From Gemmatimonadota bacterium (GTDB lineage Bacteria; Gemmatimonadota; Gemmatimonadetes; Longimicrobiales; Gaopeijiaceae), in NCBI GenBank assembly GCA_028874995.1, contig JAPPGM010000047.1, positions 27,703 to 70,756 on the forward strand: a stretch of DNA of 43,054 bases, given 5' to 3'. Below the pieces are notes generated by a model that ran no database searches, was not told where the DNA came from, and saw only the letters and a list, made by a program, of their open reading frames with translations. This document shows positions 1 through 43,054 of the stretch, in pieces. Position 1 is the stretch's first letter, and the number at the start of each line of letters is the position of its first letter. The position numbers and the translations under genes are program-made.

Positions 1-1
1 G

Positions 2-1144
2 CGGGGGCTGGGGCCGAACTGGAAGTGGATGGCGGTCTTCTTCGCCTTCCTCCTCGGGATCACGGCCTTCCTGACCGGCAACGGGATTCAGGCGAACACG
101 GTGGCCGACAACCTGGAGACCCAGTTCAGCATTCCCACCTGGGTCAGCGGGCTGGTGACTTCGGGGGTGGTCGCGGCGGTGATTCTGGGTGGCATCACCC
201 GGATCGGCAGGGTGACATCGGTGCTGGCACCGGTGATGGCGCTGGTCTACGTCTTCGGGGCGCTGGTCGTCATAGCGATGAACATGGGCGACGTGGGGCC
301 CACCTTCGCGCTGATCTTCCGGGAAGCGTTCAACCCGAGCGCGGGGGTGGCGGGGACGGGGGTGGGGGCCTTCCTCGTCACGTTGATGTGGGGGGTCCGC
401 CGCGGGCTCTTCTCGAACGAGGCGGGGCAGGGGTCGGCGCCGATCGCGCACTCGGCGGCCAAGACCGACGAGCCGGTGTCCGAAGGCGTCGTGGCGCTGC
501 TGGAGCCCTTCATCGACACGATCATCATCTGTACCATGACGGGGCTGCTGATCATCATGACCGGCGTGTGGAGCGACCGCTTCGAGACCGAGATCACGCT
601 GAGCGGCGGGGATCTCTCCTACCGGGCGGCGCAGGTGGACGGGGGCTACGAGGACATGTCACCCGACGCCCCGATCCGCATCGACGCCGGCGCGCACGCC
701 GCCACCGGTCCGAGCGATCCGCAGATTTCGTGGCATGAGGTCCCCCTGCAGATGCTCTACGTGGACGAGGCGCGGTCGCAGCCGTTCAGCGGCGTGATCG
801 ATCCCGCGGCGGGTATGGCGACAGGGGACGACGGACAGACCTACACGTCGCTCCACGGCATGGCGGTCGAGAGCGGGGCGCCGCTCACAATGGCGGCCTT
901 CTACTACGGCGACCGCTGCGCCAACTACCTCTTCGGCGCCAAGGCGGTGATCCCCTACAAGGTCATCTTCGTGATCCTGCACTTCGTGGGCGCGGTGCTC
1001 CCGCTGAGCGTGATCTGGGACATCGGCGACGTGTTCCTGTCGATCGTGATCTGGCCGAACCTGATCGCGCTCGGGATCCTCGCACCTCAGGTGGTGGAGA
1101 TGACCCGGGACTACTTCGAGAGGAAGCCGTGGCGGAATAAGTAG
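2..1144 (+). CDS. AGCS-family amino acid:cation symporter (5' truncated)
   Basis: Partial gene: the frame is open to the window edge, so the N-terminal membrane segments are missing; 380 residues remain. The protein is a multi-span inner-membrane carrier of the alanine/glycine:cation (usually Na+) symporter family. The family is recognised from the stretch GLFSNEAGQGSAPIAHSAA, a hallmark of AGCS carriers, followed by a helix with EPFIDTIIICTMTGL. Between the segment ending near MTGVWSDRF and the last two helices (about 940-1120) there is a hydrophilic insert of roughly 110 residues, likely outside the membrane, which short AGCS proteins such as DagA lack. The final helices and a basic C-terminus (RKPWRNK) are intact. 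The substrate cannot be read from sequence. The family call is firm; the amino acid carried is unknown. Confidence 0.9.
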   Translation, partial: RGLGPNWKWMAVFFAFLLGITAFLTGNGIQANTVADNLETQFSIPTWVSGLVTSGVVAAVILGGITRIGRVTSVLAPVMALVYVFGALVVIAMNMGDVGPTFALIFREAFNPSAGVAGTGVGAFLVTLMWGVRRGLFSNEAGQGSAPIAHSAAKTDEPVSEGVVALLEPFIDTIIICTMTGLLIIMTGVWSDRFETEITLSGGDLSYRAAQVDGGYEDMSPDAPIRIDAGAHAATGPSDPQISWHEVPLQMLYVDEARSQPFSGVIDPAAGMATGDDGQTYTSLHGMAVESGAPLTMAAFYYGDRCANYLFGAKAVIPYKVIFVILHFVGAVLPLSVIWDIGDVFLSIVIWPNLIALGILAPQVVEMTRDYFERKPWRNK

Positions 1145-1290
1145 CGGGGGTGTTGCCTGGCGTTGCCTGACTGGGTGGAGGCCAAGGTATGCTCCGGGCC
1201 GTACGGTCGAATCTTCCGCTTCGGAAGCGGGAGACCGCACGATGAGGATCGAGGCGTGCGCCGGGCGGATCGCGGGGCAGTGCGACTGAC

Positions 1291-1304
1291 GCCTCAGGTG
1301 AGGC
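1291..1304. promoter_or_regulatory. Short perfect inverted repeat upstream of a -10 box
   Basis: GCCTCA-GG-TGAGGC is a perfect 6-bp inverted repeat with a 2-bp centre. It lies just upstream of where the -35 region would be for the TATAAT at 1332-1337. It could be an operator; no regulator is identifiable. Confidence 0.3.
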
Positions 1305-1308
1305 ATCG

Positions 1309-1337
1309 TAGGATATCGTGACACAAAGCGGTATAAT
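1309..1337 (+). promoter_or_regulatory. Candidate sigma-70-type promoter for the small membrane coiled-coil gene
   Basis: A perfect TATAAT is at 1332-1337, unusual in this GC-rich sequence, and lies 62 bases before the chosen start at 1400. No good TTGACA is seen 16-18 bases upstream (TAGGAT at 1309-1314), so the call rests on the -10 alone. Confidence 0.4.
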
Positions 1338-1399
1338 GTGGGGTAGAGTGTGTTGAAGTGGGATTTGGGAACCTTGTACCGGAAAGGGGACCCAAGCGG

Positions 1400-1687
1400 A
1401 TGACTGTAGAGTGGTGGCAGCTACTCTTGGCGTTGGTCGCTGCGGTTGCCGGTGCGACTTGGGCGGTGGGGAGGGCATCCCAGAAGTCAGCCGATGGCCT
1501 GTACGAGCGCCTCAAGGGGAACGATTTCAAGCATGTCGAGGACAGGTTGACCCGGGTGGAACGGCGCGTAACGGATCGCGTGGTGTCGGAGGTCAAGAGG
1601 GTTGAGGAACGGCTGGAACGGGTAGAGACCCGGATGGCCAAGGGTTTCTCGGAGGTGAAGGAATTGATTCAGGCGAAGGAAGCGTAA
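1400..1687 (+). CDS. Small single-TM protein with C-terminal coiled coil
   Basis: A 95-residue hypothetical protein. I chose the ATG at 1400 because GGAAAGGGGA sits about 10 bases upstream; the frame stays open to an ATG at 1358 without a comparable ribosome site. Residues about 5-24 form one hydrophobic segment (WWQLLLALVAAVAGATWAVG). The rest is charged and heptad-like (VEDRLTRVERRVTDRVV, then VKRVEERLERVETRM), predicting a membrane-anchored coiled coil facing the cytoplasm. It is a stand-alone unit with its own candidate promoter and converges on the polymerase IV gene. I recognise no family; similar small anchored coiled coils occur as phage or envelope accessory proteins, but nothing here shows a function. 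Confidence 0.65.
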   Translation: MTVEWWQLLLALVAAVAGATWAVGRASQKSADGLYERLKGNDFKHVEDRLTRVERRVTDRVVSEVKRVEERLERVETRMAKGFSEVKELIQAKEA

Positions 1688-1819
1688 ACCGTTCTGCCCT
1701 TCCGGGCGTAGGTCGGTCACGTCCTGGTTCCAGTACTCCTCGGCAAGGTTGCCCGGGGCGGCGTCACGCCGGAGTTTGTGTGCAATCGGATTCCCTCCGG
1801 CTGCCGCCGTGGCGCACTC

Positions 1820-3046
1820 TCACCGCTCCGGCCCATCCAAAACCCGCCCCGGCCGCACCGCCTCCCGCCCGTACCGCTCCCGGATCCGGTCCACCGCCCG
1901 CGCGATCGTGCGGTCCCGCTCCGTCTCCAGCTTCTCCTCCCCTCCGAAAAACTCCAGCTGCTCCGCGGGCACCTGCCGGACCAGGTTGGAGACGCCCACT
2001 CCCAGCAGCCGGGCCGGTGTCCTCCGGCGGTGGCGCAGGCCTTGCAGCAGTGAGGCCGCGACAGCGAAGATCGCCCGGTCGGTCTCGACCCCCTCGGGCT
2101 GCGTGCTGCCCGCCTGCCGCGTCCTGTAGTCGTGGTCCCGCAGCTTGACCGTAACGGTTCGCGCCCGCAGTTCCCTCGCCCTCAGCTGACCCCCCACCGA
2201 GCAACTCTGCTCCAACAGTCGCCGCTCCAGTTCGTCGTCGTCGTCGATGTCGGCGAAGAAGGTACGCTCCGAGCTGATGGACTTGCGGCGTTCGCGGGCA
2301 TCCACCTCGCTCGGGTCAATCCCCCGGACCCGTTCCCAGAGCCAGGCACCGCGTCCCGGGCCGAACCAGCGTGCCAGCCACTCGCGTTCCACGGCGGCAG
2401 CTTCCGCACAGGTCGTGAGTCCCTTCTTCCTCAGCTGTTCCAGAAACGCCGGACCGATCCCCGGCAGCTGCTCCAGCCGGAACTGCGCCATGAAGGCCGC
2501 CTCCCCGCCCGGCCGCACCACATGCACGCCATCCGGCTTGGCGAGCCGGGTCGCCACCTTGGCCACCACTCTCTGCGTCCCCCCGCCCAGCGACACGGCC
2601 ACCTCCGTACGCTCCCTGACCACCCTGCGGATACGGTCCGCCGTCGCGGCCAGCTCCTCACCCTTCAGCATCCTCTCGGTTCCGGTGAGGTCCAGGTAGA
2701 ACTCGTCGATGGAAGCCGCCTGCACCACCGGCGACAGCTCGTCGAGGACGCCCCGCACCGCCCGGCTGCGCTCCACGCACGCGCCGCGCGGCACGGGCAC
2801 GACCACCGCCTCCGGACACAACTGGCGTGCCCGCCGGGTCGGCATCCCGGATCGCACCCCGAATTCCCGCGCCGCGTACGACGCCGAGGTGATCACGCCC
2901 CGGTCGCTGCGGCCGCCCACCAGCAGCAGCGGCTCCCTGCCCGCGCCCTCCGGATCCTCCAGGCGCGCCACCTGCACGAAGAAGCTGTCGCAGTCCACCA
3001 GGAGAATCCTCCTGGGACCTTGCGGCGGCATCGTGTTTCTGGACAC
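1820..3046 (-). CDS. dinB: DNA polymerase IV (Y-family translesion polymerase)
   Basis: A 408-residue Y-family DNA polymerase that copies past damaged template bases. Palm carboxylates are visible: Asp18/Asp20 in VDCDSFF and Asp114-Glu115 in ASIDEFYLD, with Phe22 at the steric-gate position that excludes ribonucleotides. The helix-hairpin-helix thumb follows ([16 protein letters not shown]), then the little-finger domain ([10 protein letters not shown]... [15 protein letters not shown]). QLEFF at residues 363-367 matches a beta-clamp-binding pentapeptide. A GTG start at 3046 is chosen because GGGAAGG lies 6-8 bases upstream; the ATG at 3031 has no such site. The gene is divergent from the superoxide dismutase gene. 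No LexA-type box is convincing in the 112-base gap. ImuB-like inactive homologues are excluded by the intact acidic triad. Confidence 0.93.
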
Positions 3047-3158
3047 GTTCTACCTTCCCGCGCGCGGCCGCGGAAGGCTCCGCCCGCCGTCGGCGCTAAG
3101 CGTGGACCCGTCACCCACCGAAAGTCACCATCATAACCCCACCGAGGAGACGCCGACG

Positions 3159-3773
3159 ATGGCCTACCCCTTCCAACTTCCCGACCTGGGATACCCGCAC
3201 GACGCCCTGGAACCGCACATCGACGCCCGCACCATGGAGATTCATCACGGCAGGCACCACGCGGCGTACACGGCCAACCTGAACGCCGCCCTCGAGGGGC
3301 ACCCGGGGCTGCACGGCAAGTCCGCCAACGAACTGGTTGCCGATCTGGGCGCGCTTCCCGACGGAATCCGGATGGCGGTGCGCAACAACGGGGGCGGCTA
3401 CGTCAACCACAATCTCTTCTGGCAGCTCATGGCCCCGGGCGGTGCCGATGCGCCCGGCGGAGCGCTCGCCGCGGCCATCGACGGAGCTTTCGGGAGCTTC
3501 GACGAATTCAAGGCCCGCTTCGCCACGGCGGCGATCACGCGTTTCGGCTCGGGCTGGGCGTGGCTCGCGGCGGACGGCGGGGGCGGGCTCGAGGTCGTCT
3601 CCACCGCCAACCAGGACACACCCGTCATGGACGGCAAGGTGCCTCTCCTGGGGTGCGACGTATGGGAGCACGCGTACTACCTGAACTACCAGAACCGCCG
3701 TCCGGACTACGTGGCCGCCTTCTGGAACGTGGTCAACTGGACGGTCGTCGGGGAGCGCTACGCAACCCTGTGA
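3159..3773 (+). CDS. sodA: Superoxide dismutase, Mn-type or cambialistic
   Basis: A 204-residue cytosolic Fe/Mn superoxide dismutase that converts superoxide to peroxide and oxygen. Metal ligands align with E. coli SodA: His29 (EIHHGRHH), His84 (YVNHNLFW), Asp167 and His171 (DVWEHAYY). The Gly-rich NNGGG before His84 and Gln152 in STANQDTP follow the manganese-type pattern rather than the iron-type (which has Gln and Ala there), so Mn or dual use is likely. The ATG at 3159 has GAGGAGA 9 bases upstream, and the length matches the family exactly; the frame extends upstream but without homology. It is divergent from dinB, so both may answer to oxidative or DNA stress, which is inference from position only. 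Confidence 0.97.
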
Positions 3774-3841
3774 CCCGCGATAGTCTGGGAGCTGGGCGGG
3801 TGAGGCCAGCGAGCAGGAATGCGTAGAGTGGACGGAACCGT

Positions 3842-3874
3842 CGCTCGATCATATGTTTATATTTGATCGAAGCG
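3842..3874. promoter_or_regulatory. AT-centred inverted repeat between sodA and the LAS peptidase gene
   Basis: TCGATCA (3845-3851) and TGATCGA (3864-3870) form a perfect 7-bp inverted repeat around an AT-rich core. The arms can extend to CGC/GCG with one bulge. There is no T-run after it, so it is not a standard intrinsic terminator. The core contains TATATT (3858-3863), a possible -10. An operator/promoter for the gene at 3918 is the likeliest reading. Confidence 0.35.
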
Positions 3875-3917
3875 AGGATTCAACGACCAGACCGGGCAGA
3901 GACAGGGGGCGCAACTG

Positions 3918-4787
3918 GTGGCTGGGCAAAGGTTTCGGCGCATGACGGCAGCGACGGCAGGGCATTTGACACGCACGGGGGCCGCCTGTGCGGGACTCCT
4001 GCTGCTCGCAGGCACGGCGTGGCCCCGGGACGTCGCGGCGCAGAGCCTGCGCGGGGGCGAGGCCTCCATGCGGGAGCAGTACCTGCGGGCCCTCGCGTAC
4101 GACTACACCTTCCTGACGGATCCCGCCCACGTCCGGCACTTCGTCAATCACAACCTGCTGGTGCCAGTGAAGGGCAACCGTGACTACCAGCTCGACGACG
4201 AGGTCTCGTTTCCGTACGCGCGCCCCGAGGTGCTCACCTTCATCGAGCGCCTGAGCCGCCAGTACCGGGCCGCGTGCGGGGAGGTGCTCGTCGTGACCAG
4301 TCTGACCCGTCCCAAATCCCATCAGCCGAGGAACTCGTCCAAGCGGTGGTCCGTCCACCCGACGGGCATGGCCGTGGATCTGCGGCGTAGCAACACGCCC
4401 GCCTGTCGCAACTGGATCCAGAGGGTCCTGCTGGAGTTGGAGGGGACCGGGGTCGTGCAGGCCACCCACGAGCGGCGGCCGCCCCACTACCACATCGCGG
4501 TCTACACGAAGGAGTACGCCGACTACGTGGCCCGGCTCGAGGCCGACGAGCCGGTCTTGGCCCAGCCGGAGTCGGCGGTGGCGGCACAGGCAGCGGGGGA
4601 GGCCGACGAGTCCACGGTCGCTTCGTCCGTGTCGCTGGTGAGCTACAAGGTCCGTTCCGGGGACTCGCTGTGGAGCATTTCGCGCGCCCACCGGATCACG
4701 GTGGCCCAGCTCAAGATGGCCAACAAGCTGACGAGCAACCGCATCTACGCGGGGCAGTGGCTGGACATCCCGGTCAGGTCCCGGTAG
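3918..4787 (+). CDS. Secreted LAS-type metallopeptidase (DUF5715-like) with C-terminal LysM
   Basis: A 289-residue exported protein. A signal peptide covers about residues 1-42 (hydrophobic CAGLLLLAGTAW, then AAQS). The central domain carries the zinc signature of LAS peptidases (VanX/MepA/D-Ala-D-Ala type): His147 and Asp154 in HPTGMAVD, and His190/His192 in PPHYHIAVY. Residues about 242-286 form a LysM peptidoglycan-binding motif (YKVRSGDSLWSISRAHRI... YAGQWLDIP). The combined picture is a periplasmic murein endo- or carboxypeptidase held on the wall by LysM. The GTG at 3918 has AGGGGG 8 bases upstream; the ATG at 3942 is a fair alternative and also leaves a signal peptide. The Zn residues are seen; the bond cleaved is inferred. 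The gene precedes the glycosyltransferase by 38 bases and may share its transcript. Confidence 0.8.
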   Translation: MAGQRFRRMTAATAGHLTRTGAACAGLLLLAGTAWPRDVAAQSLRGGEASMREQYLRALAYDYTFLTDPAHVRHFVNHNLLVPVKGNRDYQLDDEVSFPYARPEVLTFIERLSRQYRAACGEVLVVTSLTRPKSHQPRNSSKRWSVHPTGMAVDLRRSNTPACRNWIQRVLLELEGTGVVQATHERRPPHYHIAVYTKEYADYVARLEADEPVLAQPESAVAAQAAGEADESTVASSVSLVSYKVRSGDSLWSISRAHRITVAQLKMANKLTSNRIYAGQWLDIPVRSR

Positions 4788-4825
4788 CCGGTCGAACCGC
4801 CACCCGGTAAGCCCACCCGCGGCAC

Positions 4826-5554
4826 ATGACGGTCTCGGTGGTGATTCCCGCGTACAACGAGGCACCTACGATCGAAAGGCTGCTCAGGCGCGTGGCGTCG
4901 GTTCCCGTCGACAAGGAGGTCATCGTCGTTGACGACGGGTCGACCGACGGGACGCGGGGGCTGCTGGAGAAACTCGAGGAGCGGGGGTTGATCGACAGGC
5001 TGCTCCTCCACGATCGCAACCGCGGCAAGGGGGCCGCCCTGCGCACCGGCTTCGCCCGCGCCACCGGAGACGTGGTCATCGTCCAGGACGCGGATCTGGA
5101 GTACGACCCGGGCGCGATTCCGGCGCTTCTGGGTCCGATCGCGGACGGACGGGCCGATGCGGTCTACGGGTCCCGCTTCATGGGCGGGCCCCGGCGGGTT
5201 CTCTTCTTCTGGCACACCGTCGGGAACCGTTTCCTGACGCTTCTGAGCAACGCCTTCACGAATCTCAACCTGACGGACATGGAGACGTGCCAGAAGATGA
5301 TCCGCACCGAGCTGCTCCAGTCGCTTCCGCTGACGGTGGACCGGTTCGGGATCGAGCCGGAAATCACGGCGCGCCTGGCGCAGGCCGGGGCGCGGATCTA
5401 CGAGCTGCCGATCAGCTATGACGGGCGGTCCTACGCGGAGGGGAAGAAGATCGGGTGGAAGGACGGGTTCGCGGCGATCTGGTTCATTCTGCGGTGCAAT
5501 CTCGCAGGGCCCCGGCCGCGGCCGTGGGAGGGCAGGGAACCGCCCCCCGCGTAA
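4826..5554 (+). CDS. GT2 glycosyltransferase, dolichol/polyprenyl-phosphate-mannose synthase-like
   Basis: A 242-residue family-2 glycosyltransferase with a GT-A fold. Motifs: [10 protein letters not shown] (3-12), [11 protein letters not shown] (33-43) for nucleotide-sugar binding, and QDADLEYDP with the metal-binding Asp88-Ala-Asp90. The later GSRFMGG and [15 protein letters not shown] stretches are typical of the Dpm1-like branch, which moves mannose or glucose from GDP/UDP-sugar to a lipid phosphate on the cytoplasmic face. No C-terminal membrane helices are seen, as in soluble Dpm1-type enzymes. The next gene encodes a TMTC-like mannosyltransferase that would use exactly such a lipid-linked donor, so the pair makes biochemical sense. 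The sugar and lipid are inferred. A synthase for another polyprenyl-phosphate sugar is the main alternative. Confidence 0.88.
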
Positions 5555-5687
5555 TCTGTCCCGTTTTTCTATCCCGGCGCCCCGCGGGCGGGCCCATCTT
5601 GCGGTCGTCGTCCAGCACCCGCCGGGATCTGCCGCCGCTGTAACGTTCGCGCGGCCCCGGCATTCACCGGGGATCGAGCCGTGAGAA

Positions 5688-7640
5688 ATGAAACCGTGGA
5701 CATCGGCCACCATGAACCTGCGCGGCGCGTCGTGGCTGGCGGCGCTGGCGGCGGCCCTGGCCTTCGCCAACAGCGTCGGCAACGACTTTGCCTACGACGA
5801 CCGGCTCATCATTGCGGGCAACGAGGACATCCAGAGCCTCGAGACGCTGCCCGGCACCCTCGCGAAGCCCTACTGGCCCAACGCTCACGGCAGGGAGCTG
5901 GGGTTGTGGCGTCCGGTGTCGACCTGGGTCTACGGCCTTCAGTGGGCGCTGTGGGACGGGGAACCGGCGGGGTTTCACCTGGTCAACGTGCTCCTCAACA
6001 GTGTGGCCGCCGCACTGGTCGTCCTGTTGCTCGGGGAACTGCTACCGGTAGCGGCCGCGTTGCTCGGAGGTCTGGTCTTTGCAGTGCATCCCGTGCATGC
6101 GGAGGCGGTGGCCAACGTGGTGGGCATGGCGGAACTGCTGTCCGGAACGCTGTACCTGGCGGCTTGTCTGATTGCAATTCGATGCCGCGGGACGATGGGG
6201 GCCGGACGCGTGCTGCTCGTGGCGGGACTCTTCCTGGCGGCCGTGCTGGCCAAGGAGAGCGCTGTCACGCTGCCTGGCGCGATCTTCCTGACGGACGCCG
6301 CCCGCCGCAATCTGCGCATCGATCAACTCCCCGCGTATCTGGTGGAACGCTGGCCGCTGTATGCGGTCCTGGCGGTAACCATCGGACTGGTCTTCGCGGC
6401 CCGGATGGCCGTGCTGGGCACCGTTGCCGATTCCTATCCCCCCATGGGGGCGGAGATTCTGGCGGCGGGCGAGGTGTCCCGCATCTGGACGGTCCTGGGG
6501 ACCTGGCCGGAGGTTTTCCGTCTCCTGTTCTTCCCGCTCGACCTTTCGGCCGACTACACGCCGCAAGTGATCCCGATCGCCTTCGGCTGGACGGCCCGGA
6601 GCGTGTGCGGGCTGGTTCTCGGCCTGGGAGCCCTGTTCATCGCCGCATGGAGCTGGAGGCGAAGGCCGGTATCACCGGGCAGGCTCTCCGCCGGCGCCGT
6701 GGGCTTCGGCGTTCTGTGGTTCGTCATCACTTGTCTGCCCACCTCCAACCTGCTCTTTCTGGCGGGAGTGCTGCTGGCGGAGCGCACCCTCTTTCTGCCG
6801 TCCGTGGGCTTCGCGGCAGGGGTGGGCTGGCTGCTGGTGCAGCTGCACCGGGAGCACCCTCGCATCGGTACCGTGGTCATCGCGGTGGGGCTGGCACTCC
6901 TGTGCTGTCGCACGATCGTCCGCAACCCCACCTGGCACGACAACGCCACGGTTTTCGCCACGCTGCTGCGGGAGCGCCCCGAGTCCGGACGCGCGCAGTG
7001 GGTCTCCGGCGACGTTTACATGGCGAGGGGAGATTACGTACGCGGCCTCGCGGCCTATCGGCGAGCCGTCGGCATGGTCGGTGGGAGCTACACGCTGCTG
7101 GCGGAGATCGGACGCCGCCTGGCGGCGGAGGGATTCGATGCGGCTGCCGAGCATGTGTTGCGCCGCGCGTGGCGGGACCGGCCCGAATTCGGCCTGGCAC
7201 CGTCGCTTCTGGCAGTCATGTACGATCGCCAGGAACGCTGGATCCTCGCGGAAGACGCGTCCCGGGCCGCGGTCAGCGTCGAACCGGACAACGCGGTGCA
7301 GTGGCATCTTCTCGCCCGGTCGCTGGCTGGCCAGGCCCGAATCGAGGAGGCCGCCGAGGCACGCCGGCGGGTGGTTCGCGCCGGGGAGGACCGGCTCGAG
7401 CAATGGAAGTGGCTCGCGGAACTCGAACTGCTGGCTGGAGACACGGCCCGGGCGATCTCCAGTCTGGATTCCGCGAGAGTGCGAGCCGACACGGCGGCAC
7501 AGCTTGCCGGGATCGACTCGACGCGGGCGGCGCTAACGACCCGGGTGCGCCATCGGGCTGCGGAATCGGCGGAAGACTTGCGGGAGAAAGATGCCATCCA
7601 GAGACGGAAGGATGGGAGGAACAGTTCAAGCATTCGATGA
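5688..7640 (+). CDS. TMTC-like GT-C O-mannosyltransferase with C-terminal TPR repeats
   Basis: A 650-residue polytopic membrane protein. Near the N-terminus, after the first helix, is FAYDDR (34-39); the paired Asp37-Asp38 sits in the first periplasmic loop, as in the catalytic site of GT-C mannosyltransferases. RPVSTWVYGLQW and FAVHPVHAEAVANVVGMAEL are hallmarks of the TMTC/DUF1736 family (known TMTC proteins put O-mannose on cadherins from dolichol-P-mannose). About ten hydrophobic segments precede a soluble tail from about residue 440 with TPR-like repeats (AEHVLRRAW, AEDASRAAVSVEPDNAVQWHLLARSLAG). An ATG at 5712 is an alternative start. The gene ends 14 bases before the pilin gene and follows the Dpm1-like enzyme, so pilin or another secreted protein is a plausible acceptor. 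Family call strong; acceptor inferred. Confidence 0.85.
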   Translation: MKPWTSATMNLRGASWLAALAAALAFANSVGNDFAYDDRLIIAGNEDIQSLETLPGTLAKPYWPNAHGRELGLWRPVSTWVYGLQWALWDGEPAGFHLVNVLLNSVAAALVVLLLGELLPVAAALLGGLVFAVHPVHAEAVANVVGMAELLSGTLYLAACLIAIRCRGTMGAGRVLLVAGLFLAAVLAKESAVTLPGAIFLTDAARRNLRIDQLPAYLVERWPLYAVLAVTIGLVFAARMAVLGTVADSYPPMGAEILAAGEVSRIWTVLGTWPEVFRLLFFPLDLSADYTPQVIPIAFGWTARSVCGLVLGLGALFIAAWSWRRRPVSPGRLSAGAVGFGVLWFVITCLPTSNLLFLAGVLLAERTLFLPSVGFAAGVGWLLVQLHREHPRIGTVVIAVGLALLCCRTIVRNPTWHDNATVFATLLRERPESGRAQWVSGDVYMARGDYVRGLAAYRRAVGMVGGSYTLLAEIGRRLAAEGFDAAAEHVLRRAWRDRPEFGLAPSLLAVMYDRQERWILAEDASRAAVSVEPDNAVQWHLLARSLAGQARIEEAAEARRRVVRAGEDRLEQWKWLAELELLAGDTARAISSLDSARVRADTAAQLAGIDSTRAALTTRVRHRAAESAEDLREKDAIQRRKDGRNSSSIR

Positions 7641-7654
7641 GAGGAACAGGGTAA

Positions 7655-8050
7655 ATGACTGACAAAAATGGATTTACAATGATCGAGCTTCTGATCGTTC
7701 TCGTCATCATCGGCATCCTGGCGGCGATCGCCGTGCCGCAGTTCTCGAAGGCGCGGGAGAAGGCCTACTTCGCGGCCATGAAGGCGGACATGAGAAACCT
7801 GGCGGCCCAACAGGAACTCTACTACGCGACGAACTACAGCTACACCAGTGCGCTCACAGCCCTCGGATTCGTGTCTTCGGAGGCGGTGAACGTGACCCCG
7901 GCCGCATCGACATCCGGCTGGTCCGCAACGGCCACCCACGACGCGCTGGGGGCTGCCGAGGGCTGTGCGATCTTCTACGGAACGGCAACGGCTCCCACGA
8001 TTGGATCGGTGTCTCCGGAGGCCGAAGGCCAGGTCGTGTGCACCCAGTGA
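7655..8050 (+). CDS. pilA: Type IV pilin, major-pilin-like
   Basis: A 131-residue prepilin. A short leader (MTDKNG) is followed by FTMIELLIVLVIIGILAAIA: cleavage after Gly6 leaves Phe at +1 and Glu at +5 (Glu11 of the precursor), the classic class III signal and assembly helix. Of the pilin genes here it has the most canonical N-terminus and a major-pilin size. Cys104 and Cys129 near the C-terminus can form the D-region disulfide. The surface part is rich in Ser/Thr/Ala (TPAASTSGWSATAT at 81-94), offering O-glycosylation sites. It is the first gene of the pilus run; its stop overlaps the next start by one base (TGATG). Retraction and secretion functions cannot be told apart because no ATPase gene is in the window. 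Confidence 0.88.
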   Translation: MTDKNGFTMIELLIVLVIIGILAAIAVPQFSKAREKAYFAAMKADMRNLAAQQELYYATNYSYTSALTALGFVSSEAVNVTPAASTSGWSATATHDALGAAEGCAIFYGTATAPTIGSVSPEAEGQVVCTQ

Positions 8051-8481
8051 TGAATCGCTCGGGGTACTCGCTCATCGAGGTCACGATGGTGCTGGTGATT
8101 CTCGTTGCGCTGGCGCCGCCGCTTGTCGGCTCCGCAACGGATCTGCGAAGGTCGTTTCTGCTGAGCCGGGCGAGGGAGGAAGCAGCGCGACTCTTTGCGG
8201 AGGCGCGCTGGGTGGCGGTCGGGGAGGGTGGGGCGACCGTGATCCTCAACGCCGTCCCGGCGTGGGGAGCGGTTGTCAGTGCTGTCGGGGACACGACCAA
8301 GTTCACCGAACTCGGCGAAGGCGGGGTGTCCCTTCGACTTTCTCGTGGCCGCGCGAACAGCCGAGTTCGCTTCGGGCCGCTGGGCCTCGGCCTGGTATCG
8401 AGCCAGACGCTGACCTTCGAACTGGGTGGTGAGGAGCGCCGCCTTGTGATTTCATCGCTGGGCCGGGTGTCGCGCAGATGA
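8050..8481 (+). CDS. Minor pilin, FimT/GspH-like
   Basis: A 143-residue pseudopilin. The leader MNRSG is followed by YSLIEVTMVLVILVALAPPL, with Glu at +5. The ATG at 8050 overlaps the pilin stop by one base and gives a 5-residue leader like that of the third pilin gene, so I prefer it to the GTG at 8038. The remaining domain is small and beta-rich (VILNAVPAWGAVVSAV, SLRLSRGRANSRVRFGPLG), as in FimT/GspH pseudopilins, which sit at the pilus tip or help DNA binding and priming. The C-terminus (LGGEERRLVISSLGRVSRR) is basic. The subfamily is assigned from position and size, so FimT versus GspH stays open. Confidence 0.8.
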   Translation: MNRSGYSLIEVTMVLVILVALAPPLVGSATDLRRSFLLSRAREEAARLFAEARWVAVGEGGATVILNAVPAWGAVVSAVGDTTKFTELGEGGVSLRLSRGRANSRVRFGPLGLGLVSSQTLTFELGGEERRLVISSLGRVSRR

Positions 8482-8488
8482 AGCACGG

Positions 8489-8518
8489 TGATGCGTTGAT
8501 GCGTGATGCGTTGATGTC
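8489..8518 (+). repeat. Tandem 15-bp repeat in front of the PilV-like gene
   Basis: Two adjacent 15-base units starting TGATGCGTTGATG, the second differing at its last two bases. Several ATG triplets occur here in two frames. The repeat lies between the FimT-like stop and the preferred start of the next pilin (8556). Confidence 0.7.
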
Positions 8519-8555
8519 GTCGGGTGCATCCCGTCCCGGGCACGGCGCGGCCAGG

Positions 8556-8900
8556 ATGAATCGCGTCGGCACTTCGCTTGTGGAAGTGATCATCGCGATG
8601 GCCGTCATTGGCGTCGGGATCGCGGGAGTGGCATCTCTGACGGCCGCTTCGGCCCGGATCCTCGTGCAGGCCCGGGCGCTGGACCAGACGCACATCCTCC
8701 TGCAGAGCTTCGTGGATTCGGCCGTGGTGTCCGGCGGACCAGGCGTTGAGTCGGGTAGCCGGACCCACGCAACCGGCGTGCTGACGTGGAATGTACCCTT
8801 GACGCCGGGTGCCGACGCATGGGCCCGTTTCGAGCATACCGTGCTGTCGGCTCCGGTACGAATCGATTTCGTCGTTCCGGCTTCCCTGGGAACACCGTGA
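8556..8900 (+). CDS. Minor pilin, PilV/GspI-like
   Basis: A 114-residue prepilin: leader MNRVG, then TSLVEVIIAMAVIGVGIAGVASL with Glu at +5. I chose the ATG at 8556 because the leader is nearly identical to that of the preceding gene (MNRSG). The frame is open back to an ATG at 8478 that overlaps the previous stop (ATGA), but this would add 26 residues encoded partly by a tandem repeat. The mature domain is short and mostly beta (GVLTWNVPLTPGADAWARFEHT), compatible with PilV/GspI minor pilins that form the priming tip complex with the two following genes. If translation starts at 8478, coupling is by the overlap and the leader would be unusually long. Confidence 0.75.
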   Translation: MNRVGTSLVEVIIAMAVIGVGIAGVASLTAASARILVQARALDQTHILLQSFVDSAVVSGGPGVESGSRTHATGVLTWNVPLTPGADAWARFEHTVLSAPVRIDFVVPASLGTP

Positions 8901-8913
8901 AGGGATCCACACG

Positions 8914-9627
8914 ATGAGCCGATCCGGTCGCCGTCGTCACGGCTTCGCACTGGCCGAGGTGGTAGTCGCCGGCACGCTCCTGCTGCTGGTCGTGCAGGTG
9001 GCCTGGTGGACAGCGGCGACGCAGAGCCTGGTGGCGACCCGGGTCGTGGCCGGTGCGCGGATGCTGGACGAGACGCGACTCATCCACCAGGTGCTGTCGA
9101 CGGAGATCCGTCACGGGGAGGCCGGCGAGGACTGGATGATCGATAGAGGCGACCTGAGCCTTCGCGCCTTCCGGGGGATCGGCTTCGCCTGCAGGACGCA
9201 GCCGACAGACGGATGGGGGGTGGCCGTGGCCGGGTACCGATTCGCGGACAGTGACAAGGATTCGGTGCTTGTGCTCTCCACGGACGGAAAGTGGCGGGCC
9301 TCGGCCCTCGTCCGGCGGTCCCGGAGACAGGGGCTGGACTGTCAACAGGTTCGGGGCTTCTCGCCGGAGGTGTGGGTTCTCGATCCTCCGCCATCGCGCC
9401 CGGTCGCAGGTCTCTTCTTCGAAAGGGGGGAGTACCGCCTGGCCAGCGACGCTTTTCGCTACCGGAGAGGTCAGGGTGGATGGCAACCGCTGACCGGAAC
9501 GGGGCTTGCGGCGGACTCTTCCGCCTTCCTGGCCGCGGGTGGGAGGAGCCTGGAGGCACACGTGGCCTGGCGAGGCCCCAGCCCCATCCACCCGTCGTTC
9601 CGGTGGAAGGTATGGACCCGCAGGTGA
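8914..9627 (+). CDS. Minor pilin, PilW/GspJ-like
   Basis: A 237-residue prepilin. A basic leader (MSRSGRRRHG) is followed by FALAEVVVAGTLLLLVVQVAW with Glu at +5. The size and place between a PilV-like and a PilX-like protein fit PilW/GspJ, the larger tip pseudopilin. The soluble part holds repeated short beta stretches (GWGVAVAGYRFADSDKD, SVLVLSTDGKWRASALV), one Cys in GFACRTQ and one in GLDCQQV that could pair. The start at 8914 lies 13 bases after the previous stop with AAGGGA about 10 bases upstream. The gene's end overlaps the next start by 16 bases, indicating tight coupling. Confidence 0.78.
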   Translation: MSRSGRRRHGFALAEVVVAGTLLLLVVQVAWWTAATQSLVATRVVAGARMLDETRLIHQVLSTEIRHGEAGEDWMIDRGDLSLRAFRGIGFACRTQPTDGWGVAVAGYRFADSDKDSVLVLSTDGKWRASALVRRSRRQGLDCQQVRGFSPEVWVLDPPPSRPVAGLFFERGEYRLASDAFRYRRGQGGWQPLTGTGLAADSSAFLAAGGRSLEAHVAWRGPSPIHPSFRWKVWTRR

Positions 9628-10664
9628 CCGCGGCCAATCGCTGCGGCGAGGAGGGCTTTGCCCTCGTGCTCGCGCTGCTCGCCCTGATGGTGCTGGCCGC
9701 CATCGCGACTGCGGCGGCGGTGGCCGCGGTGGGGCAACTTCGCGCGGCGGGCATGGCGGGCAGGGTGATGTCCGGTCGTGCAGCCGCGCTCGGCGGGGTG
9801 GAACGAATCCTGGAGGAGACACGGGGTCCGCCCCGGACCGCGGTCGGAGGCGAAGCCGCGGAAATGGCGGCGGACAGCTTCGGGGGGACAGGTCTCCGGC
9901 GGGTCCATGATCTCCGCGTCGAGCGAGAGTTCCACCTGCTTATCGGCGAGGCGGAACGAGGTGGTGGTATTCCGATGCGGGTTGCCCGGGTCGTCTGGTG
10001 GATGGAACCCGAGTCGCGCGTCGCGGCGTATCGCGCGGTGGTCGAGAGTTCGTCGTTCGCGACCGCCCCGAGCGCGCGCGTGCTTGTGGACTCGGTGCTG
10101 GCCGGCCGCGTGGGGTTGGCCGCCTGCGATAGCCTTCCCCTCCTCTCCGCCACCCTGGGCCGGGGCGCGACGCCGGCGACCGGAGCGCTTCCACAGCCTC
10201 CCGAGTGGGGTGGCGGGAACGACGGTCCCTCGTTCGAGAACATGCGTCTCGGCTGGTTCGACGCCGCCACGATGGCCGCCCTCGCCGACTTCGATCTGTC
10301 GGGTGACGGGACGCTCGTGCCGGGGTGTCCCGATTGCTGGTCGGGAGTGGTCTTCGGGTCGAGCCGGCTGCGCGTCGAGGGATCGGGTGCGGGAGTACTC
10401 GCTGTCGATGGCAACCTGACCTTCGCGAGCGGCGTTGCGTGGACCGGACTGGTCCTTTCCTCGGGCGACGTGACCTTCGAGACCGGTGCCGGTCTGGCGG
10501 GATTGGTGCGTGCGGGCGGTACGGTCACCCTCGGCGACAGCGCGGTTGTGGACGGCTCGGCGTGCGCGGCCATGGAGGCGCTGGAGAATGCCGCCGCCCT
10601 GTTGCGCCCGATCCCGGTGGCGGGGCGCTCCTGGATCGGACCGATACCACCGGGAGTGAAGTAG
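9612..10664 (+). CDS. PilX-like pilus assembly protein with beta-helix-like C-terminus
   Basis: A 350-residue protein. The N-terminus (MDPQVTAANRCGEEGFALVLALLALMVLAAIATAAAV) resembles the PilX/GspK leader plus helix, cleaved after Gly at GEEG. It has Leu rather than Glu near +5 of the mature form, as PilX/GspK proteins often do. GGTGGAAGG just before 9612 supports this start. PilX is usually near 200 residues. Here the last ~110 residues are Gly/Val-rich with an alternating pattern (VEGSGAGVLAVDGNLTFASG, VLSSGDVTFETGAGLAGLVR, GTVTLGDSAVVDGSA), like the rungs of a bactofilin-type beta-helix. It likely caps or crosslinks the minor-pilin tip. The pilin-like start is clear; the beta-helix is inferred from the repeat pattern. 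Confidence 0.72.
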   Translation: MDPQVTAANRCGEEGFALVLALLALMVLAAIATAAAVAAVGQLRAAGMAGRVMSGRAAALGGVERILEETRGPPRTAVGGEAAEMAADSFGGTGLRRVHDLRVEREFHLLIGEAERGGGIPMRVARVVWWMEPESRVAAYRAVVESSSFATAPSARVLVDSVLAGRVGLAACDSLPLLSATLGRGATPATGALPQPPEWGGGNDGPSFENMRLGWFDAATMAALADFDLSGDGTLVPGCPDCWSGVVFGSSRLRVEGSGAGVLAVDGNLTFASGVAWTGLVLSSGDVTFETGAGLAGLVRAGGTVTLGDSAVVDGSACAAMEALENAAALLRPIPVAGRSWIGPIPPGVK

Positions 10665-10667
10665 CGG

Positions 10668-11615
10668 ATGCCTCTCTTCGGCCGTGGCAGGACGGTAGCG
10701 GGACTCGACATCGGCAGCGGCTTCGTCAAGCTCGCGCTCGTGGATCACGGTGGAGACCGACCCGAGATCCACGGCGTGGCGATCCGGCCGACGCCCAGGG
10801 GTGCCGTCGTCGACGGAGAGGTCGTCGAACCGGGTCGCGTGGCCAACGCGGTCAGGGAACTGGTGGAGGAGACGGGCATCAGGTCGCGCAATACCGTGGC
10901 CGCGCTCGGCGGGCACGACGTGTTCATCAAGAAGGTGGAGCTGCCGCCCATGAAGGAGACCGAGGCTGTGCGTGTGATGCGTCGGGAGGCCGGGCGGCAC
11001 GTTCCCTTCGACCTGGAGGAGGTCAGACTCGACTTCCAGATTCTGCCCCCGCGCGACGGATCGGCTCGCCTGGAGGCGCTGCTGGTGGCCGCGAAACGGG
11101 AACAGGTGGACGGCAGGGTGGCCCTGCTGGCGGAAGCGGGAATACGCGCCACTGCCATCGATGTCGAGGCGTTCGCCCTCCACAACGCATTTGTTCACAA
11201 CTATCCCGAGACCGCGGACGGGGTGGTGGCGCTGGTCAACGTCGGCCGCGACATCACCAATCTCAACGTGGTCGAGGAGGGTGTAACCGTCCTGGCCAAG
11301 GATCTCCCCCTGGGGTCGCGGAAGGTGGCGGAATCGCTCCAGCGGGATTTCCGTCTGACGGAAGAAGAGGCGGACCGGGTGCTCCAGGGACGCCAGCCGC
11401 TGAGGGGGGTTCAGCGTGTGGTGGCCGATGGGGTTGCGTTGGGAATCAGGCGCGCCGCCGCGTATCTCGGAGGGCGTAGGTCGGGTGCGGGGATAGGGAG
11501 AATCTTCCTGAGCGGCGGAGGGGCCTGCATGCCAGGGATGGCCCAGGCGCTCGCCGAGCGGGCGCAGGTCGAAACCCGTCTCGTGAATCCCTGCGAGCGA
11601 GTGCCGCACCGATGA
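10668..11615 (+). CDS. pilM: Type IV pilus inner-membrane platform protein PilM
   Basis: A 315-residue actin-fold ATP-binding protein on the cytoplasmic side of the pilus alignment complex. The phosphate-1 loop reads AGLDIGSGFVKLAL (11-24). Further FtsA/PilM motifs are VVALVNVGRDITNLNVVEEG and FLSGGGACMPGMAQALAERA near the end. VELPPMKETEAVRVMRREA is the usual PilM segment before the second subdomain. PilM binds the short N-terminal tail of PilN, encoded next. The start is 3 bases after the PilX-like stop. Length is slightly short of the typical ~350 residues, but all expected motifs are present. Confidence 0.92.
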   Translation: MPLFGRGRTVAGLDIGSGFVKLALVDHGGDRPEIHGVAIRPTPRGAVVDGEVVEPGRVANAVRELVEETGIRSRNTVAALGGHDVFIKKVELPPMKETEAVRVMRREAGRHVPFDLEEVRLDFQILPPRDGSARLEALLVAAKREQVDGRVALLAEAGIRATAIDVEAFALHNAFVHNYPETADGVVALVNVGRDITNLNVVEEGVTVLAKDLPLGSRKVAESLQRDFRLTEEEADRVLQGRQPLRGVQRVVADGVALGIRRAAAYLGGRRSGAGIGRIFLSGGGACMPGMAQALAERAQVETRLVNPCERVPHR

Positions 11616-11673
11616 TGTTCCTGTCGGTTGGACTTGCCTTGAGGGCTGCCTGACGATGTGGAGAGTGTGAAAC

Positions 11674-12336
11674 ATGCTTGAAGTCGATCTGCTGCAGGGG
11701 GACGGATGGGGTCGAGAGGGACGGTCCGGGACGGTCGCTTCGAACGGACACGTCCGGAGGCTCCGGCGGGATGGCTGGGTCATCGGATCCGGCCTGACGA
11801 TCCTGGCGTCATTGGGCCTCGCGGCCTACTTCGCGCTGTCGATACGCGGTCGTGCGGCCGGTATCGAGGAGGCGCTGCAGGCGGCCGTGGCCGACTCGGT
11901 TCGCAGCGCCGTGCTCATCGGGAAGATGCGGACGCTGGAGGCGCGCCGTGACTCCATCGCTGCGAGGGTCGCGATCATTCAGGAAATCGACGCGCGCCGC
12001 TACCTCTGGCCCCGGATCATGGACGAGGTGGCCGGGGCGCTGCCGGAGGAGGCGTGGCTGACCCGCTTCGCCCAGGTGGCCCGGGCCGAAGAACCGGCTC
12101 GGTTCGAGGTGGAGGGGATGGCGCGTGACAACTCTTCCCTGACGCGATTCTGGAACGGCATGGAGGCTTCCCCCTTCGTGCGGAATGTCCGGTTGATCAG
12201 CACCGAGAACCTGGCGGCGGGGCCGGGCGGTGCAACGGGCGGAGATCTCTACTACTTCGTGCTGCAGGCCGAACCGGAGGAGCCCCCGCCCGAATTGCTG
12301 GACTTCGCGGCGGTGCGCGCAGGGGACGCGCGATGA
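11674..12336 (+). CDS. pilN: Type IV pilus alignment protein PilN
   Basis: A 220-residue single-pass inner-membrane protein. It begins MLEVDLLQG, the PilN equivalent of the (I/V)NLLP tail that binds PilM, but about 25 residues separate this from the membrane helix (WVIGSGLTILASLGLAAYFA), longer than usual. A coiled-coil stretch (IGKMRTLEARRDSIAARVAI) and a C-terminal alpha/beta fold (PEEAWLTRF... NVRLIS) follow. A GAGAG sequence lies 8 bases before the ATG. A 58-base gap separates it from pilM, the largest inside the pilM-Q block. The stop overlaps the pilO start by 4 bases (ATGA). Confidence 0.85.
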   Translation: MLEVDLLQGDGWGREGRSGTVASNGHVRRLRRDGWVIGSGLTILASLGLAAYFALSIRGRAAGIEEALQAAVADSVRSAVLIGKMRTLEARRDSIAARVAIIQEIDARRYLWPRIMDEVAGALPEEAWLTRFAQVARAEEPARFEVEGMARDNSSLTRFWNGMEASPFVRNVRLISTENLAAGPGGATGGDLYYFVLQAEPEEPPPELLDFAAVRAGDAR

Positions 12337-12959
12337 GTCTCCTGCCCTCCGATCCCGTGAGGAGAGTGGCGGCGCTGTGCGCGTTCCTGGCCGTCTCCGG
12401 ACTCTACTTCGCGCACACCTACCTTTTCGCGCCCCGGGCCGAACGGACCGAGTCCCGGCGATCCCGCGTCGAAAGGCTGGAAGCGAGCAATCGGGCCGCG
12501 AGCGGGGTCGCGGCGCAGGGAGACGGCGAGCTGGAGGAACGTCTGGCGCTGTACCGGGACCATATCATGCGACTGGAGGCACTCATCCCCGCGGACGAGG
12601 AGGTTGCGGCGCTCCTCGACGCCATTACGGACGAGGAGCGGAGGGCGGGGGTGGAGATGACGATGATGCGGCCCGAACCGGTGGAGCCGGGCGACTACTA
12701 CGACCGTCTGAGTTACCAGGTGACCGTACGGGGCGACTACCACGCGGTCGGATCCTTCATGGCGGCCATCGCGTCGCTGGAACGGATCGTCGCACCCGGC
12801 GATCTGGTCATCACGCCTGTCGATCCTCCGGCCGGGGACGACCTGGCGGAGGCGGGTTCGATCCTGGCCGGCTTCCGCATCCGCACCTACGTCGCGAGGC
12901 CGTCGCTGTCCGCCGAACCCGGAACACCACCTGCCGAGCATGGAGATCCGCAGTCATGA
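12333..12959 (+). CDS. pilO: Type IV pilus alignment protein PilO
   Basis: A 208-residue bitopic membrane protein partnering PilN. A short cytoplasmic start is followed by one helix (RVAALCAFLAVSGLYFAHTYLF), a coiled-coil region (ERTESRRSRVERLEASNRAA), and the periplasmic ferredoxin-like domain. LIPADEEVAALLDAI is the conserved PilO segment (known form: LP...E...LL), and RGDYHAVGSFMAAIASLERI is the PilO core motif. The gene overlaps both neighbours by 4 bases (ATGA at 12333 and 12956), so translation is coupled through the N-O-P unit. Confidence 0.9.
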   Translation: MSLLPSDPVRRVAALCAFLAVSGLYFAHTYLFAPRAERTESRRSRVERLEASNRAASGVAAQGDGELEERLALYRDHIMRLEALIPADEEVAALLDAITDEERRAGVEMTMMRPEPVEPGDYYDRLSYQVTVRGDYHAVGSFMAAIASLERIVAPGDLVITPVDPPAGDDLAEAGSILAGFRIRTYVARPSLSAEPGTPPAEHGDPQS

Positions 12960-13477
12960 AAACGAGAAGACGGTGGCGGCTTGCGGCCCTCGTCGCATTC
13001 CTCGCGGTCGCCGCGACCCTGGACGGAACCGGTCAGACCCGGTCCGACAACCCGCGGGCGGTGGCGGGCGAAGTGGGTCGCGGGCCGCCACAGACGACCA
13101 GCCGCGAGCTCATCCTGGAACGCGAAGTGTACACGTACCCGGCACGCGGCCGCAGAGACCCGTTTCGTCCCTCTGATCTTCCGTCGCACGGCAACCCGGG
13201 GACCGAAGCGATCACCCTCCTGGGAATCATCCATCATCCCGACCCGGCCTACCGTATGGCGGTCATCCGGCTCCGTCGCGGACTGCGCGGGATCGCCGGT
13301 GCGGACGCGGATCCGGCAGCGCGGGCGGTCTCGCGGCTCCGAAGCGGCGAGGTGCGTGGGGGCCTGCGGATCGTCGCGATCGAGGTGGACCGAGTGGTCG
13401 TGGAGATGGACGAACAGGCAGGAACGGCGACCCGCGTGCTGACCCTGCCACGGACGCCGAGAAAGGGGGAATCATGA
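12956..13477 (+). CDS. pilP: PilP-like pilus periplasmic protein
   Basis: A 173-residue exported protein in the pilP position. The N-terminus is a signal sequence (basic MKTRRRWRL, hydrophobic AALVAFLAVAATL) but has no lipobox Cys; classical PilP is a lipoprotein. YPARGRRDPFRP (about 59-70) is the characteristic PilP/GspC RDPF motif, followed by a homology-region beta domain (ITLLGIIHHPDPAYRMAVIRL, GGLRIVAIEVDRVVVEM). The expected role is linking the PilN/PilO ring to the secretin. Start and stop overlap the neighbours by 4 bases each. Family placement rests on the RDPF motif plus context. Confidence 0.78.
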   Translation: MKTRRRWRLAALVAFLAVAATLDGTGQTRSDNPRAVAGEVGRGPPQTTSRELILEREVYTYPARGRRDPFRPSDLPSHGNPGTEAITLLGIIHHPDPAYRMAVIRLRRGLRGIAGADADPAARAVSRLRSGEVRGGLRIVAIEVDRVVVEMDEQAGTATRVLTLPRTPRKGES

Positions 13478-14889
13478 CATCCCACGCCAGGCCAGGGTGG
13501 ATCATCGCCGCGCTCCTGACCTCGATCCTCCTCCTCTGGCCGAGGGACCCGGCCGCCGCTCAGGACCCTCCGCCACCTGTTTCCGACCAGGAGATCGGCC
13601 GCCCGATCACCGTCTCCTTCGTTGACACGCCCATCAGGGACGTTCTCTTCGCGTTCGCGGACTTCGCGGGCCGCTCCATCGTCGCCGGAACGAATGTGGA
13701 CGTCCTCGTTTCGGCCGAGATCCGCGAGCAGCCATGGGACGTTGCGATGCGGGCCGTTCTCACCGCCTACGGTCTCGTGGCCCACGAACAGGAGGACGGC
13801 ATCATCCGCGTCGACGATGTGCACAGCCTCTTCGAACGGGAGTCGGTCCAGCCGCTGGACACCCGCCCCTATCGCGTCAGCTACGTCGATGCGGCCGAGC
13901 TCACCGAAATGGTGGCGGCGCTGCTGAGCGAGCGCGGCAGTGTGTCGGCGGGGATCGGGACGAACACGCTGGTGGTGACCGACGTCCCGAGGGTGCAGGA
14001 GGCGGTTGCGGACCTGGCCGCAAGGCTGGACGTGCGGACTCCCCAGGTGGACATCCTGGCGAAGATCATCTTCGTCAACCGGTCCGGCCTGGAGGGGTTC
14101 GGGATCACCTACGACCTGAAGGACACGGGCGGCAACCAGCTCAACCTGCTCACCCCGGGCGTCATCGATCTCGACGGAGACGGCTCGATCACGCTGCCGG
14201 ATGAGCAGGTGCCGCGCGGGACGAACGTCGTGTCGCTGGGGGGCAACTCCATCGCCGCGCTGGGCAATGCCACCAACCGGGTGGTGAACCCGACCCTCTC
14301 TCTCCTGACCTCGCTCGTGGTGGGCCGCAGCACCCTGGTCGCCTTCATCGACGCGCTGGAGTCGGTGCAGCTGACCGATGTCGAGGCGCAGCCCTCGGTC
14401 CGCGTCATGGACAACCGGACCGCTCGAATCGTCGTGGGCGAGGAAACCCCGGTCCGCGTCATCGACGCCGGGGCGCAGCTTCAGGGCGGCCAGGGCGACG
14501 ACAGCCGAAGCACGCTTCCGGTCGCGACGGTGGATTACAAGGAGACCGGGGTGATCCTCGAGGTGACACCCAGGATCACCGACACCGACGAAGTGCTGCT
14601 GGAGCTGTCGGCCGAGCGTTCCTCGGCGGACCTCGCCCCCTCGGACGTGGGCGTGATCTTCCGAAGACAGAAGGCGGAGTCCCGTGTGCTGGTCCGGGAC
14701 GGCGAAACGGTGGTGATCGGGGGCCTGACCGTCACCGAAAAGGCGGAGGTGCGGTCGGGGATCCCCCTGCTCATGCACCTGCCGCTGGTCGGGCGGCTCT
14801 TTCAGACGCGCAGGGAGTCCTCGGTGCAGCGGGACCTGCTGATCATGGTGACGCCGACCATTGTGCGCGCGGAGCCGACGGAGGGGTGA
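13474..14889 (+). CDS. pilQ: Type IV pilus secretin PilQ (short form)
   Basis: A 471-residue outer-membrane secretin through which the pilus exits. A signal peptide covers about 1-30 (ending PAAAQ). Next are an STN-type N0 domain (VSFVDTPIRDVLFAFADFAG), one NolW/N1 domain (YRVSYVDAAELTEMVAALL... LVVTDVPRVQEAVADLAARL) and the secretin barrel (EAQPSVRVMDNRTARIVVGE; VVIGGLTVTEKAEVRSGIP; LPLVGRLFQTRRESSVQRDL) ending LLIMVTPTIV. AMIN domains, which anchor typical PilQ to peptidoglycan, are absent, making the protein some 200 or more residues shorter. It overlaps pilP by 4 bases and closes the operon. The LysM protein encoded upstream could supply wall contact, but that is speculation. Confidence 0.93.
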   Translation: MTSHARPGWIIAALLTSILLLWPRDPAAAQDPPPPVSDQEIGRPITVSFVDTPIRDVLFAFADFAGRSIVAGTNVDVLVSAEIREQPWDVAMRAVLTAYGLVAHEQEDGIIRVDDVHSLFERESVQPLDTRPYRVSYVDAAELTEMVAALLSERGSVSAGIGTNTLVVTDVPRVQEAVADLAARLDVRTPQVDILAKIIFVNRSGLEGFGITYDLKDTGGNQLNLLTPGVIDLDGDGSITLPDEQVPRGTNVVSLGGNSIAALGNATNRVVNPTLSLLTSLVVGRSTLVAFIDALESVQLTDVEAQPSVRVMDNRTARIVVGEETPVRVIDAGAQLQGGQGDDSRSTLPVATVDYKETGVILEVTPRITDTDEVLLELSAERSSADLAPSDVGVIFRRQKAESRVLVRDGETVVIGGLTVTEKAEVRSGIPLLMHLPLVGRLFQTRRESSVQRDLLIMVTPTIVRAEPTEG

Positions 14890-14981
14890 CCGGGGGCGGG
14901 TCCGCTTCCCCGCAACCGGGTCCTTCGCTATCTATGGACAGGGTGCACGCCCCGAGATCACCCCCGCCCACCCCACCCACC

Positions 14982-16214
14982 ATGCCACTCCATCACCTCT
15001 CCTTCCACACCGCCGGAGAATCACACGGCCGCGGCCTCGTCGCCGTGCTGGAGGGCGTCCCCGCGGGAATGCCCCTCGATCCGGCCACCGACATCGACCC
15101 CGATCTGCGCCGCCGCATGGGCGGTTACGGACGGGGCCGGCGCATGCTCATCGAGTCCGACCGGGCCGAGATCATCTCGGGTGTCAGGCTCGGCGAGACG
15201 CTGGGCTCTCCCGTTTCCATGCTGATCTGGAACCGCGACTGGAAGAACTGGACCACCGCGATGGCGCACGGGCCGCCCGATCCGGAGGGGAACCCCAAGG
15301 CGCTCCGTCCGGTCTACCTTCCCCGGCCCGGGCACGCCGACCTGGCGGGAGTCCTCAAGTACGACCGCCGCGATGCGCGGGACATCCTCGAGCGCGCCTC
15401 GGCCAGGGAGACCGCGGCCCGGGTCGCGTGCGGCGCCGTCGCCCGCACCCTGCTCCGGCACGTCGGCGCCACCGTCGGCAGCCACGTCACCAGCATCGGC
15501 GAGGTGGAGGCGAGCCCCCCCGGTGAACTGCCCGACGACCTCAACGCGGCCTCGGATCCCTCGCCCCTGCGCACCCTCGACCCGGAGGCCGAGGGCGAGA
15601 TGATCGCGGCCATCGACGCGGCCCGCGCGGCCGGCGACACCCTGGGCGGCTGCTTCGAGGTGGTGGTGCGTGGTCTCCCGGTGGGGCTTGGCAGCTACGT
15701 CTCCTGGGACCGCAAGCTCGACGGGCGGCTGGCCCAGGCGGTCATGTCGGTGCACGCGATCAAGGGCGTGGAGATCGGCCCCGCCTTCATCAACGCCGGC
15801 CGGCCCGGCTCCCGTGTGCACGACGCCATCGTGCGGGACTCGGCCAGTCGCCGTGCGGGCGGCTTCGCCCGGACCCGGAACCGAGCGGGCGGCCTGGAAG
15901 GCGGTATTACCACAGGGGCCGATTTGGTAATACGCAGTGCCATGAAACCGATCTCCACCCTGCTGAAGAACCGTCTGCCGAGCGTCGACCTGCGTGACGG
16001 CACCACGAAACACGCCACCGTCGAGCGGAGCGACGTGTGCGCGGTGCCCGCCGCCGCCGTCGTCGCGGAGGCGATGGTCGCGCTGGTCGCCGCCGACGCG
16101 CTGCTTGAGAAATTCGGGGGGGATTCGCTCTCCGAACTGTGCCGAAACCTGGACTCGTACCTGGACCGCCTGAGCGCACGCGGCTTTCGCCCACGGGGGC
16201 CGGAGGCCCGATGA
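14982..16214 (+). CDS. aroC: Chorismate synthase
   Basis: A 410-residue chorismate synthase, the last step of the shikimate pathway (EPSP to chorismate, reduced FMN required). N-terminal HTAGESHGRGL carries the first signature; RRRMGGYGRGRRM and the middle TLGGCFEVVVRGLPVGLGSYV are family blocks, and RNRAGGLEGGITTGADLVIRSAMKP is the third. The ATG at 14982 is used because homology begins immediately (PLHHLSFHT); the frame runs upstream to 14886 with low-complexity Pro/Ser residues only. The 92-base gap after pilQ holds a CTATCT element at 14928-14933 as a possible promoter part. The stop overlaps aroK (ATGA). Confidence 0.97.
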   Translation: MPLHHLSFHTAGESHGRGLVAVLEGVPAGMPLDPATDIDPDLRRRMGGYGRGRRMLIESDRAEIISGVRLGETLGSPVSMLIWNRDWKNWTTAMAHGPPDPEGNPKALRPVYLPRPGHADLAGVLKYDRRDARDILERASARETAARVACGAVARTLLRHVGATVGSHVTSIGEVEASPPGELPDDLNAASDPSPLRTLDPEAEGEMIAAIDAARAAGDTLGGCFEVVVRGLPVGLGSYVSWDRKLDGRLAQAVMSVHAIKGVEIGPAFINAGRPGSRVHDAIVRDSASRRAGGFARTRNRAGGLEGGITTGADLVIRSAMKPISTLLKNRLPSVDLRDGTTKHATVERSDVCAVPAAAVVAEAMVALVAADALLEKFGGDSLSELCRNLDSYLDRLSARGFRPRGPEAR

Positions 16215-16798
16215 CGGCGGCGGGAGGCACCATCCCCCGCGTCGCCCCCCGGGCCGGAACCGGTGTGGCGCGGCTCGTCCTCGTCGGCTTCATGGGCGCC
16301 GGCAAGTCCACGGTCGGGCCCCTCCTCGGCCATGCACTGGACTGGGACTTCGTGGACCTCGACGACGAGATCGCGGGCCGGGAGGGAAGTCACCCCGCCG
16401 AAATCATCCGCCGCCACGGCATCGAACGTTTCCGCACACTGGAGTCGAAGGTCGCGAGGGAACTGCTCCGCCGCGAACGGGTAGTCCTCGCCATGGGCGG
16501 AGGCTGGGCCGCGCAGCCCGGCCACATGGCCTCACTGGGGCAGGGCAGCTTGTCCGTCTGGCTGCGGGTCACGCCCGAAACGGCCCTGGCCCGGATCCGC
16601 GCGTCGGACCCCCCCCGGCCGCTCCTCGAGGGCCCCGATCCGCACGCGGTCGCTACGAATCTGCTGCGGGGCCGGATTGCGCACTACGGCCTGAGTACCA
16701 TTACAATCGAAACGGAGGGCAGGTCTCCCGGCGAGGTGGCCCGGGAGATCCTGCAACACCCTGGTGTGACGGAACCCGACACGGAGGAATCCGAGTGA
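16211..16798 (+). CDS. aroK: Shikimate kinase
   Basis: A 195-residue P-loop kinase phosphorylating shikimate with ATP. Walker A is GFMGAGKST after a 20-residue leader (probably unstructured). FVDLDDEIAGREG gives the shikimate-binding Asp, ERFRTLESKV the conserved Arg/Glu helix, and VVLAMGGGWAAQP the Gly-rich shikimate site. The lid region is ASDPPRPLLEG with its conserved Arg. The gene is coupled by 4-base overlaps to aroC upstream and topA downstream (GTGA), so two steps of aromatic synthesis are co-transcribed with a topoisomerase gene. Confidence 0.94.
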   Translation: MTAAGGTIPRVAPRAGTGVARLVLVGFMGAGKSTVGPLLGHALDWDFVDLDDEIAGREGSHPAEIIRRHGIERFRTLESKVARELLRRERVVLAMGGGWAAQPGHMASLGQGSLSVWLRVTPETALARIRASDPPRPLLEGPDPHAVATNLLRGRIAHYGLSTITIETEGRSPGEVAREILQHPGVTEPDTEESE

Positions 16799-19473
16799 AG
16801 CTGGTGATCGTCGAGTCGCCCGCGAAGGCCAAGACCATCGAGCGGTTCCTCGGCCCGGAGTACCGGGTCGCGGCATCGTACGGCCATATCCGCGACCTGC
16901 CCCGGTCCGCCCGGGAGATTCCCGCGGCCCTGCGGGACAAGCCCTGGGGGAGACTGGCAGTGGATACCGAAGACGGCTTCAGGCCCGTCTACATCGTCCC
17001 CGAGGAGAGCCGGCGGTATGTGCGCGAGCTGAACAGGCTCCTCGGGGGCGCCGACGAAATCCTCCTCGCTACCGATGAGGACCGCGAGGGTGAGTCGATC
17101 AGCTGGCACCTGGTCGAGGTGCTGAAGCCGTCGGTGCCGGTGCGGCGAATCGCCTTCCACGAGATCACCCGGTCCGCCATCCGGGAGGCGCTCGCCAATC
17201 CCCGCCAGGTGAACCGGCGGCTGGTGCAGGCGCAGGAGGCGCGCCGCGTGCTGGACCGCCTCTTCGGCTACAGCCTGTCCCCCGTGCTGTGGAAGAAGGT
17301 GCGCACCAAGCTGAGCGCGGGGCGGGTCCAGAGCGTCGCGCTCAGGCTGGTGGTGGACCGCGAGGAGGAACGCCTGCGCTTCCGGGTGTCCGAGTACTGG
17401 CGCGCGCGGGCGCTGCTGGCGGCGGGCGACCTGGAGTTCGCGGCGGTGCTCATCCGGATCGGCGGGCAACGGGTGGCGACGAGCAAGGACTTCGACTCGG
17501 TCACCGGAGTGCCGCTCGCTTCATCGCGCGCGGTCGCGCTCGACGGGGAGGGCGCCGAGGCGATCGCGTCCGGGGCCATTGCCGCCGTTCCCTGGAGGGT
17601 CGACGCGGTCGACCGCAAGTCCACCCGCCAGCGTCCCGCGCCGCCCTTCACCACCTCCACGCTGCAACAGGCCGCCAGCCGTCGGCTTCGCATGACGCCG
17701 AGGCAGACGATGAGGGTCGCGCAGCGCCTCTACGAGGGCATCGACCTCGGCGGCGGCGACCGCGAGGGCCTCATCACCTACATGCGAACCGACTCCGTGA
17801 CTCTGTCCGAGAAGGCGCTGGGCGAAGCGGGCGGCTACATCAGGCGGACCTTCGGGGACGAGTACTACCAGGGCCCCAGACGCTACCGCACGAAGTCGAA
17901 GCTGGCGCAGGAGGCGCACGAGGCCATTCGCCCCACCAGGATCACGCGCGCTCCCCAGAGCGTCTCCCGTCTGCTGGACAAGCAGGAACTCGCGCTGTAC
18001 CGCCTCATCTGGAACCGCACCGTCGCCTCCCAGATGGCCGATGCGCGCGTGGACCGCACCACGGTCGACCTGGTCGCCCGGATCGGCGGCGTGGACCACA
18101 CCTTCCGGGCATCGGGATCGGTCCTGCGCTTCCCCGGTTTCCTGAAGGTCTACGGGGACACGAGGAAGGATCAGCTCCTGCCTCCGCTGGCGCCCGGGGA
18201 CGAGATCCACGCCGAGGGAAGCGGCGGCCCACCGCGCACCGTCCAGGACACCGGCCGGGAGCAGGAGGACGCGTCCGGCCCCACCGTCCTGCGCTCCGTC
18301 GAGCCCGAACGTCGCGAGACCAGGCCGCCCCCCCGCTACACCGAAGCGTCGCTCGTCAGGAAGCTGGAAGAGGAGGGGATCGGCCGCCCGTCCACCTACA
18401 CCCCGACCATCTCGCGCATCCAGGATCGCGACTACGTGCGCAAGCGCGAGGGCGCCCTGGTGCCAACGTACGTCGGGCTGGCTGTCACCCGGCTTCTGCG
18501 CGACCACTTCGGCAAGTACATCGACCTCGGCTTCACGGCGCGCATGGAGGACTCGCTGGACGACATCGCCACGGGCGAGGTCGAGTCCCGCCGCTTCCTC
18601 GACGCCTTCTACAACGGGGAAGCCGACCAGCCCGGCCTGGACCGCGAGATCGAGGACGCGCTGCCGGGCATCGATTTCCCCGCCGTCCCCCTGGGCACCG
18701 ACCCCGAAACCGGGAAAGAGATCCGGGTGCGGATCGGCAGGAACTCGGTCTTCGCGGAGCGGGGCGAGGGGGACGAGCGAGTGTCGGCCACCATTCCCGA
18801 CGAGCTCCTGATCGACGAGCTGACCGTTGAGCGTGCGCGTGAGCTCTTCGAGGCGCGCTCCCGCACCGACGAGCCTATCGGGACCGATCCCCGAACCGGT
18901 GAGCCGGTCTTCGTCCGGGTCGGCAAGTACGGCCCGTACGTCCAGCTGGGAGAAGCCCGCAAGGGAGGCGACAAGCCGCGCTGGGTCGGGCTGCCGAAGG
19001 GCTTGGAAGCGGCGGAGGTCACGCTGGACCATGCGCTGAAGCTTCTCTCGCTGCCGCGGACGCTGGGCAAGGATCCCGATAGCGGTGAAGAGGTCAGAGC
19101 GGGGTTGGGCAGGTACGGACCGTTCGTGGCGCGGGGCAGGGAATTCCGGAGTCTGCGGTCCCCGGATGAGATGTTCACCGTCACCCTCGACGAGGCTCTG
19201 GCCCTGCTGGCGCGGGAGAAGAAACCACGGCGAGCGTCGCAGGCGCTGCGAGTGGTGGGCCCCCACCCCGAAACCGGCGCCGAGATCCGTCTGCTCAAGG
19301 GGCGCTACGGGCCGTACGTGACCGACGGGAAGGTCAACGCGAGCGTTCCGAAGGGACGCGACCCGATGGTTGTCACCGTCGACGAGGCACTGGAACTCAT
19401 GGCGAAGGCGGCCGAGCGGAAGAAGACCCGGCCGACCCGGGGCCGCCGCCGCGGCGCCCGGCGGAGGGGGTGA
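16795..19473 (+). CDS. topA: DNA topoisomerase I
   Basis: An 892-residue type IA topoisomerase that relaxes negative supercoils. The Toprim domain begins at once (LVIVESPAKAKTIERFLG) with acidic LATDEDREGE; the active-site Tyr329 lies in ITYMRTDSVTLS; EEGIGRPSTYTPTISRI is a further core block. Instead of the E. coli-type Cys4 zinc ribbons, the C-terminus has four repeats of the topoisomerase C-terminal type (for example GTDPRTGEPVFVRVGKYGPY and GLGRYGPFVARG) from about residue 635 on, followed by a basic tail (KKTRPTRGRRRGARRRG). The GTG start overlaps the aroK stop. This begins a topA-trmFO-xerC-hslV-hslU run. Confidence 0.97.
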   Translation: MKLVIVESPAKAKTIERFLGPEYRVAASYGHIRDLPRSAREIPAALRDKPWGRLAVDTEDGFRPVYIVPEESRRYVRELNRLLGGADEILLATDEDREGESISWHLVEVLKPSVPVRRIAFHEITRSAIREALANPRQVNRRLVQAQEARRVLDRLFGYSLSPVLWKKVRTKLSAGRVQSVALRLVVDREEERLRFRVSEYWRARALLAAGDLEFAAVLIRIGGQRVATSKDFDSVTGVPLASSRAVALDGEGAEAIASGAIAAVPWRVDAVDRKSTRQRPAPPFTTSTLQQAASRRLRMTPRQTMRVAQRLYEGIDLGGGDREGLITYMRTDSVTLSEKALGEAGGYIRRTFGDEYYQGPRRYRTKSKLAQEAHEAIRPTRITRAPQSVSRLLDKQELALYRLIWNRTVASQMADARVDRTTVDLVARIGGVDHTFRASGSVLRFPGFLKVYGDTRKDQLLPPLAPGDEIHAEGSGGPPRTVQDTGREQEDASGPTVLRSVEPERRETRPPPRYTEASLVRKLEEEGIGRPSTYTPTISRIQDRDYVRKREGALVPTYVGLAVTRLLRDHFGKYIDLGFTARMEDSLDDIATGEVESRRFLDAFYNGEADQPGLDREIEDALPGIDFPAVPLGTDPETGKEIRVRIGRNSVFAERGEGDERVSATIPDELLIDELTVERARELFEARSRTDEPIGTDPRTGEPVFVRVGKYGPYVQLGEARKGGDKPRWVGLPKGLEAAEVTLDHALKLLSLPRTLGKDPDSGEEVRAGLGRYGPFVARGREFRSLRSPDEMFTVTLDEALALLAREKKPRRASQALRVVGPHPETGAEIRLLKGRYGPYVTDGKVNASVPKGRDPMVVTVDEALELMAKAAERKKTRPTRGRRRGARRRG

Positions 19474-19482
19474 CGGAACCCG

Positions 19483-20877
19483 GTGAGCCTCGTCACCGTG
19501 GTCGGGGGAGGCCTCGCCGGATGCGAAGCGGCGCTGGCGCTGGCCGAGCGGGGCAGAAACGTGCGGCTCGTGGAGATGCGGCCGGTGAAGACCACGCCGG
19601 CCCACCAGACCGCCGGCCTGGGCGAACTCGTCTGCACCAACTCCTTCAAGAGCGAGCGCGTGACCACCGCGCACGGCCAGCTCAAGCGCGAGATGAAGCA
19701 CCTCGGATCGGTGCTGCTGGCGGCGGCCGAGGAGAGCAGGGTGCCGGCGGGCGCGGCTCTGGCGGTCGACCGCGAACTCTTTTCGCGCGGGCTCACGCGG
19801 CGGGTCGAGGCACATGCGGGTATCGAGCTCGTGCGCGAGGAGGTCCGCTCCATTCCCGACGGCCCGACCGTGGTGGCCACGGGGCCCCTCACCTCCGATG
19901 CGCTGGCCGAGAGCATCGCCGCCGAGCTGGGGGACGGGGGACTGGCCTTCTACGACGCGATCGCGCCCATCGTGCACGCGGACTCGGTGGACCGCCGGGT
20001 CGCCTTCGCCGCCGGCCGCTACCGGCAGGACGCCGACTACCTGAACTGCCCGCTCACCGAGAGCGAGTACGACGCCTTCATCGAGGCGCTGCGGGCGGCC
20101 GACATCTACGAGGGACACGACTGGGAGAACGTCCCGTACTTCGAGGGCTGCCTCCCGATCGAGGTCATGGCGGCGAGGGGACACGACACGCTTCGCTACG
20201 GCCCCATGAAGCCCGTTGGCCTGCGCGACCCCCGCACCGGCACGCGCCCGCACGCGGTCGTGCAACTCAGGCGCGAGGACCGGGCAGGGCAGATGTGGAA
20301 CCTGGTGGGATTCCAGACGCGCCTCCGGACGGGGGAACAGGGGCGCGTCTTCACGATGATCCCGGGGCTGGGTGACGCCGAGTTCCTTCGCTGGGGCTCC
20401 ATCCACCGCAACACGTACCTGAACTTCCCAGGGCGCCTGAGCGCGTACGGTTCGTCGCGCCGCCGTCCCGACCTCCTCTTCGCGGGGCAGCTAACGGGCG
20501 TGGAGGGCTATACCGAGTCGGCCGCCTCCGGAATCGTCGCGGGCGTCAACCTGGACCGCGTGCTGAACGGGCAGCGTCCGGTGCTCCCCCCGGCCGAGAC
20601 CATGCTCGGCGCCCTCTACCGCTACCTGCGCGACGCCGATCCGGACGACTTCCAACCCATGAACTCGAACTGGGGACTCGTGGACCCCATGCCCGATGCG
20701 CCACGGAAGAAGGCGCTCAGGCGGGAAGCCATGGCGGAGCGCGCCGATCGCTCCTTCCGCCGGTGGATCGAGGCGGAGAACCTCATGCCGGGGTTGGCAC
20801 CGACGGCGGGTTCAATGCCGGCTTCGGCGCCGAGACCCGGTTCCATGCGCGCTTCGACCGCGGTGGCCAGCCCATGA
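19483..20877 (+). CDS. trmFO: Folate/FAD-dependent tRNA (uracil-54-C5) methyltransferase
   Basis: A 464-residue flavoprotein making ribothymidine at position 54 of tRNAs with methylene-tetrahydrofolate as carbon donor. The FAD-binding motif VTVVGGGLAGCEAALALAERG sits at the very start. GELVCTNSFKSE has the conserved Cys, and LLFAGQLTGVEGYTESAASGIVAGVN is the second dinucleotide/FAD block typical of TrmFO (GidA-small). GTG at 19483, 9 bases after topA. The last ~30 residues are low complexity (GSMPASAPRPGSMRAS) and beyond the family's usual end. Its stop overlaps the xerC start (ATGA). Confidence 0.96.
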   Translation: MSLVTVVGGGLAGCEAALALAERGRNVRLVEMRPVKTTPAHQTAGLGELVCTNSFKSERVTTAHGQLKREMKHLGSVLLAAAEESRVPAGAALAVDRELFSRGLTRRVEAHAGIELVREEVRSIPDGPTVVATGPLTSDALAESIAAELGDGGLAFYDAIAPIVHADSVDRRVAFAAGRYRQDADYLNCPLTESEYDAFIEALRAADIYEGHDWENVPYFEGCLPIEVMAARGHDTLRYGPMKPVGLRDPRTGTRPHAVVQLRREDRAGQMWNLVGFQTRLRTGEQGRVFTMIPGLGDAEFLRWGSIHRNTYLNFPGRLSAYGSSRRRPDLLFAGQLTGVEGYTESAASGIVAGVNLDRVLNGQRPVLPPAETMLGALYRYLRDADPDDFQPMNSNWGLVDPMPDAPRKKALRREAMAERADRSFRRWIEAENLMPGLAPTAGSMPASAPRPGSMRASTAVASP

Positions 20878-21776
20878 CCTCCGAGGTCGCCCGCTTCCTC
20901 GAACACCTCGCGGGAACGCGCAACCTGTCGCCCCACACCGTTGCCGCCTACCGCCGCGATCTCCTCGACCTCGAGAAGTTCACGCGCGAGTACCTGTGCC
21001 GCGACGACTTCGAATGGAGCGACGTCGACCGGGGCGTCATCCGCGCCTTCCTCGGGGAGGCGGGGCGCAGGGGGCTCGCGCCGCGGACCGTAGCGCGCAA
21101 GCTGTCGGCCGTTCGCGCGCTCTTCCGCCACCTGCACCGCGCGGGGGAGATCACCTCGAATCCGGCAAGTCTCGTGCGCGGCCCGAAGCTCGACCGCACC
21201 CTTCCCGGCCACCTTCGTGCCGAGGAGGTGGCCGCGCTCTTTCGCTGGGCGGAGGACAGCGCCCGGGAGAACGGCCTCGCCGAAACCCGCCTCCTCGCCA
21301 TCCTGGAGCTGCTCTACGGCAGCGGCCTGCGCCTCTCTGAACTGGCGTCGCTGGGTGTGCGTTCACTCGATCCGGACCGCGGCCAGATCCGCGTCCTGGG
21401 AAAGGGGAGGAAGGAGCGAATCGTGCCGGTGACCGCGGCGGCCGCGCGGGCGATCCGGCGTTATCTGCCGCGTCGGGACGAGGTGGCCGAGCCCGGCGAA
21501 CGGGCGTTGCTGGTGGGCCGACACGGCCGCCGGCTTTCGAACCGGCACATTCAGCGCCTCGTCCAGTCGGTCCTCGAGGACTTCGCCGACAGCGCCAACC
21601 TGTCCGTGCACTCGCTGCGGCACACCTTTGCCACGCACCTGCTGGACGCGGGGGCGGATCTGATGGCGGTCAAGGAACTGCTGGGGCATGCGTCGCTTGG
21701 GACGACGCAGATCTACGCCCATACGTCGAAGGAGCGGCTGCGGCGGGTGTACAAGGGTGCGCATCCGCGGGCGTAG
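20874..21776 (+). CDS. xerC: Tyrosine recombinase XerC/XerD type
   Basis: A 300-residue site-specific recombinase of the chromosome-dimer resolution type acting at dif. The N-terminal SAM-like core-binding domain ([19 protein letters not shown]) is followed by the catalytic domain with the full set Arg153 (GSGLRLSEL), Lys178 (GKGRKERI), His246 and Arg249 ([13 protein letters not shown]), His272 ([11 protein letters not shown]) and nucleophile Tyr281. Length equals Xer proteins, not phage integrases, and there is no attachment site nearby. The ATG at 20874 overlaps the trmFO stop; a longer frame to 20763 is only the shadow of trmFO. XerC is preferred over XerD by gene order (as codV in Bacillus). 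Confidence 0.94.
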
Positions 21777-21829
21777 TGGCGGGTGCGGGACGGGTTCGGG
21801 ATCCATCCACGGTTCGGGCTCAAATGCCG

Positions 21830-21860
21830 TTGGACAAGCTCCCCCCGGTTTTCCTATCTT
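21830..21860 (+). promoter_or_regulatory. Candidate promoter for hslVU
   Basis: TTGGAC (21830-21835) and TATCTT (21855-21860) are separated by 19 bases, in the 161-base gap before hslV, about 80 bases before its start. The spacing is long and the -10 weak, so this is tentative. Confidence 0.3.
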
Positions 21861-21937
21861 TTAAGGCTGGACCCCACCGGTCCCATCCCGGCCCCCCGCT
21901 CAACGCCACCCCCGACGTCACCTCGTTCCACCACTCC

Positions 21938-22501
21938 ATGCACCCCAGCTCCCCCCTCCTCCCCGCCACCCCCATCCACGCCACGACCGTGATCGCCGTG
22001 TCGCGGAACGGCCGGGTCGCCATGGCGGGCGACGGCCAGGTGACCATGGGCGACACCGTGGTCAAGGGGGCGGCGCGCAAGGTCCGCCTCCTCAGGGACG
22101 GCAAGGTCCTCGCGGGCTTCGCGGGCGCGGTGGCCGACGCCTTCACCCTGTTCTCCAAGCTGGAGGGAAAGCTGGAGCGGTGGCCGTCCAACCTGCCGCG
22201 CGCCTGCGTCGAGCTGGCCAAGGAGTGGCGCACGGACCGCTACCTGCGCCGACTCGAGGCCCTCCTCGCGGTGGCCGACAGCGACCATCTCTTTCTGGTG
22301 GGTGGCGACGGCAACGTCATCGAACCCGACCTGCCCGTGCTGGCGATCGGGTCCGGCGGCGCGTACGCCCTCGCGGCGGCCAAGGCGCTCATCGACTGCT
22401 CGGACATGGACGCGCCCACAGTCGCCCGCCGCGCCCTCGAGATCGCCGCCGAAATCTGCGTCTACACGAACCACGAGATCACCGTACTGGAGCTGGCATA
22501 G
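21938..22501 (+). CDS. hslV: HslV peptidase of the HslUV (ClpYQ) protease
   Basis: A 187-residue proteasome-like threonine peptidase. The mature protein should begin at Thr16 ([19 protein letters not shown]), aligning with Thr1 of E. coli HslV, so there is a 15-residue propeptide ([15 protein letters not shown]) to be removed, longer than the single Met of E. coli. [13 protein letters not shown] carries the catalytic-site Lys, and [13 protein letters not shown] and [15 protein letters not shown] are family blocks. The ATG at 21938 is the last start before the Thr; the open frame extends upstream without homology. hslU follows after 4 bases. HslV forms two stacked hexamers capped by HslU. Confidence 0.95.
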
Positions 22502-22505
22502 CAGC

Positions 22506-24056
22506 ATGTCCACCGGAATCGTCACCGCCGACACCGCCGCACCGCCCCAGACCGGGCGGCCCGACGACCCTCCCCACTGGCTGGACCCTCTCACCCCCCG
22601 CCAGGTCGTCGAAGAGCTGGACAAGTACATCATCGGCCAATCGGAGGCCAAGAAGGCGGTGGCGATCGCGCTCCGCAACCGCTGGCGGCGGCAGCAGGTC
22701 GAGGAGGAACTGCGCGAGGAGATCCTGCCCAACAACCTGATCATGATCGGGCCGACCGGGGTCGGGAAGACCGAGATCGCCCGGCGGCTGTCCCGTTTGA
22801 CGGGGTCCCCGTTCATCAAGGTGGAGGCGTCGAAGTTCACCGAGGTGGGATACGTGGGACGGGACGTCGAGTCGATGATCCGCGACCTGGTCGACACGGC
22901 CGTTGCCATGGTGCGTTCGGCGCGCGAGGACGAGGTGGAGGGCGAGGCCGAACGGCAGGTCGAGGAGCGACTGCTGGACCTGCTGCTGCCGGACTCCGCA
23001 GCCCCGGCGAAGCATGCGCCGGCACCCGGCTCCGGCGGGGCCCAGACCCCGACTCAACCCTCGGGCGTGGCGGGTTCACCGGGCAACGTCTTCGTCGCCG
23101 GCCCCGCCGTGGCGGGCCGAACCGGCCGGTCGGCGGACCCCAACGGCGACATCTCGCTCGCCGAACGCCGCGCACGCACCCGTGAGAAGCTCCGCAAGCT
23201 CCTGGTCGACGGCCACCTCGAGGAGCGCACCGTGGAGATCGATATCCAGCAGGGCATGCCCGTGAGCGGGATGATGTTCCCGATGGGGGGCGGCATGGAG
23301 GGCATGGACATGAACATCACCGAGATGCTGCAGGACATGCTGCCCAAGCGCTCCAAGCGCCGTACGGTGTCGGTCGCCGAGGCGCGCCGCGTCCTCTTCC
23401 AGGAGGAACTGGACCGGCTTGTGGACATGGACGAGGTGGTCAACGAGGCTCTGGACCGGGCCGAAGAAACCGGCATCATCTTCCTCGACGAGATCGACAA
23501 GGTGGCGGGGCAGCGGGGCGGGGCGGGCCCGGACGTGAGCCGCGAGGGGGTACAGCGCGACCTGCTGCCGATCGTGGAAGGGTCCAACGTGCAGACCAAG
23601 TACGGATTCGTGCGCACCGACCACATCCTCTTCATCGCGGCCGGGGCCTTCCACGTCGCCAAGCCTTCGGACCTGGTCCCCGAGCTGCAGGGGCGCTTCC
23701 CGATCCGGGTCGAGCTCGACAGCCTGGGCGCGCCCGAGTTCGCCCGCATCCTGCGCGAGCCGAGGAATGCGCTGGTGCGCCAGTACCGCGCGCTGGTCGA
23801 CACCGAGGGCGCGGAGGTCGAGTTCACCGACGACGGGATCGAGGAGATCGCGCGTATCGCGGCCGATCTCAACGACCGCATGGAGAACATCGGCGCGCGT
23901 CGGCTCAGGACCGTGCTGACCACGTTGCTGGAGGACCTTCTCTTCGACCTGCCGGACGAAGGGCGTGGCGAGACGGTGGTGGTCACGGCGGAGTTCGTGC
24001 GCGAGCGGCTGGACAAGATCGCCTCCGACGACGACCTCAGCCGCTACATCCTCTGA
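22506..24056 (+). CDS. hslU: HslU ATPase subunit of the HslUV protease
   Basis: A 516-residue AAA+ unfoldase; E. coli HslU has 443. Walker A GPTGVGKT is at 82-89, the pore motif GYVGRD follows, Walker B is [10 protein letters not shown], and the C-terminal DDLSRYIL is the tail that docks into HslV. The extra length is mainly an N-terminal lead of ~25 residues and a Pro/Ala/Gly-rich stretch at about 163-214 ([17 protein letters not shown]) at the start of the I domain, which faces incoming substrate. Met-rich [16 protein letters not shown] later in the I domain is a family trait. Starts 4 bases after hslV. Function in heat-stress proteolysis is well established for the family. Confidence 0.96.
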
Positions 24057-24079
24057 CCCAACCGGGACGCTCGGGACAC

Positions 24080-24991
24080 ATGGCACCGCGGCCGCGTCAC
24101 TTCCTCGACCTCGCCTCCCACGAGACCGCGTACCTGCGCCACCTTCTTCAGCTGACCGGACGCGTCAAGGCGGGCGAGTTCGCCGGCCGTCCCCTCAAGG
24201 GCCGCACCCTGGCGATGATCTTCCGCAAGAGCTCGACGCGCACCCGCGTCAGCACCGAAGTGGGGATGGCGCAGCTCGGCGGTCACGCCCTCATGATTTC
24301 GGACCGCGAGTCCCAGATGGGTCGCGGCGAGACCGTGGCCGACACGGCGAAGGTCCTCAGCCGCTACGTGGACGGCATCCTCATCCGCACCTTCGGCCAC
24401 GACGAGGTGGTCGAGCTTGCCCGCGAGGCGACGGTCCCGGTCATCAACGGCCTCACCGACCTGCTCCATCCCTGCCAGGTCATGGCGGACCTCTTCACCG
24501 CGGCCGAGGAGTTCGGCGACGATCATCTGGCCTCACTGCGGGTCGCCTGGATCGGCGACGGAAACAACATGGCCAATTCGTGGCTGAACGCAGCATACCG
24601 GTTCGGCTTCCCGCTGCGGCTGGCCTGTCCCCCGGAGTACGGCCCCGACCCGGAGATCCTGGACCGGTCCCGCTCCGCCGCCGATGTCGAACTCCTGCGC
24701 TCCGCCACCGAAGCCGCCGAGGGCGCCCATATCGTCACCACCGACGTGTGGGCCTCGATGGGCCAGGAGGACGAACAGCGCGCCCGCGAGGTCGCCTTCG
24801 CCGGATACCGGGTCGACGAAACCGTCATGGAGCAGGCGGACCCGTCGGCGATCTTCCTGCACTGCCTTCCCGCCCACCGTGGCGAAGAGGTGACCGCGGG
24901 CGTGATCGACGGCCCCCGCTCGCGCGTATTCGACGAGGCGGAGAACCGCCTGCACGTCATCAAGGCCATTCTTCTCGACCTGATCGGCTGA
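24080..24991 (+). CDS. argF: Ornithine carbamoyltransferase
   Basis: A 303-residue enzyme making citrulline from ornithine and carbamoyl phosphate in arginine synthesis. The carbamoyl-phosphate loop SSTRTR is at 51-56, HPCQ at 130-133, and the ornithine-binding HCLPAHRGEE begins at 261. ESQMGRGETVADTAKVLSRY is the 80s-type loop. HCLP with HRG separates it from aspartate carbamoyltransferases and fits anabolic OTC rather than N-acetyl- or N-succinyl-ornithine variants, though these cannot be fully excluded. It begins 23 bases after hslU, with gcvT 6 bases downstream; no other arg gene is in the window. Confidence 0.93.
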   Translation: MAPRPRHFLDLASHETAYLRHLLQLTGRVKAGEFAGRPLKGRTLAMIFRKSSTRTRVSTEVGMAQLGGHALMISDRESQMGRGETVADTAKVLSRYVDGILIRTFGHDEVVELAREATVPVINGLTDLLHPCQVMADLFTAAEEFGDDHLASLRVAWIGDGNNMANSWLNAAYRFGFPLRLACPPEYGPDPEILDRSRSAADVELLRSATEAAEGAHIVTTDVWASMGQEDEQRAREVAFAGYRVDETVMEQADPSAIFLHCLPAHRGEEVTAGVIDGPRSRVFDEAENRLHVIKAILLDLIG

Positions 24992-24997
24992 CAGCCC

Positions 24998-26116
24998 GTG
25001 GAAAAAATGGACAAGACCCTCGCCAACACCCCGCTGCACGACACCCACATCGCGCTCGGCGGGAAGATGGTGCCCTTCGCCGGCTACGCCATGCCGGTGC
25101 AGTACCCGACCGGCATCCGCGCCGAACACGCGGCCGTGCGCACCGCCGCAGGCCTCTTCGACGTGTCGCACATGGGTGAATTCACCGTGCGCGGTCCCCA
25201 GGCGGAGGACCTCGTCCAGTACCTGACCGTCAACGACGTGTCGCGGGTGGCCGTTGGGCAGGCTCAGTACTCCGCCCTCTGCAACGAGCGCGGCACTATC
25301 CTCGACGACCTGCTCGTCTACCGCTTCGCCGACCGCATCGTGCTGGTGGTGAATGCCGGCAACCGGGCGAAGGACTGGGACTGGGTGACCAGGCACGCCG
25401 CCGGCTACGACGTGGAGGTATCCGACGACTCCGACGACATCGCCCTGATCGCCCTTCAGGGCCCGGCCAGCCAGGAGATCCTGACGCCCCTGACCACCGC
25501 CGATCTTGACACAATCGGCTACTACCGTTTCGCCGAGGGCCAGGTGGCGGGCGCTTACGCGACGATCAGCCGCACCGGCTACACCGGCGAGGACGGCTTC
25601 GAGCTCTACCTCCCCGCCCCCGCCGCCCCCGCCGTATGGAACGCAGTCAGCGAGACGGGCGCCCCCCACGGCCTCATCCCCGCCGGCCTCGGCGCGCGCG
25701 ACTCGCTCCGCCTCGAGATGGGGTACGCCCTCTACGGCAACGACCTCGACGAGGAGCACACCGCGCTGGAGTCCGGCCTGGGCTGGATCGTGAAGTTTGG
25801 TGCGGGCGACTTCATCGGCAGCACGGCGCTGGCCGCCGAGAAGAAACGGGGCGTAACCCGCCGCCTGACCGGCGTCCGCCTCACCCAGCGGGGGTTTCCG
25901 CGCCCCGGCTACCCCCTCGTGCACGACGGCGATGATGTGGGAACCGTCACTTCGGGGGTCGCCAGCCCGTCCCTCGGCGGCGGCATCGCGATGGGGTACC
26001 TGCCCGTCGCCGCGGCCCGCCCCGGCACCGAAGTCGGGGTCCGCATCCGCGGCCGCGTCATTGCGGGGATCTCCCAGCGCCCGCCCTTCTACACCGAGGG
26101 TTCGATCCGGAGGTAG
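24998..26116 (+). CDS. gcvT: Glycine cleavage system T protein (aminomethyltransferase)
   Basis: A 372-residue tetrahydrofolate-dependent aminomethyltransferase that releases ammonia and methylene-THF from the aminomethyl-lipoyl H protein. Family blocks: [67 protein letters not shown] and [18 protein letters not shown]. The C-terminal beta-barrel ends [18 protein letters not shown] at 24998 and ATG at 25007 are both possible starts; homology begins after either. It lies 6 bases after argF with no glycine riboswitch in between, and gcvH/gcvP are not in this window. Its methylene-THF product is also the donor for TrmFO, though this link is only biochemical. Confidence 0.95.
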
Positions 26117-26126
26117 CCCCCCGCCC

Positions 26127-27932
<1,806 letters not shown>

Positions 27933-28026
27933 AGCTGGCCGGAGGCGTGGCAGCCACTCGCCGTTCAGCGGAGTACTTGATGCAGCCTTTGGCCATCCCA
28001 CGCGACCCCCGCACCGCCAAATGTCA

Positions 28027-28055
28027 ACTACGGTTTACAAAATGGAAACCGTAGT
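28027..28055. repeat. Perfect 10-bp inverted repeat in an AT-rich intergenic patch
   Basis: ACTACGGTTT (28027-28036) and AAACCGTAGT (28046-28055) are exact complements with a 9-base loop. No T-run follows, so it is a poor terminator. GAAACC recurs at 28065-28070 and 28074-28079. The patch 28021-28110 is much richer in A/T than its surroundings and probably holds the promoter and an operator for the propeller gene. Confidence 0.55.
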
Positions 28056-28094
28056 CGATATGCTGAAACCTTGGAAACCGCCGATAAACTATTA

Positions 28095-28108
28095 GATTAG
28101 GAATAATC
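28095..28108. repeat. Small inverted repeat upstream of the first propeller gene
   Basis: GATTA (28095-28099) and TAATC (28104-28108) around GGAA. It is in the AT-rich patch, about 75 bases before the lipoprotein start at 28180. Confidence 0.3.
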
Positions 28109-28179
28109 CATTGAGGCGTTGCGGGTGGATCGGCTTTTGCGGAGTCCTGACCATGTGGACACTGAATGGCGGATGGACG

Positions 28180-29364
28180 ATGGGGTTGTCCTTCAAACGG
28201 ATCGCGCCCCTCGCTCTGCTCCTTCTCGCCGCGTGTGGCGAAAACCCGTCCCGATCACCGGACCCGCCGGACGCGCACTGGGTCTCGGAGCCTGCGTTCC
28301 AAATCGGCGATGCCCTGGCGGGCGACGCCCTCTTCGGCTTCATACCCTCGCTGCGCGTCAGCCCGGACGGCCGCCGTGTCCACGTCCTTGAACCCTACGA
28401 GGCGAAGGTATCGGTCTGGACGCCCGACGGCCGTCGCCTCTTTGACGTGGGCGGCACCGGTAAGGGCCCCGGCGACTTCATGCTGCCCTACCGCGTCCAC
28501 CTCGGCGACTCCTGGTTCTACGTCCGCGACCAGTCGCGGTTCACGTACTTCTCCAACGACAGAAAGGTCCTGAGGACGGTTCCCAACCCGCCCACGCTGT
28601 TGAACTACCAGGGATTCCCCATTCGGGTGAACGCCCACCTTTCCGATGGGAGCTTTCTGGGCTTTCCAACCAGGAAGCCCCCGACAGGCCTGGAGCTGGG
28701 GTGCAGGGACGACGCTGAAGAGAAGCCGGTGCTCCGGGTCCGCGAAACCGGTACCGGGTGGGTGCACGAAGTCGTGTTCCGGCGCAAGTACGGCAACGGT
28801 ACCCTGGCCGTTCCGATAGGGATTGGCTGCTACTATGGACCGCACCCCTACTCGGATGCCGACCTGTACTGGGCGGATCCGGACGCCGGAAGCGTGGTAG
28901 TGGTGCGCATGTCCCTCGATGACCTGGATCCGGGGCGGTCCGAGCTGTTCGAGGTGAGTGCCGCGGGTGATACGTTGTGGAAGCGGGGCCTGGCGTTCCA
29001 GCCCATCAGGCTGACCCTGGACATGCTGGAAGCGGCCCTGAATGACTTGGAGTCGGTTCTGGACGATCGCTTCCGGCGAGACGCGGTTGAACGGGCGCTG
29101 GATGCTCCCGAATACCTGCCCGCGGTCTCGGACTTCGCGCTTGCGTCCAACGGTCGCATCTGGCTGCGGAGTCCCGAGGTATTGGACACGCTCAGCGTCT
29201 GGTATTCGCTCGAACGGGGCGACACCGAGTCGCCTCTGCGGCGCGTGCTGCTGCCCGAGGGGTTTGAGTTGATGGACGCGACCGACACCCACGTCTGGGG
29301 CGTGTGGAAGGACGAGTTGGACATCAACTACGTGGTGGGGCGGCGGCTGGTGCCAGGGTCGTGA
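28180..29364 (+). CDS. 6-bladed beta-propeller lipoprotein, copy 1
   Basis: A 394-residue putative outer-envelope lipoprotein. The ATG at 28180 gives a textbook lipoprotein signal, MGLSFKRIAPLALLLLAACGE, with lipidated Cys19; upstream in-frame starts (TTG 28111, ATG 28153) would only lengthen the n-region. Repeated strand motifs such as LRVSPDGRRVHVLEPYEAKV, SVWTPDGRRLFDVGGTGKGP and LRTVPNPPTLLNYQGFPIRV suit the 6-bladed beta-propeller family common in Bacteroidota and Gemmatimonadota. It closely resembles the gene at 30060: both end in WKDEL-DI-YVVGRRLVP, and their 3' ends are highly similar at DNA level. No catalytic site is recognised; a binding or sensing role at the cell surface is a guess. 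Confidence 0.75.
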   Translation: MGLSFKRIAPLALLLLAACGENPSRSPDPPDAHWVSEPAFQIGDALAGDALFGFIPSLRVSPDGRRVHVLEPYEAKVSVWTPDGRRLFDVGGTGKGPGDFMLPYRVHLGDSWFYVRDQSRFTYFSNDRKVLRTVPNPPTLLNYQGFPIRVNAHLSDGSFLGFPTRKPPTGLELGCRDDAEEKPVLRVRETGTGWVHEVVFRRKYGNGTLAVPIGIGCYYGPHPYSDADLYWADPDAGSVVVVRMSLDDLDPGRSELFEVSAAGDTLWKRGLAFQPIRLTLDMLEAALNDLESVLDDRFRRDAVERALDAPEYLPAVSDFALASNGRIWLRSPEVLDTLSVWYSLERGDTESPLRRVLLPEGFELMDATDTHVWGVWKDELDINYVVGRRLVPGS

Positions 29365-29504
29365 TTCAGCCGAGGCCGGTGGCCCGGTGGAATCTCAACT
29401 CTTGGTCCCCTTCGCGGAAGGCGAAGCTGAACGGAGAAACGGACATGGCAGTTTACTTTCACGTGCTCCGAAAAGCGGACATTCCATTTGCTCCCAACAG
29501 CGCT

Positions 29505-29534
29505 TTGACAAGAATCCGGGGGGAGGGGTACCGT
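29505..29534 (+). promoter_or_regulatory. Candidate promoter for the Cys-rich protein gene
   Basis: A perfect TTGACA (29505-29510) is followed after 18 bases by TACCGT (29529-29534), which has the TA...T of a -10 box. The start codon at 29600 is 66 bases downstream. The -35 is strong; the -10 is weak. Confidence 0.4.
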
Positions 29535-29599
29535 TAGCGCGGTTCGGGACTGACAGAGGCCCGGACGACACGTGTACACTCCACGAGAGGAGACGCATC

Positions 29600-30052
29600 A
29601 TGAGGAATCGGCATCTATTCCCGTTGCTGTTGGTGGCCGTGGCGGCCGCCGTGCTGGTGCCTGAGAGGGCGACCGCCCAGAATTGTTGGAGATGTATGCA
29701 GTGTCCGTTCGATCCGACCCCGGGAGCGAGAATGTGTACGGGGTTTTCACTCAACGACGAACCCGTCGTGGGCGCGACGCGCTGCGCGGGACCTGCATTC
29801 TGCACTTGCATCCTGCGTTCCATCGGTTTCTGCGACGGGCGGGAGAGCATGGCTGACAGTCAGGCGGAACGGCAACTCCTGGAGGGAACGCTCGCGGCGA
29901 TCAGGGAGGGCAGATCCATATCGGCGGACGCGCCCTTCTTCTACGTGCGCTCCGGAGCCGACTTCGTGGTCCGAAGCAAATGCGACTTGGCCGAGGTCGC
30001 TCGATTGGCCGTTGCCGAAGTCAACCGGCCACGCACGGTTGTCGCGGGGTAA
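29600..30052 (+). CDS. Secreted small Cys-rich protein between the two propeller genes
   Basis: A 150-residue exported protein of no family I can name. The signal peptide is MRNRHLFPLLLVAVAAAVLV to about Ala26 (ATAQ). The mature part has nine Cys (29, 32, 35, 46, 62, 68, 70, 78, 128) in CWRCMQCPFD, ARMC, RCAGPAFCTC and GFC spacing, suggesting disulfides or metal binding. A less Cys-rich helix-plus-strand tail follows (RQLLEGTLAAIREGRSI). The ATG at 29600 has GAGAGGAGA 7 bases upstream; the frame extends farther upstream without support. It is flanked by paralogous propeller genes, with the second starting 7 bases after its stop. In Bacteroidota small Cys-bearing NVEALA-type peptides sit beside 6-bladed propellers; similarity here is of arrangement, not sequence. 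Confidence 0.7.
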   Translation: MRNRHLFPLLLVAVAAAVLVPERATAQNCWRCMQCPFDPTPGARMCTGFSLNDEPVVGATRCAGPAFCTCILRSIGFCDGRESMADSQAERQLLEGTLAAIREGRSISADAPFFYVRSGADFVVRSKCDLAEVARLAVAEVNRPRTVVAG

Positions 30053-30059
30053 CCCGATC

Positions 30060-31271
30060 TTGCCGGCCGCGCGGTGCTTGACGCTTCCGACGCTCCTCCT
30101 ATCCGCCGCGTGTGCTGACCGCCCGCCCGAATCCGCCGCCCATCCCCAGGCGGAGTGGATCTCGGAACCCGACTACCACATAGGCGACGCCATGACCGGC
30201 GACGGCGTATTCGGGTGGGTAGGCTACGTGCGCGTGAGCCCGGACGGTCGGCGCGTCTTCGTGTTGGAGCCCAACCAGGCCCGCGTGACGGTCTGGACGC
30301 CCGGTGGACGGCTGTTGCTGGACCTGGGTGGCGCCGGCGAGGGTCCCGGAGACTTCATGCTGCCCTATCGCATTCACGCGTGGGAGTCCGGGTTCTATGT
30401 CCGTGACCAGGTACGGTTCTCGTTCTTCTCGTACGACGGTACCCTGCTCCGGACGGTGCCCAACCCGCCCACCCTGGTCAGCTACCAGGGGTTTCAGATC
30501 CAGGTTGGGGCCATCCTCGAAGATGGCAGTTTCCTGGGCCACCCGGATATCCCCGCCAGCATCGAATTGGGCCTTTGGGGTGATGACCCGATCGACAGCC
30601 TGCCGCTACTTCGAGTATGGGAATCCGACGCCGGTTGGTCACGAGAACCGGTGGTGTGGCGGAACATCCGCAACGCCACCCTGCACGTTCCGTTTGACGA
30701 TGGCATGTTGATGGCGGGGCAGCCGTTTTCGGACTCGGACCCGTACAAGCTGGACCGGGGCGCGGGAACCGTCGTGGTCGCCCGAATGCGCCGGGACTAC
30801 CTTGGACCCGGTGAAGTAGAGTTTCTGGAAACGAACGCCTATGGGGATACGGTTTGGCGGCGCCGTTTGGCTTTCCGTCCGATCAGACTGGCTCGGCCCA
30901 TGCTGGAGGAGGCGATCGACGAGAATGCGCAACTGCTGAAGCAAGAGGAGAACGAGAATCTATTCGGGGGCCGTTCCGCCCGCGAGGCGGTCGAGGACGC
31001 GCTGTACAAGCCCGAGTATCTGTCTGCGGGCGATGCATTCCTGCTGGCGTCGTCGGGTCGGCATATCTGGCTCAGGAGCCATGAGCAAGTGGACACGCTG
31101 AGGGTGTGGTATACCATCGAGCGGAACGACAGCGAGTCCCCTCCGCGGCGTGTGCTCCTCCCGGAGTCGGTGCTGTTCTGGGATATGACCGACACCCACG
31201 TCTGGGGGATCTGGAAGGACGAGCTGGACATCAGCTACGTGGTGGGGCGGCGGCTGGTGCCCCCGGGATGA
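30060..31271 (+). CDS. 6-bladed beta-propeller lipoprotein, copy 2
   Basis: A 403-residue paralogue of the gene at 28180. A TTG at 30060 is proposed: it gives a lipoprotein signal with lipobox LSAAC (Cys18), lies 7 bases after the preceding stop and avoids overlap. The in-frame TTG at 30012 would overlap the Cys-rich gene by 41 bases. Shared landmarks with copy 1: AEWISEPDYHIGDAM, VRVSPDGRRVFVLEPNQARV, GEGPGDFMLPYRIHAWESGF, LRTVPNPPTLVSYQGFQIQV and a near-identical C-terminus. An extra charged stretch (EENENLFGGRSAREAVEDAL) marks divergence. Start codon uncertain; fold and paralogy secure. Function unknown. Confidence 0.75.
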   Translation: MPAARCLTLPTLLLSAACADRPPESAAHPQAEWISEPDYHIGDAMTGDGVFGWVGYVRVSPDGRRVFVLEPNQARVTVWTPGGRLLLDLGGAGEGPGDFMLPYRIHAWESGFYVRDQVRFSFFSYDGTLLRTVPNPPTLVSYQGFQIQVGAILEDGSFLGHPDIPASIELGLWGDDPIDSLPLLRVWESDAGWSREPVVWRNIRNATLHVPFDDGMLMAGQPFSDSDPYKLDRGAGTVVVARMRRDYLGPGEVEFLETNAYGDTVWRRRLAFRPIRLARPMLEEAIDENAQLLKQEENENLFGGRSAREAVEDALYKPEYLSAGDAFLLASSGRHIWLRSHEQVDTLRVWYTIERNDSESPPRRVLLPESVLFWDMTDTHVWGIWKDELDISYVVGRRLVPPG

Positions 31272-31308
31272 AGGTGTAACACGCACGCGTCTCGTTCGCA
31301 CATTGGAC

Positions 31309-32502
31309 ATGGACACGGTTGTCGGGCACCGGGGATATGGGACACTGTTCCTGCTGGCCTCGTCACTTGCATTGGCAGCAGGCAGCCCCCTCGACACCCA
31401 CGCCCAGATCGTGCGTGGCCGGTTGCTGGACGCCGAGGGTCGAAGCGGCATCAGCGGCGCCATGATCACCCTCCTCGACCGGCAGGGCACCGAAGTCAGA
31501 CGGACACTTTCGCGCAGCTCCGGTCTCTACCAGCTGATTGCGCCGGCACCTGGAGCGTATCGACTGAGAGCCGACCGGATCGGATACTGGCGGATCCGGA
31601 TGCCCCTGGCTCGCCTGGCGACGAGCCCGCTGACCGGCAGGGAGGTGGCCGTCCTCGATGGGATCGAGGTCGAGGGCGGCGACGTCATCAGGGCTCATGA
31701 GAACGATGGTGCTGTCGCACTGCTCGAATCCGGCCCCCGGGGAAGGATCGTGGGATCGGTCCTGGACACCCTGAATGCGGGGCTGCCCGGTGCCCGGGTC
31801 TTCATCGTCGGCACGGGGATCGAGTCGCGTACCGACCGCGAGGGCAGGTTCGAGCTGGGCCGGCTGGATCCGGGGGCCTATGCCGTCAACTTCAGCCATC
31901 CCTATCTGCAGTCCCTCGGCTACGTTCCGGAACCGGTCGAAGTAGAGGTCATGGCCGACGCGGAGCCCCCGCCCGAGGTTCATTTTGCGACTCCGACCGT
32001 TCGCTGGATCGTCGAAGCGGTGTGTCGTGACGAGAAACGCCCGGAGCCGCTCAGGGTGGGCGGTGCGAAGTTCCCCATGGATGGGTACTTGATCGGACAG
32101 GTGACCGATCACGCCGGGAACCCCGTGCCCGGGGAGACGGTCCGCATTCTCTGGACCCGATACGGGCTCGGCGAGACGGAAGACCAGACCCGTGTCGAAG
32201 CCAGGCGCGCGTTCTCGCTGCCGAAGACCAACGCGGCGGGTAATTACATCGCCTGCTGGGTCCCGCTCGATACCAGGCTCGAGATTGCGGTCGTGGAGAC
32301 GGGGGAGGGCGCGAGTCTTGAAGACCTGGACGCCAACGAATTGCGGACGCGGCAGTACACGATCGTCATTCCGGTGTCGGCAGGCCTCGAACGGCTGGAT
32401 CTGCGGCTGGGGGCGGATCCCAAGCCGGTGCGTCACGCCCGCACTGGTCGTGGCCTCGTGTGGCGACCGTACGCGCGAGCCCACGGATCGACCCGAGGCT
32501 GA
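31309..32502 (+). CDS. Secreted protein with carboxypeptidase-regulatory-like domains; chimeric C-terminus
   Basis: A 397-residue exported protein. The signal peptide runs to about THAQ (residue 33). At least two, probably three, carboxypeptidase regulatory-like (beta-sandwich) modules follow: IVRGRLLDAEGRSGISGAMI... GAYRLRADRIGYW near 34-100, GRIVGSVLDTLNAGLPGARV... GRFELGRLDPGAYAV near 143-190, and YLIGQVTDHAGNPVPGETV near 260. Such modules occur in surface and TonB-linked proteins, with no catalytic residues visible. ATG at 31309 (TTG at 31303 also possible). The last ~20 residues (after DPKPV) lie over a broken propeller stub read in another frame, so the native end has probably been replaced. 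It follows the propeller cluster by 37 bases. Confidence 0.7.
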   Translation: MDTVVGHRGYGTLFLLASSLALAAGSPLDTHAQIVRGRLLDAEGRSGISGAMITLLDRQGTEVRRTLSRSSGLYQLIAPAPGAYRLRADRIGYWRIRMPLARLATSPLTGREVAVLDGIEVEGGDVIRAHENDGAVALLESGPRGRIVGSVLDTLNAGLPGARVFIVGTGIESRTDREGRFELGRLDPGAYAVNFSHPYLQSLGYVPEPVEVEVMADAEPPPEVHFATPTVRWIVEAVCRDEKRPEPLRVGGAKFPMDGYLIGQVTDHAGNPVPGETVRILWTRYGLGETEDQTRVEARRAFSLPKTNAAGNYIACWVPLDTRLEIAVVETGEGASLEDLDANELRTRQYTIVIPVSAGLERLDLRLGADPKPVRHARTGRGLVWRPYARAHGSTRG

Positions 32503-32538
32503 TTGGTTCTCAGAGCCGGATCTCCAACTGCGGTCCGC
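32433..32538 (+). pseudogene. 5' remnant of a third beta-propeller lipoprotein gene
   Basis: Read in the frame beginning at 32432, the sequence encodes TPALVVASCGDRTREPTDRP then EADWFSEPDLQL. This matches the lipobox region and first strand of the two intact copies (LLLAACGENPSRSPDPPDAH-WVSEPAFQI and TLLLSAACADRPPESAAHPQ-EWISEPDYHI). The similarity stops at about 32530, where the reverse-strand zinc-ribbon gene begins (its stop codon is 32539-32541). The upstream part overlaps the 3' end of the 31309 gene in another frame. It is therefore a truncated third paralogue, about 100 bases long. Confidence 0.65.
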
Positions 32539-33243
32539 TCACCCGAAAACCCCGGCCACGATCTCCACGATCGTCTCGAACACGTCCCCGGCCGCCTCCC
32601 CAACCGCTTCCACCGCGGCCGGTGCCGCCTCCGCAGCCGCGGCCACACCATGTCCCGCCGCATGCGCTCCCAGGAACACGAGATCCGGTGTCCAGAAGAG
32701 TGTGTCGAAGAGGACGTCCGTGCCGCGATCGTCCTTTCGCCGCGCCAGCTCTCCGCCCCCCCGCTTCGTCAGGAACCGGTTCCGTTCCAGCTTCCAGATC
32801 TCGTCGAGTTCGTGGTGGTCGAACCACACGCCCTTGCAGCGCTTGCACACGTCGAGGGTGAGCGCGTCCTGCCGCACCTGCAGCATTCCGGTGTCGCACG
32901 CCGGGCAGTCGAGCCGCGTCCTGGCCCCGCAGGCGCCGCATATTGGCGAGTCGCGGTCCAGGAGTGTACGGCAGGAGTGACACTGCGCGCGGTGCGGCTC
33001 GTCGCGGACAGCGATCCTGGACCACAGCGACTCGGGCCGCTCGGAGCGCAGCCGCTGGACTTCTCCCAACTCGAACCAGATGCCGCCGCAACGCGCACAG
33101 TGGTCCAGCGTCAGCGGGCCCGATCCCTCCCCGCCCGTCCCCAGCGTCGTCTTCTCCATCTTCACCCCGAGACAGACGGGGCACGGCCAGCGCGTCTCGG
33201 TTACGGATCCGCCGGCCTCCCCGTCGCGCTCGGTCTCGCTCAT
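32539..33243 (-). CDS. Double zf-TFIIB zinc-ribbon protein
   Basis: A 234-residue protein with two zf-TFIIB-like modules, each a CPxC...CxxCxGxWF pattern: WPCPVCLGVKME to LDHCARCGGIWFELGEV (20-64), and LDCPACDTGMLQ to LDVCKRCKGVWFDHHELDEI (about 111-150). Between them is a further four-Cys ribbon (CHSCRTLLDRDSPICGACGA). At least six CxxC pairs can bind zinc. The C-terminus is hydrophobic and Ala/Val-rich (AAGHGVAAAAEAAPAAVEAV), perhaps membrane-interacting. The ATG at 33243 overlaps the stop of the upstream gene by 4 bases. zf-TFIIB proteins in bacteria are mostly uncharacterised; a chaperone or regulatory role is conceivable but not shown. Last gene of the reverse-strand run. Confidence 0.8.
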   Translation of the reverse strand: MSETERDGEAGGSVTETRWPCPVCLGVKMEKTTLGTGGEGSGPLTLDHCARCGGIWFELGEVQRLRSERPESLWSRIAVRDEPHRAQCHSCRTLLDRDSPICGACGARTRLDCPACDTGMLQVRQDALTLDVCKRCKGVWFDHHELDEIWKLERNRFLTKRGGGELARRKDDRGTDVLFDTLFWTPDLVFLGAHAAGHGVAAAAEAAPAAVEAVGEAAGDVFETIVEIVAGVFG

Positions 33244-33692
33244 GGTTCGAGCAGCCCCCGCGCAGTCTCCTTCTCGGAGAGGTGCCGCAGGTCGTGGAAC
33301 GCATAAACCAGCAGACCCGAATCCGTGATCTCGATGTCGGCCAACTCCCGCCTCATCAGTTCGTTGAGAAGCGCCTCCGCCGTCGTGGCCGCCACTGCCA
33401 GCTCCCCCGCCACTTCAACTGCGGTGAGCCGACCGCCGTGGCGCTCCGCCATCTTCAGGATCTCGGCCTCGAGCGTGTCGCGGCGCAGTTCCTCACGCCT
33501 GCGGTCGATGCGCCGTCCGATCCCGAAGTGTCGTGCCAGCAGCCAGCTGCCCCCGGCCGTCGGCAGACCGGCCCCGATCAGGAGCGCGACCATGGTGCTC
33601 AGCGCGGCCTGATCCACGTCCGCGCGCAGAAACCCGACCACCATGAAAAGGGCCACGGCCAGCAGGGCGAAACCTCCCAGTAGTTGGCCCAT
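33240..33692 (-). CDS. Two-TM protein with C-terminal winged-helix-like domain
   Basis: A 150-residue protein of unknown family. Two hydrophobic helices open it (LLGGFALLAVALFMVVGFL and LSTMVALLIGAGLPTAGGSWLLA). A charged linker follows (RRIDRRREELRRDTLEAEIL). The rest resembles a winged helix: AERHGGRLTAVEVAGELAVA, TAEALLNELMRRELADIEIT, GLLVYAFHDLRHL. The ATG at 33692 lies 2 bases after the stop of the lipoprotein gene. Although the frame is open to 33866, that part is the shadow of the upstream gene. The likely picture is a membrane-anchored DNA-binding or protein-binding wHTH. Coupled by ATGA to the zinc-ribbon gene. Confidence 0.68.
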   Translation of the reverse strand: MGQLLGGFALLAVALFMVVGFLRADVDQAALSTMVALLIGAGLPTAGGSWLLARHFGIGRRIDRRREELRRDTLEAEILKMAERHGGRLTAVEVAGELAVAATTAEALLNELMRRELADIEITDSGLLVYAFHDLRHLSEKETARGLLEP

Positions 33693-33694
33693 GG

Positions 33695-34309
33695 CTAACG
33701 CCCGATCCTCCCCCGCTCGGCCTCGATCGCCACCACCTTCCTCGACCAGGACGAATCCTCCACCCCCTGGTAGGCCACCGTCAGTTCCCGCGTAAGGTCC
33801 AGATTGGAACCGTAGGCGTAGACCGCGATCTCGCTGGCCTGCACCGAGAGCCTTCCGGTTCCCCACCCTGGGGTGATCGGGCGAATCGCCAGCGGGCGCT
33901 CCCGCAGTCCCCGCGACAGCATGTGCAGGTCGTCCGGACGGAATGGGGTTCCCTGCGACCGGCTCGACAACGACACCAGGAAGAGGACGGGGTCCGAGAC
34001 GCCCGTGCGGCGGGCCAGCTCGATTCCGTGCGTTTCGGCAATGCTTTGGAGCCGTTCTCGGGTGTCGGGGGCTGCAGCCTCGAGCACCCAGGCCGCGAGT
34101 GGGGTGACCTCGATCCGAAGCGCCCGGGCGGTCAACCGCAACGAGATCTGCGCCTGCGTGAGTGAACCCGAGCGGCCCGGATCCGCCCTCTCCACCCGTC
34201 GCGGCTCCGCGGCCGGTCTATCCACTGCTCCGGGTGCGGGGGCGGGGGCGCATCCGCCCCATGCCGCCGCCGCTATGGCCAACGCCAACTGCAAATCAGT
34301 CCTGCTCAC
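33695..34309 (-). CDS. Putative lipoprotein downstream of engB
   Basis: A 204-residue hypothetical protein. A GTG start at 34309 overlaps the engB stop (GTGA). The N-terminus VSRTDLQLALAIAAAAWGGC looks like a lipoprotein signal with Cys20, followed by an Ala/Pro/Arg linker (APAPAPGAVDRPAAEP). The folded part begins at SLTQAQISLRLTARALRIEV and contains alternating hydrophobic strands (LFLVSLSSRSQG, LSVQASEIAVYAYG, ELTVAYQGVEDSSWSRKV), suggesting a beta-sandwich with a helix around RERLQSIAETHGIELA. I know no matching family. Placement inside a tightly packed run with engB, the two-TM protein and the zinc-ribbon protein argues for a shared function in the envelope. Confidence 0.68.
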   Translation of the reverse strand: MSRTDLQLALAIAAAAWGGCAPAPAPGAVDRPAAEPRRVERADPGRSGSLTQAQISLRLTARALRIEVTPLAAWVLEAAAPDTRERLQSIAETHGIELARRTGVSDPVLFLVSLSSRSQGTPFRPDDLHMLSRGLRERPLAIRPITPGWGTGRLSVQASEIAVYAYGSNLDLTRELTVAYQGVEDSSWSRKVVAIEAERGRIGR

Positions 34310-34911
34310 GATCCTTCCTCCATTTCCAGCAGCGCCTCGATGGCGTCCAACAGTTCCTCCGACCCCTCGCCGGTGCGCGCCGAGCTCGCCACGACCTGAT
34401 CCTCCGACACACCAAGGTGCTCCGTCACCCGGCGCGCGATCCCCTTCTCCCGGTCTCTCGCCCTCAGCTTGTCGATCTTGGTCAGCGCAATCAACGTAGG
34501 CACCCCCGTCTCGGCCAGGTACCCCACGAACTCGAGGTCGCCCGCGGTAGGTGCGTGCCGCGAGTCCACCAGGTACACCACGCCGCGCAGCTGCTCGCTG
34601 CCCGCCAGGTAGTCCCGCACCAGCACCCGCCATGCGTCCCGAACCGCCTTGGGCGCCTTCGCGTACCCCAACCCCGGCAGGTCCACCAGGAAGAACGACC
34701 GGTTGACCTCGTAGAAGTTCAGCGCCTGGGTCTTGCCGGGCGACGCCGACACCCGCGCCACCCCCCGCCGCGGCCTTCCCAGCACCCGGTTGATCAGCGA
34801 CGACTTGCCCACGTTGGAGCGCCCCGCGAAGGCAACCTGGGGGAGATCACCGGGGAAGGGCTGGTCGTTCGCGACCACCGATCCGGCGAACTCCACGCTG
34901 CGAATGATCAC
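34306..34911 (-). CDS. engB: Ribosome biogenesis GTPase EngB (YsxC/YihA)
   Basis: A 201-residue GTPase needed for 50S subunit assembly. G1 is GRSNVGKS (30-37), the G2 Thr lies in SASPGKTQALNFYEV, G3 is DLPGLGYAK, G4 TKID and G5 SSARTGEG. The length matches the family. ATG at 34911, 66 bases beyond the lon stop; that gap holds two palindromes. The order tig-clpP-clpX-lon-engB is close to the tig-clpX-lonB-lonA-ysxC arrangement of Bacillus, so an ancient grouping of protein-quality-control and ribosome-assembly genes is retained. Its stop overlaps the next lipoprotein start. Confidence 0.95.
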   Translation of the reverse strand: MIIRSVEFAGSVVANDQPFPGDLPQVAFAGRSNVGKSSLINRVLGRPRRGVARVSASPGKTQALNFYEVNRSFFLVDLPGLGYAKAPKAVRDAWRVLVRDYLAGSEQLRGVVYLVDSRHAPTAGDLEFVGYLAETGVPTLIALTKIDKLRARDREKGIARRVTEHLGVSEDQVVASSARTGEGSEELLDAIEALLEMEEGS

Positions 34912-34937
34912 GACTGCCGACCCACGTGCGCGACAAG

Positions 34938-34978
34938 ATGTATACTATACATGACAAAATGTAATTCTCACTTTACAT
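34938..34978. promoter_or_regulatory. Two tandem palindromes sharing an ATGTAW half-site (lon-engB gap)
   Basis: Box 1 (34938-34952) is ATGTATA-C-TATACAT, a perfect 7-bp palindrome. Box 2 (34959-34978) is ATGTAA-N8-TTACAT, touching the lon stop codon. Four ATGTA(A/T) half-sites thus occur in 41 bases of AT-rich DNA upstream of engB. This is the appearance of a two-site operator, probably with an engB promoter. Confidence 0.5.
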
Positions 34979-37383
34979 CAGGAAGGCCGCGCGCTCACCG
35001 CGTGAACGCCCGCCTCCTCCTCCTTCCGCCGCCCCCCCGCCAGCGCCTCGCGCAGCACCGCGTCCATCGTCTCGACGGGGACGAACTCCACCCCGGCGCG
35101 CACCTCGTCCGGCAGCCGCTCGATGTCCATCACGTTCTTCGCGGGGAGCAGCACGCGCCGGATCCCACCGCGCAGCGCCGCCACCGCCTTCTCCTTGATC
35201 CCGCCCACGACGAGCACCCGTCCCCGCAGCGTGATCTCGCCGGTCATCGCGAGGTCGGCCCGGGTGGGGGTGTCGGTCAGCGCCGAGATGAGCGCCACCG
35301 CGATCGTGATCCCGGCCGAGGGGCCGTCCTTGGGCGTCGCGCCCTCGGGGATGTGGATGTGGATATCCACCTCCTTGTGGAACTGTTCGGAGAGCCCCAG
35401 CCGACTCGCCCGCGAACGCGCGTAGGTCACGGCCGCGAACGCGGATTCCTTCATCACGTCGCCCAATGTTCCGGTCAGCTGGATCTTCCCCGACCCCGGC
35501 ACCACCGCCACCTCGACCTCCATCACCTCGCCCCCGGCCGCCGTCCACGCCAGCCCGCAGGCGATCCCCGACCGGTCGGCCCCCTCTTCCCGGCTCGGCG
35601 GCAGGTGCACCGGCGGCCCCAGCAGCTCCTTCAGGTCCGCCGCCTCCACCCGCCGTGGGTCCCGCACCTCTCCGGTCGCCACCGCGCGTGCCAACTTGCG
35701 GGCCACCCGCGACAGCCTCCGCTCCAGCTCCCGCACTCCCGCCTCGCGGGTGTACTCGGCCACGATCAGGTCGATCGCATCGCCGGCGATTTCGGGTGCG
35801 AAGGGCTCCAGTCCGTGGCGAGCGACCTGCTTGGGCCAGAGAAACTGGCGCGCGATCACCTTCTTCTCGGTGTCGAGGTACCCGGGCAGGCGGATCACCT
35901 CCATGCGATCCCGCAGCGGCGCGGGAATCTCTCCCAGAGTGTTCGCCGTGGCGATGAAGAGGACGCTGGAGAGGTCGAACTCCAGTTCGAGGTAGTGGTC
36001 GGTGAAGGCGCGGTTCTGTTCGGGGTCGAGGACCTCGAGCAGCGCCGCTCCCGGATCGCCGTGGAAATCCCTGGCCAGTTTGTCCACCTCGTCAAGGAGG
36101 AAGACCGGGTTCCTCGATCCGCTCTTCCGGATCCCCTGGAGCACGCGGCCGGGCAGGGCGCCCACGTACGTGCGGCGGTGGCCCCGGATCTCGGCCTCGT
36201 CGCGCACGCCCCCCAGGCTCACCCGTACGAACTCCCGCTTGAGACACCGCGCGATGCTGCGCCCCAGCGATGTCTTGCCCACCCCCGGCGGCCCCACCAG
36301 GCACAGGATCGGCCCCTGCAGCTTCCCCACCAGCGAGAGCACCGCGATGTGGTCCAGGATCCGCTCCTTGACCTCCTCCAGCCCGTAGTGCTCGCCTTCG
36401 AGCACCCCCTCGGCGCGGCCCACGTCCAGGCTGTCCGCCGTCTCATGTTCCCACGGGAGCGCCAGAATCCAGTCGAGGTAGCTGCGGATCACCGCGGCCT
36501 CGGGCGCGATGGGGTTCAGCTTGCGCAGCCGCTCGAACTCCTTGTCGACCCGGTCGCGGGCCTCGCCGGTGAGGGGCGTGCTGCCGATCCTGCGCTCCAG
36601 CTCATCCCATTCCGGGTCGGTGCCGCCCGGGTGCGGGATCAGCGATTCGATCTGCTTCTCAAGTGGGATCCGCGGAGCGCCTTCGTCCGTCTGGAGCCGG
36701 ATCTGCTCGTCCAACTTCTCCTGAATGCGCAGGATCTCGACCTCCCGCGTGAGCAGCTCCCGCAGGATCTCGAAGCGGGTCGCCGCGTCGGTCTGTTCCA
36801 GCAGCTCCTGCTTCTCGGAGGTGCCGATCATCAGGTGCCCGGCGATCAGGTGGGTCAGGCGCACCCGGTCCGAGACCTCCGCGGTCGCGGCGATCACCTC
36901 GCTGGGGATCCTGGCCGAGAGGCGGACGTAGTCGCGGAACAACCTCGAGACCATCGCGGCCAGCGCCTCCAGCCGCGGGTCCTCCGGCGGGTCGGGCTCG
37001 AATTCCCACGCGGTCAGGAGCGCCACCTCGGCCCGGTAGCCGCCCTCGGAAGGCAGGAAGCGCTCGACCCGTGCCCGGCCCATCCCCTCCATCACCACCC
37101 GCGCGGTCCCGTCGGCCAGGTGCGACACTTGAACGACCCGAATCACCGTCCCGGCGCTGTAGAGATCGTCGCGCCCCGGTTCGTCCACGGTCGCGTCCTT
37201 CTGCGCGACCAGGAGCGCGAGGCCCTCTTCGCCACGCGCCGCCTCCAGCGCGGCCACCGAAGGCGCGCGCCCGATCAGCAACGGCACCACCATGTAGGGA
37301 AAGAAGACCAGGTCGCGAAGCGCGATGACCGGCAACTCGGCGGGGATTTCGAAGGTGCCGTCGAGCCGGTTCAGGGTCGCCAT
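34978..37383 (-). CDS. lon: ATP-dependent Lon protease
   Basis: An 801-residue LonA-type protease degrading misfolded and regulatory proteins. The N-terminal substrate domain begins PVIALRDLVFFPYMVVPLLIGR; the AAA+ module has Walker A GPPGVGKTSLG and Walker B VFLLDEVDK; the protease domain has the Ser-Lys dyad Ser689 (PKDGPSAGITIAV) and Lys732 (GIKEKAVAALRGG). Length is close to E. coli Lon (784). The ATG at 37383 lies 99 bases downstream of clpX; that gap shows no clear terminator, so read-through from clpX is possible. The C-terminal tail is charged (AGGRRKEEEAG). Confidence 0.97.
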   Translation of the reverse strand: MATLNRLDGTFEIPAELPVIALRDLVFFPYMVVPLLIGRAPSVAALEAARGEEGLALLVAQKDATVDEPGRDDLYSAGTVIRVVQVSHLADGTARVVMEGMGRARVERFLPSEGGYRAEVALLTAWEFEPDPPEDPRLEALAAMVSRLFRDYVRLSARIPSEVIAATAEVSDRVRLTHLIAGHLMIGTSEKQELLEQTDAATRFEILRELLTREVEILRIQEKLDEQIRLQTDEGAPRIPLEKQIESLIPHPGGTDPEWDELERRIGSTPLTGEARDRVDKEFERLRKLNPIAPEAAVIRSYLDWILALPWEHETADSLDVGRAEGVLEGEHYGLEEVKERILDHIAVLSLVGKLQGPILCLVGPPGVGKTSLGRSIARCLKREFVRVSLGGVRDEAEIRGHRRTYVGALPGRVLQGIRKSGSRNPVFLLDEVDKLARDFHGDPGAALLEVLDPEQNRAFTDHYLELEFDLSSVLFIATANTLGEIPAPLRDRMEVIRLPGYLDTEKKVIARQFLWPKQVARHGLEPFAPEIAGDAIDLIVAEYTREAGVRELERRLSRVARKLARAVATGEVRDPRRVEAADLKELLGPPVHLPPSREEGADRSGIACGLAWTAAGGEVMEVEVAVVPGSGKIQLTGTLGDVMKESAFAAVTYARSRASRLGLSEQFHKEVDIHIHIPEGATPKDGPSAGITIAVALISALTDTPTRADLAMTGEITLRGRVLVVGGIKEKAVAALRGGIRRVLLPAKNVMDIERLPDEVRAGVEFVPVETMDAVLREALAGGRRKEEEAGVHAVSARPS

Positions 37384-37482
37384 CGCGCTGTTCAGCGGCC
37401 CGTCGCGAAGCGGGCGGCCGACCGGGCGGGGACACGGTTCATCGCTCCCGCGGGCCGCCGCGCGGCTGTCTGCTACGGGCCG

Positions 37483-38742
<1,260 letters not shown>

Positions 38743-38751
38743 GCTCGCCTC

Positions 38752-39366
38752 CTACTTTGAGTTGGAGGCGGCCTTGCGGCCGTCCCCCTTCCAGAGGACC
38801 TGGTCGACCAGACCGTACTTGACCGCCTCCTCGGCGCTCATCCAGCGGTCCCGGTCCACGTCCGCATTGACTTTCTTGATCGTCTGCCCGGTTCGCTCCG
38901 CCAGAATGCGGTTCAGCCGCTCGCGCGTACCCAGGATCTCCTTCGCCGCGATCTCGATATCGGCCGCCGTGCCCTGGTACCCCGAGGACGGCTGGTGCAG
39001 CATGATGCGCGAGTTCGGGAGCGCGTTCCGCCTGCCCTTCTGCCCCGAGGCCAGGAGCAGCGCGCCCATCGAGGCCGCCATCCCCACGCAATAGGTGGAG
39101 ACCGGGGCGCGCAGGTGGTTCATCGTGTCGTAGATCGCGAGACCGGCGTAGACGCTCCCCCCGGGGGAGTTGATGTACAGGTAGATCTCCCGCTCGGGAT
39201 CGTCGGCGTCCAGGAAGAGCAGCTGCGCCACGATGATGTTGGCGACCTGGTCGTTGATCGAGCTCCCGAGAAAGACGATCCGGTCCATCAGGAGCCGGCT
39301 GAAGATATCGTAGCTGCGCTCGCCCCGGCTGGTCCGTTCGATCACGTAGGGCGGATATGTGGACAT
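38752..39366 (-). CDS. clpP: ClpP proteolytic subunit
   Basis: A 204-residue serine peptidase forming the 14-mer chamber of ClpXP. Triad: Ser99 ([10 protein letters not shown]), His124 ([10 protein letters not shown]) and Asp173 ([12 protein letters not shown]). The oligomer and handle motifs [19 protein letters not shown] and the N-terminal [19 protein letters not shown] are standard. The ATG at 39366 is chosen as the family start; the frame upstream is the shadow of tig. A short propeptide may be removed. 19 bases separate it from tig. Confidence 0.97.
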
Positions 39367-39385
39367 TAGATCTCCTGGATGATCC

Positions 39386-40660
39386 TCATGAAGCTTCGGT
39401 GATTTCGGACTGCTCCCGCAGAAAGCGGAAGAGCTTCGCATCGGTGAGCCGGCGTTCCAGGGCTTCGAGTGCGCCCGATTTGCGAAGACGGGCCCGTACC
39501 CGGCCGACCGGCTCTCCCCGTTCCCGCGCCACCGCCTCCAGCTGCGCATCCACCTCTTCGGACGCCGCGTGGAGACCGTGCTCCTCCGTGATCCTGCTCG
39601 CGAGCAGGTCCCGCCGCACGGCGAACTCCGACGCCGGCCGAAGTTCCTTTCTCAGCCCCTCGAGCTGCTCCGGTTCCATGTCTTCGGCCTCGCTGAGCAT
39701 GGCGTCGGTGTACCGATCGACCATGGTGTCGGGGATCTCGAACGCGTTGGCCTCGACAACCATGCGCATGAGGCGGTTGTTGACCTCGGTCTCGGCCTGC
39801 GAGCGGGCCTCGCGCTCCAGGTCCTCTCCGACGCGGCTGCGCAGCTCGCCCAGATCCTCGAAGTTCCCGACCGAGCGCGCGAAGGCATCGTCCACCTCGG
39901 GCAGCCGGGGCACGCTGCGCGACAGCAGTGCGATCCGCACCTTGTGGCTGGCTCCCCGGCGGCTCTCGTCGGGAAAGTCGTCGGGGAAGGTGATGTCGAA
40001 GTCCCCCTCGTCACCGGTCGTCAGGGTCCGGATCGCGTCCTCGATGTCGGGAAGGGCCTGTCCCTCGCCCAGAATGAGGTCGTACTGGCGGCTGGCGTCA
40101 CCACCGCCTTCGTCGCCGTCCAGCCGGGTCATGACCACGGTCACGGCGTTGCCCGTCTCGGGCCTGCCGTTCTCGGCCGCGTCCCAGACCGCCTGCTCGC
40201 CCCGCAGCCGCTCGATGATCCGGTCCACCGCTCCCTCAGGCACCTCTACCGGAGGCCGCTCCACCCGGAAGCCGCCGAGGCGTCCCGTCGGGACCTCCGG
40301 CCAGGCGTCGAAGACCGCCTTGAAGGTGAGCGGCTCGCCCGGCCTGTAGCGCACGTCCGTCACGTCCACGTTGTCGACCGGACGCAGTTCCCGCGTGGAA
40401 ATGGCCTCGTCGCACGCCTTCCGCACCGCCCGCTCGACGGCCTCCTCCTCGATCGCCCGCCCGAAACGCTTGTCTATCACGCTGGGGGGCACCCGGCCCT
40501 TGCGGAAACCCTTCATCTTCATCCTGGAGGCATACTTGCGGGTCGCCGCAACCCGCTCCCGGTCCACGAACTCCGCCGGAGCGGATACCTCGAGGGTGCG
40601 GCGGCAGCGCTCTCCCTCGATGACATTGACCTCGAGGCCGGAGGCGGCTCCCGGGCTCAT
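39386..40660 (-). CDS. tig: Trigger factor, ribosome-associated chaperone
   Basis: A 424-residue folding chaperone bound near the ribosome exit tunnel. The ribosome-binding signature is GFRKGRVP (51-58). The FKBP-like PPIase domain lies around [17 protein letters not shown]... [19 protein letters not shown]... [13 protein letters not shown]. The C-terminal helical arms follow ([19 protein letters not shown]). The ATG at 40660 fits the family N-terminus ([17 protein letters not shown]); an ATG at 40699 would add 13 basic residues (MSRARRARTRGGA). Either start follows tRNA-Leu within 60 bases, so the tRNA may be on the same transcript. Frame beyond 40699 overlaps the tRNA and is not coding. Confidence 0.93.
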
Positions 40661-40717
40661 GGCGCCGCCCCGGGTCCGGGCCCGTCTGGCGCGGCTCATG
40701 CGACGCGTCCCGGTGAA

Positions 40718-40800
40718 TGCGAAAGGGGGGACTCGAACCCCCACGGCCAGGGGCCACAAGATCCTAAGTCTTGCGCGTCTACCAGTTCCGCCACTTTCGC
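40718..40800 (-). tRNA. tRNA-Leu (anticodon UAG)
   Basis: The reverse strand folds into a full cloverleaf: acceptor stem GCGAAAG/CTTTCGC, D arm with GGTAGACGC, anticodon stem CAAGA/TCTTG with loop CTTAGGA giving anticodon UAG (40764-40766), a long class-II variable arm (GTGGCCCCTGGCCGT), and the T arm GGGGGTTCGAGTCCCCC. G37 after the anticodon suits the CUN leucine set. Discriminator base A at 40718; CCA is not encoded. Sits between degP and tig. Confidence 0.95.
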
Positions 40801-40916
40801 TCCTCGCCGTGCTGCGTACGTCCGAATGCGGGCCGCGGCGTGCGGCTCCGCAGGACCCACCCGTGCCGCCGGATGGGGTAATGAAAGGTAATGCCGGGCG
40901 GGTGGGCACCAAGAGG

Positions 40917-40961
40917 CGAGGGCCGGCCCATCCCCTTGTTCGGGGGAGGAACCGGCCCTCG
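40917..40961 (-). terminator. Stem-loop downstream of the Deg protease gene
   Basis: CGAGGGCCGG (40917-40926) pairs perfectly with CCGGCCCTCG (40952-40961). An inner stem TCCCC/GGGGA surrounds the loop. It lies 17 bases beyond the protease stop codon. Only a weak T stretch follows on the reverse strand (CCTCTT), and TTTG on the forward strand, so it is a strong hairpin but an imperfect intrinsic terminator. It also separates the protease from the tRNA promoter region. Confidence 0.6.
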
Positions 40962-40978
40962 TTTGTAGAGGTTCGCCG

Positions 40979-42568
40979 CTACCGCGGCACGCGGATGTTG
41001 TACATCCTTTCGGTCATTTCACGGCCACCGGGACATGCCGCGATCACGGTGACCACGTCGCCCTCGTCCACATCGTCGAAGGCGTCCTCCCAGTCGTCAC
41101 GGTCCTTGATCGCGCGCCGGTCGACCTCCCGGATGACGCAGAACCGCCCGAGGCCCCGCTTCGCGGCCGGACTTCCCGGCTGCGCGTCCACCACCATCAC
41201 CCCCTCCGCACTCTCCAGTCGCAGGTCCCGCGCAAGCTCGGAATCGATGTCGCGCACTTCGACTACTTCGACGATCCCGATCTGGTTGGCGATTTCCCGG
41301 GTGGGGGGTGGGGCGGTTGCCACGTCTTCCCTGAAGGCCGCTTCGCCCAACCGCGCGGTGATGTCGCGTGGTTGTCCGTCCCGGTACACCGAGATGATGA
41401 CCTCGTCGCCGGGCGCCTTGAGCGCGATCTTGTGCTGCAGGTCGTTGCCCGAGGTGACCCTCTCGCCGTCCACGGCCGTGATCACGTCGTACTTCCGCAC
41501 ACCGGCGCGTTCGGCCGGCGCGTCCCTCGTAAGGGTCTGTACCAGTGCGCCGGAGACGTCGGGAAGACCGAGGCTCTCCGCGTCCGCTTCACCGACCGCG
41601 TCGATGCTGATCCCCAGGTAGGCCCGCCTGACGCGCCCGTGGGCGATCAGGTCCTCCATGACGCGGTGGGCCAGATCGATCGGAATGGCGAAGCCGTAAC
41701 CCTGGTAGACGCCGGTGCGACTCACGATGGCCGCGTTGATCCCGATCACCTGTCCGCGCAGGTTCACCAGGGGTCCGCCCGAGTTGCCCGAGTTGATCAC
41801 CGCATCCGTCTGGATGAAGTCCTCGATGGCGAACCCCGTGTTCCCGGTGAATTCAGGATCCTGCTGCAGGCTCTGGTTGATCAGCCGCAGGGACCGGCCC
41901 AGCGCCGACACGATGCCCGCGGTCACGGTGTAGTCCAGGTCCGGGGAAGGAGCCCCGCTCCGCGCGAAGCCCGGGTTGCCGATGGCCAGCACCCACTCGC
42001 CCACCTTAACCTCGGCCGACGAGCCCAGCGAAGCGGTGGGGAGCCCCTCGCCATCGATCCTGATCACGGCGATGTCGGTGGTCGGGTCGGTGCCCACCAC
42101 CTCGGCGCGGAACTTGCGCCCGTCGTGCAGCGACACGGTGATGCGCGCCGCGTTCTCCACGACATGGTTGTTGGTCATCACGTAGCCGTCTTCGGAGATG
42201 ATGAAGCCGCTGCCGCCGACCGGCACCATGTCGCGCTGGTTGTCGCCGCGCGGACCGAAGAACTGGTCCATCCGGCTGGTGCGGCGGGCCCGCTGGCGGG
42301 TGGCTTCGATCATGACCACCGCGGGAGTGACCGCGTCGGCGATGTTCACGAAGGCCTCGCTCAGGTCGAGCGCGGGCTGCACGGCCTCGGGCGTCACCCG
42401 GGGCCCCGTCTGCACCGTGAGCGTCCGAGTGGCGGTTCCGCCGTCCCCGGGCGGTGCGCCGACCCCCGACTCCGTGAAGCCGAACTGGGACGCGAGCCCC
42501 AGCCCGGCCAGGAAGGAAACCGCCACCGAAAGGGCGATTTTCGCCTTGGCTCTGAGTGGATCGTACAT
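40979..42568 (-). CDS. degP: HtrA/Deg-family periplasmic serine protease with two PDZ domains
   Basis: A 529-residue envelope quality-control protease. The N-terminal hydrophobic segment (KIALSVAVSFLAGLGLASQFG) is a signal anchor or signal peptide. Triad: His135 (MTNNHVVENA), Asp165 (PTTDIAVIRI) and Ser263 (INSGNSGGPLVNL). PDZ1 covers about 315-405 (YLGISIDAVGEADAESLGLP... VITAVDGERVTSGND), and PDZ2 is about 430-520 (GVMVVDAQPGSPAAKRGLG). AAGGAG lies 8 bases before the ATG. There are no regulatory genes beside it. The exact member (DegP, DegQ or DegS) cannot be fixed; two PDZ domains argue against DegS. Its position next to dnaK and the Clp/Lon cluster matches a stress-response neighbourhood. 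Confidence 0.93.
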   Translation of the reverse strand: MYDPLRAKAKIALSVAVSFLAGLGLASQFGFTESGVGAPPGDGGTATRTLTVQTGPRVTPEAVQPALDLSEAFVNIADAVTPAVVMIEATRQRARRTSRMDQFFGPRGDNQRDMVPVGGSGFIISEDGYVMTNNHVVENAARITVSLHDGRKFRAEVVGTDPTTDIAVIRIDGEGLPTASLGSSAEVKVGEWVLAIGNPGFARSGAPSPDLDYTVTAGIVSALGRSLRLINQSLQQDPEFTGNTGFAIEDFIQTDAVINSGNSGGPLVNLRGQVIGINAAIVSRTGVYQGYGFAIPIDLAHRVMEDLIAHGRVRRAYLGISIDAVGEADAESLGLPDVSGALVQTLTRDAPAERAGVRKYDVITAVDGERVTSGNDLQHKIALKAPGDEVIISVYRDGQPRDITARLGEAAFREDVATAPPPTREIANQIGIVEVVEVRDIDSELARDLRLESAEGVMVVDAQPGSPAAKRGLGRFCVIREVDRRAIKDRDDWEDAFDDVDEGDVVTVIAACPGGREMTERMYNIRVPR

Positions 42569-42729
42569 GGCTACTGCTCCTTCTTATGATTACATGCGTT
42601 CAAGTTAGGGGTTCAGCCGCAAACTTTCGATGCCCCCGGCCGCCGTCGCGTTGCCCGGCATGTGGTGCGCCGGCACGGCGGGACGCGTCGCCGCGCCGCG
42701 CCGCGGAAGCTCTCCACGGTCTCCCCGTC

Positions 42730-43054
42730 CTATTTCTCCTCCTCCACGATCTCGTAGTCGGCCTCCACCACGTCCTCGTCGCCTTCCTCCTCGTCGGCTG
42801 ACCCGGCGGTCTCGGCGTCGTCGTCGCCGCCCTCCCCGCTCTCCGCCGCGGCTTCGGCCGCCTGCTGCTGGTAGACCTCCTGGCCAGCCGCGCTGAACGC
42901 CTGCATCAGCTCGTCGCGCGCCTCGTTGATCTCGGCGGTATCGTCGCCCTTGAGCGCGGTCCTGCCCCGCTCGAGCGCGGCGTCGAGCCGGCTCCGCGTG
43001 TCCTCGGAGACCTTGTCGCCCCACTCGCCCGAGTCCTTCTCGACCTGGTACACC
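42730..43054 (-). CDS. dnaK: Chaperone DnaK (C-terminal end only)
   Basis: Only the last 107-108 residues are in the window; the gene continues past the right edge. The stretch VYQVEKDSGEWGDKVSED matches the helical lid of DnaK (typical form LVYQTEK...GDKLS), then RGRTALKGDDTAEINEARDEL continues the lid. The tail is Gln/Ala- then Asp/Glu-rich and ends VVEADYEIVEEEK, the conserved DnaK C-terminus (known consensus DAEFEEV-D) that assists co-chaperone and substrate handling. The 161 bases between its stop and the Deg protease start contain no evident gene; no convincing terminator is visible. Confidence 0.93.
   Translation of the reverse strand, partial: VYQVEKDSGEWGDKVSEDTRSRLDAALERGRTALKGDDTAEINEARDELMQAFSAAGQEVYQQQAAEAAAESGEGGDDDAETAGSADEEEGDEDVVEADYEIVEEEK

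Follow-up and report, generated by a model that had tools for sequence, protein, structure and literature searches.

A cysteine-rich exported protein encoded next to beta-propeller lipoproteins in a genus of Gemmatimonadota

Gene content of the locus and its propeller lipoproteins

The window, i.e. the whole stretch of 43,054 nucleotides that was analyzed, belongs to a 4.5 Mb draft assembly of a Gemmatimonadota bacterium and carries on its forward strand the gene of a predicted NHL-type six-bladed propeller lipoprotein, which we refer to as PROP1 (28180..29364), followed by the gene of an exported, cysteine-rich protein of 150 amino acids, CYS (29600..30052), and by the gene of the cognate propeller lipoprotein of CYS, PROP2, which begins with a TTG codon 7 bp past the CYS stop codon (30060..31271). 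Located 3' of PROP2 on the same strand is a gene for an exported protein with carboxypeptidase regulatory-like domains (31309..32502), which is possibly co-transcribed with PROP2; a gene of this type is an inconstant neighbor across the other CYS loci. Judging from isolate names, the host group, which is probably Candidatus Palauibacter or a close relative, is probably marine and mostly sponge-associated; Palauibacterales have been reported in sponges (PMC10469786).

An earlier note on this DNA had described two related propeller lipoproteins with near-identical 3' ends and a secreted cysteine-rich protein between them. Indeed, PROP1 and PROP2 share 58% amino acid identity across 391 residues, the final 84 nt of their genes are 87% identical, and CYS, with nine cysteines in the mature protein, is encoded in between. 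By reading of the sequence, both propeller proteins have a signal peptide with a lipobox cysteine (LLLAAC in PROP1, LLSAAC in PROP2). PROP1 is a paralogue without a CYS gene upstream, and a search of its upstream region for a CYS remnant revealed none; in the propeller tree, it is the sister of a CYS-linked propeller in the closed genome G021 (SH-aLRT 98). The flanking of CYS by two propellers is local to the window and no rule elsewhere, and the conserved unit is a CYS gene followed by a propeller gene.

PROP2 is predicted to be an NHL-type six-bladed beta-propeller, based on an AF2 model (pLDDT 88) whose nearest solved fold is the NHL domain of Brat (1Q7F, Z 14.7, rmsd 4.6, 249 residues aligned), and which also matches the exported Bacteroides fragilis propeller 4RAA (Z 13.3). 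Profile searches agree with this assignment, with E values down to 7e-25 for TRIM/NHL proteins and of 7e-6 for 4RAA. The two proteins resemble the exported six-bladed propellers of the DUF5128/BF0058 type, to which 4RAA belongs, in fold and export, but they remain below the Pfam gathering cut-off of DUF5128 (10.3 bits vs 22.9 for PROP1, no match for PROP2), and it is their clade that is linked to CYS. About 175 six-bladed propeller genes are present in the same genome, many of them in tandem clusters (e.g. L127, L126, L196 and L207).

The CYS family and its pairing with propellers

CYS consists of a signal peptide (about residues 1-27, ending in ATAQ|NCWRC), a Cys-rich domain (29-78) and an alpha-beta-beta-beta tail (about 85-140), which includes Cys128. 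It is a single-copy gene in its own genome. The profile search of the 150-residue protein that the earlier note had proposed uncovered members in 14 of 23 genomes of the same genus and no match to a known family, and none was found in 272 genomes of the same class outside the genus, where first-look candidates were scored in part and very remote members could escape. In the named collection, relatives occur in the Gemmatimonadota MAGs RHO3_bin_73, RHO1_bin_51, SB0662_bin_23, OX639991.1 and jk18x22bins.63; a first scan of this collection with the single CYS protein as query had returned none. Sequence searches of Pfam, NCBIfam and PDB gave no relative of CYS either, which, judged by its sequence, is a new family.

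Alignments of 16 to 21 members revealed seven invariant cysteines in the order CxxC...C...C...C...C...C(tail). Since relatives in 14 of the 23 same-genus genomes keep these cysteines and pN/pS amounts to 0.3-0.6, being below 1 throughout, we conclude that CYS is a real gene. Within the subclade of the window, the Cys domain is the least constrained part according to pN/pS and evolves faster than the signal peptide and the tail. Two further cysteines, C35 and C68, co-occur, the partner being present in ten of 12 members with C35 and in none of six without it (Fisher p=0.0015, uncorrected for phylogeny), which is the pattern expected of a disulfide. In the structural model of CYS, the tail is confident (pLDDT about 90) and the Cys domain is poorly resolved with low confidence; a fold search with this model gave no match at E<=0.001, and the best one (VIA, Z 2.7) is noise. 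We also considered the tail as a propeller blade, because weak matches to residues 106-140 were single blades, but discarded this assignment, since the comparison of the CYS and propeller profiles was non-significant (probability 0.5%).

Of the confident CYS genes in the 23 same-genus genomes, 25 have readable sequence on their 3' side, and in all 25 cases a propeller gene comes next, on the same strand and no more than about 300 bp away; several of the pairs are spaced by 0 to -4 bp; at L094 and L109, too, a propeller is present beside CYS. By comparison, propellers account for about 4.5% of the genes in the genome of the window. Within the very large propeller family, the CYS-linked propellers group in a single clade (100% support), except for two on the tree that are linked to the CYS2 type described below, and the distances among CYS proteins correlate with those among their propellers (r=0.77, 0 of 5000 permutations). 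This pairing is also found where identity is down to 20-50%, and it occurs at many positions in the genomes. Regarding other neighbors, an ECF sigma gene followed by a short CxxC protein, which may be an anti-sigma factor, was observed at L096 and L100.

The reverse relation does not apply. The genome of the window has one CYS gene, located beside PROP2, vs about 175-178 propeller gene calls, from which we conclude that CYS is an accessory of a few propellers. Across the genus, about 30 of about 105 close-clade propellers have a CYS gene, and no CYS-similar gene was found upstream of 40 close-clade propellers of other genomes. Some intact propeller genes are preceded by truncated CYS remnants, which shows that propellers persist without CYS. 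When the regions 5' of the propeller genes in the window's genome were scanned for further exported Cys-rich ORFs, CYS alone held up, and a stricter scan with about 70% recall gave no further one; the other propeller-adjacent Cys-rich ORF of the first scan (L169) appears to be spurious. The neighborhood survey suggested in the earlier note therefore gives an asymmetric answer, in that most propellers lack CYS whereas every confident CYS gene with readable downstream sequence has its propeller, which indicates that CYS depends on the propeller and not the reverse.

Weak matches led to a second family, CYS2 (CxWC...HRF...CHxDW...GxC; L110, L291, L292 and L315), and to a third, CYS3 (L115, L330, L337, L340 and L352). 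Both are divergent and share an exported start, a CxxC motif, a Cys-rich portion and a tail whose single cysteine is followed by a VAxIP-like motif, and both adjoin propellers of other clades, mostly being located upstream of them. Cassettes are duplicated as units, as seen at L352 from two tandem cassettes in the order CYS3-PROP-CYS3-PROP, and at L353 in genome G012 the gene order is reversed.

Promoters with poly-G tracts

The TTGACA-type promoter candidate of CYS pointed out in the earlier note is present in the window, and its layout is conserved in relatives. The -35-like element TTGACA (29505..29510, forward strand) corresponds to TTGCGA, TTGCAG or TTGCGG at the same position in relatives, and the -10-like element of this CYS-PROP2 promoter, TACCGT (29529..29534, forward strand), corresponds to TAnnnT; due to this weak -10 element, a generic promoter scan missed the promoter. 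The N18 spacer between the two elements includes an interrupted poly-G tract, GGGGGGAGGGG (29518..29528, forward strand), which reads G6-A-G4 and had gone unmentioned in the earlier note. According to the alignment, a G tract upstream of CYS is conserved in the subclade of the window. Because the tract of the window is broken by an A, it is probably fixed.

In total, the arrangement TTG-N16-20-TAnnnT, in which the spacer holds the tract, was identified at six CYS promoters and one CYS2 promoter, and poly-G promoter tracts are confined to the window subclade of CYS and this one CYS2 gene. The tract is uninterrupted in five CYS relatives, with G10 at L088 (TTGCGA-N16-TACCCT), G11 at L089 (N17), G10 at L091 (N20), G10 at L092 (N19) and G13 at L102 (N19), and it comprises G15 in front of the CYS2 gene at L315 (TTGACA-N20-TAGACT), so that lengths among relatives range from 10 to 15. 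The pattern G9-TACNNT occurs six times in the 23 genomes, five of these occurrences being located at CYS promoters.

Only tracts of at least 12 nucleotides were counted as notable, and shorter ones were left aside because a coding poly-G9 in the propeller motif GxGGEGPGE can come from glycine codons alone. There are 53 runs of at least nine G in the closed genome G021, and six of ten examined G/C runs of at least 12 are located in CYS or propeller loci; since these loci are related by descent, the p-values for the enrichment are rough. These long runs lie in the promoters at L315 and L317, in the upstream region at L339, right after the ATG of the CYS3 gene at L340 (C21, in the coding start), in the coding part of a propeller at L310, where G14 splits the reading frame at GGxGxGPGEF, and just ahead of the start of a propeller gene at L341 (C13).

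Further homopolymer sites were observed. A C9 run lies inside a leucine-rich-repeat lipoprotein-like reading frame at L295 (G008:C29), possibly another phase-variable surface gene, and at L304 (G021:C1:211966) TATAC and the GTG start codon for a probable porin-like protein of the outer membrane come directly after G12. Upstream of the CYS3 gene at L330 (G021:C1:2847004-2847350), three C8-C9 runs 172 bp apart suggest a 172-bp tandem repeat. Long alternating G/C homopolymers at L121 (1386-1607), L125 (1-50) and L176 (1-106), some of which are located at the end of a contig, have the appearance of assembly artefacts.

A candidate phase-variable surface cassette

With moderate confidence, we propose that CYS and its propeller constitute a phase-variable surface cassette, in which a propeller is combined with a disulfide-rich partner of its own and which probably serves recognition or adhesion. 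PROP2 would be anchored in the cell envelope as a lipoprotein, and CYS, presumably expressed from the same transcript, would be exported as its partner, with the conserved tail docking on or capping the propeller and the fast-changing Cys loops setting the binding specificity for a host or neighbor surface. The G tract would set the spacing between the -35 and -10 elements, and slipped-strand errors could switch or tune the pair. According to the account in PMC3899988 (citing van der Ende 1995), the length of a G tract between the -35 and -10 elements sets transcription of porA in Neisseria meningitidis. The CYS-PROP promoters resemble porA, as described there, in that the tract lies between these elements upstream of a gene for a putative surface protein, at a spacing near the sigma-70 optimum; they differ in phylum and gene, in the interrupted tract of the window and in that switching is inferred for CYS-PROP.

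Alternatively, the adjacency could be historical, with CYS being a minor envelope protein that is co-transcribed by descent and functionally uncoupled from the propeller, and with the G tract being a mutational relic. The common descent of all CYS1 loci, the many propellers without CYS and the interrupted tract of the window would fit such a history, which we nevertheless regard as unlikely, since the pairing has been retained by members of 20-50% identity at many genomic positions, the same arrangement recurs for CYS2 and CYS3 with propellers of other clades, and unbroken tracts of G10-G13 would be expected to decay without selection.

It is quite unlikely that CYS, secreted as an effector or bacteriocin-like protein, has the propeller lipoprotein as its cognate immunity protein or receptor, CYS-less propellers then being orphan immunity genes. 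A propeller would be unusual as an immunity protein, CYS matches no toxin family of Pfam or NCBIfam, and about 170 further propellers lack any partner, even though the tight co-divergence of CYS and propeller, the conserved signal peptide next to a fast-changing Cys core, the frequency of CYS-less propellers and the decayed CYS copies are all compatible with a toxin-immunity pair. A surface sensor, in which ligand binding by CYS and propeller feeds an ECF sigma/anti-sigma pathway, appears decidedly improbable: ECF sigma genes are located close to the CYS loci L096, L100 and L106, and an anti-sigma-like gene lies just upstream of a CYS-less propeller at L253, but most CYS loci, among them that of the window, lack sigma and anti-sigma genes in their vicinity.

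In Bacteroidota, NVEALA proteins (PF14055) are encoded beside six-bladed propellers, and our literature search found no paper on this pairing. CYS, too, is small, exported and contains cysteines, and its gene neighbors that of a propeller lipoprotein; adjacency to a six-bladed propeller was found at all of the 25 confident CYS loci, which is an analogy only. That CYS represents a genuine precursor of an NVEALA-type peptide and its locus the Gemmatimonadota version of the Bacteroidota system is hardly credible despite the similar gene context and a propeller fold close to 4RAA, since PF14055 gave no match at E<=1 in the genome of the window and none at E<=0.5 among 18 CYS proteins, and CYS has about twice the length and includes a folded tail domain. 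Moreover, CYS differs in its seven invariant cysteines, its confinement to one Gemmatimonadota genus and the poly-G promoters of some members. The earlier note had suggested a propeller/Cys-peptide system comparable but unrelated in sequence to the NVEALA pairs; the recurrent pairing, the co-divergence and the lack of sequence relationship support it, but it does not extend to the propeller family in general.

Returning to the phase-variable cassette, a wider reading, which we put forward tentatively and by analogy to Opa and porA of Neisseria, is that CYS1, CYS2 and CYS3 together with propellers of different clades might form a repertoire of propeller and disulfide-rich ligand cassettes, which would be phase-variable via homopolymer tracts in promoters and coding starts and would diversify the surface recognition of sponge symbionts. 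Should the G tracts switch, the cassettes would represent a case of phase-variable surface proteins of the porA kind in Gemmatimonadota, on which our literature search found no paper. For a phylum that is mostly uncultured, the CYS-propeller pair provides a unit of two genes that is defined and testable, and it may serve as a parallel case for the unexplained propeller/NVEALA pairs of Bacteroidota.
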